DNA from: Thermococcus sp. SY098
GTDB taxonomy: Archaea; Methanobacteriota_B; Thermococci; Thermococcales; Thermococcaceae
Length of the DNA stretch: 64,000 nt
Assembly (NCBI RefSeq): GCF_035621495.1
Contig: NZ_CP141821.1
Span: forward strand, 1,082,760 to 1,146,759
Direction of reading: 5' to 3'
The position numbers and the translations under genes are program-made. The stretch's first letter is position 1. Each line of letters opens with the position of its first letter. Below the pieces are notes generated by a model that worked only from the letters and a program-made list of their open reading frames with translations, was not told the origin of the DNA and searched no databases. Positions 1 through 64,000 of the stretch are shown piece after piece.

Positions 1-329
1 GGGACAAGGAGTTCATAGGAAAAGAGGCTTTACTCAAGCAGAAAGAGAGAGGACTGCCAAGCAAAATGGTGCACTTCAAGATGGTTGACAGAGGGATTCC
101 AAGAGCCGGCTATAAGGTTTACAAAGACGGAAAGGAGATTGGAGAAGTTACAAGCGGTACAATGTCACCGCTCTTGGGCATAGGAATTGGAATTGCATTC
201 GTCAAACCAGAATATGCCGTTCCTGGAGTTGAGATTGAGATAGAGATAAGAGGACAGAAGAAGAAAGCGGTAACTGTTTCACCTCCGTTCTATGACCCTA
301 AGAAGTACGGAGCGTTTAGAGAGGAGTGA
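1..329 (+). CDS. gcvT: Aminomethyltransferase (glycine cleavage T protein), 3' end only
   Basis: The gene enters from the left edge; the open frame is already running at base 3 ([11 protein letters not shown]...) and ends with a TGA at 327-329. The visible ~108 residues match the C-terminal beta-barrel domain of GcvT: FIGKEAL, then [24 protein letters not shown] and the ending PPFYDP. GcvT transfers the aminomethyl carbon of glycine from lipoyl-H protein to tetrahydrofolate or its archaeal analogue and releases ammonia. The folate-binding N-terminal part is outside the window, so start, promoter and operon cannot be judged. A 29-bp repeat with a hairpin follows the stop by about 60 bases. The family call rests on the C-terminal signature and is firm. 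Confidence 0.93.
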
Positions 330-389
330 GGACGGAGGGGAAAGAATTCCCTTCCTTCTCTCTGACTTTCTCCCCTTCTTTTTATTACA

Positions 390-418
390 GGGGAAACTAC
401 GTTTCCCACACCCTTCCT
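390..418. repeat. 29-bp dispersed repeat, copy 1, with internal hairpin
   Basis: Identical over 29 bases to 33780-33808. It contains a perfect 7-bp inverted repeat, GGGAAAC-TAC-GTTTCCC (391-407), followed by the tail ACACCCTTCCT. It lies between two convergent genes (gcvT and taw3) after a pyrimidine-rich stretch, the same setting as copy 2 downstream of polB. It could be a transcription terminator or a mobile or recombination-related motif; the sequence does not decide. Confidence 0.75.
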
Positions 419-486
419 TTTCTCTTAACCTACTGGGAGGACTACCCCCCTCACCCCCGGTTCATACTTGATCTTATATAACCCCA

Positions 487-1143
487 TTATAGCTCCGATT
501 CTACCATATTTCTCAAAAACTTCTCTTTAACCTCATAAAACAGCTCATCTTCTCCAAGTTCATCTTTCAGCTTTTCAAAGTTTTCTTTAAGCCTCGGAAG
601 GCGGGATTTTGCCCTGATGAGCATTGAATTGCCTAACTCAACAGCAAACTTGAGATACTCATCATCAACCAGAACTCTACCGTCTTTCCCCAAAGGTGCC
701 GTCAGATACTCGGTTCCGTTTATCTCTACAAGAATTCTCTCTTTCACAGCTTTGAATGTTGTATACTTGAAGCCAGAGGCTAAACCAAGCTCATGGAGCT
801 TTTTACCTATCTCAAGGCTCTCCGCAACTATGTGGAATATCGGTGGTTGGGATTTTAGAAAGATGAAGCCCTTTTGGGCTTTCTTTAGACTCTCTTTTGC
901 CTCTTCAAATGTTATTGGTCTGTGCTCCTTTATGAGCCACCTGCTTAGTGGTTTGGCCCCTAAATCAGGCTCCTCTATAATTCCAATTCTACCGGAGCAT
1001 GAGCTCGTGGTGTAAACGCCTTTGATTGAATTGATAAGCATGAGTAAATCAACAATATCTTCATCAACTTTTTTCTCTCTTATCGCTGTGAACAGGCTTT
1101 GGAGTGCTTCTCTCTTGGCTTTCATCCCAATTTCACCCCTCAT
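487..1143 (-). CDS. taw3: tRNA(Phe) 7-((3-amino-3-carboxypropyl)-4-demethylwyosine N4)-methyltransferase Taw3
   Basis: A 218-residue TYW3 family protein. The signature SSCSGR is at residues 47-52 and the LGxxL-like sequence LHELGLASGFK follows later, as in archaeal Taw3. The family N4-methylates the wyosine precursor at G37 of tRNA-Phe with S-adenosylmethionine. The listed ATG at 1143 gives MRGEIGMKAKRE; the internal ATG at 1125 (MKAKRE) is an alternative start because the extra six residues are not typical. It converges on gcvT and is followed upstream by tRNA-His on the opposite strand. The length is usual for the family. Confidence 0.9.
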   Translation of the reverse strand: MRGEIGMKAKREALQSLFTAIREKKVDEDIVDLLMLINSIKGVYTTSSCSGRIGIIEEPDLGAKPLSRWLIKEHRPITFEEAKESLKKAQKGFIFLKSQPPIFHIVAESLEIGKKLHELGLASGFKYTTFKAVKERILVEINGTEYLTAPLGKDGRVLVDDEYLKFAVELGNSMLIRAKSRLPRLKENFEKLKDELGEDELFYEVKEKFLRNMVESEL

Positions 1144-1230
1144 AACTCAACTGAGTTAAAACTCCATAAATTCCCGGTTAAATTAGATTAAATGCCCTGA
1201 GATTTGTTCTTTGATGTATTTTGGCGAAAA

Positions 1231-1240
1231 CTTTATAAAG
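1231..1240 (+). promoter_or_regulatory. TATA box of tRNA-His
   Basis: CTTTATAAAG preceded by a purine-rich BRE-like GCGAAAA. Its centre is about 31 bases before the encoded G-1 of tRNA-His, the expected archaeal spacing for a short leader. Confidence 0.7.
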
Positions 1241-1266
1241 ATATCCCAAAAAGCTAAGTTGGAAGT

Positions 1267-1344
1267 GGCCGGGGTGGTGTAGCCTGGTTAGCACAGGGGA
1301 CTGTGGATCCCCTAGCCCGGGTTCAAATCCCGGCCCCGGCCCCA
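1267..1344 (+). tRNA. tRNA-His (anticodon GUG)
   Basis: The full cloverleaf can be drawn. Acceptor arms are GCCGGGG (1268-1274) and CCCCGGC (1334-1340). The anticodon stem GGGGA/TCCCC encloses the loop CTGTGGA, giving anticodon GTG. The T stem is CCCGG/CCCGG with loop GTTCAAAT. The histidine identity element is encoded in DNA: an extra G-1 at 1267 faces C73 at 1341. CCA (1342-1344) is also genome-encoded. No intron is present. A short T run follows at 1351-1355 and may terminate transcription. Confidence 0.96.
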
Positions 1345-1590
1345 TAACGATTTTTACCTGAAGTATAGTTGCCTTTTCTCTCAAGAGAATTTATTCAAGA
1401 TTAACGATGATGTAACGTATCGTTTGCTTTTAGCAAATCCTTGCACTATGGAGAGAACATGATAAATCATTAAATCCCTTTTCAGAGTCTTGTTATTTTT
1501 TAGAAGCCTTACAATTGTTGCAAGTTTTTGAAAAAATCAGATAAATAAATTTTTATGTGATAAATTACAATAGTAACAATAGGTGACTTA

Positions 1591-2337
1591 ATGATGAAAA
1601 AGGTAATTAAGACAGGATTGCCCGAGATAGATGCCGTCTTGGGAGGAGGGTTAATTAACAGAGGAAATCTGCTGATTTCCTATGACAGGAGATCCTTGGG
1701 ATGGGTGCTTGCATTAAAGATATTCAAGAATTTGTTAAATCAGATTGGGGTTGGAGTGATATTCAATACAACATTACCACTCTCTAAGCTTAAATTAAGA
1801 GCAGGGTACCTTGGCATTGATTTTGATGAGGAAGGAAGTAAAGGGAATCTCTACATAATTGACATACTCGGATCAAAATATGACATCCCACAAAATGAAT
1901 CATATGTTTATCAGATAAAAGACTGGAGCGACGAAACGGCTCTTCCAAAGTTAATACGGCTTTATCAGGAACTTGCAACCAAAATTCCGAAAGATAAAAT
2001 AATCATAGGGCTCGTAGCAACATTAGAAGGTCTCTATCACGAATTTGGAGAGCGTTTCATGAACAATACAATTAAGGCATCATTGGCAAGTTTCGAAAAA
2101 GGGGAATTAAAGAAACTGAATATGGTGACGATTTCACTCCTGAACAGGGAGGCAGTTCCACACCACATCACCGCATGGCTGTACAGTCTAAGCGATCAGA
2201 TTATAGAGTTTACATCACAGATGACACCTGAAGGTCTTAAAGAGACCGTAGTAATACCAAAGTCCCTACTTCCAGGTTTCAGGACAAAATGTTATACAAT
2301 GAAAATCTCAGAAAAAGAAGAAGTTACTCTCTTTTGA
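1591..2337 (+). CDS. KaiC/RecA-like protein lacking the Walker A motif
   Basis: A 248-residue protein that begins like an archaeal KaiC-type ATPase: GLPEIDAVLGGGL at residues 9-21, then a hydrophobic strand. Where KaiC proteins have a GPPGSGKTT P-loop, this one has ISYDRRSLGW, so ATP binding is doubtful. The rest keeps the alternating strand/helix pattern of the fold (for example KIIIGLVATLEGLY near the Walker B position). Two adjacent ATGs (1591, 1594) follow GGTGA at 1582-1586; the second has the more normal spacing. It stands alone between tRNA-His and a convergent small gene. It may be a regulatory or scaffold protein; no function can be assigned. Confidence 0.7.
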   Translation: MMKKVIKTGLPEIDAVLGGGLINRGNLLISYDRRSLGWVLALKIFKNLLNQIGVGVIFNTTLPLSKLKLRAGYLGIDFDEEGSKGNLYIIDILGSKYDIPQNESYVYQIKDWSDETALPKLIRLYQELATKIPKDKIIIGLVATLEGLYHEFGERFMNNTIKASLASFEKGELKKLNMVTISLLNREAVPHHITAWLYSLSDQIIEFTSQMTPEGLKETVVIPKSLLPGFRTKCYTMKISEKEEVTLF

Positions 2338-2459
2338 AATTCTTTTTTCATTTGCAGACTACGAGAATTTTGAGTAAAAGACTTTCCAAAATATTTCAAA
2401 TGCCTAAGTCTTGTTTTTATTATTCTTTATCCAATCACTTACAAACTTCATCAACAATA

Positions 2460-2669
2460 TTAATGCCTCACAACCCTAACCAAACTGTAAACTCCTGCCT
2501 CTTCTTTGATAAGTCCCCTCTGCTTGGCAATCTCCAGCAAAGGCTTTAAATCAAGGAGAGGAATCCCATACCTGCTGCAGTTGTTCACAAGGACTGGCCA
2601 AGAGGCGCTGCCCCCAAAATCCCTAATCATCTTTAGCAAAGCTCTCAACTCAGAAGCTTCCCTATCCAT
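2460..2669 (-). CDS. Small winged-helix-like protein, unknown
   Basis: Sixty-nine residues. The start is well supported: a strong GGAGGTGA lies six bases before the ATG at 2669, and a TATA-like GTTATAAATATGA lies about 70 bases upstream on the same strand (around 2735). The sequence ELRALLKMIRDFGG...LKPLLEIAKQRGLIKEEAGVYSL resembles the end of a winged helix (helix, recognition helix, beta wing), so a small DNA- or protein-binding role is possible. It is not recognised as a named family. An overlapping reading frame on the plus strand has no ribosome site and is dismissed. Confidence 0.6.
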   Translation of the reverse strand: MDREASELRALLKMIRDFGGSASWPVLVNNCSRYGIPLLDLKPLLEIAKQRGLIKEEAGVYSLVRVVRH

Positions 2670-2879
2670 AACCTCACCTCCTCCGTAACTCTGATTTGAA
2701 GAAAAGACAAAACAAATTAGTCAAAACTCATATTTATAACTTATCATAGAGCAAGAAGTATTTAGAACTTCACTTATAGCAGAGCAGGTTTTTGTTTCTA
2801 TATTTATTTAGCACTATAGTTGCCAACTTATTTCACAGAGAACATTGACTCATTTCAAGCTAAAAAGAAAAAGTTCCAG

Positions 2880-4182
2880 TCAGAATGGCAAGCCATAATG
2901 CTTAACAACGAGTTCATCAATGCCAAGTTTCTCTAACAGCCGAAGCGGAACTTGCATAGAAACTTGAACTATCCCTGGTAATCTTCCGATTTCAACTGCC
3001 CCGCTTATGGTAACCCTGTTCCTAACTTCTTCAACGCTCATACCAAAGAGCTTTGCAGCCCTCTTAAAGCCATCCATCGCAGCATCATTTATGTTCGGGC
3101 CCGATCCAATTATCTGCACCGGAGCAACTGGTTCAACTTCAATGCCGAACCTCTTTGCGAGCTTTTGAACATTGTCCCATTCATCCTTCTTCCACGGTTT
3201 AGCTAATGGAGGCAGATCTTCTTCTGGTGGGAGGAGTATTGGGCCGTCAAGGTTGATGTTCTTCACAACTGATACCTCTACAACACTCTCTGCAGTTACG
3301 TCGGTTGTATGTCCAGCAACTTCTCCATCCCCCTGCATTGCATGAGCATCTCCAGCGTAAACTCCTCCTCCATTCACTTTCACTGGGGCTATTACAATGG
3401 CACCTTCTCTAACCGCATCAACATCCAGGTGTCCATCAGTCAATTTTGTCTCATAGTCTTCTTTTGTAATTGCGTATGGATGGGGTGCATCTATTAGGAA
3501 ATACCCAAAGTCACCAGCATTATGAGAATCCGGAATATCCACTGCAGGCACTGTTCCCAATTGGCCTAAAAATGGGCGAATTCTTGAAGGCACTCCAACA
3601 ATGTCTGCTTTTGCAAAGATGAGAATTGGGACTTGTTTTGAATTTTTAGGCAGAGCATGCCATTCCCAAGCATTTTTAGCTATCTCCTCGGCAGTCTTTT
3701 TGTCAACAGTGACTCCGATTCCTAATCCATGGTCGAAGACCATTGTATAGCCGTTCACCATTTTGAATGGCGATGCAGGAGAGCCGCAGTGCTTACATCT
3801 TACGGCATCTTCCCCAATTCCCTCAACTTCAAATTCTGGCCAAGGCTCGTTACAAGAGGGGCACTTCTTTGCAACGTATGGATCTCCTACAAAGCTCCCC
3901 TCCCTTGTCGTGTCAACACCAGAAGAGGCTGCCTTTGACAAAACCTTTATGCTTTTTATTTTTATGACAATGCCGTCCCCAACCTTTGCACCTTCCACTG
4001 CAACTGGGATGTTAACTTCATGCCCCCCCTCTAATGGTCGGCGTTATCATTGGGCCCCAGCATCCTGGGGCAGTAAGGAAGACTATTTTTCCTCCATCAG
4101 CCACTGGGCCAAGCATTTTGGAATGTGGCCCAATAATGCCGTTTGTTTGTAGGTCATTAAAAACCTCATCTTCAACGACCAT
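2880..4182 (-). pseudogene. Acetamidase/formamidase (FmdA/AmdA family), frameshifted
   Basis: Two frames together make one FmdA/AmdA amidase, which hydrolyses short amides to ammonium and a carboxylate. The N-terminal part starts at ATG 4182, six bases after GGAGGTG, and reads MVVEDEVFNDLQTNGIIG...CWGPMITPTIRGG. It then meets a run of seven G (plus-strand C, 4023-4029), which leads to a TGA at 4018-4020. With six G the reading continues as RGGHEVNIPVAVEGAKVGD into the 372-residue downstream frame. That part holds two CxxC pairs (residues 46/49 and 68/71, a zinc ribbon) and the core around GDAHAMQGDGEVAGHT. Everything downstream is intact, so this is a recent frameshift, a sequencing error, or slippage. 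An internal GTG at 3998 is unlikely to be a true start. Confidence 0.85.
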
Positions 4183-4290
4183 CAAAACACCTCCATCATT
4201 GACTCTGATTTAAGAAAAGACCAAAATAAAGATCAGCAAAGGATGTATTTATAGATTGCTACGCCCCATTAAAAATCAAAGCTAAACTGC

Positions 4291-5115
4291 TCATCCCTTA
4301 ACCGCACCGCTCGTATATCCTCTTATGAGGTATTTGCCCAGAGCTATCATGATAATCAGTGTTGGAAGAGCAACCATTAGAGCTCCAGCCATCTGAACGT
4401 TCCAGTTTGCAACGAAGCTCCCCTTAAGGTTTGCAAGCATAACAGTTGCGGGCATCGCCTCTTCCCCTCTTGTGAGGACCACACCAAAGAGATAGTCGTT
4501 CCAAATGCTTGTGAACTGATAGATAGCTGTGACGACGAATGCCGGCATCGAGAGAGGTAGAATGATCTTCGTGTAGATCCCAGCGGCACTTGCCCCATCA
4601 ACCTTTGCCGCTTCAACCAGCTCGTCTGGAATTTCATAGTAATAGTTCGTGAAGAGCAGGGTAGTTATCGGAATTCCATACGCGGTGTGCGTTAAAACAA
4701 GGCCCGGAATTGTATTGTACAGTCCAAGACGTGAAATCAATCTAACGAGAGGAATAAGGATCGACTGGTATGGCAGGAATACCCCAAACGTTATCAGAAT
4801 CAGCAATTTCTTTGAAACACTGCCCCTAAGAAGCTTTGCCAACGTAAAACCAGCCAAAGAGCCAAGTGCAGTTGAAAATATGGTTGCAAGGGTTGTGAAT
4901 ACTAAGCTGTTTATAATTGGCCTCTTAAGGCTCTCAAAAGCGATTTTATATGCCCCAAAATATGGGGGAAGAACCAGCTGTATTGGAGTTGTCAAAGCTA
5001 CCTGCTCTCCTGTCTTTGTTGAGGTTGTTACAGCACTCCAGATTGGGAGAAGGTATCCAAAAGCCAAGAAGATCAGAACTGCATACATGAGAATCCTCAG
5101 CGGCTTTACCTTCAT
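4291..5115 (-). CDS. Sugar ABC transporter permease, MalG type
   Basis: A 274-residue inner membrane permease with six predicted hydrophobic segments. The EAA loop that contacts the ATPase is EAAKVDGASAAGIYTKIILP, in the second half. The start ATG overlaps the stop of the partner permease (ATGA-type overlap at 5112-5115), so the two are translationally coupled. With the upstream permease and lipoprotein it forms an importer of CUT1 type. No ATPase gene is adjacent; an MsmX/MalK-like shared ATPase encoded elsewhere would be required. Glucose or a related hexose is inferred from the binding protein. Confidence 0.88.
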   Translation of the reverse strand: MKVKPLRILMYAVLIFLAFGYLLPIWSAVTTSTKTGEQVALTTPIQLVLPPYFGAYKIAFESLKRPIINSLVFTTLATIFSTALGSLAGFTLAKLLRGSVSKKLLILITFGVFLPYQSILIPLVRLISRLGLYNTIPGLVLTHTAYGIPITTLLFTNYYYEIPDELVEAAKVDGASAAGIYTKIILPLSMPAFVVTAIYQFTSIWNDYLFGVVLTRGEEAMPATVMLANLKGSFVANWNVQMAGALMVALPTLIIMIALGKYLIRGYTSGAVKG

Positions 5116-5990
5116 TCTTCCTCACCCCTGTAACTCCAGTACAGATAGGGCAACACAACGGCAAGTGCCATTAAGAGGAGAATTGTTGCTATTGCAGCAC
5201 CATATGCAAAGTTTGTCTTTGCAAAGGTTTCCTTATACATCTGAACAGCCAAGATAAACGTTGAGGTTCCAGGACCTCCGCGGGTGAGCACCCAGATGAA
5301 GTCGAACGCTTTTAACGAGAACACCATGAGAACCACGAATGCACTGAGCGTTGGCTTAACCAGCTGGGGAATTACAACATACCTGTAAAGCTGCCATGTA
5401 CTTGCCCCGTCTATTACAGCAGCCTCATAGTGATCAACTGGAATTGACCGTATCCCTGCCAAATAGATTATCATCGTATAGCCTGAGAACTGCCATATCA
5501 AGGCTATTATTATGCAGTACATTGCAATTTTAGGATCAGTTATCCACCTGCTCTTCAAAAATTCTAAGTGCAGCTTTCCAAAAAGAGTATTTAACACACC
5601 GCTTGAGGGGTCATACATCCATGCCCACAGAGTTGCGGTAACTACAAATGACAGGGCAAATGGAAGGGCATAAATCGTCCTGAATCCGCTTTCAAATCTA
5701 ATCCTTCTGTCAAGCATGATCGCAAGGAGAAGGCCCATTAAAATCGAGCCTGGCACAAAGAGAAGCAGGAGAAGGATGTTATTTTTCAAGGAAGTCCAGA
5801 AAACGGGATCATGAAAGAGCTGCCTATATTGAAGCAAGCCCACAAATCTATAAGATGGCAACAAACCTCTCCAATCCGTAAATGAGATGTAGATGTTCCA
5901 CAAAACCGCAACATACACAAAAACTCCCACAAGAATCAAAGCCGGAGACAAAAATAAAAGGATGTAGGGGAGATCAGGGGATTTCCTCAT
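5112..5990 (-). CDS. Sugar ABC transporter permease, MalF type
   Basis: About 293 residues with six hydrophobic segments and the EAA motif EAAVIDGASTWQLYRYVVIP. An upstream in-frame ATG at 6020 exists, but the ATG at 5990 (MRKSPDLPYILLF) is preceded by GGAGGGG at normal spacing and leaves a clean 14-base gap after the lipoprotein gene, so 5990 is chosen. It pairs with the MalG-type permease downstream to make the membrane channel of a CUT1 sugar importer. Confidence 0.87.
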   Translation of the reverse strand: MRKSPDLPYILLFLSPALILVGVFVYVAVLWNIYISFTDWRGLLPSYRFVGLLQYRQLFHDPVFWTSLKNNILLLLLFVPGSILMGLLLAIMLDRRIRFESGFRTIYALPFALSFVVTATLWAWMYDPSSGVLNTLFGKLHLEFLKSRWITDPKIAMYCIIIALIWQFSGYTMIIYLAGIRSIPVDHYEAAVIDGASTWQLYRYVVIPQLVKPTLSAFVVLMVFSLKAFDFIWVLTRGGPGTSTFILAVQMYKETFAKTNFAYGAAIATILLLMALAVVLPYLYWSYRGEEE

Positions 5991-6004
5991 TAAGTCCCCT
6001 CCAT

Positions 6005-7324
6005 TCAGCTGAGCTTCCACTCTTTTATCTTGTTTGGAATCAGGTCTTTCTTCATGGCATTTATGATCTCTGTCATTGCCTTGTTCACATCTTTGCTTGT
6101 TGCGAGTTCAGAAATTATGTCGTTGAGATCAGCTGCAAATGCTTCTGGAACTGCACTTCCGTGAGCAATGCTCGGGATCATCTTTGTGTCCGGTGACCTA
6201 AGCTCCTTCATGAAAGCTTTTTGTATTGGGTCATACGGATCAGCGGGAGCGTCCATTCTTGGTGGTATCGATCCTTTTATTGGGTTGAACGTGTTCTGAG
6301 CTTCAACTGTTCCTATAAAGCTGAGCCACTTCTTAGCAGCGTCTGGATGGGCAGCCTTAGCTGGAAGAACGAATGTATCTATAACAAGGTCATAAACTCC
6401 AGCTGGTATTGGAATTGCACCATAGTCAACGTTTGGCTTCCAGCCTTTTGCTTTGAAGTAACCATTTGCCCAATCACCCATTAGAGTCATGGCAGCCTCC
6501 CCTTTGTAAACCATTGCACATGCTTCATCCCATGTTTTTGCTGCATGATCCGGATTTGAATATTCAATGTATTTTACAAAGTACTCAAGAACCTTCTTGA
6601 GAGTTGGATCGTTGTCGCTTATCTCGCCGTTTATGAATTTCTGGTAGTAGTCAATTCCTCCCACTGCAACAAGCATGACTTCAAAGACCTGAGTCGCTGG
6701 CCACTTGTTTCTGTCACCGAGGGCAAATGGTGTGACACCGTTCTTTTTGAGCTTCTCAGCAACGGCAAAGAGATCATCGATAGTTTTTATGCTTGCAGGG
6801 TCGATTCCATATTTCTCAAATATCTTTTTGTTGTACCAGATTACATTGGCCCTGTGAACGTTGATAGGAACAGCATAATAGTGGTTGTTGAAGATCACCA
6901 TCTGCTCAATGACATCTGGATAGTTCTTCTTCATGTCATCTGTCCAAATGTCATCAATTGGAGAAAGCTGGTTGGCTTTAATGTATCTCGCCATTTCGTA
7001 ACCTGCGTGAACCTGGAATGTGTCGGGGGGCTTTCCAGCAAGCATTAAAGACTGGAGGATCATCTTCATGTTAACTCCAGCCCCACCGCTCACAGGATTT
7101 GCTTTTATTTCGATGTTTGGATATTTTTCTTGGAACTTTTTAGCAAGAGCATCAAAAGCTTCCTTTTCACCACCGGCAGTCCACCAGTGGTAAATTTCAA
7201 GAACTTCTTTTTGTGCCTGAGTTGCAGTGGGAGTTGTCTCCTTTTGAGAGATACACCCAGAAACTACTGCGGTTGCTAAAATTCCGATTATCAAATATAC
7301 AAATAGCTGCCTTCTTTTGGACAT
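6005..7324 (-). CDS. Sugar-binding lipoprotein, glucose/mannose-type ABC importer
   Basis: A 439-residue extracellular solute-binding protein. An N-terminal signal ends in the lipobox VVSGC (Cys24), followed by a short Thr-rich linker. Several segments recall the Thermus glucose/galactose-binding protein: GGAGVN, PPDTFQVHAGYE, VPINVHRANVIWYNK, GDWANGY and TFNPIKGSIPPR. Glucose or a related monosaccharide is therefore the likeliest ligand. The ATG at 7324 is chosen over one at 7351 because GGAGGG lies six bases before it. A TATA-like ATAAATATTTAAAG lies upstream near 7375. It is the first gene of a three-gene operon with the two permeases. Confidence 0.87.
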   Translation of the reverse strand: MSKRRQLFVYLIIGILATAVVSGCISQKETTPTATQAQKEVLEIYHWWTAGGEKEAFDALAKKFQEKYPNIEIKANPVSGGAGVNMKMILQSLMLAGKPPDTFQVHAGYEMARYIKANQLSPIDDIWTDDMKKNYPDVIEQMVIFNNHYYAVPINVHRANVIWYNKKIFEKYGIDPASIKTIDDLFAVAEKLKKNGVTPFALGDRNKWPATQVFEVMLVAVGGIDYYQKFINGEISDNDPTLKKVLEYFVKYIEYSNPDHAAKTWDEACAMVYKGEAAMTLMGDWANGYFKAKGWKPNVDYGAIPIPAGVYDLVIDTFVLPAKAAHPDAAKKWLSFIGTVEAQNTFNPIKGSIPPRMDAPADPYDPIQKAFMKELRSPDTKMIPSIAHGSAVPEAFAADLNDIISELATSKDVNKAMTEIINAMKKDLIPNKIKEWKLS

Positions 7325-7532
7325 AGAGAACCCTCCATAGAGGGATTTCATGAGATTTTACGAAACTCAGCTTTAAATATTTATCGGTGATAGATTAGAG
7401 AGCTTTTGGTGTAAAAACCTGGGCTTTTGTGTTTTTGATTTTATTTCAATATGTGTCACTTAGGTTCCTTATTATATGTGAACTAATATCTGGAAGTTTA
7501 CAAATTGTACGGTTTCTATTTAGTCAAAGCAC

Positions 7533-8225
7533 TCACCACACCACACTCAGCAACTCACCACCATAGAACAGCCACAACAGAATTGCGGTGCTCATTGGAA
7601 CTGTGAACTCATCCCAAGCGGAGTAAATGGGTAAACTCTCCATGAATGTAGCAACTGAGGCAACAAATGTCAACAGTCCGAGCCCATAGGAAGCCCCAAC
7701 CACTTTGTGGGCACCTATCAATGCAAAGATTGACACAACAAACATCGTTAAGCTGCCGATTACTGTTTTATTCTTGTTCCATGGGATTCTAATCCCACCA
7801 ACTGCCTGCCCAACAACGGCGTTGAAGCAGTCGCCAAACGTGGAGACCCAAAGAGCCGCCAAAGCTATAAGCTTCGGGAAAACTGTGCATATCATTCCCA
7901 TAGTCACCCAAAAGAGAAAGCTCCCCATGTAGTGATTCCCCTCGAGCTCATCCTCTCTCGCCATCTGCCTGTAGCTAATCTCAGCAATTGGAACCGTAAT
8001 TTTCCAGCCCTTTCTCAGCTTGAGATGCTGCAGGGTGTAGATGAATGCCAAGAACCATACAACGAAAAGGGTGATATACTTTGGTGTGAAAAGTATTATT
8101 GGCGCTCCTAAAATGCCAGGGGAAATATGCCAAAGCTTTCTAACCAGTTCACGTCTGCCAATTCTGTTTTCAATTTTACTGAAAACCTTTGATTTAAATT
8201 TCAGCGGCATAAATCTCGCTTCCAT
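7533..8225 (-). CDS. Polyprenol/dolichol-kinase-like membrane protein
   Basis: A 230-residue polytopic membrane protein with about six hydrophobic segments. The central motif STFGDCFNAVVGQAVGG followed by WNKNKTVIGSL matches the CTP-dependent kinase/cytidylyltransferase family (dolichol kinase, phytol kinase, CdsA-like), where the GDxxAxxxG and KTxxGS elements bind the nucleotide. In archaea such proteins may phosphorylate polyprenols or form CDP-lipids. ATG 8225 has no ribosome site. A TATA-like sequence (AAATATTTATATGG) ends only a few bases before it, so a leaderless start at ATG 8210 (MPLKFKSK) is possible. The exact substrate is not known. Confidence 0.72.
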   Translation of the reverse strand: MEARFMPLKFKSKVFSKIENRIGRRELVRKLWHISPGILGAPIILFTPKYITLFVVWFLAFIYTLQHLKLRKGWKITVPIAEISYRQMAREDELEGNHYMGSFLFWVTMGMICTVFPKLIALAALWVSTFGDCFNAVVGQAVGGIRIPWNKNKTVIGSLTMFVVSIFALIGAHKVVGASYGLGLLTFVASVATFMESLPIYSAWDEFTVPMSTAILLWLFYGGELLSVVW

Positions 8226-8292
8226 ATAAATATTTAGGAAAAAGACAATATTTAAAGTTTTCTACAAATGTTCATGAAACTTTCGACAATTG

Positions 8293-9627
8293 TTAATCTT
8301 TCCATTTCTTTCTATCTTCATTTACTGGAGCAATGACATTCTCATAAAACTCCCTAAGCTTTCTCGTATGCTCCTCAACCCATTCTCCGCTAACCTTCCT
8401 CCTTGCAACCCCCTCTTTCATAGCCTGCTCTGCCACAGCCCTCGCTTCTCTCGGATAGACTTCTGGGTTTAAAGGAGATGGAATTATGTATTCCTCGCTG
8501 AGCTCCTCATCGCTTACAACACTTGCTATTGTCTTTGCCGCCTCAATTATCATCGTGTCAGTTATTGTCTTTGCCCTAACATCCAAAGCTCCTCTAAAAA
8601 TTCCTGGAAAGCCGAGGACGTTGTTAATCTGGTTGGGATAGTCACTCCTCCCAGTTGCAACTATTTTAGCCCCAGCTTTTTTAGCTTCATCAGGAAGAAT
8701 TTCAGGAACCGGATTAGCCAATGGGAACACAATGGCATCATCGTTCATTTTTGCAATCCACTCGGGCTTTATGACCCCCGGACCAGGCTTTGTGAAGGAA
8801 ATTAGAACATCAGCTCCATTTACAGCCTCCTCTGGACCACCTGTGATTCCTTCAGCATTCGTTTTGCTCAAAAGCCAGCCCCTGTAAGGGAACAATTTTT
8901 CCAAATCCATGTCGCTTGTTAAAACAGTTGGCTTACCATCAACGAGCTCAACTACTCTAACATCTCCTGGCTTTACTCCAGCTTTTGTCAGAATCCTCAA
9001 AGTTGCAAAACCTGCAGCGCCGGCACCAAATAAAGCTATTGTAATTTCACCAATCTTCTTTCCAACAATCCTTAGGGCATTCAAAAGTCCAGCTAAGACA
9101 ACAGCCGCTGTTCCCTGCTGGTCGTCGTGAAAGACTGGAATGTCAAGCTCTTCCCTAAGCCGTTCAAGAATGTAAAAGCACTTTGGTGAAGCTATATCCT
9201 CAAGGTTTATGCCCCCAAAAGTCGGTGCTATTGCTTTGACAATTTCGATGAACTTGTCTGGATCCTGCTCGTCAATCATTATTGGAAACGCATCAACGCC
9301 GCCAAAGTGTTTGAAAAGCAGAGCTTTCCCTTCCATGACAGGCAAGCCTGCCAAAGCTCCAATGTTTCCCAAACCCAAAATCCTGCTCCCATCACTCACA
9401 ACTGCTACAAGGTTGCCTTTGCTTGTGTATTCATAAACATCATCTGGATTTTTAGCTATCTCTTTGCAGGGCTCAGCAACTCCAGGTGTATAGGCTAAGC
9501 TCAAATCATGCTTATCTTTGAGAGAAACCTTTGGAATAACCTCAATTTTGCCATTTCCAGGAAAATTATTTTTGTGAAAAGCCAAAGCTTCTTTTTTAAG
9601 TTTTTCTCTTTGCTCATAATCAGCCAT
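8293..9627 (-). CDS. Malic enzyme (NAD(P)-dependent, decarboxylating)
   Basis: About 444 residues, close to the short prokaryotic malic enzyme. It converts malate to pyruvate and CO2. Clear marks are SLAYTPGVAEPC near the N-terminus, NLEDIASPKCF, VFHDDQQGTAAVVLAG, the Rossmann loop ALFGAGAAGFA and ANPVPEI. The ATG at 9627 (MADYEQRE) is chosen because GGAGGG stands six bases before it; the upstream ATG at 9651 lacks a site. Its neighbours are a TctA-like permease and an Ldh2-type malate dehydrogenase, which suggests a C4-acid use module. Archaeal homologues are mostly cytoplasmic and prefer NADP, but the coenzyme cannot be told here. Confidence 0.93.
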   Translation of the reverse strand: MADYEQREKLKKEALAFHKNNFPGNGKIEVIPKVSLKDKHDLSLAYTPGVAEPCKEIAKNPDDVYEYTSKGNLVAVVSDGSRILGLGNIGALAGLPVMEGKALLFKHFGGVDAFPIMIDEQDPDKFIEIVKAIAPTFGGINLEDIASPKCFYILERLREELDIPVFHDDQQGTAAVVLAGLLNALRIVGKKIGEITIALFGAGAAGFATLRILTKAGVKPGDVRVVELVDGKPTVLTSDMDLEKLFPYRGWLLSKTNAEGITGGPEEAVNGADVLISFTKPGPGVIKPEWIAKMNDDAIVFPLANPVPEILPDEAKKAGAKIVATGRSDYPNQINNVLGFPGIFRGALDVRAKTITDTMIIEAAKTIASVVSDEELSEEYIIPSPLNPEVYPREARAVAEQAMKEGVARRKVSGEWVEEHTRKLREFYENVIAPVNEDRKKWKD

Positions 9628-9814
9628 GTTAATCCCTCCAACATGTAACAATGCATTTCTAATCCTTTAATCTTTCCCACTCATTTCTTTGGTTTCACAA
9701 CTTTGCAAAACTGGCTTTACAAAATGTGTTGTTTTATCGGCAATTGCCTATGCATTCAGTTCCAATCAACGTAAAAATTAAATACAAAATAACCCATCTT
9801 TTTAAGGTGATGCC

Positions 9815-10063
9815 ATGGCAGAGGGTCAGCTCTACGAAATCTTCGGGGAAGTCATCTCTTCAAAGCATTTCCTAAAGGCATTCATAATAACTGTAACGGC
9901 AACTTTCCTGATGTACTTTGCTGCTCCGACCATAGTAAAAGCACTTGGCAAGGAAGACCTCTTGAAGGCTTTGAGAGTAACTTTAAGTGCTTTGGGAGCT
10001 TTTGTAGGCTTTATAATCTCCAGCGCAATAATTGAGCCAAAAAGAATAGTGGAGGAGGAGTAA
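9815..10063 (+). CDS. Small two-helix membrane protein beside TctA-like permease
   Basis: Eighty-two residues with two hydrophobic helices (about 22-40 and 52-70). ATG 9815 is preceded by GGTGAT. The stop is separated from the next gene by one base, so the two are surely cotranscribed. By position it could play the part of the small TctB subunit of tripartite tricarboxylate transporters, although it is much shorter than known TctB. Only this positional argument supports the role. Confidence 0.7.
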   Translation: MAEGQLYEIFGEVISSKHFLKAFIITVTATFLMYFAAPTIVKALGKEDLLKALRVTLSALGAFVGFIISSAIIEPKRIVEEE

Positions 10064-10064
10064 A

Positions 10065-11420
10065 ATGGATATTGGCATCTTACTGCTCCAGGCCACATTC
10101 TTAACAGTTCTCTCAGTTCTCATGTACATCATAATTGGAATGATCCCCGGAACTGACGAAACTGCTACCATAGCGCCAATAACTTTGGCCCTTCTTGCGG
10201 CGGGTTTTGATCCGTTATTGGTTTTAGCCTGGTTCATGGGAACGATAGTTGCATTTAAAGCTGCAGATGCCGTTCCTACAGCCTTAGCGGCAATACCAGG
10301 TGGAGTTATGGCGGTCCCTCAGGTTCCAGATGCATTAGTTGCAAGGAAATACGGTTATTCTGAGATAATCTTGAGAAAAGGTATAACAGCAAGCGTGATT
10401 GGAACAGTTGTTGCTATAGCAATTGCCTTGCCTCTCTCATTCTACTTAACACCGTTGGGAGATCTGCTCAAAACACAGATGGGACCCCTAAACTGGCCAG
10501 GATGGGTTTACATAATAGTTGCTGGAATAATTGTGCTTGCCGTAATGTCAAAAGCAAAAATCTTGGCATTACTTGCAATATTTCCATTTGCAATGCTTGT
10601 TCAAGGAATTAGAGCAGTTTATGGAAAACCAGTCTTCATAAGCATTTTCTTGGCAATCACAATTGGTCCAATACTCTATGAGCTCCTCACACTGATTTCT
10701 CCACACAATCACCACTTAAAGCGCGATAGCTATGCAAGAATAAAGCTTGTAAAAACCGGCAAAATAACCCTAAACCCACTCCATCATTTGGACAAGCTTG
10801 AAGTTACATTATCCTCAATTTTTGCTGGAATAAGCAGCATCCTCTCAGCCTTCATGAGTCCGGTTGGATTAACAATCCTCTTTGGAGACCTCATAAAAGA
10901 GGCAGAAAAAGACGAGCTTAAAGGGTCTTTAAGGGCATATGCAGTTAGAGATGCAATAAAGAACGCCACTTACATAGGAGGAACACTCATTCCGCTGATA
11001 GCAATTGGAGTTCCAACTGGACCAATGTCCGCTGGTCCAGCGGCGCCGTTCTTTGCAAAGCTCGATGCCTTCAATGGACTGAGTCCAAGGGACGTGCTCC
11101 TGCAGAGGTATTCAACCCCCACAATAATGCTGGTAATAGCATACGTCACACTATTGGCAGCACTGCTAACTTATGTAATCTTGGTAAAGTATTCGAAGCC
11201 ACTAACCCGCTTTGTATTCAAAAAGATACCAGCTGAGGCTTTATACAGCACATTTTTAGCAATAGTCTTAGTTCTGTCATACATGGAGGCTGGAATTGCT
11301 GGAATCTTTGGTTCAATACTTGTGGGGTTAATTTCAGCAACCTTTGCAAGGAACGGTGTTTCAATAGGTGTTTTATTCATGGTTCTGGTTGCGGCTCCAT
11401 ATTTGGTAGCTTTGCTCTGA
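10065..11420 (+). CDS. TctA-family permease (tripartite tricarboxylate transporter-like)
   Basis: A 451-residue membrane protein with about ten hydrophobic segments. The N-terminal GMIPGTDETATIAPITLAL and the central GVPTGPMSAGPAAPFF resemble the two PG-rich hairpins of TctA permeases, which move C4/C6 carboxylates. A GGAGGAGGAG site precedes the ATG. No periplasmic TctC-type binding protein is encoded nearby, so it may act as a stand-alone permease with the 82-residue protein. Neighbouring malic enzyme and malate/lactate dehydrogenase point to malate or another C4 acid. The substrate is inference. Its stop codon directly abuts the stop of the convergent dehydrogenase. Confidence 0.78.
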   Translation: MDIGILLLQATFLTVLSVLMYIIIGMIPGTDETATIAPITLALLAAGFDPLLVLAWFMGTIVAFKAADAVPTALAAIPGGVMAVPQVPDALVARKYGYSEIILRKGITASVIGTVVAIAIALPLSFYLTPLGDLLKTQMGPLNWPGWVYIIVAGIIVLAVMSKAKILALLAIFPFAMLVQGIRAVYGKPVFISIFLAITIGPILYELLTLISPHNHHLKRDSYARIKLVKTGKITLNPLHHLDKLEVTLSSIFAGISSILSAFMSPVGLTILFGDLIKEAEKDELKGSLRAYAVRDAIKNATYIGGTLIPLIAIGVPTGPMSAGPAAPFFAKLDAFNGLSPRDVLLQRYSTPTIMLVIAYVTLLAALLTYVILVKYSKPLTRFVFKKIPAEALYSTFLAIVLVLSYMEAGIAGIFGSILVGLISATFARNGVSIGVLFMVLVAAPYLVALL

Positions 11421-12515
11421 TTAACCTTTTACCTTTAATTTTTCCACTCCCACCATTTCAGCTATTTGATCGAGCTCTTCCAAAACTTTCTTGTAAATTG
11501 GAATGCCAATCTTTAATCTTGTTTGCATCGTAAGAAAACCCTTCTCACCATGAATCCAAATCCTATCAAAATCCTTATGCCTCCTTGAACTCTTCAACTC
11601 TTCAATCATCCTGCTCATCTTCTCCTTAAACTCCTCAAGCGGAACAAAAGCTTCAATGTTAATCGCCATGAAAAAGTGATCAACCTCACTGTGCTTTTCA
11701 CTCGTATTCTTCACATGCTTACTCCAAGTTCCACCACTCAGAATTCCGGCCAAAATGTCAACCATTACGCTAAGCCCATAACCCTTATGCCCACCAAAAA
11801 GCTCTCCAAAGCCCCCCAAAGGCAGCAAAGCACCACCATTGAAAACCTTCTCAACATCTGTGGTTATATTGCCTTCACTGTCAACCGCCCAGCCTTCTGG
11901 AATCGGCTTTCCCTTTCTGCGATAAACCTCAAGCTTCCCAATTGGAACAACACTCGTAGCCATATCAAGCAAAAACGGCTTATCCTTGGTTGGAGCAGCC
12001 AAAGCAATTGGATTCGTTCCCAAGAACCTCTCCACCCCACCAGTTGGTGCAACCAACGGACGAGAATTCGTCATGCTGATACCAATCATCCCCTTCTCAG
12101 CAGCCATCAAAGCATAATACCCGGCTATGCCGTAATGGTTGCTGTTTCTCACCGCCACAACTCCAATGCCGCTTTCTTTAGCCTTCTTGATTGCTAACTT
12201 CATTGCCTTGTAACCAACAACCTGCCCCAACCCTTCGTCTCCATCAATCAACGCATAAGAAACTCCTTCCCTGACAATTCTAATGTCCGGCTTCAAATTT
12301 ATTCCTCCGCTGAGAATTCCATCAACGTATCTTTTCAGCCTCTGAACGCCGTGACTTTCAATCCCCCTCAAATCAGCCATGATCAAATTATCAGCGACTA
12401 TTTCCGCACCTTCTTTAGATACTCCAAGCTTCATGAGAACCTTCACGACAAACGAAAAAAGCTCATCCCTGGAAACCCTAACATAATTTTCATCGATATA
12501 ACCCTTCTCAAACAT
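11421..12515 (-). CDS. mdh: Malate/L-lactate dehydrogenase, Ldh2 family
   Basis: A 364-residue NAD(P)-dependent oxidoreductase of the Ldh2/MDG family, structurally unrelated to classical MDH. Family marks are MADLRGIESHGVQRL near the N-terminus, VRNSNHYGIAGYYAL with the catalytic histidine, LVAPTGGVERFLGTNPIA and FGGHKGYGLSVMVD. The family oxidises malate, lactate or related 2-hydroxyacids. ATG 12515 follows GGTGAT. It ends back to back with the TctA-like gene with no bases between, and shares the neighbourhood with malic enzyme. Substrate specificity (malate, lactate, sulfolactate) cannot be read from the sequence. Confidence 0.9.
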   Translation of the reverse strand: MFEKGYIDENYVRVSRDELFSFVVKVLMKLGVSKEGAEIVADNLIMADLRGIESHGVQRLKRYVDGILSGGINLKPDIRIVREGVSYALIDGDEGLGQVVGYKAMKLAIKKAKESGIGVVAVRNSNHYGIAGYYALMAAEKGMIGISMTNSRPLVAPTGGVERFLGTNPIALAAPTKDKPFLLDMATSVVPIGKLEVYRRKGKPIPEGWAVDSEGNITTDVEKVFNGGALLPLGGFGELFGGHKGYGLSVMVDILAGILSGGTWSKHVKNTSEKHSEVDHFFMAINIEAFVPLEEFKEKMSRMIEELKSSRRHKDFDRIWIHGEKGFLTMQTRLKIGIPIYKKVLEELDQIAEMVGVEKLKVKG

Positions 12516-12570
12516 AACATCACCGAAAAATTTTAGGCTTTGTGAGTTAAACGCTTTGTGCTAATCAAAG

Positions 12571-12580
12571 TTTATAAAAG
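12571..12580 (+). promoter_or_regulatory. TATA box for the ThiP-like permease gene
   Basis: TTTATAAAAG, preceded by TCAAAG as a BRE-like element. The centre lies about 26 bases before ATG 12601, so the transcript is probably leaderless. Confidence 0.6.
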
Positions 12581-12600
12581 AACAAAACTAAGTTTTGAGC

Positions 12601-14223
12601 ATGAAAACAAAGCTCATCCTGATACTCCCCATAACATTCCTAATCCTCTTTTTCTATCTTCCCCTCATCAGCATAATCCATGAAGGACTCTGGGACAATG
12701 GATTTACGCTCAAGTACCTCAAAACTGTTCTCTCAAACAGCTATCACCGAGGAATAATCCTTTTTACCATTAAGCAGGCTTTAGCCTCAACTTTGCTCAC
12801 CTTAGCTTTAGGTCTGCCTGGAGCTTACATCTTTGCAAAATATGACTTTCCAGGAAAGAGCTTTGTGAAGGCAATTCTCACTGTCCCATTCGTGATGCCG
12901 AGCATAATGGTCGCCCTTGGTTTCATCCTACTCTTTGGAAAGCAGGGCTTCTTTACACAGCTCATTGGACGGGATTTGGGAATCCTCTACTCCTGGAAAG
13001 CCATTTTGATAGCTCACGCTTTTTACAACTTTCCCATTGTAGTTCGAATGGTCTCCTCCCTTTGGCAACGCATAAACCCCCACTATGAGGAAGTTGCAAT
13101 GAGCCTTGGAGCCAAGGGATTCACGCTTTTTAGAAAAGTTACTTTGCCGATGCTTTTGCCCGGAATCTTTGCGTCATCAATGCTTACCTTCATCTTCTGC
13201 TTCCTTAGCTTTTCAATTCCGCTGATTTTAGGAGGCTACAAGTACGCCACAATTGAAGTCGATATCTTTACTTCAATCATGACCCTGCTGGATTTCAAAG
13301 TTGGCTCTGCTTTAGCTATAATCCAAATCGCCCTAAGCTTTGCATTCATGTACGTCTACATCAAAAGCCTTGACATGTATGCAAAAGCTGAGGAGCAGAG
13401 AATTTTTAGACAACCTCAAAAGCTGACGTTGGGAGAGCTGGCGAGCTTAAAAGGTTTATTAATTGGAATTTACTCCTTGATTGTCTTTATTTTCATAATC
13501 TCCCCCCTCTTGGCAGTCCTCTATGACTCCCTGATTTTCCAGGGAAAATTCAGCCTTGAATGGTATAGGAGGGTATTCAGTGCAAAATACAACCCAATCT
13601 TTGGAGCTAACACTTTAATTGCAATCAAAAACTCACTCCTTTTCGGATTTTCAGCTGTTCTGCTCTCAACAACAATCGCTTTAATCATAGCCTATGCCTT
13701 ACATAGATGGCAGTTTAAAGGCAAAAACATCTTTGAAGCTTTGGTAATGCTCCCCCTTGGTTCCTCAGCAATAACCCTTGGTTTGGGCTACATAAGAACC
13801 TTCCACAAGCCGCCGCTTGAGCTTCTTGGCACTTGGTACATCATAGTCTTTGCACACACAATCATAGCTTATCCCTTCGTTTTAAGAGCAGTCTCAGCCG
13901 TATTGAGAAAAATAAAGCCAAACCTAAAAGAGGCTGCATTGAGCTTAGGAGCAAAAGAGTGGCAGGCTTTTCTTAAGGTTGAATTGCCTCTATCTCTGGG
14001 GGGAATAATCATTGGAGCCATCTTTGCCTTTGCAATAAGCATAGCGGAGCTTGGTGCCACTTACATGCTTTATCAACCTGAATACACGACAATAACCATA
14101 GCAGTCTATAGATTTTTGAGTGCAAGACAGTGGGGAAGTGCCTCAGCTTTATCCGTCATTTTGATGATTGTCTCAGCAGTGAGCTTTATGATAATTGAGA
14201 AGATTGGTGAGGAGATATGGTGA
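12601..14223 (+). CDS. ABC transporter permease with two fused halves (ThiP/FbpB type)
   Basis: About 540 residues made of two homologous six-helix permease halves. Each half carries an EAA loop: [21 protein letters not shown] in the first half and [20 protein letters not shown] in the second. This fused layout is typical of thiamine (ThiP) and ferric iron (FbpB) importers. ATG 12601 fits a leaderless start 26 bases after the TATA box; a TTG six bases upstream is less likely. It overlaps the ATPase gene by seven bases. No binding-protein gene is seen, so substrate is unknown. Confidence 0.85.
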
Positions 14224-15218
14224 GCGTTGAGCTTAGAGGAATCCTCAAGATACTTGGGGATTTCAAGCTTGAAATAGAAAGCTTAAAAGCTAAGGATGGA
14301 GAATTCCTGACGCTTCTCGGCCCTTCAGGCTGTGGAAAGACAACGACCCTTAGAATAATAGCCGGTTTTGAAAAGCCAGATAAGGGGAAAGTCCTATTTA
14401 ACGGCAGAATCATGAATGAAATCCCACCATATGAGCGGAACATTGGAATAGTTTTCCAGGACTATGCCCTCTTCCCGCACATGACTGTTTTTAAGAACAT
14501 TGCTTTTGGTTTAGAGCTTAGAAAGCTCCCAAGAGAAGAAATAGAAAAAAAAGTTCGGCAAGCTTTAAAGCTGGTCGGCTTGGAAGGACTTGAAAACCGT
14601 TATTCAGAGCAGCTCAGCGGAGGACAGCAGCAGCGTGTAGCTTTGGCGAGAGCTTTGGTAATTGAGCCGGAAGTTCTGCTTTTGGATGAGCCATTGAGCA
14701 ATCTTGATGCAAAGATTAGGGAGCGTTTAAGAGGGGAGATAAAGCGCATTCAAAAGGAGCTGGGCATAACAACGATCTACGTTACTCATGATCAGGAGGA
14801 GGCGATGGCAATAAGCGACAGAATCGCAGTGATGAACAATGGAAGAATTGAGCAAGTAGGAAATCCCCTGGAGCTCTATTACCACCCAAAAACAGAGTTC
14901 GTTGCTAAGTTTTTGGGACTGTCAAACATCCTTGAGCTTGAAGCTGAAAATGGAAAAGCTTGTCTTGGAAAGCTGTGCTTCAACGTTGGCAAAGAGGGGA
15001 AAGTTAGGATATTCTTCAGACCTGAGAATGTTTACATAACCGAGGGGGACTTCGCTGAGATACTGGGGTATGAGCTCCTTCCTGGAAGGATTAGGCTGAG
15101 GCTTTCCATTGAAGGGAAAGAGATAATAGCCGAGCGCTTTTTAGATGAGCTGCCATTTAGAGTTGAAAATATTCCAAAAAGGGTCGGTGTGCGAGTAAAA
15201 TCGTTTGTTCTTCTTTAA
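14217..15218 (+). CDS. ABC transporter ATPase (ThiQ/FbpC/PotA type)
   Basis: A 333-residue ATPase that powers the preceding permease. Walker A GPSGCGKT is at 35-42, the signature LSGGQQQR at 133-140, Walker B LLLDEP near 155 and the switch His at 191. A TOBE-like C-terminal domain (residues about 240-330) follows. The start overlaps the end of the permease gene and is preceded by GGTGAGG. It is the only ATPase gene in this part of the window, but there is no evidence that it also serves the distant glucose-type importer. Confidence 0.93.
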
Positions 15219-15355
15219 TTTTGCAAATTTTATAGTATTAAACTCTTGGTACATTATTCCCCCGCTTCATTGTTTAACATTTTTTGTTGAAAAACTTTAA
15301 ATATTTTGCCGATTTTTAACAAATTGATGCAAATAAATAGCTCAAGGTGATTTAG

Positions 15356-16720
15356 ATGGATGCCGTTAGGGATGTAGATATTGGAGTGAAGAGAAACAAG
15401 AACTGGTTTGAGGAGTACTTTGACTTCGCTTACCACAACACTGACTTGAGAACGGAGATTTTAGCCGGGATAACAACCTTCATGACAATGGCATACATCC
15501 TTTTCGTTAACCCAGCAATTTTAAGCGATGCCATTGGTAAAGATGCAATTCCTTCACTGGTCACAGCAACAGCCCTATCAGCTGGTCTGGCAACCATCTT
15601 CATGGGGCTGTATGCAAAGAAGCCATTTGCATTGGCTCCTGGAATGGGGCTCAATGCTTACTTCACCTATGGTGTTGTCCTCGGAATGGGCTACTCATGG
15701 CAAGTGGCTTTGGCTGCCGTTTTTGTAGAGGGGTTAATATTCATCGCACTGACCCTTACAAAAGTGAGAAGCGCTATTATACACGCAATTCCACTTTCAC
15801 AGAAATACGCAATTGGTGCTGGAATTGGTCTGTTTCTGACAATCATCGGAATGCAGGAGGCTGGTTTTGTAGTTGACAGTCCCGCTACGTTGATAACTTT
15901 CGGTGCCCAGAACGTTGCAAAGCCAGAATTCTGGTTGGCCATATTCGGCCTGTTCTTTGCAGCAATCCTTATCTCAAGAGGCATTAAGGGAGCTTTGCTA
16001 ATTTCAATCCTCACAACAACGGTAATCGGAATCGCTTTTGGAATCACACCAGCTCCCGATAGGCTCTTTGCAATGCCAACGCTAAGCCACACGTTCCTCC
16101 AGATGGACTTAAGGGGCCTCCTGAGTGTTGGAGCCATTGGGGTTGTCTTCGCATTCTTCATGGTGGATTTCTTCGACACGTTGGGCACGATTACCGGATT
16201 AAGCGCGAAAGCTGGCTTCCTGACAAAGGATGGAAAAGTCCCAGATGCTGAGAAGGTTTTGCTAACGGATGCAATAGGAACAACAGTTGGTGCCGTCTTG
16301 GGAACCTCAACAGTCACAACATACATTGAGAGCGCTGCAGGTATAGAAGAGGGCGGAAGAACAGGAATGACGGCATTAGTCACTGGAGCACTGTTCTTAG
16401 TTATTGGTCTTTTCATTTCACCAATTGCCGGAGTTATCCCAGCCTATGCAACCGCTCCTGCATTGATTATAGTTGGCTACTACATGCTGAGCGCCATCAG
16501 AGGAGTTAACTTCAGCGATCCAACAGAAGCTATTCCAGCATTCTTAGTTCTCGTTACAATCCCATTCACATACTCAATAGCTGATGGAATAGGCATGGGA
16601 TTCATAAGCTATGCAGTTGTAAAAACATTAAGCGGGAGATACAAGGAAGTGCACCCACTGCTGTACATCTTAGCTGGCATATTCGTCTTATACTTCCTCT
16701 ACCTTGGAGGCGTCCTTTGA
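15356..16720 (+). CDS. Purine permease, AzgA-like (NCS2/AzgA family)
   Basis: A 454-residue polytopic membrane protein. The family signature TEILAGITTFMTMAYILFVNP and the conserved APGMGLNAYF place it with AzgA-type adenine/guanine/hypoxanthine permeases rather than the UraA/PbuX branch. VDFFDTLGT around the middle is also typical. A TATA-like ACTTTAAATA (15294-15303) and GGTGA just before ATG 15356 mark the start. The last 33 bases overlap the 3' end of the convergent DtxR-type gene. Confidence 0.9.
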   Translation: MDAVRDVDIGVKRNKNWFEEYFDFAYHNTDLRTEILAGITTFMTMAYILFVNPAILSDAIGKDAIPSLVTATALSAGLATIFMGLYAKKPFALAPGMGLNAYFTYGVVLGMGYSWQVALAAVFVEGLIFIALTLTKVRSAIIHAIPLSQKYAIGAGIGLFLTIIGMQEAGFVVDSPATLITFGAQNVAKPEFWLAIFGLFFAAILISRGIKGALLISILTTTVIGIAFGITPAPDRLFAMPTLSHTFLQMDLRGLLSVGAIGVVFAFFMVDFFDTLGTITGLSAKAGFLTKDGKVPDAEKVLLTDAIGTTVGAVLGTSTVTTYIESAAGIEEGGRTGMTALVTGALFLVIGLFISPIAGVIPAYATAPALIIVGYYMLSAIRGVNFSDPTEAIPAFLVLVTIPFTYSIADGIGMGFISYAVVKTLSGRYKEVHPLLYILAGIFVLYFLYLGGVL

Positions 16721-17152
16721 TTTCTTTTCTTCCTTCTCTATATGCTCCTTTATGAACTGCTTGATTACATAAGGACACTGCTCCTGAATGTACTTCGCAA
16801 ATTCTCTGATTCTCTCTGCTGTAATCTCGTGGACATAGTGTTCAAATTGACAGGCATCTTCTTCAGCTATCTCTGGAGGAATGCCGAGGATGTTTATAAA
16901 GAACTCCGTCAACAGTAAGTGCTTAGAATAAGTCTTTTCTGCAATCTCTCTTCCTTTTTCAGTTAGCAAAATCCTATCATACTTCTCATACTCCACCAAG
17001 CCTTTCTCACTGAGCTTTTTAAGGGCATCGACAACGCTTGGAGGCCTTACCCTAAGCTTTTTGGCAATATCCTTGATCCTAATTATGCCTTTTCTCTTAT
17101 ATAAGAGGTACATCGCTTCAAGATATTCTTCTTCTCTTTTACTTATTTCCAT
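16688..17152 (-). CDS. DtxR/MntR-family metal-dependent regulator
   Basis: A 154-residue protein with an N-terminal winged helix (KREEEYLEAMYLLY, then KIRVRPPSVVDALKKL-like recognition helix) and the dimerisation/metal region KHLLLTEFFINILG...CQFEHYVHE. The EE pair near residue 7-8, the His of KHLL and the FEH motif match metal ligands of MntR/IdeR proteins. It probably senses Mn or Fe. The C-terminal tail is charged. AGGTGGG precedes ATG 17152. The gene is divergent from the next operon and may regulate it or itself; no operator was identified. Confidence 0.9.
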   Translation of the reverse strand: MEISKREEEYLEAMYLLYKRKGIIRIKDIAKKLRVRPPSVVDALKKLSEKGLVEYEKYDRILLTEKGREIAEKTYSKHLLLTEFFINILGIPPEIAEEDACQFEHYVHEITAERIREFAKYIQEQCPYVIKQFIKEHIEKEEKKSKDASKVEEV

Positions 17153-17250
17153 TCAACCCACCTAAAGTTAGAGTCCCCTAAAGAATTTAAGTGCTTTTTG
17201 GTATCACAGATATTAAAAACTCCAAAGCGGAACTCCAAATGGTGGTGCGT

Positions 17251-17841
17251 ATGAAGATTTATGAACCATTGATGCTGGCAATGCCCTTGGCAAAATGGAT
17301 GAGCAAGTTTATAATCGAAAACAAAAAGCTCCCCACAGGAGATGACGTTAGGAAGTTCCTGAAAGAAAACAAGCTTGAAGAAATCTGCTTAGATGAAGGA
17401 TTAGTTCTCCATAGGGGAAAATTCGTTTTATCATTAACCTTTCCAGCAAGAGAACATGTTATCATTGATATAATCTCATCAAGTGGAGAGCTGAGCGATG
17501 CTCTTGAAGTGATAGCCTATCATGACAGAAAGCTTGAAGCTTACGTTATCGAAATCATCCCGGCAAATGAACTCGAATTTGAGGGCAACATCGGGCTTGA
17601 ACCAGTAATTATCGATGACAAGGGCTTTGAGCTGAAAAGCTACCCAGTTCTTGGATATTTTGAGGAAGAAAAAGATGGAGTGTTTCTGGTTATTGACAGT
17701 GAAACGTATCAAAGATGGGAGGAGAGCGGAAAGCTTGGCATCTGCCCAATATGCGGTGCTGAAGGATTGGCCTGGAGAAAAAATGAAGCCTACTGCGATT
17801 CCTGTGGGTTTGGAATTAAAGTTAAGGAGGAGGAGCAATGA
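17251..17841 (+). CDS. Unknown protein with C-terminal zinc ribbon
   Basis: About 196 residues. The C-terminus has CPICGAEG...CDSCGFGI, a four-cysteine zinc ribbon. The N-terminal ~150 residues are not recognised. ATG 17251 (MKIYEPLMLAM) follows GGTGGTG; the open frame extends upstream to 17191, but those residues look unlike the rest. It overlaps the class II aldolase gene (ATGA), so the two are coupled. Confidence 0.72.
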   Translation: MKIYEPLMLAMPLAKWMSKFIIENKKLPTGDDVRKFLKENKLEEICLDEGLVLHRGKFVLSLTFPAREHVIIDIISSSGELSDALEVIAYHDRKLEAYVIEIIPANELEFEGNIGLEPVIIDDKGFELKSYPVLGYFEEEKDGVFLVIDSETYQRWEESGKLGICPICGAEGLAWRKNEAYCDSCGFGIKVKEEEQ

Positions 17842-18401
17842 GCCAGCTCATAAAGTCTATTCTCGTCAAGTATTCGCACTTAGCTCATGAGAGAGGATTA
17901 ACTGCTGCATTTGGCGGAAATCTGAGCATTCTTTTTAACGGAAAGATATTCATAAAAGCCACAGGAGCTGTTATGGATACCATGACGGAGCAACAGGTGG
18001 CAGTCATTGACCTGAATGGGAAGCAAATCTCAGCTGTTAAGCCCTCATCAGAATGGAGACTCCACTTGTTCATTTACCAAGAAAGAGAAGACATAAGGGC
18101 AATAGCCCATCTTCACCCCCCATACTCCATTGTTGCCTCAACCATTTTAAGGAGAGAACTTCCGATAATAACTCCAGAAGCAGAAATCTACCTCAAGAAA
18201 ATCCCAATTGCAGAGTTTAAGCCAGCAGGAAGTGAAGAACTCGCAAGAGAGATTGCAAAATACATTAAAAAGCATGATGCAGTTTTAATGGAGAGACACG
18301 GAATTGTCACAGTGGGAAAAAGCTTGAGAGAAGCGTTCTACAAAGCAGAGCTTGTCGAGGAAAGTGCAAAGCTTTGGTATTTAATAGAGGGCAAAAGGTG
18401 A
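17838..18401 (+). CDS. Class II aldolase/adducin family protein (fuculose-phosphate aldolase-like)
   Basis: A 187-residue zinc aldolase. The metal ligands AHLHPP (His91, His93) and ERHG (His154), and the catalytic Glu72 in PSSEWRLH, are all in place. Family members split L-fuculose 1-phosphate or related sugar phosphates into DHAP and an aldehyde; some are methylthioribulose-phosphate dehydratases. The substrate is not certain. AGGAGGAGG precedes the start, which overlaps the zinc-ribbon gene by four bases. Confidence 0.87.
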   Translation: MSQLIKSILVKYSHLAHERGLTAAFGGNLSILFNGKIFIKATGAVMDTMTEQQVAVIDLNGKQISAVKPSSEWRLHLFIYQEREDIRAIAHLHPPYSIVASTILRRELPIITPEAEIYLKKIPIAEFKPAGSEELAREIAKYIKKHDAVLMERHGIVTVGKSLREAFYKAELVEESAKLWYLIEGKR

Positions 18402-18417
18402 GCGTAAAAAACAAAAT

Positions 18418-18678
18418 TCACTGAATCTGCTCCAAGGCACCTAAAACTTCCCAAATTATGGTTCTTGTGTGGAGAGGCATGTTTGGATCTTCACTAATCT
18501 CCTCAAGGATTGCAATAGCATCGGCTGCTCTAACAGCAGGCTCTTTACTTCTATCCATTAAGTGCTCAATTGCCTCCTCAGCGGCCCTTCTAATATTTCT
18601 TGGGACAATTGTGTCTTGAACAACTTGTTCCTTGAGAACCTGAATAATCTGGTTGATCCTCTCCTCAACATCACTCAT
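18418..18678 (-). CDS. UPF0147 family protein
   Basis: About 86 residues, almost wholly helical: VEERINQIIQVLKEQVVQDTIVPRNIRRAAEEA...AVRAADAIAILEEISEDPN. This is the conserved archaeal UPF0147 family of unknown function. ATG 18678 is taken because GGTGAT stands four bases before it; the GTG at 18687 overlaps that site. It converges on the aldolase gene. Confidence 0.9.
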   Translation of the reverse strand: MSDVEERINQIIQVLKEQVVQDTIVPRNIRRAAEEAIEHLMDRSKEPAVRAADAIAILEEISEDPNMPLHTRTIIWEVLGALEQIQ

Positions 18679-18767
18679 TTGTATCACCCCCTTTTACTAA
18701 GAATTGGTAACTAAAAATTTTCCAGTGGTATATTGCACTTTTGTAACTAAAAAGTTTTCGGTTGAAA

Positions 18768-19301
18768 TTAATACTCGACCCCTCTTCTGGCTGTGATCCC
18801 TTTTTGATAGGGATGTTTTATTTCTCTCATCTCAGTAACATAATCTGCCAGCTCAAAGAGCTCTTCCGGACAGTAGCGACCCGTTAAAACAAGCTCGGTG
18901 TTTGGAGCTTTGCTTTTTATCAGCTCCTTTACTTCTTCAACGTCAAGCATTCCAAAGCCGAGGGCAACGCATATCTCATCCAAAATTACCAAATCCCACT
19001 CGCCGCTTTTAACGACTTCCTTAGCTCTTTCCAGAGCTCTCTTTGCTGCCTGAACATCGTCCTCTTCTGGTTTTCCATGAACAAATTTGGGTAAACCGTA
19101 GGATTCTATCACATAACCACACTTTTCAGCCATAAAATACTCCCCATAAACCTTCGGAGCCTTCATGAACTGAAGTATAATCACTCTACCGCCATTGCCA
19201 AGCATTCTTAAAGCTAAACCTAAGGCAGCTGTAGTTTTTCCCTTCCCATTGCCTGTATATATGTGAACCAAGCCAAGCTTTTTCTTCCAACTTTCACTCA
19301 T
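18768..19301 (-). CDS. cobO: Cob(I)alamin adenosyltransferase, CobA/CobO type
   Basis: A 177-residue P-loop enzyme that attaches adenosyl to cobalamin or cobinamide. The Walker A is TGNGKGKTTAA (16-26), with VIILQFMKAP and the WDLVILDEI Walker B-like strand typical of CobO. ATG 19301 follows GGTGATCTAA. It lies between UPF0147 and the exported peptidase on the same strand, with gaps that suggest separate promoters. In Thermococcales it serves cobalamin salvage. Confidence 0.92.
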   Translation of the reverse strand: MSESWKKKLGLVHIYTGNGKGKTTAALGLALRMLGNGGRVIILQFMKAPKVYGEYFMAEKCGYVIESYGLPKFVHGKPEEDDVQAAKRALERAKEVVKSGEWDLVILDEICVALGFGMLDVEEVKELIKSKAPNTELVLTGRYCPEELFELADYVTEMREIKHPYQKGITARRGVEY

Positions 19302-19352
19302 TTAGATCACCAAAGAGAGTTGCCATTGGAGTATTTATCCATTTTGTTGAAT

Positions 19353-20999
19353 TCACTCAAGAGCATTAACTTTCACCAGCATCTTATCTTCTAAGTATCC
19401 TATCTCTTTCCAGTCCTCATTATAGATGCAATAATGGAGTATATCAGGGGTGTAAGGAACAAAGGTTCCGTCCCTCGTGATTCCTGCAATCAAGGTCAAG
19501 AGCTTTCTTTTATCCCAAGGATTCCTCACAATTTCAAAAACTCCAACGTCATTGGAGAGGTATGTCCTGTTAGTATATTCACTATAAAGCACATATTCTC
19601 CATCCTTTTTTATGAATCTAACTTTTAGGAGATCATTAACCTGTCTTGTAATGTTATTAGCCACCGGACCTCCAATCAAAATTAAGTAAGACCTTAGATC
19701 TTTCTCTGTAACGTTTATATCTGCCCTTACAGTTACGTTATAGCCCCTATGGACGAGACTTCTCCAAATAAGCTCAGCAAGCTGCTTGTCATGTTCGTTG
19801 CCACTCCTATCAGGGTTTATTGTCCCATAAACTATAACAATCCTGCCGCTTTTTGAATGCTTCATAAAACTGTACACATATTCCCCATTTTCAAGCTCAT
19901 TTATCTTATCTCCAAAGGTTCTGTTATAAACGCCTCCAATAACTTCAACAAGCTCTGTCATGAAGTCCTCAAAAGTCTTATATCTATCCCTATTCTCAGA
20001 ATACCTAAGGTATGCATCATAGATATCGTGGATAAAGTAGAATCCTAATGCTCTCTGTTGGGCAAGAAATCTACGAGCATAAAAATCTCCCTTCGTCATA
20101 TGGATATAGTATGCCTCAAAAGCTCTAACAAATGTCTCATCCAACATAACTTTCCAGTTACTGTATCCCATCTTTTCCATTTTAAGCCAAACAGGTTCAT
20201 AAAGAAGGGAGTAGTTTTCAAACAAATCAAAATGTTTCTCAACAACAGGATTTACGAAGGAATGAGCAAATTCATGCACCAAAGCATCGCAAAACTCAGG
20301 AGTGTTATTATAGGTTATACCGCAAACTCCCAAGAGACCGTAAACAATCTTCCCATCGGGAGTCTCAAAATGGGCTCCATAGCTGTTGCCCCACTGAGCA
20401 AACTGAAGAACCACATGCCATTCTTTAACATTTTCACCAAAAAATTCTTCCTCAGTTTTTGTTATATTTTCAAGGTTTACTGAGCTTAAATAGCTGTTAA
20501 TTGTCCTCTCATAAAGATGTTTATGACGTTCGTAAAACTCCCAAAAGTTGCTTTCCTCGGCAAAATCTTTAACTGCCTCTGCAAGCTCATTTAAGAGAGT
20601 TACATTTCCACCTACCCTCGATATGATGTAATCGTCCCACGGCTTAGCTTTCTCAAAGGTCTCCTTGTCCAAGAAAAGAGCAAAGTAGGGGATTGCATCA
20701 TATCCCATTCCACTCTCAAAAGCTTTTTGAGCCAACTTTACAGCTCTGTGAAATTTATAATTTGAAAAATAGTTGCTTATATCTTCCAAGTACTGGTACC
20801 CCTGTTCATATCCAGTAGGAAAACCTCGCATCTTTTCCCAATCTGTAAAGTAGAAAATTATCTCAACCAGCTCTACCCTTAGATCAACCTCAACAAAAAT
20901 ATTGGGAGTGACTTTTTGAGAAATCTCCCCCGCAATTACAAATGAATTCGATATTGTGGCAAAAATGAGCAACATCATAAGGAGTAATGTTCTTTTCAT
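19353..20999 (-). CDS. Exported DUF4932 zinc metallopeptidase-like protein
   Basis: A 548-residue protein with an N-terminal signal sequence (MKRTLLLMMLLIFATISNSF). It carries a gluzincin-type HEFAH at 242-246 and a further acidic motif LDETFVRAFEAYY about 40 residues on (Glu288 or Glu295), consistent with a zinc peptidase active site outside the cell. This pattern fits DUF4932 proteins. The last ~150 residues read as a separate domain (GRIVIVYGTINPD..., LILIGGPVANNIT), which resembles a C-terminal domain seen in cell-envelope proteins. Substrate unknown; protein or peptide degradation is inferred. Confidence 0.82.
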   Translation of the reverse strand: MKRTLLLMMLLIFATISNSFVIAGEISQKVTPNIFVEVDLRVELVEIIFYFTDWEKMRGFPTGYEQGYQYLEDISNYFSNYKFHRAVKLAQKAFESGMGYDAIPYFALFLDKETFEKAKPWDDYIISRVGGNVTLLNELAEAVKDFAEESNFWEFYERHKHLYERTINSYLSSVNLENITKTEEEFFGENVKEWHVVLQFAQWGNSYGAHFETPDGKIVYGLLGVCGITYNNTPEFCDALVHEFAHSFVNPVVEKHFDLFENYSLLYEPVWLKMEKMGYSNWKVMLDETFVRAFEAYYIHMTKGDFYARRFLAQQRALGFYFIHDIYDAYLRYSENRDRYKTFEDFMTELVEVIGGVYNRTFGDKINELENGEYVYSFMKHSKSGRIVIVYGTINPDRSGNEHDKQLAELIWRSLVHRGYNVTVRADINVTEKDLRSYLILIGGPVANNITRQVNDLLKVRFIKKDGEYVLYSEYTNRTYLSNDVGVFEIVRNPWDKRKLLTLIAGITRDGTFVPYTPDILHYCIYNEDWKEIGYLEDKMLVKVNALE

Positions 21000-21119
21000 A
21001 ATAGTTCACCATAATAGAAAACTTCCTACCAGAATTTAAGATTTACGAATAAATAAAGTTACCCGACAAAGCAAATGTTTTTACCACCCTAAAATGCACA
21101 AAATAATTAGGTGTTCCCG

Positions 21120-22205
21120 ATGAAAGCTCCAGACTTAGGAATTAAAATCGGATTCTACGAGCATGGAAAAAGGAACTCAATAACTGACGTTAAAGGCATT
21201 AAAGTCGGCCATGTAACTCTAATCAAAGGGGAGGGAAAGCTCATCCCCGGGAAAGGCCCAGTTAGGACAGGTATCACTGTCATTTTACCACATGAAGGGA
21301 ACATCTTCAAAGAGAAGCTCTTGGCAAATGCCTTTGTGATGAACGGGTATGCAAAACCTGTGGGATTGACCCAGATAAGAGAACTCGGCACAATTGAAAC
21401 TCCTATAGCTTTAACAAATACTTTAAGCGTTTACACTGTTGCCGATGCCTTAACAGACTACATGCTTGAGCAGAATGAAGACATAGGGGTTACAACTGGT
21501 TCAGTCAATCCTGTCGTTTTGGAGTGCAACGATTCCTATTTGAACGACCTCAGAGGAAAGCATGTGAAAAAAGAACATGTCTTTGAGGCAATAAAAAAAG
21601 CAAGCGAGAACTTTGAAGAAGGCTCAGTGGGAGCTGGGACGGGAATGGGCTCCTTTGAATTTAAGGGCGGAATAGGTTCTTCTTCAAGAGTCGTTGAGAT
21701 TGAAGGCAAGAAATACACGGTAGGTGCTTTGGTTTTGAACAATTTTGGAAAGAGAGAGGATTTAACAATTGCCGGAGTCCCCGTCGGCTGGGAGCTTAGA
21801 GATTACCCGGGAAGGGCAAAGCCAAGCAAGGGGAGCATCATAATGATCCTCGCAACAGATGCTCCGCTGACAGCAAGGCAACTCTACAGGTTGGCTAAAA
21901 GAGCAGTGGTTGGCTTAGCAAGGACTGGAGGTTACGCCTATCATGGAAGCGGGGATATAGCTCTGGCATTTTCAACAGCCCAAAGGATAAAGCACTATCA
22001 AAGAGGAGAGGTTGAAATAAAAATGCTCCCCGATGCAAGACTCAACCGTCTCTTTAAAGCAGCTGCTGAAGCAACAGAAGAGGCGATAATCAACTCCCTG
22101 CTCCAAGCAAAGACAATGACTGGAAGAGACAGCCATATACGCTACGCTTTGCCGCATGATAAGCTGATCGAAATTATGAAAAAATACGGGAGATTAGAAG
22201 GGTGA
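21120..22205 (+). CDS. P1-family aminopeptidase (DmpA type)
   Basis: About 361 residues, in the Ntn-like self-processing family of DmpA. Key stretches are KVGHVTLI, RTGITVILPH, GSVGAGTGMG and, at the expected cleavage point, KGSIIMILATDAPL: the Gly-Ser pair (Ser at codon 239 from ATG 21120) would become the new N-terminal nucleophile after autocleavage. LARTGG follows. The family removes N-terminal residues (some act on D-Ala or beta-peptides). ATG 21120 is chosen over GTG 21111 because AGGTG lies six bases before it. A 41-residue ORF is coupled to its stop. Confidence 0.9.
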   Translation: MKAPDLGIKIGFYEHGKRNSITDVKGIKVGHVTLIKGEGKLIPGKGPVRTGITVILPHEGNIFKEKLLANAFVMNGYAKPVGLTQIRELGTIETPIALTNTLSVYTVADALTDYMLEQNEDIGVTTGSVNPVVLECNDSYLNDLRGKHVKKEHVFEAIKKASENFEEGSVGAGTGMGSFEFKGGIGSSSRVVEIEGKKYTVGALVLNNFGKREDLTIAGVPVGWELRDYPGRAKPSKGSIIMILATDAPLTARQLYRLAKRAVVGLARTGGYAYHGSGDIALAFSTAQRIKHYQRGEVEIKMLPDARLNRLFKAAAEATEEAIINSLLQAKTMTGRDSHIRYALPHDKLIEIMKKYGRLEG

Positions 22206-22327
22206 ACCTTGTATTATATGTGATCTCAGCGGCAGTGCTCATAGCAGTCCTCTATGCAATGGAGAAAAGAAAAGAGCTTTCAGAGTTCACAAACAGAATT
22301 TTAAAGTTAGTGTTCAGGCTTGATTAG
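22202..22327 (+). CDS. 41-residue single-helix membrane protein
   Basis: A short frame starting with GTG inside the stop of the DmpA-type gene (GTGA overlap). It encodes one hydrophobic helix (LVLYVISAAVLIAVLYAM) followed by a basic tail. A purine-rich stretch ending in GAAGG stands just before the GTG. It ends tail to tail with endonuclease IV, overlapping by four bases. Too short for many gene finders. Coding is suggested by the coupling and the clean transmembrane pattern, not by homology. Confidence 0.5.
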   Translation: MNLVLYVISAAVLIAVLYAMEKRKELSEFTNRILKLVFRLD

Positions 22328-23172
22328 ATCTTTATCCTCTCGTATTTCTTCTTCATTAAAATTGCGTCCCCCTCAATGTTGGGGCTTTCACTTATTACAA
22401 CACCTTTCACCCTGAACTCTTTCAGCACTTTAAGCAAGTCCTCCCATCTCAAATCGCTCTCCTGAAGGTTCAAATGATGCTTTTCACCCTTCTCGGTATA
22501 GTGGATTCCACTTACATGAATGTGCATGTTAGCTAAAGCCTCTCTTCCAAGTTCCTGCTCAATCAGTGAAAGCATTTCACGCCATTCTTCTTCAGTGTTC
22601 AGTTTTCCTTTGTCTCTCGCATGTGCATGGGCAAAATCTATAGCGGGCAGAACCATCTCCACATCCTGACTCAGCTTTATCAGCTCCCTGAGCTCGCCAA
22701 ACTGAGTTGGTTTTCCTGTGAGTTCTGGCCTTATCCAGATTTCTATTCCCCTGTCTTGGAGTTGTCTGACAATGTCTTTAATTTCATTTTTAATCTTCTC
22801 ATATACAGTTTCTGGAGGTTGCTTAAGGTAATAGCCAGCATGAAACACAACGCTCCAGCCACCGGCTTCATGCAAACGTTCAGCACTCTGAATAATCCTC
22901 TTCTTGCTTGCCTCAACCTTGCTTTTCTCTGCAGCGTTGAGGTTTATGTAGTATGGGGCATGGGCTGTTAAAAGGACATCGTGCTTCTGAGCAACGTACT
23001 TTATCTTCTTCGCCATTTCCGGGGAAATGTTTACACCTCTTACAAACTCAAGCTCCATTGCATCTAAACCAAGCTCCCTAACCCGCTGAATTCCGGTGAT
23101 AGTTGAGGGTTTTGGTGTTGAGAGTGGAATTCCAGCAGTTCCAAACCTTAATCTGTCTATCCTAATTTTCAT
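22324..23172 (-). CDS. nfo: Endonuclease IV-like AP endonuclease (TIM barrel)
   Basis: A 282-residue xylose-isomerase-like TIM barrel. Metal-site motifs follow in order: LTAHAPYYINL, VVFHAGYY, RPELTGK, PAIDFAHAHAR, MHIHVSG and VISESPN. These match Nfo, which cuts at abasic sites in DNA with zinc. ATG 23172 follows GGTGAGGGAAG. The length is typical for archaeal homologues. Confidence 0.9.
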   Translation of the reverse strand: MKIRIDRLRFGTAGIPLSTPKPSTITGIQRVRELGLDAMELEFVRGVNISPEMAKKIKYVAQKHDVLLTAHAPYYINLNAAEKSKVEASKKRIIQSAERLHEAGGWSVVFHAGYYLKQPPETVYEKIKNEIKDIVRQLQDRGIEIWIRPELTGKPTQFGELRELIKLSQDVEMVLPAIDFAHAHARDKGKLNTEEEWREMLSLIEQELGREALANMHIHVSGIHYTEKGEKHHLNLQESDLRWEDLLKVLKEFRVKGVVISESPNIEGDAILMKKKYERIKI

Positions 23173-23214
23173 CTTCCCTCACCAGTAAAGAATTAGGCTT
23201 TCCTAATTATAAAT

Positions 23215-24285
23215 CTATGGTCTATCTATCCTTGTGTTTAGGATTTTCTCAAGCTTTGAGAGTGATTCGTCTAATTCTTTTTCAAGTTCAAGTAGCTTAT
23301 CCTTCAAACGCTTTATCCTTCTTTCTTTTTCCAGAATGTGCTTTTTGATAGCCTCAATTTCGCTTTCAAATTTTCTTTTCTCACGAAGAATTTCGGCCCT
23401 TTTATTTTCTAACTCCCTCAGCTTTCTCTTTCTCTCTTGGATTTCTCTCGATTTGGATTCTAAGTTTTCCAAGATCCAGTCTGCAGTCTGTTTGTATTTA
23501 CCTTCCAGTCTTCCCCTGATTTTAATTAAAAAGCTCAAGAACTCTTCCGGATGCTCGATTCCATATGAGCTGTCTTTTAAAATTTCATTGGCTGTTTTCT
23601 CTCCAGTACGCATTCTCTTTATGGGTTTTTGAAGCTTTGATATTTTGGATCGAATTTCAATCTCGTCTTTTGCAATCGAAGAGTTCAGAGTTCTGATTTC
23701 AGATTCAATTTTTTCCAGTTCTTCCTCCAGTTCGGCAATTTTTGATTTGAACTCCCTTTCCTTTTCCCCAAGTTCATTTTTTAAAAGGTTTAAATCCCCT
23801 TCCTCGCTTTCAAGCTGCCTCTTGGCATATTCAATGTCACTTAGAATAGAATCAAGTTCAATTGGTTCAATGCTAATCTCGGATACCTTTCTAATGTATT
23901 CGGAGTACTCCTCAGAAACGGCTTTCAAAAGCTTGTTTATTGCATATACCTCCTTTTCAAATACTAAAAGGAGATACTTCCCATGGGAAATATGAAGCTT
24001 AGAAAGCTCCGAGAGAAATCTACCCAACTCCTCAATGTTCTCAATTCTCTCAAGTGTCCTTCTTAGTGTATCAACGTAACTCCTTCTTTCTCTTTCCACG
24101 ATCTTCTTGATCCTGTCATCAACTTTCTTTGAAATCTCCTTTTTTTCAAGCTTTTCAAGATTTTTTAGGATTTCTTTTTTCTTTTTTAAAAATTTAGAAG
24201 TGTATTGTTCTTTAAGCCTTTTCCGCCTATCTTCAGCTTCTTTTTTTCTTTTTTCATACTCCTTCAGGGCTTTTTCCAATTTCAA
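23215..24285 (-). CDS. Long coiled-coil protein, unknown
   Basis: About 356 residues, very rich in Lys and Glu. Two heptad-rich coiled coils (about residues 1-70 and 160-340) flank a region near 75-160 (LRRTLERIENIEELGRFLSELSKLHISHGKYLLL). The pattern recalls SMC/Rad50-type stalks, but no ATPase domain is present. TTG 24285 is chosen because GGGAG lies four bases before it; an upstream TTG at 24327 has no site and would extend the overlap with DUF373 to 74 bases. It follows DUF373 on the same strand and may work with it. Confidence 0.72.
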   Translation of the reverse strand: MKLEKALKEYEKRKKEAEDRRKRLKEQYTSKFLKKKKEILKNLEKLEKKEISKKVDDRIKKIVERERRSYVDTLRRTLERIENIEELGRFLSELSKLHISHGKYLLLVFEKEVYAINKLLKAVSEEYSEYIRKVSEISIEPIELDSILSDIEYAKRQLESEEGDLNLLKNELGEKEREFKSKIAELEEELEKIESEIRTLNSSIAKDEIEIRSKISKLQKPIKRMRTGEKTANEILKDSSYGIEHPEEFLSFLIKIRGRLEGKYKQTADWILENLESKSREIQERKRKLRELENKRAEILREKRKFESEIEAIKKHILEKERRIKRLKDKLLELEKELDESLSKLEKILNTRIDRP

Positions 24286-25384
24286 TTTTCTCCCATCCTT
24301 TAACTTTCTCCCTAAGATAAATCCCAATTAAAGTTCCAACAACAACATCCCCCACTGCCATAACGATTTTTTTGAAGAACTGTAGCAGGTAGGGAGATAC
24401 AGTAGACATTGCATACAAAGTGGTCAGGTCGATGGTGATCCAAAGAGCCGGAAGTAAGAGCAGACCAGTGATATAATACCAAATATGCGGATCCTTCCTT
24501 AAATATGACTGAAGGACTTTCCCAAGCACCATAACGCCTAATCCCACCACAAAGGGAGTCTTTAAGATGTTCAGATAAAGCAAGACCGCAATTAATTGAG
24601 TGCCTGGCAATCCTCCAAGCTTTTCCATCGCTATGTATTCCAGATTGAGGTATGCATTTATAGCCCCTGCAACCATAACCAAGAAACCTGCAATAACTGA
24701 GATAAACTCAATAAAGCCCTTTGTTATTGTTTCCTTTAAAGATACGTGTATCCTAAAGCCCTTCGAGAAGAGATATGTCCCAATTATAAACAGTATTGTT
24801 CCAGTAACTGTTGCAGAGACTATCTGGACACTCTGGGGATACTTGACAGAAATAAGTTTTGCAACTCCATAAAGGAGCATTACAAGTCCAGTAAGTCCAA
24901 ATACAACCTTTGCAACTTCCGGTTCGCTGAGTATCTCCTTAAGATACCTGTAAATAATGTAATATGTTGTCTCAATGCTCTCACTCTGCTTAACAACAAC
25001 TCTGCGCGAGCTTATTATCGGAACCTTAGAAGTTATAATTGGGAAAATCTGCTCATCTTCAGCCCCATCTGTGACCGGGATAATTCCATCAGCTGGAAAC
25101 ACCTTCAGAACTTCATCAAGCTGTTTGCTTAATTCTAAATCACTCTTTACACCAACGTCATGGTGACCTGTAATGAGAGCAACCTCGACATCTTCAAACT
25201 CACCGCTTTCTTTAAGCTCATCATGAAGCTTAACAGCAGCATAAACAACGTTGGCATCACTATCCTCTGGATCCGCCAAGCTAAGCTTAAGGGCAGCGTC
25301 TATACATGCATCTCGCCCAATGACTGGGCCTTTTACTCCAGCTTTAACTCCAAAGTCGTCATCTCTGTCAATTGCCAAAATCAA
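24254..25384 (-). CDS. DUF373 family membrane protein
   Basis: The N-terminal ~140 residues form the soluble DUF373 domain: LAIDRDDDFG, GRDACIDAALKLSLADPEDSDANV and ALITGHHDVGV. About six membrane helices follow. The function is unknown in all members. The only standard start is TTG 25384, 15 bases after the nearest good ribosome site (GGAGGG, 25400-25405). Reading upstream adds IRV, giving the usual family start xRVLILAIDRDDD, and the ATT at 25391-25393 has ideal 6-base spacing; a rare ATT start is therefore considered. Downstream it overlaps the coiled-coil gene. Confidence 0.85.
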   Translation of the reverse strand: MILAIDRDDDFGVKAGVKGPVIGRDACIDAALKLSLADPEDSDANVVYAAVKLHDELKESGEFEDVEVALITGHHDVGVKSDLELSKQLDEVLKVFPADGIIPVTDGAEDEQIFPIITSKVPIISSRRVVVKQSESIETTYYIIYRYLKEILSEPEVAKVVFGLTGLVMLLYGVAKLISVKYPQSVQIVSATVTGTILFIIGTYLFSKGFRIHVSLKETITKGFIEFISVIAGFLVMVAGAINAYLNLEYIAMEKLGGLPGTQLIAVLLYLNILKTPFVVGLGVMVLGKVLQSYLRKDPHIWYYITGLLLLPALWITIDLTTLYAMSTVSPYLLQFFKKIVMAVGDVVVGTLIGIYLREKVKGWEKIEIGKSPEGV

Positions 25385-25395
25385 AACCCTAATTT

Positions 25396-25698
25396 TTAAC
25401 CCTCCCGGGCTTTCTCCAACACTGACTTAACTTTATCTTCCATCTTAACCTTTTTATCTCTTCTGTCATCAATTCGAATCGTCGTTGAAACTCTTTTTGC
25501 TCCAAGCTTAAACATGAGCTCATGAGCTTCTTCAATTATTTTAAGACCCTCTGAAACTGTAGGGACTTCAATTATGGTACCCATAGGTGTCAGCTGATAC
25601 TTTACACCCTTCTTCTCTAAAAGCTTTATTACCTCGGCAACGTACTTGCTCAGGCTGAGCTCTCCAAGGGGTACTATGACAAACTCCATAATTACCAT
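25396..25698 (-). CDS. MTH1187/YkoF-type thiamine-binding protein (UPF0045)
   Basis: About 100 residues: MVIMEFVIVPLGE..., SKYVAEVIKLLEKKGVKYQLTPMGTIIEVP, then a second alpha/beta unit with STTIRIDDRRDKK. This is the ferredoxin-like MTH1187/UPF0045 family; some members bind thiamine pyrimidine-like ligands. ATG 25698 follows AGGTG; a GTG at 25707 overlaps the site. Two bases separate it from the possible ATT start of DUF373, so the two form an operon. Confidence 0.88.
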   Translation of the reverse strand: MVIMEFVIVPLGELSLSKYVAEVIKLLEKKGVKYQLTPMGTIIEVPTVSEGLKIIEEAHELMFKLGAKRVSTTIRIDDRRDKKVKMEDKVKSVLEKAREG

Positions 25699-25792
25699 TT
25701 TCGACACCTAACTAAGCTAAGCTCGACAATTTTTTAAGCTTTGCGCAACACCTTAAAATACTCCAAAGACGTAAGAAAATGTGGTGAGGGAT

Positions 25793-26416
25793 ATGCACAA
25801 AATCAAAGATGAATGGGGGGAGTTCTTAGTCAAGCTCGCGAGGAGAGCAATTGAAGAGTATTTAAAGAGTGGAAAAATTATTAAGCCTCCAAAAGACACT
25901 CCAGAAGAGCTTTGGGAGAAAATGGGGGTTTTTGTTACCCTCAATCGACATAGTGTTCCAAAGCAGACAGCACTCAGGGGGTGTATTGGATTTCCCCTGC
26001 CGATCTACCCACTCGTTGAAGCTACAATCAAAGCTGCCATATATGCAGCTGTTGATGATCCTCGCTTTCCTCCAGTAAGTTTGGATGAGATGGACAATAT
26101 AATAATTGAAGTCAGTGTTCTAACTCCTCCTGAGTTAATTGAGGGCCCTCCAGAAGAAAGACCGAAGAAAATTAAGGTTGGAAGAGATGGTTTGATAATC
26201 GAAAAAGGCATCTATTCGGGGCTTTTGCTACCTCAAGTGCCGATTGAATGGGGTTGGGATGAGGAAGAGTTTTTAGCAGAAACCTGCTGGAAAGCTGGCC
26301 TGCCTCCAGACTGCTGGCTCGATCCAGATACAAAGGTTTACAAATTCACGGCGGAAATATTTGAGGAGGAATACCCAAGAGGACCAGTGAAGAGGAAGCC
26401 CCTTAGCCAAACTTAG
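25793..26416 (+). CDS. AMMECR1 family protein
   Basis: About 207 residues. The hallmark LRGCIGF is present, with FVTLNRH before it and PRFPPVSLDEMDNIIIEVSVL after it. AMMECR1 proteins often co-occur with radical SAM and MEMO proteins; their activity is unclear. ATG 25793 follows GGTGAGG, so the GTG at 25781 is not used. Divergent from the thiamine-binding gene. Confidence 0.92.
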   Translation: MHKIKDEWGEFLVKLARRAIEEYLKSGKIIKPPKDTPEELWEKMGVFVTLNRHSVPKQTALRGCIGFPLPIYPLVEATIKAAIYAAVDDPRFPPVSLDEMDNIIIEVSVLTPPELIEGPPEERPKKIKVGRDGLIIEKGIYSGLLLPQVPIEWGWDEEEFLAETCWKAGLPPDCWLDPDTKVYKFTAEIFEEEYPRGPVKRKPLSQT

Positions 26417-26443
26417 CAATGTTCGTAACAGCAGGGGAGTTAA

Positions 26444-27666
26444 ATGGATTTAATCAGGAAATACAAGTTGCTTTATGCTTTGATGAACGCGGGCTTTGTG
26501 GGTGGGATTATAACCATTTACTACCTCACAAAAGGCTTAACATACTCCCAAATCGGAATAGCAACCGCAATATCAACCATCGGCTTCTTCCTCTTTGAAG
26601 TGCCAACAGGAGTAGTCGGGGATAAAATAAGCCGAAAGAAAAGCGTCCTAATCGGCTTAACACTCTTTCCAATCGGAACACTAATTCTCATATTCCTAAA
26701 AAACTTCCCCATGCTAATAGCCTACGCAATAATAACATCCCTCAGCCTAACATTCATCAGCGGAAGCCTTCAAGCATGGCTATACGACAACCTAAAACAC
26801 TTAGGCAAAGAAAAAGAATATAGAGAACTCATGAAAAGCATAAAAACCATAACCCTACCATTATCAGCAATAACAATCGTAATCGGAAGCTTCTTAGCCC
26901 AAAAATAAAATACGGCTTCAAACTACCACTAATCCTAACCCTAACACTCGAAATCCTAATGCTCATGGTTGCCCTAAGCATTCCCGAATATGAGTTCAAG
27001 AAGCCCGAAGTTGCCTACCACATCCACATCCTACACTCAATCAAGGAACTAATGAAACCAAATCTATTTTGGTTAATCATCATGGCAATAACAGTAACCA
27101 TGTCAATCAACCAATTCCGACAATACTTCGAGCCTTACTTGGGCAACATCTTAGCCCAAAGCCTCAAAACCACTATAATGGGAACGCTGGGTATTCTCGG
27201 ACTAATCGAAGCAATAATAAAAGTTATTCCAAGACTGATTGGAGTTAGACTTAAGGAAAAATGGAGTGCCTTCGCTTACTCAATAGCACCCGTGAGCATT
27301 CCAATGCTAACGGCATTATCGGTAATCTACCAGAATCCAATCTTCATTGTGATACTTGGGGTTATTGCAACGATAATCAATACTGCCTTTGCCTTCAACT
27401 TTGGCATTGAACTGCAAGTAAGAATCCCCAGCGAAAAAAGAGCTACTATGATTTCACTCTATTCAATGATTTCATCCCTAATAATGGCATTTTTCTACGG
27501 AATCTACGGTTTTGTAGTTGATGAATTGGGCTTAGCAGAGGCAAGATTGGTATTCGCACTAATCCTCTTTGGCATTGGCTTAGCATTCAAAGGAGCACAA
27601 ACAATCGGAACCCTAAAAGAACCATTAAAACTAAAACATCTCCAACTTCATTCAAAAGAGAAATAG
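26444..27666 (+). pseudogene. MFS transporter split by a frameshift
   Basis: The first frame (26444-26908) holds the start and about five helices, including the MFS loop GVVGDKISRKKS. It ends at TAA 26906-26908 just after the run AAAAA (26901-26905). Adding one A restores reading: QKIKYGFKLPLILTL..., which runs straight into the downstream frame to 27666 (the remaining ~7 helices). The whole reconstructs a ~407-residue multidrug-type MFS protein. Codons are CTA-, ATA- and ACC-rich compared with neighbours, which may hint at transfer. A single-base deletion, sequencing error, or slippage at the A run are the options. Confidence 0.85.
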
Positions 27667-27688
27667 AGATATCACGAACAAACACAGA

Positions 27689-29044
27689 CTATTCTTTCCT
27701 CAATTTCGCAATAAAAAAGCTGTTGCAGTCATGCAGATGAGTCCAAGCTCTGAAAACTTTATCTCCAATCTCTAAAAAGCCCCTTTCACCCCAGCTGAAT
27801 GGATAATCAACAAGCTCAAAGCCAATCTTATTTATTGCATATTTAATATTCTCTTCGTTTTCATCGATTCTGATTGAGCACGTCGAGTAAGTCATCTCCC
27901 CACCAGCCCTTAGGTTGCGATAAGCATTCTTCAGCATAGCTTTCTGCACTTGGATAACCTTCTTGATTTTCCTCTCGTCAAAGCGCCACTTCACCTCTGG
28001 GAACTGCCTGTAAGTGCCCGAACTTGAGCACGGAGCATCAAGGATAATTCTATCAAACCCCTCTTTGTCCTTGAACTTCATCCCATCAGCATGAACAAGC
28101 TTAACATTCTTAACCCCCAGAATCTTCATTTTCTCGCGCATCTTGTTGAGTCTCTCCAGAGAGTAATCAACAGCTATTATTTCACCAGTATTTTCCATTA
28201 GATGAGCAACGTGGAATGTTTTACTTCCAGGAGCAGCCGCCAGATCCAAAATCCTCTCTCCTTTTTCTGGGCTTAAAACATGAGCAACATAAGCTGAAGC
28301 TAAGTCTTGAATGACAAAGTAGCCCTGCTTGTACCATTCAAGCCTTGTAATTGGAGTCTTGTATTCTAAGATCTTGAGAACATCATCAACTGGAGTTCTG
28401 GCAACCCTGACGTTATGCTCCTCTAAATAATCAGCTAAGCTGTCAACGTCGGTTTTGAGTGGATTCACCCTTACATAGTAGCGCTGAGCCCTGTTGTTGC
28501 TTAGCAGAAGCCTAATAGCATCATCATAACCGAGCAGCTCGATTGCATACTCAACGTACCATCTTGGATGAGAGAACTTAACACTCAAATACTCAATTCT
28601 GTCCTTCTCTTTCAGCTTTTTCAAAGCTTTTTCGAGGTTAAAATTCTCCACTTCTCTAAGCAAAGCATTCACAAACTTAGCCTTTGACAAATCATACTTC
28701 TCCTTAACAACCCTAACAACGGAATCAGTGGCAATTGCTGGGCTTACTCCTTTAAATTTCATTTCAAAAACGCCGATTCTGATTAAATTAGCCAAATAGA
28801 ACTCTAAATCTTCAATTTTTGAACCCTTGAGAACAGAGTTCACTATGAAGTCAATTTTCTTCCTCCATTTTTCAATTTCAAATACATAAGCATGAGCCAG
28901 CCCACGAGCTTTTTCCCTATCTTTTCCGCTAACTCGCTTAAAAACCCTCTCAAGAGCATTTTTTGAAGAGAGTTCGCGCTCATCAATTAATGTCAGTATG
29001 TCAGCTATGAGCTCGTGAATGGTTATGCGATAAAACAGCTCCAT
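27689..29044 (-). CDS. NusB-RsmB type rRNA/tRNA cytosine-C5 methyltransferase
   Basis: About 451 residues. The N-terminus is a NusB-like helical domain (FKRVSGKDREKARGLAHAYV...). The C-terminus is a Rossmann methylase with AdoMet loop ILDLAAAPGSKT, motif IV DAPCSSSG and motif VI MTYSTCSI, whose Cys is the catalytic nucleophile. This matches RsmB/Sun (16S m5C967) in bacteria and archaeal NSUN relatives, so either rRNA or tRNA may be the target. ATG 29044 (MELFYRIT) follows GGTAGGAG and is preferred to 29104, which would lie close to the divergent polB start. Confidence 0.9.
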   Translation of the reverse strand: MELFYRITIHELIADILTLIDERELSSKNALERVFKRVSGKDREKARGLAHAYVFEIEKWRKKIDFIVNSVLKGSKIEDLEFYLANLIRIGVFEMKFKGVSPAIATDSVVRVVKEKYDLSKAKFVNALLREVENFNLEKALKKLKEKDRIEYLSVKFSHPRWYVEYAIELLGYDDAIRLLLSNNRAQRYYVRVNPLKTDVDSLADYLEEHNVRVARTPVDDVLKILEYKTPITRLEWYKQGYFVIQDLASAYVAHVLSPEKGERILDLAAAPGSKTFHVAHLMENTGEIIAVDYSLERLNKMREKMKILGVKNVKLVHADGMKFKDKEGFDRIILDAPCSSSGTYRQFPEVKWRFDERKIKKVIQVQKAMLKNAYRNLRAGGEMTYSTCSIRIDENEENIKYAINKIGFELVDYPFSWGERGFLEIGDKVFRAWTHLHDCNSFFIAKLRKE

Positions 29045-29126
29045 GCTCCTACCTTCGATGGAGGGTTTAAAAATTTGGTGGAAAATTTTATCTAAAATGG
29101 GCATGTATTTTTAAAAGGGTGAAATT

Positions 29127-32100
29127 ATGATTCTCGATACTGACTACATCACGAAAGATGGAAAGCCCATAATCAGGATTTTCAAGAAAGAAAATGGCGA
29201 GTTTAAGATAGAGCTTGATAGAAACTTCCAGCCTTACATTTACGCTCTTCTTGAAAGTGATGATGCTATTGAAGAGGTTAAAAAGATAACAGCAAAAAGA
29301 GGAAACAAAACTGTCAGAGTTCTGAAAGCTGAAAAAGTTCAGAAGAAATTTTTGGGAAGACCAATAGAGGTGTGGAAGCTGATTTTTGAACATCCACAAG
29401 ATGTTCCAGCGATTAGAGAAAAGATAAGGGAGCATCCAAAAGTAATCGACATTTTTGAGTATGACATACCTTTCGCAAAGCGTTATCTCATTGATAAGGG
29501 CTTAATTCCGATGGAAGGGGATGAAGAGCTCAAACTCCTTGCCTTTGATATAGAAACATTTTACCACGAGGGAGAGCAGTTTGGAGAAGGCGAGATAATA
29601 ATGATTAGCTATGCGGACGAAAATGAAGCAAAAGTTATAACTTGGAAAAAGATTGATCTGCCGTATGTTGAGGTTGTTTCCAGCGAGAGAGAGATGATAA
29701 AGCGCTTTGTTCAAATTGTCAGAGAGAAAGATCCAGATGTTCTCATAACCTACAACGGGGATAACTTCGATCTGCCGTATTTAATCAAGAGAGCTCAGAA
29801 ATTAGGACTGAGACTATTCATATCAAGAGATAAGGAACATCCAGAGCCAAAGATACAAAGGATGGGTGATAGATTTGCCGTGGAAATCAAAGGGAGGATC
29901 CATTTTGATCTGTTCCCCGTTGTAAAGAGAACAATAAATCTGCCCACCTATACCCTTGAGGCCGTATATGAAGCTGTCTTAGGCAAGAAGAAAACCAAAC
30001 TTGAGGCTGCGGAGATAACTGCAATATGGGAAAGCGAAGAAGGTATGAAGGAACTTGCAAAATACTCAATGGAAGATGCTAAAGCAACCTATGAATTGGG
30101 CAAAGAGTTCTTTCCTATGGAAGCAGAGTTGGCGAGATTAATCGGGCAAAGTGTTTGGGATGTTTCCCGTTCGAGCACAGGTAACTTGGTTGAGTGGTTT
30201 TTACTGAGGGTTGCATACCAGAGAAACGAACTTGCCCCAAACAAACCAAGCGACGAAGAATATCAGAGAAGGCTAAGGACAACATATCTCGGAGGCTATG
30301 TTAAAGAGCCTGAAAGAGGACTATGGGAGAACATTGTCTACTTAGATTTTAGATGCCATCCAGCCGATACAAAAGTCGTCGTTAAAGGAAGAGGCATTGT
30401 TAACATAAGCGAAGTCAAAGAAGGAGATTATGTCTTGGGAATAAATGGATGGCATAAAGTGTTGAAAGTATGGGAATATGACTACGATGGCGAACTGATA
30501 AATGTAAATGGGCTTAAATGCACTCCAAACCATAAGCTACCGGTGGTTACACAGAAAAAGCGACAAACTGTGATACGGGACAGCTATGCGAAATCTATGT
30601 TAACAAATAAAGTTAGGGGAAGGATCATCACTACAGATCTCTTTGAATCAATAGGGGGAATTGAAAAACAAAGAGCAAATCTTTCTGAGGAGTTCATTCT
30701 AAAAAGTGAGCTTGCTGGCATAATTTTAGCTGAGGGACATTTGCTAAGAAAGGACATTAGATATTTTGACTCTTCACGGAGAAGATACAGAGTATCTCAT
30801 CAATATAGGGTCGAAATAACTGTCAATGAGGATGAAAAAGAGCTCATAGATCGTATAAACTACATCTTTGAAAAGCTCTTTGGTTGTAGACCTTCAATAA
30901 GAAGAAAAAAGAACAGCAAAGCCCTGACATTGCAGTGCGCTAAGAAGTCAGTTTACTTAGAGATCGAGAATATCATGAGGGAAATTGAAAATCTTGATGC
31001 TTCTTCAGTACTTAGAGGCTTCTTTGAGGGAGACGGCACTATAAATACAGTTGGGAGAACAGTTGTAGCAAATCAAGGAACAAGAAACAAAAAGAAAATT
31101 GAGCTCATATCCAAGTTATTGAATAAACTTGGCATTAGGCACTCCATATATACTCACACAGACGAAAAGAATGGGAAGAGATACACACGTTACATAATTG
31201 AAATCCCATGGCGGGGAGAGCTTGTTAAATTTGCTACTCTGGTAGGATTTATAAGCACGAGAAAAAAAGAACTCTTAAAGCGGATTATTGAGCAGAGAGA
31301 GATGTATCAGCTGGAGAACAGCGGCTTCTACAGGTTAAAGGAAATCCACGCAACAAAAGAATACTATAAGGGCAAAGTTTATGATTTAACCCTTGAGGGT
31401 GCCCCCTACTATTTCGCAAATGGGATCTTAACTCACAATTCGCTGTATCCCTCAATAATAATCACGCACAACGTTTCGCCTGATACCCTCGAAAGAGAAG
31501 GTTGCAAAAACTACGACGTTGCCCCGATTGTCGGTTATCGGTTCTGTAAAGACTTCAAAGGATTTATATCATCCATACTTGAAGAGCTCATTGAAACAAG
31601 GACAAAGATAAAGAAAGAAATGAAAGCTACAATTGACCCTGTGAAAAGAAAAATGCTTGATTACAGGCAAAAAGCTGTGAAGCTTTTGGCAAATTCTCAT
31701 TACGGCTATATGGGCTATCCAAAGGCAAGATGGTACTCAAAGGAATGTGCCGAGAGCGTAACGGCATGGGGGAGAACATACATAGAGACAACGATTAAAG
31801 AAATAGAGGAAAAATTCGGATTTAAAGTCCTTTATGCAGACAGTGTTACTGGGGACACGGAGATAATCATAAAGGAGAACGAGAGGATAAAATTTGTCAA
31901 GATAAAAGACCTATTCAAGAGAACTGATTACAGTGTTGGCGAAAAGGAATACTGTATGCTTGAAAACATTGAAGCTCTGACTCTTGACAACTATGGAAGG
32001 CTTGTCTGGAGAAAAGTTCCCTACGTGATGAGGCACAAAGCCAAAAAGAGAGTATATAGGATTTGGTTTACCAACTCATGGTATCTAGATGTTACTGAAG

Positions 32101-33710
32101 ATCACTCTCTAATCGGCTACCTTACGACAAGAGAGCTGGGTGGAAAGAAACCCCTCAGAGAGAGACTTATTGAAGTAAAACCCGAAGAATTAGGAAGGAG
32201 AATAAAATCCTTGATAACTCTTAATGGAGCATTTGCAAGAAGTGCTTCGACTACAGAGGTAGGAACAAAGTTATGGGAGTTAATTGGACTTTTAGTTGGC
32301 GATGGGAACTGGGGAGGCAATTCCCATTGGGCAAATTACTACGTTGGTCTCTCAACGGGAGAAGACCTAGCAGAAATTGAGAGGAAAATCTTAATACCTC
32401 TCAAGGAGGCAGGAATAATATCAAACTACTACCCAAAAGGTAAACCAGGGGACATTTCAATACTTTCCAAGTGGTTGGCAAAGTTTATGAACAAATACTT
32501 TAAGGAAAATGGCAGAAAGAGAATCCCAGAGTTCATGTTCAGGTTACCCAGAGAATACATAGCGGCATTCCTTAGAGGACTGTTTACCACAGATGGAACC
32601 GTTAGTGTACGCAAATCTCGTGGAACTTTGGAAGTTAGACTCACAAATGTGAATGAGGACTTAATTAACGATGTTAGAAGGCTCCTTTGGCTTGTTGGGG
32701 TTTCAAATTCTCTCTTTAGGGAAAGCAATCCAAACCGCTACAAAGGAAAGTCCAGTGGAACACACTCATTCCACCTCAGAATTAAGGATAAACATGCTTT
32801 CATCAAGAAAATTGGGTTCATAACTGACCGTAAGAACAAAAGACTGGAGAACCTCAAGGAAGCTGTGCCAAAAAGTGGAATTAGAAGATACCAGTTTGAT
32901 CTCGTTCAGCCCAAAAAGATTGAGGAAATTAAATACGATGACTACGTATATGACATCGAAGTTGAAGAAACTCACAGATTCTTTGCAAATGGCATTCTGG
33001 TTCATAATACAGATGGTCTCTATGCCACAATACCTGGAGCTGACGCTGAGACTATCAAGAAGAAGGCTAAAGAGTTCTTAAAATATATCAACTCTAAACT
33101 CCCAGGATTGCTGGAGCTTGAGTATGAAGGCTTTTACTTAAGAGGGTTCTTCGTTACAAAGAAGAGGTATGCAGTAATAGATGAAGAAGGCAAGATAACC
33201 ACAAGAGGACTCGAGGTTGTGAGGAGAGACTGGAGCGAGATAGCAAAGGAAACCCAAGCAAAAGTTTTGGAGGCAATTCTGAAGGATGGTAGCGTCGAGA
33301 AAGCCGTTGAAGTAGTCAAGAAAGTGGTTGAAGACTTGGCAAAATACAAAGTTCCGCTTGAAAAGCTTGTGATACACGAGCAGATAACAAAAAGCTTGGA
33401 CGAGTATAAAGCCACTGGGCCGCATGTTGCGGTTGCAAAGAGGCTCAAAGCTAAGGGAATTAAAGTGAGACCAGGTATGATAATCAGCTATATAATCCTC
33501 AAGGGGGACAAAAAGATAAGTGACAGGGCAATTCTATTGAGCGAATATGACCCAAAGAAGCACAAGTATGATCCGGATTATTACATTGAGCACCAAGTTC
33601 TGCCAGCAGTTTTGAGGATTTTGGAGGCTTTCGGATACAGGAAGGAGGATTTGAGGTATCAGAAGACCAAGCAGCTTGGATTGGGAGCCTGGCTGAATGT
33701 GAGGAAGTGA
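29127..33710 (+). CDS. polB: Family B DNA polymerase with two inteins
   Basis: A 1527-codon precursor that splices to about 776 residues, the size of KOD/Pfu polymerases. Exonuclease motifs are Exo I FDIETF (Asp141, Glu143), Exo [11 protein letters not shown] and Exo [16 protein letters not shown]. Polymerase motif A DFR/SLYPSII is split by intein 1, motif [15 protein letters not shown] is intact, and motif C YAD/TDG is split by intein 2. All catalytic aspartates remain. ATG 29127 follows AGGGTGA. The gene is divergent from the RsmB-like methylase and followed by a 29-bp repeat. This is the replicative or repair family B enzyme of Thermococcales. Confidence 0.97.
30354..31439 (+). other. Intein 1 of polB (motif A site), with LAGLIDADG endonuclease
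   Basis: Precursor residues 410-771 (362 residues). It starts with Cys (CHPADTKV) after DFR and ends ANGILTHN before Ser-Leu-Tyr-Pro. The terminal His-Asn and the following Ser are the splicing residues. Two LAGLIDADG motifs, [10 protein letters not shown] (529-538) and [10 protein letters not shown] (629-638), keep acidic residues, so the homing endonuclease may be active. The position is the Pol-a site known from KOD and related Thermococcus species. Confidence 0.95.
31842..33008 (+). other. Intein 2 of polB (motif C site), with LAGLIDADG endonuclease
   Basis: Precursor residues 906-1294 (389 residues). It starts with Ser ([11 protein letters not shown]) after YAD and ends ANGILVHN before Thr-Asp-Gly. 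[11 protein letters not shown] (1052-1062) and [11 protein letters not shown] (1149-1159) are the two LAGLIDADG motifs. This is the Pol-c site. The Pol-b site in motif B is empty. A 360 + 389 residue pair at the same two sites has been reported for T. fumicolans, from memory. Confidence 0.95.
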
Positions 33711-33779
33711 GGCATGAGAGGGGGAGAAGAATCTCCCCCATCTCCTATCTTACCTACTCCCCCACTCTTTTCCACTACC

Positions 33780-33808
33780 GGGGAAACTACGTTTCCCACA
33801 CCCTTCCT
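33780..33808. repeat. 29-bp dispersed repeat, copy 2, with internal hairpin
   Basis: Same 29 bases as 390-418, including the 7-bp inverted repeat. It lies 70 bases after the polB stop and before a convergent gene, again after a pyrimidine-rich run. See copy 1. Confidence 0.75.
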
Positions 33809-33851
33809 AAAAATTCAGTGAATTCAAAGGAGATTTGCTAGCTAAAATTAA

Positions 33852-34958
33852 TTAGACTACTAGTATCTTACGAGAAATTGAAACAAGTTCCTCTACTGCC
33901 AACGCTAACTCTAAAGGAGTTTTTCTGTAATATGTGCCAACCTCATAGTTTCGTTTAAGACTCGTAGCTAGAAGGTTCGCAGAAGATTCAATAGCAGGCC
34001 CCTTATAGTTTATAGTTACCTTTGCATGCAAATTATTATATTCAAAAACATTAATAGGAATCGAAACAGATTTTATGAGCGTCTTCAGATTTTCTTGGTT
34101 TCTTTGAGTGTTTCGTATAATGATGGTTAACTCTTCTAGGTTGCTATTAATTCTCGCAACGTTTTTTATCAAAGTTTTTAATGTTCCATTCACCCAGGGA
34201 GATACTATTATAGGTTCTTTTGCATCATAAAGCACATCAGCTATTGCAGAATAAATAGTGTAATCCCCAGGCATAGTTCTAATAACATCAATATCCTTTT
34301 CTAATTCAGTGTATTTTAGGAATTCTTTTCCTTCTTTGGTTAGGTGATAACGTGAGCTTTCATTTTCAATTAACCCAAGTTGAAGAGATAAGGGAAGAAA
34401 CAACGCACTTACAACGAAATTATTGTATGGCTTAGATATGTTACCTTTCTTTGTTATCCCAAGATTGTGAAGAATCGAGGTCCATTTGCGCATGATCATT
34501 CCAAGGTCTTCTACAATATCCTTTTTACGCACGTTGTTATGCCTGCGGATGTATTCTAAAAAGACTACAAGAGGATACCACCGTTTGAAGACATTTCTAA
34601 TTATTTCAGCTTTTTCTTCCTTGGTTTTAGCAGAAAAAAGTGATGTAACAACTTTTCTTCCGTAGGTACTTAAAGTATAGTACTTCTTTCGATGTTCCTT
34701 TTTAGTAATTACAATCCCAAGATGCCATAAGAGCTTATTAAAATAGTAACCTTCTCTTCCTGTAGTTGCTAACTTATTTTTACTTAGCCTCATCAATACT
34801 TTATTAAGCTCTTCATTACTGCTTGATCCTTTTAAAGATAGATACTCCAAAATTTTGATGAATGTATCTAAATCAAACCATGCAATCCCATAACTTGAGA
34901 AGTAAATCTTAGCTGCTTGATAAGGTCTTTCAATAATTATTATCACCCAAAATTTCAA
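33852..34958 (-). CDS. Winged-helix protein with C-terminal PLD-like domain
   Basis: A 368-residue protein, more AT-rich than its neighbours. The N-terminal two thirds hold repeated winged-helix-like segments (KILEYLSLKGSSSNEELNKVL, then YYTLSTYGRKVVTSLF, and RYHLTKEGKEFLKYTE). The C-terminal ~130 residues resemble a phospholipase D-like domain: IIVSPWV, then NNLHAKVTI, then SSANLLATSLKRNYEVG. This keeps the HxK and SxN of an HKD motif but lacks the usual Asp. A dimeric single-HKD nuclease, as in some restriction systems, is one option. The start TTG 34958 is uncertain and may be leaderless (TATA near 34980). No partner defence genes adjoin. Confidence 0.65.
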   Translation of the reverse strand: MKFWVIIIIERPYQAAKIYFSSYGIAWFDLDTFIKILEYLSLKGSSSNEELNKVLMRLSKNKLATTGREGYYFNKLLWHLGIVITKKEHRKKYYTLSTYGRKVVTSLFSAKTKEEKAEIIRNVFKRWYPLVVFLEYIRRHNNVRKKDIVEDLGMIMRKWTSILHNLGITKKGNISKPYNNFVVSALFLPLSLQLGLIENESSRYHLTKEGKEFLKYTELEKDIDVIRTMPGDYTIYSAIADVLYDAKEPIIVSPWVNGTLKTLIKNVARINSNLEELTIIIRNTQRNQENLKTLIKSVSIPINVFEYNNLHAKVTINYKGPAIESSANLLATSLKRNYEVGTYYRKTPLELALAVEELVSISRKILVV

Positions 34959-35070
34959 AACTCAATAACTGTTAATAAATTTTTATCCCAAAAAGAAGAA
35001 TCTTGAGCCAAATTTTTACATTTACGATGATAAGCAGTTTGAAGTAGCCAGAAATTACATAAAAACAAAG

Positions 35071-35763
35071 CTAATCTAACTGGTCCAAAACCTCCCCTAA
35101 CTCTCCAGCGTTCTTCACAACAAAGCCCCTCTCTGCTATCCTCTCAACCTTCTCAGCCTCCGGATTAATCCAGACCGCCCACAGGCCGGCATTTAACGCC
35201 CCTTCAAAGTCCTCCGCATAGGTGTCGCCTATGTGGAGTGCTTCCTCCGGCTTAACTCCAAAATACCCCAACGGCTTCAAGAAGACTTCTTTCATAGGCT
35301 TGTAGGCTTTGAGCTCGTCGGAATAAAACTGCCTATCAATAAAATCCGCCAGCCCAAACCTCTCAAGAATTAAGCGCGTATAGGCGGAAGGCCAGAACAT
35401 TACGTTGCCTGTTGTGATTATGATTAAACCCCTTTCTTTTGCCGCTTTCAAGCCTTCAATTGCTCCTTCAATGACAATTCTCTCATCAACTCTGAGCGTT
35501 GCCTTAGCAGTCGCCCTCTTAATGATTTCAACATCACAGCCGAGCTTTTTTGTGAGAAGTTCTTGGCTTTCTTCGAGAGCTTTCTCTGGGTTGCCCCTTT
35601 TGCTCTTTCTCAGCTCCTTGATTTCTCCTCTTGCTTCCATGACTTTTTCAAAAACCTCTTTATACTCTTTCTTTGTCAGCTCAGCCAAGGCTTTTGTCAG
35701 TTCCTCCAGCATAACGTTGATATCCAAGAGGGTGTTCCAGACATCAAAGCTCACAAGCTTCAT
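35071..35763 (-). CDS. HAD-superfamily hydrolase
   Basis: A 230-residue phosphatase-like protein. Motif I is SFDVWNTLLD, motif II ITTGN, the conserved Lys lies in DELKAYKP and motif IV is HIGDTYAEDFEGALNAG. The cap is a helical C1 type. Substrate unknown. Its ATG overlaps the stop of the Toprim gene by four bases, so they are coupled. Confidence 0.87.
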   Translation of the reverse strand: MKLVSFDVWNTLLDINVMLEELTKALAELTKKEYKEVFEKVMEARGEIKELRKSKRGNPEKALEESQELLTKKLGCDVEIIKRATAKATLRVDERIVIEGAIEGLKAAKERGLIIITTGNVMFWPSAYTRLILERFGLADFIDRQFYSDELKAYKPMKEVFLKPLGYFGVKPEEALHIGDTYAEDFEGALNAGLWAVWINPEAEKVERIAERGFVVKNAGELGEVLDQLD

Positions 35764-36764
35764 TTAATCACCTCCGCCAGCTTATCCAAAAGTCCAGCAG
35801 CAGAGAGAATTTCTTCAAGGTTTTTCTTCCTCGAACGCATCACAAACATTTCATAGAATCCTTCGAGGTTTCCCCAAAAGCCATAGGATGCCAAAGCCAA
35901 ATAAATTACCTCCTTCGGCTTCAGCTTTCTCTTTAGATCAATGCGCAGAATGTTTATTGCCCTTTCAATTTTCCTCAGCACTCCTTGCTTTTCCAAAAGC
36001 TTAAGCATCAAATCCTCAACAGTTGGCTTTTTCCATTCCACGCACGGGTGCTTAAAGTGATAACCAATTAAAAGCGGTATTATAAAAACATCTCCAACTC
36101 TAAAATCCTCTCCCTCTCTTGTGAATTTGAATGAAGAAAGCTTGCCCGTTATTGATTCTATTACCCTCTCAGCACTCTCATCAATATCAATGGCCAATCC
36201 TATCTTGTCAACTTTGAACTCAAAAACGTCCATAGCTTTCAAAAAGTTTCCTAAGTTCCTTATAACCCCAGCGTTGCCTTCACTTGGGATTATTGCCAGA
36301 AATACATCATCTTTTCTCAAAAGCTCAAAGTTGTCCCTCTCAAAGACCTTCTCAATCAGTTTTAAATTTTCAGGCGTTGTTCTGCTTTCTTTAAATCCGA
36401 ACAGCTTTTTGTAAACCCCTTTAAAAAACTTCGAGTCAGTTTTGCCCTCACAGAAGATAACGTTAACTTTGGAAAATTCACCAAATGATGCACCTCTTAG
36501 ATCAAAATCGAGGTATTTTCTGAGCTCATGGGCTTCTTTCAAAGTTAAGCTTTTCATTGTATCAGAATACAGAAGCTCCCCATTTTCTGTTCTCTTAAAC
36601 CGCTCTAAGATAAGATCAACTAACTCCAAACTCGCTGTAACCACTGTTTCTTCTCCCTCAAGTGAGCTCACAAACTCCTTCAGCTCTTCACTGTTCTTTC
36701 CATGCTCTGGGAAAAGCACCGCATCTTTAAAATTCTCATAACGCTTTCCTGTCACAATTCTCAT
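35760..36764 (-). CDS. DUF3226/Toprim-domain protein
   Basis: A 334-residue protein. The central part begins VIFCEGKTDSKFFKGVYKKLFG and continues with GLAIDIDE: the Glu and DxD of a Toprim fold (OLD-like nuclease or DUF3226). The N-terminal ~95 residues are not recognised. Toprim proteins cut or religate DNA; whether this one is active is not known. ATG 36764 directly follows the DUF2391 stop and overlaps HAD downstream, so three genes form one operon. Confidence 0.72.
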   Translation of the reverse strand: MRIVTGKRYENFKDAVLFPEHGKNSEELKEFVSSLEGEETVVTASLELVDLILERFKRTENGELLYSDTMKSLTLKEAHELRKYLDFDLRGASFGEFSKVNVIFCEGKTDSKFFKGVYKKLFGFKESRTTPENLKLIEKVFERDNFELLRKDDVFLAIIPSEGNAGVIRNLGNFLKAMDVFEFKVDKIGLAIDIDESAERVIESITGKLSSFKFTREGEDFRVGDVFIIPLLIGYHFKHPCVEWKKPTVEDLMLKLLEKQGVLRKIERAINILRIDLKRKLKPKEVIYLALASYGFWGNLEGFYEMFVMRSRKKNLEEILSAAGLLDKLAEVIK

Positions 36765-37241
36765 TTACTTCACCATATCAACGGCTATTGCACCAATCAC
36801 GGCAAAGGTGCTTATTATGATGGTCGCACTTATGTATTGAGTCAAAGAAAACTCAGCAAGTCTGTTTATACCATACAGGTATATCAAGCCCGCGGATATC
36901 AGATATGAGATTAAGACTACCGTTAAAAGGCGTTTTGGTATGTGGAACAGTTCCTCCCTCTCAATGTTTGAAACTTTTGCTTTTGTTATGAAAAGATAAG
37001 CAATTGAGAGGGTCAAAATCAGAATTCCAACCGCCCGTTCCATAGTTAAAGACTTTGCTATGTCCCAGATTTCTTGTGTAAAGAGAAATGGGAGAGAAAA
37101 CGTCAGGGCACCAATGATTTCCTGAGCTATATCATCCCACCCCAGTTTATCAGGTTTCTTCTCAAACCTCTTCTCTAACCCTTCAATCTGTTCCGAGAGC
37201 TTTTCAAAACGTTCGTTAAGTTGCTTTAGTTCCTCACTCAT
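36765..37241 (-). CDS. DUF2391-like membrane protein with N-terminal coiled coil
   Basis: About 158 residues. A short coiled coil (LKQLNERFEKLSEQIEGLEKRFEKK) is followed by four hydrophobic helices. The pattern fits the archaeal DUF2391 family. ATG 37241 is preferred over TTG 37265, though neither has a good ribosome site; a TATA-like element lies at 37301-37310 on this strand. It is the first gene of the DUF2391-Toprim-HAD operon. Confidence 0.68.
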   Translation of the reverse strand: MSEELKQLNERFEKLSEQIEGLEKRFEKKPDKLGWDDIAQEIIGALTFSLPFLFTQEIWDIAKSLTMERAVGILILTLSIAYLFITKAKVSNIEREELFHIPKRLLTVVLISYLISAGLIYLYGINRLAEFSLTQYISATIIISTFAVIGAIAVDMVK

Positions 37242-37323
37242 TTTGCTCAGCCACTCTGGGGCCAATCATCAGTTCAGCATTGGATTCATTCATCATCGCA
37301 CATTTAAAAGGTCTTGGGACAAG

Positions 37324-37334
37324 GTTATAAACTT
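37324..37334 (+). promoter_or_regulatory. TATA box of the S-layer-like gene
   Basis: GTTATAAACTT about 35 bases before ATG 37364, leaving a short leader that contains AGGTGA at 37352-37357. Confidence 0.6.
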
Positions 37335-37363
37335 TGAGGACTACAAAATTTAGGTGAGTAAGT

Positions 37364-38827
37364 ATGAGAAAAGTTTTGAGCGTAATACTATCTGTTTTGT
37401 TTTTAGTATCTGTTGCAGGAGCAGTGCAGGGGTTCAATTTTAAAGTAAACTCAACAAACAGCATTATTGTTTTACCAACGACGAAGATAGTTAATGGACA
37501 GCCCCTCCATATAGGCGAGGATGCCATCACTGGATCAAAATTGGGAGCCCTCCTTGTGCTCAAAGGCATAAGAGAGGTAACATACTCCACATACGTTGAT
37601 GTACCTATTGAGTACCACAGCGTTCTAATTCAGGATAACAATCAGTACTACAAGCTGAACAGTGTGGATATGCCAGATGTAGGAATCAACGTCGGGAACT
37701 CTCCAGTAGGGGACGCAATTGTTGTTGCAGTCAACTTTTCGAGGGTTTTATACAACGATACAATTAAAAAAGCACAGTTCAACGACAGGAGCATTAAGAT
37801 AATCTTCAATGAAAATACAACCCCCCTGAATCTTGGAGGAGAAACCGCTAAAATAGTTTCCACAGTGGTTGATGGAAAGGACACCATGTACATCTACTCA
37901 TATGAGGAAAACTCCGGTTCAAAGGCTCTGGGTGAAACGCTGACAATAAATGGATGGAAGATCAAGTTCAGAGATATTGACACCGAGCAGGAAAAAACCC
38001 TTGTGGACATATCCTTCCCGAGCGGATTCGTGAGGACAGATACGCTCTATAAGAATAAGTACTACATCCTCTACGTTGATGCCAACGGAGATGAAGACTT
38101 TGAACCCTTTGACTCTTATCCCTCAGCAAGGATTCAGGAGCTTTTGCAGGCTGGAATTAAGAAGATGCTGATCATCTCCCCAACAGACTTCTTTGTTGGT
38201 ATAGGAGGCACAAGACAGGTCACATACAAATACGAATATTACGAGAAAGTTAGAATGTATCAGGATGGCGAAGTCTACGAGGGACAGTGGGTTTGGGACA
38301 TAGACCCAACCAACAATTTGTTCGTACTGTATCTCCATGTCGATCCAGACAACAATTTCCCCAAAGTTGTACTCGATGACGGTCAAATGCTGAAACTTCC
38401 AATTGATGGGCTTAACATTCAGCCGGTGTTTGCAAAAGATGAAAACGGCGAGATAACTGGAATTGCAGGCTACAGATTTGTCAGAATTGATACCGTGAAA
38501 AAGAAGGTAACTGTAAAAACCGTTAAAGCTGACGTTATCGACGATGTAAACAAGCTAATAATAGAGGACATTCAACTAACAAAGCTGCCCAGTGATAAGA
38601 ATGTGATAATTGTTGGAGGGTGGGTCAGCAATAAAGCATGGAAACTACTGGAACAGGTTTATGGTTCGAGCACAATCCAGAGCATAAAGGATGAAATAAT
38701 GAGCAAGGGATACATTGTCAAAGTCCTGGACAATCCAAACAATCCAGAGTATAAAGTTATAATACTTGCGGGCAAGGACTACACACTGACAAGGAAAGCT
38801 GTTGAGGAGTTTATGAACGAGATTTGA
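37364..38827 (+). CDS. Secreted S-layer-like protein
   Basis: A 487-residue exported protein. A cleavable-looking signal (MRKVLSVILSVLFLVSVAGAVQG) is followed by an Asn-rich, beta-strand-like ectodomain with several N-x-S/T sites. The C-terminal NVIIVGGWVSNKAW...YKVIILAGKDYTLTRKAVEEFM resembles the terminal domain of Thermococcales S-layer proteins. It could be the S-layer itself or a related envelope protein. Good TATA and AGGTGA suggest strong expression. Its end overlaps the convergent DUF998 gene by 17 bases. Confidence 0.75.
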   Translation: MRKVLSVILSVLFLVSVAGAVQGFNFKVNSTNSIIVLPTTKIVNGQPLHIGEDAITGSKLGALLVLKGIREVTYSTYVDVPIEYHSVLIQDNNQYYKLNSVDMPDVGINVGNSPVGDAIVVAVNFSRVLYNDTIKKAQFNDRSIKIIFNENTTPLNLGGETAKIVSTVVDGKDTMYIYSYEENSGSKALGETLTINGWKIKFRDIDTEQEKTLVDISFPSGFVRTDTLYKNKYYILYVDANGDEDFEPFDSYPSARIQELLQAGIKKMLIISPTDFFVGIGGTRQVTYKYEYYEKVRMYQDGEVYEGQWVWDIDPTNNLFVLYLHVDPDNNFPKVVLDDGQMLKLPIDGLNIQPVFAKDENGEITGIAGYRFVRIDTVKKKVTVKTVKADVIDDVNKLIIEDIQLTKLPSDKNVIIVGGWVSNKAWKLLEQVYGSSTIQSIKDEIMSKGYIVKVLDNPNNPEYKVIILAGKDYTLTRKAVEEFMNEI

Positions 38828-39413
38828 TGTTTGACTCTTTCCTTTTTGTCTCTTTTAGCATTTTATGGCTTATCACAACGATCCAAGAAAGTATAAAAAC
38901 GGCACCTATCATTTCTGGCACAGCCAATCCAGATTTTCCAAGTGTTGCTATCATTAAAGCAAATGTGCCAACACTACCTATCATGCTGAATAAGGAGAGC
39001 TTTTGTTTCCCACGTTTTCTAAGGATAACCCCAGCATAAAAGATTCCAGTAAGAGACAACAAATAAAACAGAATCGCAGGGATCGAATGAATTTTTCCGT
39101 ACTCCTCTGGGAAAATCCCTACGGCTATTAAAAATGCCATTGCAACCGTAAGGATGTGCATCATATTTGAGCCAAAATACCTAACAGCTGCCAGAGAAAA
39201 GACAATGCCAAGGAGACCCATGATGATTAAGCCTGAATTGAAAACATACCGGGTTTGGACTTTAAGAGAGCCCAAGTCGCTCAGGGCATTTTTATGGAAA
39301 GAAAACCAAGGGTTAAGAGCTATAGCTATGCTTAACATTATTGCAAAGATTATGGGCAAGAGGAACCCAGACGCCGCCCCTATCTCCAAGAGATCCTTTG
39401 ACTTCACCTTCAT
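38811..39413 (-). CDS. DUF998 family membrane protein
   Basis: About 200 residues with six hydrophobic helices and the family marker FHKNALSDLG after the first helix. Function unknown. ATG 39413 (MKVKSKDLL) follows AGGTGT; ATG 39422 is less well placed. Convergent with the S-layer-like gene. Confidence 0.82.
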   Translation of the reverse strand: MKVKSKDLLEIGAASGFLLPIIFAIMLSIAIALNPWFSFHKNALSDLGSLKVQTRYVFNSGLIIMGLLGIVFSLAAVRYFGSNMMHILTVAMAFLIAVGIFPEEYGKIHSIPAILFYLLSLTGIFYAGVILRKRGKQKLSLFSMIGSVGTFALMIATLGKSGLAVPEMIGAVFILSWIVVISHKMLKETKRKESNIKSRS

Positions 39414-39593
39414 TCCAGACACCTAATGAATTCAGGAGCTAAAACCTAAACATTACAAAAAGATTTGAGCGTATAACAGAGGCTTGTGCATTATGGCATC
39501 AAACAACATCTCCCAACGATCATTAATAAGCTTTGTGTCCCCCCATGTTATCATTTCGATAAATTTATAAGCGTTAAGACATTAGGTTAAACC

Positions 39594-40766
39594 ATGCTCC
39601 AGAAGTTCAATAGGGATGCCAAAATACTCATTGCATTGAACGCAGTAGGACAGCTGTTTCTCCAGTTTTCCTTCTTCATAATCCCGTTCTATTTGAGAGC
39701 GCTTGGATATTCAATGAATGACATGGGAGTGTTCTTCTCACTGAGAACATTTATCGGTGCTCTGTTCTTCTTGTTTGCTGGTCAAATCTCATTGAAAATC
39801 GGCTATAAAAAATCTCTCCTTCTTGGAGCGGTTTTAGGCTTTACTGGGAGGATACTTCAGGTTACTGCTCTAAATTACTACGTTCTCCTGCTCGGATTTC
39901 TCCTTGTTGGAGTGAACATGGGCATAAGACAGCCAAACTTCTCTGCCCTCTTAAGTGAAGAGGTTGGAGATGAGCTTAGGCATCATGCGTTTTCAATAAG
40001 CTTTGGTCTTGGAACCATATTTAATGCTGTGGGGGTTTTGTTAGCGGGTTTTATGCCAAATTTCTTAGAGAATGCTTTTGGAATTACTGCCCAGTTGGCA
40101 TATAGATTGGTTTTAGCATTTTCCTTTCTGCAGTTTTTAATCACCATCCCTGCGCTTTTGATAATAAAGGATGTTCCGGTGGAAAATCCAAAAATAAGGT
40201 GGAGGAAGGAGCTGATAATAAGGATCCTCAAGTTTTCAATCCCCTCGGCGATAATAGGTCTCGGTGCAGGCATAACAATCCCCTACATGCAGCTTTACTT
40301 TGATATGCGGTTTGGAGTTACTTTAGCAGCTATAAGCGGTGTTTTCTTCTTCCAGCAGCTGGTTATGGGTCTCGGATCATTCATACTTCCAAAGCTTGTG
40401 GATAGAATAGGCCCAGTAAAAACAATAACACTGTTCCAAAGCTCTGCGGCTCTGCTTTTTGCTGTGTTTCCATCAATTAATATATTCACATTAGCGGCTT
40501 TCTTCTACATCATAAGAAGCATACTAATGAACATTGTCTGGCCGATTAACGATTCTTTCATGCTTGGGTTTTTCTCAACTGAGGAGAAAGCTACGGCTGT
40601 TGGGATTAGAAGGGCATTTTCAACCTTCATGAGGGGGATAGGAAACTATATAGGTGGGTTCCTCTTTGGAATATCCCTCAGCTATCCATTCTACACAACC
40701 GCAACTTTGTACATAATTGCCACCTTTACGTTTTACTTCTTCTTTGCCAAATACAACAAAGCTTAA
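39594..40766 (+). CDS. MFS transporter, first of a tandem pair
   Basis: A 390-residue MFS protein with 12 predicted helices. It shares with the next gene the segments FLQFSFFIIPFYLRALGYS, GQISLKIGYKKSLLLG and SIPSAIIGLGAGITIPYMQLYFDMRFG, so the two are recent paralogs. A TATA-like ATAAATTTATAAGCG precedes ATG 39594. Substrate unknown. Confidence 0.86.
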   Translation: MLQKFNRDAKILIALNAVGQLFLQFSFFIIPFYLRALGYSMNDMGVFFSLRTFIGALFFLFAGQISLKIGYKKSLLLGAVLGFTGRILQVTALNYYVLLLGFLLVGVNMGIRQPNFSALLSEEVGDELRHHAFSISFGLGTIFNAVGVLLAGFMPNFLENAFGITAQLAYRLVLAFSFLQFLITIPALLIIKDVPVENPKIRWRKELIIRILKFSIPSAIIGLGAGITIPYMQLYFDMRFGVTLAAISGVFFFQQLVMGLGSFILPKLVDRIGPVKTITLFQSSAALLFAVFPSINIFTLAAFFYIIRSILMNIVWPINDSFMLGFFSTEEKATAVGIRRAFSTFMRGIGNYIGGFLFGISLSYPFYTTATLYIIATFTFYFFFAKYNKA

Positions 40767-40830
40767 CTACTTTACTAACATTGTTTAAGCGCTTCGACAT
40801 GCTTATAAATTGACACCCCAACTCTCAACC

Positions 40831-42024
40831 ATGAGCCTTGAAAAATACAGAGGATTCAGCAGGGATGCAAAGTTAGTTGTAGCCTATTCTTTCTTTGGCT
40901 GGTTAGGGGGCAACATAGCATGGTTTATTCTGCCGTTCTATCTTAAATCCCTTGGAATGGACTTTACAAAAATTGGGATTTTGTTCTCCCTATCAACAAT
41001 AGTTCAAGCTGCTCTTTTACTAATTTCCGGGCAAATCAGCATTAGGCTTGGCTACAAAAGGACAATCTTGCTTTCATTATCCCTAATTTTCATCGCTCGC
41101 TTGATTCAGGTCTCTGTTCCAGTATTCTGGGCTTTGGCACTGTCATCCGTAATTGCTGGAATAGCTATGGCACTTGAATGGCCTTCTTTGATGGCTCTGC
41201 TCAGTGGAGAGGTAAGCGAAGAGAAGCGGCACTATCTGTTTACTCTAAACAGCGCTCTCGGAACAGCGGGAGCAGCCTTTGGAATGCTCTTAGGAGGGAT
41301 ACTGCCAAAAGTTCTGGATGGAACAAACCCATATAGGAGAACTCTGTTCTTTGCAGCTCTTCTAATTTTGATCCAAATAATATTGATGTCCTTCGTCTCT
41401 CCAGTGCTTGGAAAAGAAGAGAGGAAGCTTAAGCTCAGGAGAGAGCTGTTGGTAAAAATAGCAAAGTTTTCACTCCCATCAGCTTTAATTGGTTTGGGTG
41501 CGGGAGTGACGATCCCATATATGGGACTCTACTTCAACTTGAAGTTTGGGACGAGCTTAGAGAGCATAGGTGGACTCTTTGCACTACAGCAGCTTGTCAT
41601 GGCACTGGGAATGTTCTCCATGCCCCTCTTAGCTGACAAAATTGGAAGTGTGAAAACAATAGTGAGCTTTAACGGAAGTGCCACAGCTTTGATAATTGCC
41701 CTCCCGCTTGCTCCAAGCTTCCCGATAGCTTCGATCATTTACATAGTTAGAACAATCCTCATGAACATCGTCAACCCAATATGGGATGCCTTCATGATGA
41801 AGTTCTTCACAAGGGAAGAGAGAGCAACTTCAATAGCACTGAGAAGCTTTGCTTGGACCTCAACCTTTGGACTCGGGCAGTATTTGGGAGGAATCATCTT
41901 TGACAGATCTTTAGTATTCCCTTTCCTCATAACCGGGTTTCTGTATGCGGCATCCATAGTTATATTTTGGATGTTCTTTGCTGGATATGAGGAAAGAGTT
42001 ATAAGCAACGGCACATCTCTTTAA
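40831..42024 (+). CDS. MFS transporter, second of a tandem pair
   Basis: About 397 residues, 12 helices, paralog of the preceding gene (GQISIRLGYKRTILLS, SLPSALIGLGAGVTIPYMGLYFNLKFG). ATG 40831 is chosen; TATAAAT at 40804-40810 is about 25 bases before it, so the mRNA is probably leaderless. It has its own promoter, thus the pair need not be one operon. Confidence 0.86.
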   Translation: MSLEKYRGFSRDAKLVVAYSFFGWLGGNIAWFILPFYLKSLGMDFTKIGILFSLSTIVQAALLLISGQISIRLGYKRTILLSLSLIFIARLIQVSVPVFWALALSSVIAGIAMALEWPSLMALLSGEVSEEKRHYLFTLNSALGTAGAAFGMLLGGILPKVLDGTNPYRRTLFFAALLILIQIILMSFVSPVLGKEERKLKLRRELLVKIAKFSLPSALIGLGAGVTIPYMGLYFNLKFGTSLESIGGLFALQQLVMALGMFSMPLLADKIGSVKTIVSFNGSATALIIALPLAPSFPIASIIYIVRTILMNIVNPIWDAFMMKFFTREERATSIALRSFAWTSTFGLGQYLGGIIFDRSLVFPFLITGFLYAASIVIFWMFFAGYEERVISNGTSL

Positions 42025-42049
42025 ATGACTGTTCTAAGGGGTGAGCAAG

Positions 42050-44275
42050 ATGGCAGTTAAAGACTGCCCAGAGTGCCATGGAACTGGGAAAGTGAAAGTA
42101 GGCGAGAAGGAGTGTGAGGTCTGCAACGGATGGGGCTACGTTCCAGCTGATTTTAAATTAGGCGAGCATTTAAAGGGCTACAAAAACCTTGATTATTTTG
42201 GTGTTGACGAGGAAGTTGACGAGATCCCTTGCCCAGAGTGCCATGGAAAAGGCGTCGTGCCAGTTTATGACACATGCCCAACCTGTGGGGGGACTGGGAG
42301 GGTTTTAGCCTGTGATATCTGCGGGAAAGTGAAAGAGCCTTGGGAACCTGGTATGGAGACAACTTGGGTGTGTCCAGAATGTGAGAGGAAGTTTAAAATT
42401 GTATACATTCTTGACAAGACATGTGATTATGAAGACGTTGAAATCGGAAGGATTTACAAAGGTGTTATTGATAGAGTAGAGCGCTTTGGGGTTTTTGTTA
42501 AGCTCAATCCTCACGTTGTTGGTTTAATCAAGCGTAAGGATCTGCTTGGAGGAAAAGAATACAAGCCCGGAATGGAAATTTTGGTTCAAGTTTTAGATGT
42601 CAGACCAGAGAAGAGGGAAATAGACTTCATTGAATCTGCATTAAGACAGTACAAGGAAGTAGTTGTGAGAAAGGAGTTGCCTGTCACTCCAATCGAACAG
42701 CTCAGCGAAGAATTAGCGGGAAAGACTGTAAGAATTAGAGGAAAGATAATCCAAGTGCAAGTTACAGGTGGGCCAACGGTATTCACAATAACAGATGGAA
42801 CCGGGATAACTTGGGCAGCGGCTTTTGAAGCCCCGGGCGTTAGGGCATATCCCAACATAAACGTTGGGGATATTGTTGAGATCATTGGAAAAGTGTCATT
42901 CCACGCTGGTGAGATTCAGATAGAGATAAGCGACATGTCAAGACTGTGGGGACCTGAGGCGGCTGAGGTCAAGAAGAGGATTGAAGAAGAGCTTGACAAA
43001 AAAGCACAGCCAGAAGATGTGGGATTTTTAGTTGAAAGTGAAGTTTTGGAGAAGCTTAAGCCAAAAATTATGAAAGCTGCTTTCATGATCAGGAGAGCAA
43101 TCTATGAAGGTAGACCCATTTTGCTCAGGCACCACGCAGATACAGATGGTTATGTCTCGGGATTGGCTCTGGAGAGTGCCATAGTTCCTCTCTTAAAGGA
43201 GGTATCACCAGACCCAGAGGCTGAGTGGCATCTCTTCAAGAGAAGACCATCAAGGGCACCGTTCTATGAGCTTGAGGACGTTTTGAAGGACATAATCTTT
43301 GCTGTCGAGGATTCGATGAAGTTCGGTGAACCTCTGCCGTTAGTTGTGATAGTTGACAACGGCGGAACAACCGAGGATATTCCAGCATACAGGAGGTTAA
43401 AGGCATATGGAGTTCCAATCGTTGTCATCGATCACCACGATCCAAGAGATTTCATAAGTGAAGACAAAGCGGCAGTTGATGAATGGGTTGATGTTCACGT
43501 CAATCCTCACCTTGTCAAAAGAGGCTACTATGAGCTGACAGCTGGAATGCTTGCAACTGAGCTTGCAAGGTTCATTAACCCAAAGGTAGAGGATAAGATA
43601 AAGCACCTCCCGGCCATAGCTGGAACTGGAGATAGGAGCAAAGCTCCAGAATTTGAGCAGTATTTAAAGATCGCAAAGGAAACAAAAGGGCTGGAAGAGG
43701 AAGATTTAAAGAAGATTGCCGAAGTTATTGATCATGAAGCTTATTACTGGAAGTTCATGGATGGAAAGGGGATAATTGAGGAGATCCTGCTATTAACCGG
43801 AAATCTCCAAAGACACAGAAAGCTTATTGACGCAATTTACCCTGAAGTTAGGGCAAAACAAGAGAAGGTTCTCAAAGCTTCCTTGCCGCATGTAAAGAGC
43901 ATTCTTCTGCCGAATGGGATAAGGTTCAACACAATTGACATTGAGCTTTATGCTCCAAAGTTTGAGTATCCATCACCAGGAAAGCTCAGCGGTTTAATCC
44001 ATGATCACTTCAAGGAGAAGTACGGGGAGGATTCACCAATATTGACCTTGGCATATGGCCCGGACTTTGCAGTGATTAGGGCAAGTGATGGCATGGCAGC
44101 TTATGGATTCGACCTCAATGGAATTATTAAGATCCTTCAGGAGAAGCTCCCGGATGCTGGGGTAGAAGGAGGAGGACATAGCTATGCTGGCTCAATAAAG
44201 TTCTTTGAGGGCAAGAGGAAGGAAGTTCTTGAGGAGTTTGCAAAGCAGGTTGTTAAGTTAAAGAAAAATGCTTAA
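42050..44275 (+). CDS. DHH phosphoesterase with DnaJ-like zinc finger, S1 and OB domains
   Basis: About 741 residues. Domains in order: four CxxCxGxG-type cysteine repeats (PECHGTGK, EVCNGWGY, PECHGKGV, TCGGTGR), more Cys pairs, an S1 domain (GRIYKGVIDRVERFGVFVKL), an OB fold (GKTVRIRGKIIQVQ...), then the DHH domain with HADTDG (Asp364/366) and DHHDP (461-463), and a DHHA1-like end GGGHSYAGS. Such archaeal proteins are RecJ-like or related exonucleases tied to replication and repair. ATG 42050 follows GGTGAGCAAG. Confidence 0.88.
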   Translation: MAVKDCPECHGTGKVKVGEKECEVCNGWGYVPADFKLGEHLKGYKNLDYFGVDEEVDEIPCPECHGKGVVPVYDTCPTCGGTGRVLACDICGKVKEPWEPGMETTWVCPECERKFKIVYILDKTCDYEDVEIGRIYKGVIDRVERFGVFVKLNPHVVGLIKRKDLLGGKEYKPGMEILVQVLDVRPEKREIDFIESALRQYKEVVVRKELPVTPIEQLSEELAGKTVRIRGKIIQVQVTGGPTVFTITDGTGITWAAAFEAPGVRAYPNINVGDIVEIIGKVSFHAGEIQIEISDMSRLWGPEAAEVKKRIEEELDKKAQPEDVGFLVESEVLEKLKPKIMKAAFMIRRAIYEGRPILLRHHADTDGYVSGLALESAIVPLLKEVSPDPEAEWHLFKRRPSRAPFYELEDVLKDIIFAVEDSMKFGEPLPLVVIVDNGGTTEDIPAYRRLKAYGVPIVVIDHHDPRDFISEDKAAVDEWVDVHVNPHLVKRGYYELTAGMLATELARFINPKVEDKIKHLPAIAGTGDRSKAPEFEQYLKIAKETKGLEEEDLKKIAEVIDHEAYYWKFMDGKGIIEEILLLTGNLQRHRKLIDAIYPEVRAKQEKVLKASLPHVKSILLPNGIRFNTIDIELYAPKFEYPSPGKLSGLIHDHFKEKYGEDSPILTLAYGPDFAVIRASDGMAAYGFDLNGIIKILQEKLPDAGVEGGGHSYAGSIKFFEGKRKEVLEEFAKQVVKLKKNA

Positions 44276-44325
44276 CTTCCTTAACCCTTTTATACCCTCA
44301 CCCATAATTTTCTTTGGTGATGTCC

Positions 44326-44544
44326 ATGTTCATGGCGGAATTCAAACTTAGATACGGTTCTATGAAGTGGTATGTTAGGAGAATCGTTGAAGCCGAAACT
44401 TTTGAAGAAGCAAAAAAGCTGGCAGAGAGATATGTAAAAGCAATAAACAGAGGAGAAGTTAAATGGGAGCTAAATGATATCTATAAGGTCGATAAACCGC
44501 TTACAATAACAAAAGAACTTGTGGAAAAACTTGAGAGGTCTTAA
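44326..44544 (+). CDS. Small protein, unknown
   Basis: About 73 residues: MFMAEFKLRYGSMKWYVRRIVEAETFEEAKKLAERYVKAINRGEV.... One alpha/beta unit, charged. ATG 44326 sits five bases after GGTGA; ATG 44332 is possible too. TTTTATACCC at 44288-44297 is a likely TATA box. Not a recognised family. Its end overlaps the convergent MFS gene by four bases. Confidence 0.65.
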   Translation: MFMAEFKLRYGSMKWYVRRIVEAETFEEAKKLAERYVKAINRGEVKWELNDIYKVDKPLTITKELVEKLERS

Positions 44545-45728
44545 CTTTCCTCTTCTTTAACTACTTCTATCATCAAAATCATTGCCAATGTACTCATTGC
44601 TGCTGCATAAAGAAAGCTGTATTTCAGCGAATAGCTCTGCCACAGCCAGCCAGCAATTACCGATGCCGGAAAAACAAATACTCCGAAGACCGTGTGATAT
44701 GCTCCGATTATAGTTCCCTTCTCAAAGTCTTTAGCCAAATCAGCCATATAAGCTCTTGGAATTGTATCCTCAATTGCCAAGTAGATACCGTATAGGATAA
44801 AACCTGCCAAGAGCATCCACAGGGTTTTTGCATATGCAAACATTAGAGCTGCCAGTGTTGCAACACCAAATCCAGCTGTAATGATAATTTTTTTGCCAAT
44901 TTTATCAGAGTAAACGCCTATTGGGTAAGCTGACAGTGCATAGATAACATTAAAGAGAGCATAAAAGCCTAAACTCTGAACAATTGAGTAGCCAAGCTCC
45001 TGAGCCTTCCACATTGTAAAGGCATAGCTATATCTCCCAAGAGCCCCAATCGCAACAACAACCAAAAACAGCTTCAAATTCCTGTTCCTTAATGCTGAAA
45101 TACCCTTGATCTTCTTTTTAACCTCCTTCCCAGTATCCTTTACTAAGAAAATTATTATCAAGATGCTCAACGCGCCTGGGAGAGCAGAGAGGAGAAAAAT
45201 CCTTCTATATGCAACATCAGCTGGATACTTCACGAATAAAGCCAAGAGACCTATGGCAACCAACGGCCCAGCAACAGCCCCCATGGTGTCCATCATCCTG
45301 TGAAAGCCAAAGGATTTGCCTGTTTTCCCTTTTTCAGTTGACTCCGCTATTAAGGCGTCTCTCGGAGCTGTCCTAATCCCTTTTCCAACCCTATCAACGA
45401 TCCTCAAGCTCAGAAAGTCCCACCAGGAGTGTGTAAAAGCTAAAGCACCCTTGGAAATCGTTGAAAGGGCATAACCCAAAGTTACAAAAACCTTCCTTTG
45501 CCTGAATTTATCACTGATGTATCCAAAAACGACCTTAAAGAGGGAGCTCAGGCTTTCAATGAGCCCCATTATTGAACCACTCGCAAGCTTCCCAACATTT
45601 AACACACCGGTCAGATATGCCGGAACAATCGGTGCAATCATCTCACTGCTCATATCGTTGAGAAAGCTTACAAGTCCCAGCAAGAATACGTTCCAGCTTA
45701 TTCCAAAGATTTTCTTTTCTTTATCCAT
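44541..45728 (-). CDS. MFS transporter of the PadR operon
   Basis: About 395 residues with 12 helices and the MFS loop GYISDKFRQRKVF. ATG 45728 (MDKEKKIF) follows AGGTGATTGCA; it overlaps the end of the PadR gene by eight bases. Drug or metabolite efflux under PadR control is the usual arrangement; the substrate is not known. Confidence 0.86.
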   Translation of the reverse strand: MDKEKKIFGISWNVFLLGLVSFLNDMSSEMIAPIVPAYLTGVLNVGKLASGSIMGLIESLSSLFKVVFGYISDKFRQRKVFVTLGYALSTISKGALAFTHSWWDFLSLRIVDRVGKGIRTAPRDALIAESTEKGKTGKSFGFHRMMDTMGAVAGPLVAIGLLALFVKYPADVAYRRIFLLSALPGALSILIIIFLVKDTGKEVKKKIKGISALRNRNLKLFLVVVAIGALGRYSYAFTMWKAQELGYSIVQSLGFYALFNVIYALSAYPIGVYSDKIGKKIIITAGFGVATLAALMFAYAKTLWMLLAGFILYGIYLAIEDTIPRAYMADLAKDFEKGTIIGAYHTVFGVFVFPASVIAGWLWQSYSLKYSFLYAAAMSTLAMILMIEVVKEEES

Positions 45729-46029
45729 TGCAATCACCTAAGATTTCGTTGCAAAGCTCTTTAACTTTCTTTTTTCCCTCTTCCAAGACTTCCAGGCCTT
45801 TTGGAGTTATCTCGTAAAGCCGGATTCTCCTTCCATCCCTAACTTCCCATCTGCTCTTTAAAAGTCCAGAAACCTCCATTTTATGCAAGAGCGGATATAT
45901 CGTCCCAGGACTAACCTTATAACCATGTTTTTTCAGTTCTTCAATCATGAACGTCCCGGTTATCGGCTCTTTGCTTGCGTGATGCAGTATGTGCAGTCCC
46001 ATGAAGCCAAGCAAGATGCGGCGTATCAT
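45721..46029 (-). CDS. PadR-family transcriptional regulator
   Basis: About 102 residues, the short PadR type: winged helix GTFMIEELKKHGYKVSPGTIYPLLHKMEVSGLLKS, wing WEVRDGRRIRLYEIT and a C-terminal dimer helix. ATG 46029 is preferred over GTG 46038, since GGTG stands before it. It probably represses itself and the coupled MFS gene through the inverted repeats just upstream (46026-46063). Confidence 0.92.
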   Translation of the reverse strand: MIRRILLGFMGLHILHHASKEPITGTFMIEELKKHGYKVSPGTIYPLLHKMEVSGLLKSRWEVRDGRRIRLYEITPKGLEVLEEGKKKVKELCNEILGDCNG

Positions 46030-46063
46030 ATCGAACACCGATATCGAATTCTGATATCATATC
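46026..46063. promoter_or_regulatory. Inverted-repeat operator for PadR
   Basis: Contains ATATCG-AACAC-CGATAT (46028-46044, perfect 6-bp arms), the 8-bp palindrome CGATATCG (46039-46046), and GATATC twice (46040-46045 and 46053-46058). It covers the predicted start of transcription and the start codon; a TATA-like TTTTTAAGAT (minus strand, about 46062-46071) lies just upstream. This fits repression by the adjacent PadR. Confidence 0.65.
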
Positions 46064-46105
46064 TTAAAAACTTTGCCCCTGTATAAAACCAAAATCAAGA
46101 GAGAA

Positions 46106-46492
46106 TCAAAGCTCGAGCACATGCTTTTCCAAAACGTAGCAGTAAAATTTTCCTCCCAGAACCTTTTCATTTTCCTGATTGAAAACTTCAACATGAACCA
46201 CTTTCTTTTTCCCTAAATCCTCTACAACTTTTGCTTTAGCTAAGAGCTCATCCCCAACCTTCACAGGCTTCGTAAACTTCACCTCAGCCTTTCCCAAAAC
46301 AACTGTTGGCTCATTTACAGCAAGCATTGCAGCGTAGTCTGCCAGTCCAAACGTAAAGCCGCCATGAACTAAGCCGTGTTCGTCAACTTTCATTTCATCA
46401 ATGGTCTTTAACTTGACCTCCGCATATCCCTCTGTGATTTTTACTGGTTCTCCCACCAATCGTTTGGAAGTTAAATTATGTGTTCTCTGCAT
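46106..46492 (-). CDS. Hotdog-fold thioesterase (PaaI/acyl-CoA type)
   Basis: About 128 residues from ATG 46492 (MQRTHNLTS), which follows GGTGAGCATC. The open frame runs further upstream to 46615 but those residues look like non-coding sequence. Core: DEHGLVHGGFTFGLADYAAMLAV and VKFTKPVKVGDELLAKAKV. Such enzymes hydrolyse acyl-CoA esters; substrate unknown. Confidence 0.88.
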   Translation of the reverse strand: MQRTHNLTSKRLVGEPVKITEGYAEVKLKTIDEMKVDEHGLVHGGFTFGLADYAAMLAVNEPTVVLGKAEVKFTKPVKVGDELLAKAKVVEDLGKKKVVHVEVFNQENEKVLGGKFYCYVLEKHVLEL

Positions 46493-46597
46493 GATGCTCA
46501 CCAGTGTATTGTAATACAAATGAAAAATATAAACTTTTACACCCATGAAAAACTTTAAATATTCAATGTTATCATCATTATCACAGGTGGTTGGAAA

Positions 46598-47230
46598 ATG
46601 GCGTATTATCAGCATGCTCCCGAATATGGTGCTTATATCTTCATGATGCTCTCCTACTTCATTTTCTCATGGGCAATAATCATCTTAGGAGCCTACATTA
46701 ACAGGGGAGTACTAATAAAAAATCCCAAGTTTGAAGACATCCCACATGGAAAGAAGGTGTTCCTTAAAAAATGGGCACCTTGGCTAATTATTGGCCTTAT
46801 GCTGTGGTCTTTCTCAACATTTAAATTGACTGACTACTATCTTTCAACCTATTCATTTGAGTTTACTGGAACCCATTTTACAGCATCCTCACTTCTTGAG
46901 GATATGAGGGGCAATGAAAGGTACAGATTCGATGTTGAGGGAATCCAAAAACTTGGAATGCCTCACTATGGATTACTCAAAGGCTACAAGCTCCAAGATA
47001 GCGTTAGAGAGGGTCTGATTGTGAAAAGGATTAATCAGGTTGTTATCCTACAGGGATATCCTTTTCTCCCAGTTGCAAAGCTCTACATTTATGACATGGA
47101 GGGAAAGAATGTAAAATCATTAAGGACGGCATACATTTTCTTTCCGCAGTCTCCAGGTGGAAAGCTGTCATCAATTTTCAACTTCCCATTCGAAATGTTC
47201 TTCTGGGGTAGCGGAGGAGTTGGAGCTTAG
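46598..47230 (+). CDS. Membrane protein, unknown
   Basis: A 210-residue protein with two hydrophobic helices (about 12-32 and 58-76) and a long C-terminal domain that would face outward. No family recognised. Upstream, CTTTAAATATTC near 46555 is TATA-like. Divergent from the thioesterase. Confidence 0.68.
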   Translation: MAYYQHAPEYGAYIFMMLSYFIFSWAIIILGAYINRGVLIKNPKFEDIPHGKKVFLKKWAPWLIIGLMLWSFSTFKLTDYYLSTYSFEFTGTHFTASSLLEDMRGNERYRFDVEGIQKLGMPHYGLLKGYKLQDSVREGLIVKRINQVVILQGYPFLPVAKLYIYDMEGKNVKSLRTAYIFFPQSPGGKLSSIFNFPFEMFFWGSGGVGA

Positions 47231-47263
47231 TAAAGCTTTTCTACTTCTTTTACTTAACTTTGT

Positions 47264-47674
47264 ATGGTGGAGTGGGTGAAGGAGCTAAAAAATGCCATCC
47301 TCTACAAAGGCTCAAATGAATTCACAAAACAAGAGTTAATTGGAATTCTTGTTGTTAAACTCAGACTGATGAGCGTTAAAGAAGCCAAAGAGCTTATAGA
47401 AGACAGCATAGAGAGAGGCATTATTGAAGAGAGGGATGGAAAGCTTATAATCAATGAGGAGATACTCGAAAAGGAAGAGAGGGAGGAAGACATATTTACA
47501 AAAATGATTGCCCATATTGCCCGAAAACTTGGGTGGAGTGAATTTGAAGTACTCGAGGACATAAAGAAATTCTCGGAGAGATATGGCACCTTAGATAAAA
47601 GGATTGTGGCTTACCTCTACGGGATAGACAAAGGAATTGATATGTCCAAATTTAAAGACAAGCTGGAGGTGTGA
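47264..47674 (+). CDS. DUF2240-like protein
   Basis: A 136-residue helical, charged protein: EFTKQELIGILVVKLRLMSVKEAKELIEDSIERGIIEERDGKLIIN is winged-helix-like, as in archaeal DUF2240. Function unknown. Three bases separate it from nicotinamidase, so the two are one operon. Confidence 0.75.
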   Translation: MVEWVKELKNAILYKGSNEFTKQELIGILVVKLRLMSVKEAKELIEDSIERGIIEERDGKLIINEEILEKEEREEDIFTKMIAHIARKLGWSEFEVLEDIKKFSERYGTLDKRIVAYLYGIDKGIDMSKFKDKLEV

Positions 47675-47677
47675 GAG

Positions 47678-48214
47678 ATGGAGGCTCTTATAATTGTTGA
47701 CATGCAGAAGGACTTCATGCCTGATGGAGCTTTGCCAGTCCCAGATGGAAATAAAATAATTCCAAAAGTCGAAGAATACATTAAAAAATTCAAAGAAAAA
47801 GGAGCATTGATAATTGCTACAAGAGACTGGCATCCCCCAAACCACATAAGCTTTACAGAGCAAGGGGGACCATGGCCAAAGCACTGTGTTCAAAATACAG
47901 AAGGTGCTGAGTTTGTAGTGAAACTCCCAGAAGATGCAATAATAATTTCAAAAGCTGATAAGCCCGATAAAGAGGCATACTCAGGTTTTGAGGGAACAAA
48001 TTTAGCAGAAACTTTGAGGAAAAGGGGCATTAAAAAGGTCTACATCTGTGGGGTTGCAACTGAATACTGCGTCAGAGCAACAGCATTAGATGCTTTAAAA
48101 TATGGATTTGAGGTGTACATACTGAAAGATGCAATTAAGGGAATAAACCCAGAAGATGAAGAAAAGGCTCTAAAAGAACTCGAAGAACAAGGTGCAAAAA
48201 TAATCACGTTGTAA
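47678..48214 (+). CDS. pncA: Nicotinamidase
   Basis: A 178-residue isochorismatase-fold hydrolase that deamidates nicotinamide to nicotinate in NAD salvage. The catalytic triad Asp8, Lys92 and Cys131 (ATEYCVRA) and the metal ligands Asp50, His52 and His69 match the archaeal PH0999-type enzyme, offset by two. GTGAGAG precedes ATG 47678. Its last bases overlap the convergent AI-2E gene. Confidence 0.93.
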   Translation: MEALIIVDMQKDFMPDGALPVPDGNKIIPKVEEYIKKFKEKGALIIATRDWHPPNHISFTEQGGPWPKHCVQNTEGAEFVVKLPEDAIIISKADKPDKEAYSGFEGTNLAETLRKRGIKKVYICGVATEYCVRATALDALKYGFEVYILKDAIKGINPEDEEKALKELEEQGAKIITL

Positions 48215-49187
48215 TTTTTCTCCATTCTTTTAACAGTGCCACCACCAAGTTCAGCACGATCGGACCTATTATCAATCCTTTAACCCCAAAGCTCCATGCT
48301 CCCCCTATCATTCCAACGAGGACCATGACCTCATCGAGCTGTGCCCCTTTTGCAACGAGCTTTGGTCTCACTGTAAAATCCGGGAGTGGAGACACGAATA
48401 CAAACCCATAAACGGCTAAGAGAATTGCCGTTATTACATCTCCATTCTTAAAGAGGTATATGGCACCAGCTAACCATATCATCCAGCCTTCAAAAAGCGG
48501 GACAAAGCTAAAAAGTACAGTTAAAAATCCGGCAATTACTGCGGTTGGGACATCTGAAACCTGAAAGGCTATGAATCCAAGTGTCATCAAAATGCCCTTA
48601 GCAATATTGAGAAGAAGCCAAGCCCTAATGAGCGCCTGAAGTGTTAAATCTGCTCTTTTCAACAGTTTATCTGCTAATTCTTTATTCTCTTGAGGCAAAA
48701 GCAAAGAAATTTGTCTCCTAATGGCTTCAGAACTCACAAGAAAATAATAGAACATGACAACAAATATGACAAGCTGTAGAAGGTATTTCGGAATCGAGAA
48801 TGTGTATGATAGTATGTACTCGGAGAACTTGGGGGTAAACTGTGCATAGAATTTCTGAATCACGTTAGTTAGCCCAAAAGGAAAGGTGAATGTCTGGCTC
48901 CAAGATATAAAGGCAATGACATCTTCATAGAAGGACATTAACACATTTTTGAATATTAGAATTAACTCAATTGTAATGCCCGTTGCAATAAGAATTAGAA
49001 AAGCAGTCAATATCAGTGCTGATTTCTTGATACTTAGCCTGCTCGAAAGGCGCTTATGAATAGGATAAACAGCATACGTAAGAATCGCAGCAAAGAAAAT
49101 TGGGGACAGCAACTGTGAGACTGTGCTCCATGCCAAGTAAAGTATTGCTATGACAATACCTCCCCAAACTAATAATTCTGCCTTCAT
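48204..49187 (-). CDS. AI-2E family permease
   Basis: About 327 residues, eight helices, with the family end VMVLVGMIGGAWSFGVKGLIIGPIV. AI-2E members export signalling molecules or act as Na+/H+ antiporters; the substrate here is unknown. ATG 49187 follows GGTGAGC. Confidence 0.88.
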   Translation of the reverse strand: MKAELLVWGGIVIAILYLAWSTVSQLLSPIFFAAILTYAVYPIHKRLSSRLSIKKSALILTAFLILIATGITIELILIFKNVLMSFYEDVIAFISWSQTFTFPFGLTNVIQKFYAQFTPKFSEYILSYTFSIPKYLLQLVIFVVMFYYFLVSSEAIRRQISLLLPQENKELADKLLKRADLTLQALIRAWLLLNIAKGILMTLGFIAFQVSDVPTAVIAGFLTVLFSFVPLFEGWMIWLAGAIYLFKNGDVITAILLAVYGFVFVSPLPDFTVRPKLVAKGAQLDEVMVLVGMIGGAWSFGVKGLIIGPIVLNLVVALLKEWRKITT

Positions 49188-49297
49188 AAAGCTCACCAAT
49201 AATATCATTACTGTCTCAGAGCTTTTTTAACTTTCGGCTTCTTGAGAAGATAATGGTTATATCCTTCCATTGCCAATTCATAAACGAGGGGTAACAA

Positions 49298-49618
49298 ATG
49301 GAGGAAGAGATGCTCAGGAAAATTGATGAGTACATAAAGTCAGGGGATGAGTACTTTAAAGAAGGGAACTACCGGTTGGCATTTAGATCCTATCTTGAGG
49401 CGATGTACAGTATAAGCGTTTACGTAATCTATAGGGATTTAGGACTGCTCATGCCTCCAGGTCCCGCATTGGGCATGATGAAGACAAGGTATCCGGACGT
49501 TTACGGAGTGATAGAAAAGTATATTCCATATGAGACCCGAATATCTGGAATTGACGAGGAACTTGTAAGGATAATAAAAAGTGACGTTGAAAAGATTTAC
49601 AGAGATTTCATTAAGTAA
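49298..49618 (+). CDS. Small helical (HEPN/TPR-like) protein, unknown
   Basis: A 106-residue all-alpha protein; EYIKSGDEYFKEGNYRLAFRSYLEAMYSI resembles a TPR or HEPN helical hairpin. No catalytic HEPN motif (RxxxxH) is seen. ATG 49298 has GGGGTAAC before it. Tail-to-tail overlap of eight bases with the next gene. Confidence 0.6.
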   Translation: MEEEMLRKIDEYIKSGDEYFKEGNYRLAFRSYLEAMYSISVYVIYRDLGLLMPPGPALGMMKTRYPDVYGVIEKYIPYETRISGIDEELVRIIKSDVEKIYRDFIK

Positions 49619-50063
49619 ACAGGTATGAGGAATCTATAATCCCGCATTCATCCTCATCCTCTGGTTCACCCTCCTCTTCCAATAATCTGAAAAGTGTCTT
49701 CTTAAAACCGGGGACTGTAAGTAAGAGTATCAATACATACACATTGGCTTTTATCATATGGCCATGAGGTTCTACGGCAAGTAGCAGGTAGTCCCTCTTC
49801 TCCTCCAGAACTTTAACTCTCGATACCGCAAACTTCGCATATCCATACATATTTTTCCCGTCTTCTCTCCAAAATGATATAAACTCCAAACACGGGAACT
49901 TATAGAACACATCAATCAAGGGGAGTACAGCTTTTGATGACACAATGGGATATTTCCTCTCTTTATAAATTAAGAACACCGCACCCCGGGTGGTACCAAC
50001 ATGAACTGCCTTGCAAAGATTATCAAGATACATTCCAAGTGCCCTTTCTACATTAGACTGCAT
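49611..50063 (-). CDS. Unknown protein, paralog of the next gene
   Basis: About 150 residues. Alignable with 50180-50575 over most of its length: MYLDNLCKAVHVGTTRGAV, YPIVSSKAVLPLIDVFYKFP, FISFWREDGKNMYGYAKF and SRVKVLEE have counterparts there. ATG 50063 (MQSNVERAL) is chosen from that alignment; ATG 50105 would add an unmatched lead. Ends in an acidic tail EEEGEPEDEDECG. No known family. Confidence 0.6.
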   Translation of the reverse strand: MQSNVERALGMYLDNLCKAVHVGTTRGAVFLIYKERKYPIVSSKAVLPLIDVFYKFPCLEFISFWREDGKNMYGYAKFAVSRVKVLEEKRDYLLLAVEPHGHMIKANVYVLILLLTVPGFKKTLFRLLEEEGEPEDEDECGIIDSSYLFT

Positions 50064-50179
50064 ATCCTCCAAGCTAAACACCACCTTTTGTATATAATTG
50101 TGCATAAAACTTGATCCAAGTAATTTCCCTCAAATTTTTGAAGTTCTGAAGTACAGCTATATGCCATTTCCCCATATTT

Positions 50180-50575
50180 TCACTTTCCTTCAAATTCAAT
50201 CACCTTGAGGAGTTTTTCCTTAATTATAGGTTCAGGATACAAATTGAGTCTAACAAATCCTATGCTATCTTGAGTTCTCTTTTCAGAGAAGACATAGAGT
50301 ATAAGTTCATCATCGATCTCCCCTATCATCTCTATGCGGCTGAGGGGTATTTTCAAGTACCCATACTCCGCTTCTTCACCATGTTTCCAGAATCCAAAAA
50401 GAATCAAACTATTCTCACTGCAAAAAATATCGAATGTCGTAGTCGAAACGGGAGATATGAGAGGGAACTCTCCCTCTTCTGTGACGGCAGTAATACTTCC
50501 TCTCACATTGCCAATATAAAAGCCACTTGAAAGCATGTCCAAGTAAAGGCTTAAAATATCATCGCTCTTCTCCAT
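50180..50575 (-). CDS. Unknown protein, paralog of the previous gene
   Basis: A 131-residue protein. LYLDMLSSGFYIGNVRGSI, FPLISPVSTTTFDIF, FGFWKHGEEAEYGYLKIPLSRIEMI align with its neighbour. The predicted fold is mostly beta with a final helix. Start ATG 50575 with GGACGTGATC before it. Duplication in tandem. Confidence 0.62.
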   Translation of the reverse strand: MEKSDDILSLYLDMLSSGFYIGNVRGSITAVTEEGEFPLISPVSTTTFDIFCSENSLILFGFWKHGEEAEYGYLKIPLSRIEMIGEIDDELILYVFSEKRTQDSIGFVRLNLYPEPIIKEKLLKVIEFEGK

Positions 50576-50645
50576 ACGATCACGTCCCTTAAATATACTA
50601 CTCTCCTAATCCTTTTAGGTAATGAGAAATTAACGGGGTGAAAGC

Positions 50646-51329
50646 ATGAGAATAGTTTCAGCCGACACTGGAGGAGCTGTGCTTGACGAAGCCTATGAAC
50701 CAATAGGACTGATAGCAACTGCCGCCGTGCTCATTGAAAGACCTTACAAAACGGCAACAATGAGCATAGTGAAATACGCTGACCCATTCAACTATGATCT
50801 AAGCGGGAGAGAGGCGATTAAAGATGAAGTGTTCTTAGCCATAAAGCTCGCTAAAAAAGTTAAACCAGATGTCATTCATTTAGATTCAAGCTTGGGCGGA
50901 ATAGAACTCAGAAAACTTGATGATCCAACAATAGATGCGTTAAGAATCTCGGATAGGGGCAAAGCAATATGGCATGAGCTGAGCAGAGATTTACAGCCTT
51001 TGGCAAAGCGCTTTTGGGAAGACACTGGGATAGAGATTTTAGCAATTGGAAAGGACAGCGTAGCTGTTAGGATTGCAGAAATTTACGCCGGAATTTACTC
51101 AGCAAAATGGGCAATAGAATATGCAAGAGAAGAAGGGAGCATAAGGATTGGTTTGCCAAGGTACATGAAAGTTGAAATTCATGAAAGCAGAATTTACGGT
51201 GAAAGCTTAGATCCCAGAGAAGGTGGATTGTATGGAGAAATAGAGTCGAATAATGAAGGAATTGGCTGGGAGCTTTATCCCAACCCGATAGCAAGGACTT
51301 TCATGGTGCTGGAAGTGTGGAGAGAATAA
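50646..51329 (+). CDS. DUF4152 family protein (RNase H-like)
   Basis: A 227-residue protein of the Thermococcales-centred DUF4152 family. RIVSADTGGAVLDEAYEPIGLIA and DVIHLDSSLGGIELRKLD place acidic residues as in RNase H-like nucleases. A related P. furiosus protein has been described as an exonuclease, from memory. GGTGAAAGC precedes ATG 50646. Convergent with iorA. Confidence 0.8.
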   Translation: MRIVSADTGGAVLDEAYEPIGLIATAAVLIERPYKTATMSIVKYADPFNYDLSGREAIKDEVFLAIKLAKKVKPDVIHLDSSLGGIELRKLDDPTIDALRISDRGKAIWHELSRDLQPLAKRFWEDTGIEILAIGKDSVAVRIAEIYAGIYSAKWAIEYAREEGSIRIGLPRYMKVEIHESRIYGESLDPREGGLYGEIESNNEGIGWELYPNPIARTFMVLEVWRE

Positions 51330-51338
51330 AAAGAAAGC

Positions 51339-53189
51339 TTACTCCTTCTTTCCTATTTCACTTGGGAACTTTATTGCATCAAACGGACAAAGCTGGTTGC
51401 ATATACCACAGCCCGTACATATCAGCGGGTCAATTCTGACTTTGTTGGTCTCTGGGTCATAAACCAGTGCGGGACATCCTGTCAGAAGAATGCAAGCCTT
51501 ACACCCAACACATTTATCCTCAATTACTGTCGGCAGTTCCCCTATCTCTCCTCTCCTAATCACTGGAATTATGCACTCCCTCTTAGCTATGATAACCGCT
51601 GGTCCCTTAACCCGCATCGCCTCTTTTATTGCCTCTCTCATTGCCTTCAAATCATACGGATCAACTGTTTTAACGTATTTGACGCCTAAAGCTTTGACCA
51701 ATGCCTCAATGTCAATCTCATTGAATTTCCTCCCCGTTTCACTTCCACCAGTTCCAGGGTGAGGCTGGTGTCCAGTCATTGCCGTTGTTCTGTTGTCAAG
51801 AATCATCACGAGGACATCAAGATTCTTATACACAGCATCCACTAAGGGCTGTATTCCGTTGTGAAAGAATGTTGAGTCTCCAATTGTGGCAACAATTTTC
51901 TTGCCAAAAGCTATGCTCTGGCCGTTTGCTAAGCTTATGCTTGCACCCATGACGTATTCTGTCCAGATAGCCTCGAGGGGAGGTAACAATGAAAGGGCAT
52001 AGCACCCAATATCCCCATGTATTGGTATCTCATCCCTCTTGAACTTAAGCTCCCTAAGAGCATCGAGCAGAGCCCTATAAGAGCCGCGGTGTGGACAGCC
52101 TGGACACATGGTTGGGGGTCTCGAGGGTGCAAGTTTCTCTGCTTCCTCCACTTCCTTGGGCTTCCCGTAGCTTTGAGCTTCCCTTCCAAAAAGTCTCAAA
52201 AGGGCGTTTCTAACCAAGCTTGGCGTTAGCTCTCCTTCGAGGGGCAAATGTCCTGTCCTCTTCCCATATATTGGAACGTTAAGCCCTTCCTCATATGCCA
52301 CAATTTTAACCTCTTCCTCCAAGAAAGGTGCCCCCTCCTCAACAACTATCGCCATGTCAACGCTCTTAAGAAAATCGATTATCAGTTTCCTTGGAAGAGG
52401 ATGCGGGGTTGAGAGCTTAAGAATCTTAAACTTCTCGCCAATCTTTGGAATCACTTCTTTTACGTAGTTGTATGGAGCCCCTTCAGTGATAATTCCTATT
52501 CTTCCTTCACCTTCAACCCAGTTGAATTCTAAAGTCTCAAATTCTTTTTCAATTTCTCTAAGCGTCTTGTTTAGCCATTTATGCCTCTCCAAGTTGCCTT
52601 TCATTGAAGCTCTCACATACCTCTGTATGTCCTTCTTGAACATCGGCTTTCTCTCAAGCTTAATGAACTCATCAACTTCAACGTCAGCAGTTGTGTGGTT
52701 TACCCTTGTCGTGGTCCTGAATATTACAGGGATCTTGTACTTTTCACTGAGCTCATAGGCATATTTGATCAAATCATGAGCTTCTTGGGGATCATAAGGC
52801 TCAAGAACCGGTAAAAGGGATAATTTTCCGTAATACCTATCATCCTGCTCCGTTTGAGAAGTGTGCGGTCCAGGATCATCTGCGACTAAAATTACTAATC
52901 CACCTTCAACGCCAGAATAAGCCAAGCTCATGAGAGGATCGGCGGCAACGTTTAAACCAACACATTTCATAGTTACCAAACTTCTAAGCCCAGCATAAGA
53001 AACACCAGCTGCTTCTTCTAAAGCCACTTTCTCATTGGGTGCCCACTCGGCAAAAACTTCAGGATTAAGACGTGCTATCGTTTCGATGACCTCGGTTGAT
53101 GGAGTCCCGGGATAACCAGTTGCAAAAGAAATTCCGCTCTCCAAAGCTCCATAAGCGATAGCTTCATTACCCATCAAAAGTTTCCTCAT
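51339..53189 (-). CDS. iorA: Indolepyruvate ferredoxin oxidoreductase, alpha subunit
   Basis: About 616 residues. The N-terminal pyruvate-oxidoreductase pyrimidine domain (MGNEAIAYGALESGISFATGYPGTPS), the TPP domain (GDIGCYALSLLPP, GDSTFFHNGIQPL) and two C-terminal [4Fe-4S] clusters (CVGCKACILLTGC and CTGCGICNQLC) are in place. It oxidises aryl-2-oxoacids from aromatic amino acids, reducing ferredoxin. The beta subunit iorB, usually next to it, is absent here. ATG 53189 follows GGTGGTG. Confidence 0.92.
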   Translation of the reverse strand: MRKLLMGNEAIAYGALESGISFATGYPGTPSTEVIETIARLNPEVFAEWAPNEKVALEEAAGVSYAGLRSLVTMKCVGLNVAADPLMSLAYSGVEGGLVILVADDPGPHTSQTEQDDRYYGKLSLLPVLEPYDPQEAHDLIKYAYELSEKYKIPVIFRTTTRVNHTTADVEVDEFIKLERKPMFKKDIQRYVRASMKGNLERHKWLNKTLREIEKEFETLEFNWVEGEGRIGIITEGAPYNYVKEVIPKIGEKFKILKLSTPHPLPRKLIIDFLKSVDMAIVVEEGAPFLEEEVKIVAYEEGLNVPIYGKRTGHLPLEGELTPSLVRNALLRLFGREAQSYGKPKEVEEAEKLAPSRPPTMCPGCPHRGSYRALLDALRELKFKRDEIPIHGDIGCYALSLLPPLEAIWTEYVMGASISLANGQSIAFGKKIVATIGDSTFFHNGIQPLVDAVYKNLDVLVMILDNRTTAMTGHQPHPGTGGSETGRKFNEIDIEALVKALGVKYVKTVDPYDLKAMREAIKEAMRVKGPAVIIAKRECIIPVIRRGEIGELPTVIEDKCVGCKACILLTGCPALVYDPETNKVRIDPLICTGCGICNQLCPFDAIKFPSEIGKKE

Positions 53190-53290
53190 TCTCACCACCA
53201 AAAATTAATCGAGCTTCATGTTAAAAACCCGTATTTCGGAAAAATATCGGATAAAACGAAAAAGATTCACGAAGAAAACAAAGATTTCGA

Positions 53291-53548
53291 CTACCTTCTC
53301 CTGTACCACTTATCATCATAGAAGTACTTTCCATGTGCTTGGGCATAGGCATCCATGACCTTTCTCCTAACCGAGAAAGCGTAAACCACCACTATTATTA
53401 GCATCAACCCCCCAATTTCCCAGCTGTATCTCCGGAGGAAGTATATATAGCCAAGTATCGGTATTCCAACGACAACTATTACCACAAGTGCCATTAATCC
53501 GAGAAGCAACTTATACCCATATCTCTCCATAAACAGTTCAAAGTCCAT
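53291..53548 (-). CDS. Small membrane protein, unknown
   Basis: About 85 residues with two or three hydrophobic segments and a basic tail (DDKWYRRR). ATG 53548 (MDFELFMERY) follows GGTGGTTTTC. No family recognised. About 100 bases upstream of iorA on the same strand. Confidence 0.65.
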   Translation of the reverse strand: MDFELFMERYGYKLLLGLMALVVIVVVGIPILGYIYFLRRYSWEIGGLMLIIVVVYAFSVRRKVMDAYAQAHGKYFYDDKWYRRR

Positions 53549-53656
53549 GAAAACCACCATGATAAATTTCCCATCAAAGTTTAAAAGTTTTTCATTTATT
53601 GCAGTTGCCGAGCATCTTAAATACCCCCATGGAGTATTAATCAGCGGTGCTAAAAA

Positions 53657-53944
53657 ATGAGGGTTAAAGAGCTTTTAGAGCTTCTTGAAGAAGCAATAGC
53701 AAACGTCAAAGTTGCCATAGTAGTGAGCAAGCAGAGAATTTTTGAGAGCCCCCATACAAGCTGGGAATTTACACAACGCTCTTTAGAGCTGGAGGATGAA
53801 CTTGATAGACTGAATAAGATAAAAGACTATCTCCTAAAATTCGATCCTGATAAAAATGTTGAGAAAATTTTCTCAGAAGAAGAGCTCAATGAGCTTTTAG
53901 AGTATCTAACAGCCCTAAGGGAGATGAAGGAGCATGAATTTTAA
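53657..53944 (+). CDS. Small helical protein, unknown
   Basis: A 95-residue all-alpha, acidic protein. It overlaps the MazG-YbaK fusion by 11 bases and so is translated with it. No known family; a partner of the fusion is possible. Confidence 0.65.
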   Translation: MRVKELLELLEEAIANVKVAIVVSKQRIFESPHTSWEFTQRSLELEDELDRLNKIKDYLLKFDPDKNVEKIFSEEELNELLEYLTALREMKEHEF

Positions 53945-54683
53945 AGAGCTTGAAGAAAAGGCAGTTAAGTTTCGAGATGAAAGGCTGTGGAGGAAATATC
54001 ACACCCCGAAAAACCTTGCCATTTCAATAGCCGTGGAGGTTGGGGAGCTTTTAGAGCATTTCCAATGGGAAACAGATAAAGAAATTCTTGAGAAAGTTAA
54101 AAATCCAAAGATTAAAGAAGAGATTGGGGATGAAATTGCCGATATAATAATCTACCTCACGCTTTTGGCTCATGAGCTCGGCATTGATTTGGATGAAGCT
54201 GTTGAAAGAAAGCTGAAGAAAAATGAGGAAAAATATCCAGCAAAGGAAATAAGACTACAAGAGATCGTTGAAGAACTTGGAGGAGAAATAATTGAAGTTG
54301 GAAAAGAGGTTAGAAGCGTTAAGCAGGTTACAAAGCTCTTAGGAGTCAAACCAGAGCAGGTTGTCAAATCCCTGGTCTTTATCAGTGAAAAAGAGCCAAT
54401 TTTGGTCATAGTTGATGGAAAGTCCAAAGCCAGCGTAGAAAAGCTTACAAAATATTTTGGCAGAGTTAGAATGGCGAATAAAGAAGAGGTCAAGAAAATT
54501 ACAGGATACAAAGTTGGAGAAGTTCCACCGGTTGGGATTTCAATTAGGACAATAGTTGACAAGAAAGTCCTTGAAAAAGACGTCGTAATAGCCGGTGGTG
54601 GAAGAATTGACCGCTTAATAAAGATAAAGCCAGAGAAAATCCTCGAATTTCAGAAGGGTGAAGTGCTGGATATTGCGGAATAA
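53934..54683 (+). CDS. Fusion of MazG-like pyrophosphohydrolase and YbaK-like tRNA editing domain
   Basis: A 249-residue two-domain protein. Residues 1-100 are MazG/dCTPase-like: SIAVEVGELLEHFQW (Glu35, Glu38) and EEIGDEIADIIIYL (Glu63/67, Asp66/70) give the four acidic metal ligands. Residues ~105-249 are YbaK/ProX-like: KQVTKLLGV, VVKSLVF (Lys145) and GGGRIDRL near 221-228. The first part cleaves dNTPs or related nucleotides; the second deacylates mischarged tRNA. The combination is unusual. ATG 53934 follows AAGGAG. Confidence 0.88.
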   Translation: MNFKELEEKAVKFRDERLWRKYHTPKNLAISIAVEVGELLEHFQWETDKEILEKVKNPKIKEEIGDEIADIIIYLTLLAHELGIDLDEAVERKLKKNEEKYPAKEIRLQEIVEELGGEIIEVGKEVRSVKQVTKLLGVKPEQVVKSLVFISEKEPILVIVDGKSKASVEKLTKYFGRVRMANKEEVKKITGYKVGEVPPVGISIRTIVDKKVLEKDVVIAGGGRIDRLIKIKPEKILEFQKGEVLDIAE

Positions 54684-54691
54684 AATTGCAG

Positions 54692-55141
54692 TTAAGGAGT
54701 AAAGGCTTGCCTTAGCTTTTCAATTTCCTCTTCACTCATTCTGTTCTTAATCCAGCGTTCTTTTAGCTCTAAGTTCTCGTCTTCAATATCAAGGACGGCC
54801 TTTCTGACGCCTCCTCTCGGAAAGTTCGTATCCCCTTCATATCTCGGGATTACATGAATGTGAAGATGTGGAACAGTCTGCCCAGCAGCTTTTCCCAAAT
54901 TTACACCCACATTAAAGCCATCCGGATTTAAAGTGTGCTTTAGCTTTTCTATTGCAAGTTCAATCCCTCTGAGCAAGGCAACTTTTTCCTCAAAGCTCAG
55001 CTCTCCCCATTTTTCCGCATGCCTCTTTGGGACAACCAATAGATGACCTTTATTGGCTGGATAAGAGTCAATAAGGATCTTAATTAGGTCGTCTTCATAA
55101 AGCAGCACTTCAGGGCTTGCATTGCAGAAGGGACATTTCAT
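54692..55141 (-). CDS. HIT-family hydrolase
   Basis: A 149-residue protein with the HIT motif QTVPHLHIHVIPR (His92, 94, 96). The N-terminal CPFC is typical of archaeal members that bind zinc. HIT enzymes hydrolyse Ap4A, AMP-lysine or related nucleotides. Convergent with the MazG-YbaK gene. A divergent sRNA promoter lies just upstream. Confidence 0.9.
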   Translation of the reverse strand: MKCPFCNASPEVLLYEDDLIKILIDSYPANKGHLLVVPKRHAEKWGELSFEEKVALLRGIELAIEKLKHTLNPDGFNVGVNLGKAAGQTVPHLHIHVIPRYEGDTNFPRGGVRKAVLDIEDENLELKERWIKNRMSEEEIEKLRQAFTP

Positions 55142-55185
55142 TTAACACACCCAAAATTATAAAGTGGGAGGAAATAAAAAGTTAT

Positions 55186-55243
55186 GGCAGATGATGAGCT
55201 TGGCCGCTCCTGAGCGGTGAGGATAAACCTCGGTCCTGATGCC
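55186..55243 (+). ncRNA. C/D box sRNA (2'-O-methylation guide)
   Basis: All four boxes are in order: C ATGATGA (55191-55197), D' CTGA (55210-55213), C' GTGAGGA (55217-55223) and D CTGA (55236-55239). Both guides, before D' and before D, are 12 nt long, and the D'-C' spacer is three bases. The ends pair GGCA (55186-55189) with TGCC (55240-55243). A TATA box TTATAAA (55157-55163) lies about 25 bases before the 5' end. It would guide methylation of a G in targets complementary to the guides. It lies antisense between two minus-strand genes. Confidence 0.85.
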
Positions 55244-56614
55244 TCATTTTATGAAGCTTATTGCCTTGTCTATGTCATTTTTATAAGCTCTGAGATATCT
55301 CTTACATGCATTTTCCCATGTAAAGACTTCCTTTGCTCTCCTCTTCCCATTAACTCTCATTTTCTTCAGCAGTTCTGGGTTTTCCTCTCTAAGCTTTGCC
55401 ATCCTAAGCATTGCCTGAGCTAAAGCAAAGGCATCCCTTGGAGGAACTAACAGACCAGTTGCATTTTCTTCATCCTCATCCAAGCTCACTATAGTATCCT
55501 TAATACCCCCAACCGCTGAACCTATTGGGATTGCTCCCAAACACATTGCTTCCATCTGCACAAGACCAAAGGGTTCAAAGTATGAAGGAATCACAACAAA
55601 ATCCACACTACCGTAGAGCTCTCTCGTAAACTCCCTCTTGAGCATCTTAGTGATAACCTTCACATTGTTTGGATATTTGCTCTCCATTGTGTGAGCCCAG
55701 TTCTCAAGCTCTGGATCACCTTTTCCAATGATGATAAACCTCATCTTTGAGAACTCTTGAGGATAGCTTTCAGCTAAAATTTTGATAGCCCTTAAAAGGG
55801 TGTCAACTCCTTTCTGTGCCTTATCAAATCTACCTATGAACATAAAAGCAATCCCATCGCTCAAGTCTAAGCTTTCAAGTATCTTTTTCCTTCTCTCTTC
55901 TCTTGGTAAATCCTTGTTTTCCAAAAATTCTTCGTTCCAGAAGTCACAGGCTATACCATTGAAGACATGTGTAACTTTGCCTTCAAACATACCAAAGAAT
56001 GCCCATTCCTCCCAAAGATAACTTTTGCTAACTGTTGTAACAAGATCAGCGATATAGCAGAGCGTGTGTTCTGGATCTATGTCTGGATAAGGAGCTAATT
56101 CTCCCAAATTAGCCATGTGGAAATAATAAGCTGGAACCTTGGATTTGTTCAGGCGGTGAATGGTTGCAACAAGATGTATTTGGAAATATTTTTTCAAAAG
56201 ACCTGCAGCAAAGACGGTGTGCCAGTCGTGGGCATGAATTACTTCAGGCTTTCCTTCGTTCTCTATGATTTTGTTCAGCAGTCCAACGCTTGCTTTTCCA
56301 AAGTGCACAGCTTTGCTCAGCATGCCCTCCCATCCTGGACCATAAACATCGGGGTTGTCTAAAAGAGGATCACTAATTGAAAAGACCCTAACTCCATTTT
56401 GTTTCCTCTCATAAACCTTGACATCCCACACATGGCCTGAGACGTCTATTTTAAAACTTGTGTATTCTTTTCCCTCTTTGAAGCCGTGAGATGGAGTAAA
56501 GACAAGCACTTCGTTGCCAAGCTCTGCTAAGGTTTCGGCTATGCTGGTTATCGCCTCAGCAAGTCCCCCAACTTTCACTGGTAGATACTCAAACCCAAGC
56601 ATTAATATTCTCAT
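55244..56614 (-). CDS. glgA: Glycogen synthase (GT5)
   Basis: About 456 residues. KVGGLAEAI near the N-terminus binds the sugar nucleotide, and the second domain has GRFDKAQKGVDTLLRA and PSYFEPFGLVQMEAMCLG. It extends alpha-1,4-glucan from UDP- or ADP-glucose. ATG 56614 follows GGTGCTGGAA. Only 11 bases after the regulator gene, so both are in one operon; a C/D sRNA abuts its end on the other strand. Confidence 0.92.
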   Translation of the reverse strand: MRILMLGFEYLPVKVGGLAEAITSIAETLAELGNEVLVFTPSHGFKEGKEYTSFKIDVSGHVWDVKVYERKQNGVRVFSISDPLLDNPDVYGPGWEGMLSKAVHFGKASVGLLNKIIENEGKPEVIHAHDWHTVFAAGLLKKYFQIHLVATIHRLNKSKVPAYYFHMANLGELAPYPDIDPEHTLCYIADLVTTVSKSYLWEEWAFFGMFEGKVTHVFNGIACDFWNEEFLENKDLPREERRKKILESLDLSDGIAFMFIGRFDKAQKGVDTLLRAIKILAESYPQEFSKMRFIIIGKGDPELENWAHTMESKYPNNVKVITKMLKREFTRELYGSVDFVVIPSYFEPFGLVQMEAMCLGAIPIGSAVGGIKDTIVSLDEDEENATGLLVPPRDAFALAQAMLRMAKLREENPELLKKMRVNGKRRAKEVFTWENACKRYLRAYKNDIDKAISFIK

Positions 56615-56625
56615 TTCCAGCACCT

Positions 56626-57648
56626 CTAATCCAATAGTATGAATTTCTCCCCCTCGACATCTTCAAAGTAACTGCCGAGCCCTCCAACTTTCCACTTTTT
56701 ATTTCCATCATCAACAACCACACTTGCTATGAGTGGGGTGTACTCAAACTCTATGACCTTTCCTCTTAGTGTTATTGTGTCCTTGTTTTCTACAAGCTTT
56801 CCAATTACTTCAATCTCCCTTGGGAGACTTGTTTGCTTAAGCAGGGTTATCAGCGTTCTAATATTCACAAGCTGAAGAGGCTTTTTCAGTTTGTCATAAT
56901 TCACAGGCTTGATTATTGTGCTGTTATCAAGGTAAATCGTGTAGAACCAGTGCATGTAGTTCTGAATGAGCTTCGCCGACTTCGCCCAGAAGGAATAGAA
57001 CTTCTCTTTTCTTCTGTCCCTTGGAAGGGCTCCAAAGAAAAGCGCATAGTCAATATCCCCGATAATCCAGCTTGCCATAAGCCACGGTGCGCCCCCGCTT
57101 CTTGCAAGAATTATGTTATCCTTTTCGAGCCACTCTGGAATCTCTTCAAAATTGCTGATTATAACAAAAACCACATCTTTCCTCTTTTTGATCTCCTCCT
57201 TAAGTAGCAGGAGAAACTCAAAAGGAGTGTTTATTAAAACCTCATATTTTGCAGTTCTTATTATATATTCAGCCCTCTCGAGGGTGTTATCAAAACCGTG
57301 GATCGTCCATATTTCAGGCAAATCTTCTCCATGAACAGATCTATACAGCTCCAAAAATGCCTTCTTAAGCTCTTCAATGTCCGCTATCAGATCTTCTTTA
57401 ATTTTTTCAAGAACAACCTCGGGATTCACGGGCTTGTATAGTCTCGGTGTGCCGTGCATTATATCAACGAATCCCTTTCTGTGAAGAGAGCTCAATACAT
57501 CATAAACTCTCGTGTGTGGGATGCCGCTCTCCTTTGTTATATCCGTTGCTTTGCTCGGGCCAAGCTTAAGAAGGGTTATATACGCCAAACTTTCATATTT
57601 TGTCAACCCGAGTTTCTGAAGCTTTTCGATGATCTCTTCCTCCTTCAT
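56626..57648 (-). CDS. tgr: TrmB-family sugar regulator (Tgr/TrmBL1 type)
   Basis: About 340 residues: N-terminal winged helix (LQKLGLTKYESLAYITLLKLG, ATDITKESGIPHTRVYDVLSSLHRKGFVD), a central helical part and a C-terminal sugar-binding region. Orthologues Tgr/TrmBL1 control glycolytic and maltodextrin genes through TGM sites; two such sites lie nearby. ATG 57648 follows GAGGGGGT with normal spacing; ATG 57654 overlaps the site. Confidence 0.9.
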   Translation of the reverse strand: MKEEEIIEKLQKLGLTKYESLAYITLLKLGPSKATDITKESGIPHTRVYDVLSSLHRKGFVDIMHGTPRLYKPVNPEVVLEKIKEDLIADIEELKKAFLELYRSVHGEDLPEIWTIHGFDNTLERAEYIIRTAKYEVLINTPFEFLLLLKEEIKKRKDVVFVIISNFEEIPEWLEKDNIILARSGGAPWLMASWIIGDIDYALFFGALPRDRRKEKFYSFWAKSAKLIQNYMHWFYTIYLDNSTIIKPVNYDKLKKPLQLVNIRTLITLLKQTSLPREIEVIGKLVENKDTITLRGKVIEFEYTPLIASVVVDDGNKKWKVGGLGSYFEDVEGEKFILLD

Positions 57649-57706
57649 CTCCATACCCCCTCAAATTTTTAAACATATCATAACTAATCTTCACTGGATA
57701 AAGTTT

Positions 57707-57723
57707 AATCATTATTGGTGATA
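57707..57723. promoter_or_regulatory. TGM-like operator in front of the GH13 gene
   Basis: AATCAT-TATTG-GTGATA matches TATCAC-N5-GTGATA at 10 of 12 fixed bases. It lies between the divergent regulator and GH13 genes, close to both starts, as expected for Tgr control. Confidence 0.65.
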
Positions 57724-57746
57724 TACTCCTACTTAAGGTGTTTTGC

Positions 57747-59726
57747 ATGTATAAGATTTTCGGCTTTAAAGAAGATGAGTACCTCGGCAAGGTTGCAGAA
57801 GTGGAGTTTAGCATACCCAAAAGCGGAAGTTATGCCTATCTCCTCGGAAATTTTAATGCCTTCAATGAGGGAAGCTTCCGCATGAAAGAAAAAAGAGGCA
57901 GATGGAGTGTAACAATCGAACTTCCAGAGGGGATTTGGTATTACGCCTTTTCCATTGACGGTGTTTTCACATTAGATCCAGAAAACGAGGAAAGACATAC
58001 ATACAGGAGACATTCGTATAAATTTGAACGGACTGTTAATACTGCCACGATATTTTCAGGAGAAAAATTTTATCACAGCACATCCTTAATCTACGTCTAT
58101 TCGTCTGAAGGTGCAACACATATCCGTCTTAGAGCTATAAAAGGTGCAGCCAAAAAGGTGTTTCTGATTTCTGATCAAAAATATGAGATGGAAAAGAAGG
58201 CGCAAGATGACCTCTTTGAATACTTTGAAGCAGTCTTGCCCGGAAAAGACGAACTTGAGTATTATTTCCAAATTCATACGGCAGATGGTATTATTGATTA
58301 TGGAGACTTTAAGGTGGATTTCAATGAGCAAAAGGGAAGGTTTAAGCCCCCTGTCTGGGTTTTTGATAGGGTCGTCTATCAGATAATGCCAGATCGCTTT
58401 GCCAAGGGCAATCCAGAAAACGATCCACACGATTGTATTGAGTTTGGTATCGGTCATTACGGCGGCGATCTTGAGGGAATCATAAAGAAACTTAACCACA
58501 TTGAAGAACTCGGCGTTAATGCCCTTTACCTAACACCAATATTTGAGTCCATGACATATCACGGCTACGATATCACCGATTATTTCCACGTTGCTGAGAA
58601 GTTTGGGGGGGACGAGACATTCAAACAACTGGTTGACGAGCTGAAAAAGAGAGACATCAAACTAATCCTTGATGGGGTTTTTCACCATACAAGCTTTTTC
58701 CATCCATACTTCCAAGACATCCTTGAAAAAGGAAAAGAAAGCAAGTACAGAAACTTCTATCGTATCCTTAACTTCCCTGTGGTTTCTGAAGACTTCTTGA
58801 AAGCTATCCACTCCAATGAACCTTGGCTTAAAAAGCATCGGGAACTTAAAAAATCCAAATGGAACTATGAAAGTTTCTTTTCAGTCTGGTTAATGCCTCG
58901 CTTAAATCATGAAAATCCAGAGGTCAGAATGTTTATACGCACTGTGATAAAATACTGGCTTGAGAAGGGAGCAGATGGGTGGAGGTTAGATGTCGCTCAC
59001 GGTGTTCCACCAGAAGTATGGCGAGAGATTAGGAAAGACATTCAAGAAGGTGCATACCTTATAGGAGAAGTCATGGACGATGGTCGTTTATGGCTCTTTG
59101 ACAAGTTCCACGGAACAATGAACTACCCTTTGTATGAGGCACTTTTGAGATTCTTTGTTTACGATGAAATTACTGCCGAAGAATTCCTCAACTGGCTTGA
59201 GCTTTTGAGTGTTTATTACGGACCGGCAGAATACACCATGTACAATTTTCTTGACAACCATGATGTGGAGCGCTTTTTAGGACTCGTTAGAGATAAAAGG
59301 AAATATCTCTGTGCCCTAACATTTCTGATGACATACAAGGGAATTCCAGCTATATACTACGGCGACGAGGTTGGCTTAGAGAACATGAACGTTCCCTCTA
59401 TGGAAGTATCAAGGACACCCATGAAGTGGGACGCAAATAAGTGGGATAAAGAGCTCCTCAAAGCTACAAAGGAGCTGATAAGCCTAAGAAAGACAAGCAA
59501 AGCTTTGCAGAAAGGTATTTTTAAACCGGTTAAGTTCAAAGATAAACTGCTTGTCTATAAAAGGACATTAGACAATGAAAGCATTTTAGTGGCAATCAAC
59601 TATTCAGAGAAAAAGTATCATCTAAGTCTACCGTCTTCCTTTGAGCTGCTCTTCCAAAATGGATCCTTTAACGAAGCAAACATGCAATTGGGCCCATTTT
59701 CCAGTATTGTTGCTAAAGGATTGTAG
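57747..59726 (+). CDS. Cyclomaltodextrinase/neopullulanase (GH13)
   Basis: About 659 residues, no signal peptide, so cytosolic. An N-terminal carbohydrate domain (FSIPKSGSYAYLLGNFN) precedes the GH13 barrel. Catalytic residues: Asp415 in GWRLDVAH, Glu441 in IGEVMDDG and Asp506 in FLDNHDVERF. It hydrolyses imported maltodextrins or cyclodextrins. ATG 57747 follows AAGGTG; GTG 57738 overlaps it. Related to the P. furiosus amylase of the same locus. Confidence 0.9.
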   Translation: MYKIFGFKEDEYLGKVAEVEFSIPKSGSYAYLLGNFNAFNEGSFRMKEKRGRWSVTIELPEGIWYYAFSIDGVFTLDPENEERHTYRRHSYKFERTVNTATIFSGEKFYHSTSLIYVYSSEGATHIRLRAIKGAAKKVFLISDQKYEMEKKAQDDLFEYFEAVLPGKDELEYYFQIHTADGIIDYGDFKVDFNEQKGRFKPPVWVFDRVVYQIMPDRFAKGNPENDPHDCIEFGIGHYGGDLEGIIKKLNHIEELGVNALYLTPIFESMTYHGYDITDYFHVAEKFGGDETFKQLVDELKKRDIKLILDGVFHHTSFFHPYFQDILEKGKESKYRNFYRILNFPVVSEDFLKAIHSNEPWLKKHRELKKSKWNYESFFSVWLMPRLNHENPEVRMFIRTVIKYWLEKGADGWRLDVAHGVPPEVWREIRKDIQEGAYLIGEVMDDGRLWLFDKFHGTMNYPLYEALLRFFVYDEITAEEFLNWLELLSVYYGPAEYTMYNFLDNHDVERFLGLVRDKRKYLCALTFLMTYKGIPAIYYGDEVGLENMNVPSMEVSRTPMKWDANKWDKELLKATKELISLRKTSKALQKGIFKPVKFKDKLLVYKRTLDNESILVAINYSEKKYHLSLPSSFELLFQNGSFNEANMQLGPFSSIVAKGL

Positions 59727-59880
59727 TCTGCAGCTAAACTTGATGACAGCGCTTAGTTCTGGAAAATACTACCGTGAAATTCAAGCTGAGGCTTTTTCCA
59801 ACCAATGCCTTATCTTCCTATTCTTGACATTATTGCTCCTTTTAGTGCATATGTCAATTCACAGACAATAGAGCGTAAGG

Positions 59881-59903
59881 TATATATATCACTGAGAATG
59901 ATA
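59881..59903 (+). promoter_or_regulatory. TATA box and TGM operator of malE
   Basis: TATATATA (59881-59888) overlaps TATCAC-TGAGA-ATGATA (59887-59903), which matches the TGM at 11 of 12 fixed bases. The operator is between TATA and the expected start of transcription, the repression position. Confidence 0.75.
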
Positions 59904-59937
59904 CCTACTTTGAAATGTTCAATTGGGGTGAAGGTAG

Positions 59938-61287
<1,350 letters not shown>

Positions 61288-61327
61288 GACTCCTCTTTTT
61301 TGTTTAATTTTATGAATGAGGTGAAAA

Positions 61328-62224
61328 ATGATGAAAAAGACAACAGTAGTTGCACTGTTTCTAATTCTTCCGGGCATAGTTGCATTCCTCACATTCAACT
61401 TGTGGCCGATAGTTTATTCAATATATATTGCATTCACAAATGCCCAGCTTGGAAACTTCCCCATTGAGTCCACTAAACAGTTGCAGTTTGTTGGATTGGA
61501 GAATTTTAAATGGGCGTTGAGTGACGAAAAATTTAGACGAGCCTTTCTATGGACATGGTTTTTTGTGCTTACAAGTGTGACACTGAAAGTTTCTTCTGGG
61601 ATATTCCTGAGCATTTTGTATAACAATAAATATGTGAGAGGCAGACTTTTTTATAGATCTCTTCTAATAATCCCCTGGGCGTTGCCTTTGCTCTTTTCAA
61701 TCACCGTTTGGAGATTTATGTTCGATCCTGTTTTTGGACCAATAAATATTGTACTAAAGTCACTTGGGATTTCAAATCCTCCAAACTGGATCAATGATCC
61801 ATGGTGGGGGTTTATAGCCCTTAACATAATCGAGGTCTGGCTTGCATATCCATTCATGATGACGGTAATCACAGCTGCTCTGCAATCAGTTCCGGATACC
61901 CTAATTGAAGCAGCAATAATTGATGGAGCAACATACTGGCAACGTTTGAGACATGTTGTAATCCCGATAGTTAGCAAACCCATAGCCTTTGCCACAATTC
62001 TAACATCAGCAGCAAGCTTCCAGTACTTTATGGTACCCTATCTCTACAACGCCGGGCTCTTCGAGGACAAGTTCCTCCTGCTATACGGATTCAGAAAGGC
62101 ATTCGGAGCATCACCACATTACGGAAGAGCTGCGGCAATAATGGTAATTGCAACCCTTGTCTTAGCGGTTTACATGTACGTCAACGTTAAAATAACAAAG
62201 CTACAGGAGGGTGCCAAGGGATGA
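61328..62224 (+). CDS. malF: Maltodextrin ABC permease MalF
   Basis: A 298-residue permease, six helices, EAA loop EAAIIDGATYWQRLRHVVIP. Overlaps malG by four bases. GGTGAAAA precedes its two adjacent ATGs. Shorter than bacterial MalF, as in other archaea. Confidence 0.92.
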   Translation: MMKKTTVVALFLILPGIVAFLTFNLWPIVYSIYIAFTNAQLGNFPIESTKQLQFVGLENFKWALSDEKFRRAFLWTWFFVLTSVTLKVSSGIFLSILYNNKYVRGRLFYRSLLIIPWALPLLFSITVWRFMFDPVFGPINIVLKSLGISNPPNWINDPWWGFIALNIIEVWLAYPFMMTVITAALQSVPDTLIEAAIIDGATYWQRLRHVVIPIVSKPIAFATILTSAASFQYFMVPYLYNAGLFEDKFLLLYGFRKAFGASPHYGRAAAIMVIATLVLAVYMYVNVKITKLQEGAKG

Positions 62225-63480
62225 ATATCAGATTGCCAAAAAGGAGGGGCGAAGTCATTAAGGCATTCGCAGTAACTTTAGTGGCCATTCTTATAATGTT
62301 CGTTATTCTCTTCCCAGTCTACTACATCTTTACAGTCTCTATAAAACCGGTTTCAACTTTAGCAACTACTGAGCTTACACTAATTCCCAAAAACATAACT
62401 GCTGAAGCGTATAAAGAAGTCCTCTTTGGATTTGAAGGTAGCAAAATTTCAGCAAACTTTACTGGAAAAATGGAAGGAAATGGAAAACTTGATGGAAACA
62501 TCTTGTATGTGACAAACGGAAGGATAATAGGGACAGTAAAGGCAGGACCATTCACAGCGTTAAGATTTGAAATTCCTTTTAAGGAGGTCAAATTTAGAGT
62601 CGGACAGAACGGCTCCAAAGAGGGGCCGTTTAATGGAGAAATCACCGGTGCCTTTAGATTAACGAGGATCAACAAAGACGGCTCTATAGGTTTCGCTGTG
62701 GTGAAGAATGTCAAATTGGAAAATGGAAGAATCAATGGGATTACAGTTAGCGGGACAATGGAAAGATACATAGTAGCACGAAACACAGGAGCTGTAGAGA
62801 TAACCGCAGTTGGGAAGTTTGTTAACTCAGTGTTCTTTGGTCACCTTAAGAACAGCCTGTTCATAGCAGGATTTACAGTGATACTAACATTGTTCTTTGT
62901 GATCCCTGCAGCATATGCCTTTTCAAGGCTTAAGTTCTTCGGAAGAGAGCACGTCCTGTACTTCTACTTGATGTTCACCCAAGTAGCTGGAGGTCTGGGG
63001 ATAGCGGGATTAATAGCCCTCTACGGCATGATTGTCAAACTTGGACTATACGACAAACTGCCCGTTCTGTCCCTTATATATGCAGCAGGAAGTGTTCCGT
63101 TCAATACATGGCTTCTTAAAGGATACATAGACTCAATAAGTCCAGATTTCGATGAAGCAGCTCTTGTGGATGGAGCGAGTTACCTACAGATCATCAGGTA
63201 TGTTCTCCTGCCCATGGCGCTTCCTGGAATAGCCACTGTAGCAATTTTTGCATTTATCGGGGGATGGACAGAATTCATCTTGGCAAATCTTCTACTTACA
63301 GAGGCGAATCAACCACTTTCAGTTTGGATTTACCTCCTCATGGGAGGAATTGGAAGAGGGATTGACTGGAATTATTTTGCAGCTGCTGCATTGCTGTTCG
63401 CGTTACCGGTATTTATAATGTTTATGTTAGCTCAAAACTACGTCAGAAGTGGTCTGACAGTTGGAGGATTAAAAGAATGA
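62221..63480 (+). CDS. malG: Maltodextrin ABC permease MalG with extracytoplasmic insert
   Basis: A 419-residue permease. After helix 1 (about 14-38), an extra ~125-residue beta-rich domain (about 71-198) is inserted before helix 2. The EAA loop EAALVDGASYLQIIRYVLLP is intact. A typical MalG has about 280-300 residues, so the insert is notable. GGAGGGTGCC precedes its ATG. Confidence 0.9.
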   Translation: MNIRLPKRRGEVIKAFAVTLVAILIMFVILFPVYYIFTVSIKPVSTLATTELTLIPKNITAEAYKEVLFGFEGSKISANFTGKMEGNGKLDGNILYVTNGRIIGTVKAGPFTALRFEIPFKEVKFRVGQNGSKEGPFNGEITGAFRLTRINKDGSIGFAVVKNVKLENGRINGITVSGTMERYIVARNTGAVEITAVGKFVNSVFFGHLKNSLFIAGFTVILTLFFVIPAAYAFSRLKFFGREHVLYFYLMFTQVAGGLGIAGLIALYGMIVKLGLYDKLPVLSLIYAAGSVPFNTWLLKGYIDSISPDFDEAALVDGASYLQIIRYVLLPMALPGIATVAIFAFIGGWTEFILANLLLTEANQPLSVWIYLLMGGIGRGIDWNYFAAAALLFALPVFIMFMLAQNYVRSGLTVGGLKE

Positions 63481-63490
63481 GGTGAATGGA

Positions 63491-64000
63491 ATGAGGAAGG
63501 TGTTTTCCATACTTGCAATTTTTTTAGTTCTCTTCAGCACTTTGGCAGTTCCAGCCAAGGGTGAAGAACCAAAGCCGCTAAATGTTATAATAGTGTGGCA
63601 CCAGCATCAGCCATATTACTATGACCCAATTCAAGATATATACACAAGACCATGGGTTAGGCTTCATGCGGCAAACAACTACTGGAAGATGGCGTATTAT
63701 CTGAGCAAGTATCCCGAAGTACACGCTACAATCGATTTGTCCGGTTCATTAATTGCTCAATTAGCAGATTACATGAACGGTAAAAAAGACACATACCAGA
63801 TAATCACAGAGAAGATTGCGAATGGAGAGCCATTAAGCATAGACGACAAGTGGTTTATGCTCCAAGCACCTGGAGGATTCTTTGACCACACCATTCCATG
63901 GAATGGAGAACCAGTTACAGACAAAAACGGAAACCCAATAAGGAGCTTCTGGAAGCGCTATACAGAACTCAAAGACAAGAGAAACAAAGCATTTGCAATG
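63491..64000 (+). CDS. apu: Amylopullulanase, 5' end only
   Basis: The visible 170 residues begin with a signal peptide (MRKVFSILAIFLVLFSTLAVPAKG) and the GH57 motif WHQHQPYY, then RPWVRLHAANNYWKMA and LSGSLIAQL. Related secreted GH57 enzymes in this locus cleave alpha-1,4 and alpha-1,6 bonds of starch. The gene continues past the right edge. GAGGTGAATGGA precedes ATG 63491. Confidence 0.9.
   Translation, partial: MRKVFSILAIFLVLFSTLAVPAKGEEPKPLNVIIVWHQHQPYYYDPIQDIYTRPWVRLHAANNYWKMAYYLSKYPEVHATIDLSGSLIAQLADYMNGKKDTYQIITEKIANGEPLSIDDKWFMLQAPGGFFDHTIPWNGEPVTDKNGNPIRSFWKRYTELKDKRNKAFAM

Follow-up and report, generated by a model that had tools for sequence, protein, structure and literature searches.

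A Thermococcus orthologue of the C/D box sRNA sR32, with a guide predicted to direct Gm18 in tRNA-Gln

A short locus of Thermococcus sp. SY098, lying antisense between the HIT and glgA genes, is, as judged from its sequence, the Thermococcus orthologue of the catalogued archaeal C/D box sRNA sR32 and an ordinary member of that known family. Its D' guide is predicted to direct the 2'-O-methylation of G18 (Gm18) in both tRNA-Gln isoacceptors. We consider it very probable that the locus is an sR32 orthologue and that this guide targets tRNA-Gln.

The elements of the locus are given in Table 1. The original prediction had described four boxes, two 12-nt guides, a three-base D'-C' spacer and a closing stem, and all of them are found base for base as described; in addition, a single G can be read between GGCA and the C box. 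The locus has the properties expected of an archaeal C/D box sRNA, with boxes in the right order, guides of approximately 12 nt, a short closing stem flanking C and D, and complementarity to rRNA or tRNA upstream of the D and D' boxes (11 pairs for D' and 10 for D). The strict C-D'-C'-D pattern is matched only once in the 64-kb window, i.e. the whole stretch of DNA that was analysed, and this match is the present locus; none was obtained in 200 first-order Markov resamples. Across 20 distinct rows, 82.5% of the cells of the closing stem are paired and two-sided changes are observed at all four pairs, and none of 500 shuffles was as high on either the percent paired or the covariation score. 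The free-strand fold of the region gives a z value of -1.2, which is uninformative.

Table 1. Position and supporting evidence of the elements of the sR32 locus (coordinates in the window).
Position (strand)	Element	Evidence or remark
55157..55163 (+)	TATA box TTATAAA, AAAA before it	sequence, spacing
55186..55243 (+)	sR32 C/D box guide sRNA gene	RF01119 match, 23 strong homologues
55186..55189 (+)	GGCA, closing stem 5' arm	pairs with 55240-55243
55191..55197 (+)	C box ATGATGA	identical in 22/22 aligned homologues
55198..55209 (+)	D' guide GCTTGGCCGCTC, 12 nt	predicted Gm18 in both tRNA-Gln isoacceptors
55210..55213 (+)	D' box CTGA	CTGA or CCGA among homologues
55214..55216 (+)	D'-C' spacer GCG, 3 nt	sequence
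55217..55223 (+)	C' box GTGAGGA, one mismatch to RTGATGA	TGAGG core identical in 22 homologues
55224..55235 (+)	D guide TAAACCTCGGTC, 12 nt	candidate targets 23S G1115, 23S G634, tRNA-Gln G50
55236..55239 (+)	D box CTGA	21/22 aligned homologues; TTGA in the other
55240..55243 (+)	TGCC, closing stem 3' arm	abuts glgA stop codon at 55244

The gene had also been credited with its own TATA box at the right distance, and this is borne out, the last A of TTATAAA (55163) being 23 nt from 55186, where a pyrimidine-purine (T/G) start is present. Promoters of T. kodakarensis (PMC4247193) and P. furiosus (PMC6640164) have the same median distance between TATA box and start, and this spacing places the predicted start at 55186, where the closing stem begins. 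The TTATAA box is kept at the same place in genera g1 (G001 excepted) and g6. A scan for sigma-70 promoters and terminators gave no match, and none was expected in archaea. The antisense placement between the two neighbouring genes is likewise as proposed, since HIT (54692-55141) and glgA (55244-56623) are both on the minus strand and the sRNA is on the plus strand. In the region 55142-55190, the near-symmetric TTATAA box of sR32 is located just upstream of the opposite-strand HIT gene, and relatives have a GGAGGTG ribosome site in this region. Either the HIT promoter must overlap that of sR32, or HIT must be transcribed by read-through from glgA.

The locus had been described as unlisted, which does not hold: the covariance-model search (cmscan) assigns positions 55187-55241 to Rfam family RF01119 (sR32) over the full model (1-57), with a score of 51.1 bits for a gathering score of 40 and an E value of 1.4e-10. 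The same locus scores 39.9 in the multi-genome search, whose filters are stricter. This search covered 81 genomes and gave 23 strong matches distributed in three genera of the family. The C-terminus of glgA adjoins all 23 of these loci, the sRNA being antisense at the glgA 3' end, and 13 of them, belonging to genera g1 and g6, also have HIT as a neighbour. HIT is absent beside the copies of genus g2, which we take to be Pyrococcus. A search with the HIT protein gave only three named Thermococcus loci. Boxes, guide core and antisense place at the glgA 3' end are common to the SY098 copy and RF01119, and the alignment to the model requires two one-nucleotide gaps, before the D' box and after C'. 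The SY098 copy differs from the Rfam sR32 in lacking one nucleotide before D', so that the tRNA-Gln site is predicted at G18 and not at C16, in having a canonical CTGA D' box, and in carrying the D guide CCTCGGTC where RF01119 has CTCCGGTG. We regard the anatomy, the Rfam membership, the synteny, the stem covariation and the conservation of the guide as established. A search of the open literature for sR32 by name found no paper. The window also contains a second catalogued C/D box sRNA (RF01130, sR46, 82.8 bits) at 37245-37300 on the minus strand, just upstream of, or overlapping, a downstream ATG.

The targets of the two guides were searched in 7,897 nt of tRNA, 16S and 23S sequence, a set derived from family searches which includes 44 tRNA genes and from which intron-containing ones may be missing. 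The two exact 12-mers named as targets in the original prediction have no match in the genome without mismatch, except in the sRNA itself. With one mismatch, GAGCGGCCAAGC matches both tRNA-Gln genes as TAGCGGCCAAGC, which corresponds to linear positions 13-24 of tRNA-Gln(UUG) and tRNA-Gln(CUG), in the D-loop. The expectation of rRNA or tRNA complements is upheld by the 11-pair match to the tRNA-Gln D-loop and by 10-nt matches of the D guide, but not for a full 12-mer, and the predicted methylated base is indeed a G, namely G18 for the D' guide and G1115, G634 or G50 for the D guide. The D' guide forms 11 unbroken pairs with tRNA-Gln from N2 to N12, its sole mismatch being N1, which adjoins the D' box, and G18, the first of the two Gs of the D-loop GG pair, is paired with the fifth base counted from D'. 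A score of 11 is reached at the two tRNA-Gln genes only, the next best site in the search space scoring 8.5. Nevertheless, 19 of 300 shuffled D' guides (6%) also reach 11, so that the complementarity of this guide is weak evidence when taken alone; 33 of 300 shuffled D guides (11%) equal the best score of the D guide. On the basis of this control, complementarity was rejected as a stand-alone proof for either guide, and it is the comparative evidence that carries the argument for the D' target.

The same nucleotide has been reported in another archaeon: G18 of tRNA-Gln(UUG) in S. acidocaldarius is methylated under C/D guidance by prediction, and the methylation was observed, although the sRNA concerned is, unlike sR32, of crenarchaeal origin (PMC7668247). 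The guide in the Pyrococcus tRNA-Trp intron (sR50) is another case of C/D-guided ribose methylation of a tRNA, but it is located inside the intron of its own target and acts on positions 34 and 39. A preprint on tRNA analysed by OTTR-seq makes no mention of Gm18, position 18, Gln or sRNA (PMC12247713).

The D guide pairs through N1-N10 (10 bp, with one G-U) with GACCGGGGTT, which is present at 23S positions 630 and 1111 (L030) and in the T-arms of both tRNA-Gln genes (L057 and L059; tRNA positions 45-55). The methylated base would be 23S G1115 (E. coli G993 by alignment), 23S G634 or tRNA-Gln G50, and with the 10-mer at all of these places one D guide could in principle serve the three sites. 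As rRNA is the usual target of such guides, 23S G1115 is favoured, and we retain it as a tentative candidate with slightly less than an even chance of being the true target. This site was located in 50 genomes and is unchanged in 49 of them, G022 having GACTGGGG. Among the homologues, N6-N8 of the D guide show only C/T variation, always compatible with pairing to the GGG of the target, a pattern that would fit selection on this GGG. In genus g3, no C/D sRNA carrying the D guide was recognised, and the three matches obtained look like chance.

Both guides of a genuine sR32 could instead act on tRNA-Gln, the D-loop then carrying Gm18 and the T-stem Gm50. Such a dual guide would agree with the pairing of both guides with the same two tRNA-Gln genes, but we judge it unlikely, given the same 10-mer at two 23S sites and the stability of the G1115 site across genomes. 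A further point that weakens a tRNA target for the D guide is that tRNA-Gln(UUG) has GACCCGGGTT, with a C inside the 10-mer, in Pyrococcus and in most genomes of g3. Moreover, a review describes tRNA guides as usually paired with a second guide without known target (PMC7994747).

The D' guide varies very little across the Thermococcaceae. When RF01119 and pattern matches are combined, its core CTTGGCCGCT is present in 44 of the 61 genomes of this family, including the copy of G001, which has two changes inside the guide; pattern and family searches did not find it in the other 17. In g3, the genus of T. kodakarensis, the guide is carried by other sRNAs, away from glgA and mostly before the D box. 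In genome G030, which we take to be T. kodakarensis KOD1, it lies at 1159583-1159612, inside sR37 (1159583-1159644), whose order reads C box, guide GGAGTCTTAAC, D', C', guide GCTTGGCCGCTC, D. The T. kodakarensis sR37 is an expressed, circular C/D sRNA of 62 nt, with 356,961 aligned reads (PMC9014305). The guide preceding CTGA is identical in sR37 and sR32, which gives the same predicted target, G18; sR37 differs from sR32 by the position of this guide, before D and not D', and by its other guide and its genomic place, which are unrelated. Within g3, the tRNA-Gln guide (L172-L191) is found in at least two unlike sRNA contexts, among them the 3' end of a gene with an EIYRGYDEES-like terminus (L179) and an sRNA with a pyrimidine-rich first guide. 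Locus L024 may carry the tRNA-Gln guide in the D' position.

The presence of the guide was also compared with the state of its target. The guide is found in none of the six genomes in which the tRNA-Gln D-loop is altered (G025, G034, G040, G042, G043 and G092) and in 41 of the 52 in which it is unaltered (Fisher p = 3e-4, not corrected for kinship). The altered D-loops (TAGTGGCC, CCAATC and GGACAATC) are seen only where no recognisable guide is present.

The register of the guide was counted in 47 copies, which come from slightly fewer genomes because some of these are represented twice. The gap between GCT and the D or D' box is one nucleotide in 39 of these copies and two in the other eight, all from Pyrococcus; by the D+5 rule, these eight point to C16 and all the others to G18. 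The g3 copies located before the D box keep the same one-nucleotide register. Wolff et al. quote Lowe's snoRNAdb as listing C16 of P. furiosus tRNA-Gln among C/D targets, and they did not detect the predicted methylation in the tRNAs that they analysed (PMC7668247). We infer that this database entry corresponds to sR32. That the SY098 sRNA would itself methylate C16 and not G18, its true D' register being one nucleotide off, is improbable: the orthologous Pyrococcus guides, with two nucleotides between GCT and CCGA, and the listed P. furiosus site speak for it, but the SY098 copy has a perfect CTGA D' box exactly 12 nt after the C box, and the one-nucleotide register is that of every copy outside the eight-member Pyrococcus set, those before D included. 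For the preferred G18 reading, a broader view can tentatively be proposed, to which we give somewhat less than an even chance: the tRNA-Gln D-loop guide would be under selection across the Thermococcaceae and the sRNA that carries it would not, the guide preceding D' in sR32 and D in other sRNAs of the T. kodakarensis genus, the Gm18 register being kept everywhere except in most Pyrococcus, where the insertion of one nucleotide would lead to C16, and the guide being missing where the D-loop has changed.

The location of sR32 on the opposite strand between HIT and glgA could also suggest that its main role is the antisense regulation of glgA or HIT mRNA. This is very improbable. As the sRNA ends where the glgA stop codon begins, it could pair only with the glgA 3' UTR or with a glgA-HIT read-through RNA; furthermore, the conservation lies in the boxes and in guides matching tRNA and rRNA, the Pyrococcus copies do not have HIT beside them, and g3 keeps the tRNA-Gln guide at other loci. 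A chance arrangement, or a decayed and unexpressed copy, is hardly credible in view of the family-level conservation, the covariation of the closing stem and the intact promoter.

Returning to sR32 as a methylation guide, we infer its transcription, RNP assembly and methylation activity as follows. Transcription would proceed from its own TATA box and start at 55186, and the RNA would fold into a kink-turn and a C'/D' motif, both of which would bind L7Ae, with Nop5 and fibrillarin then being recruited. In both tRNA-Gln species, positions 14-24 would base-pair with the D' guide, and the ribose methylated by fibrillarin would be that of G18, which faces the guide base five places upstream of D'. 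The D guide would most likely lead to the 2'-O-methylation of 23S rRNA G1115 (E. coli G993).

The sR32 family is already catalogued, and the new point is that the predicted site in SY098 is one nucleotide from that of its Pyrococcus relatives; the addition over routine annotation is the prediction of RNA-guided Gm18 in both tRNA-Gln species. Across the family, it looks as though a single guide has been moved from one sRNA to another and from one guide position to the other. Provided that natural one-nucleotide insertions obey the D+5 rule, Cm16 would be expected in Pyrococcus and Gm18 in Thermococcus.
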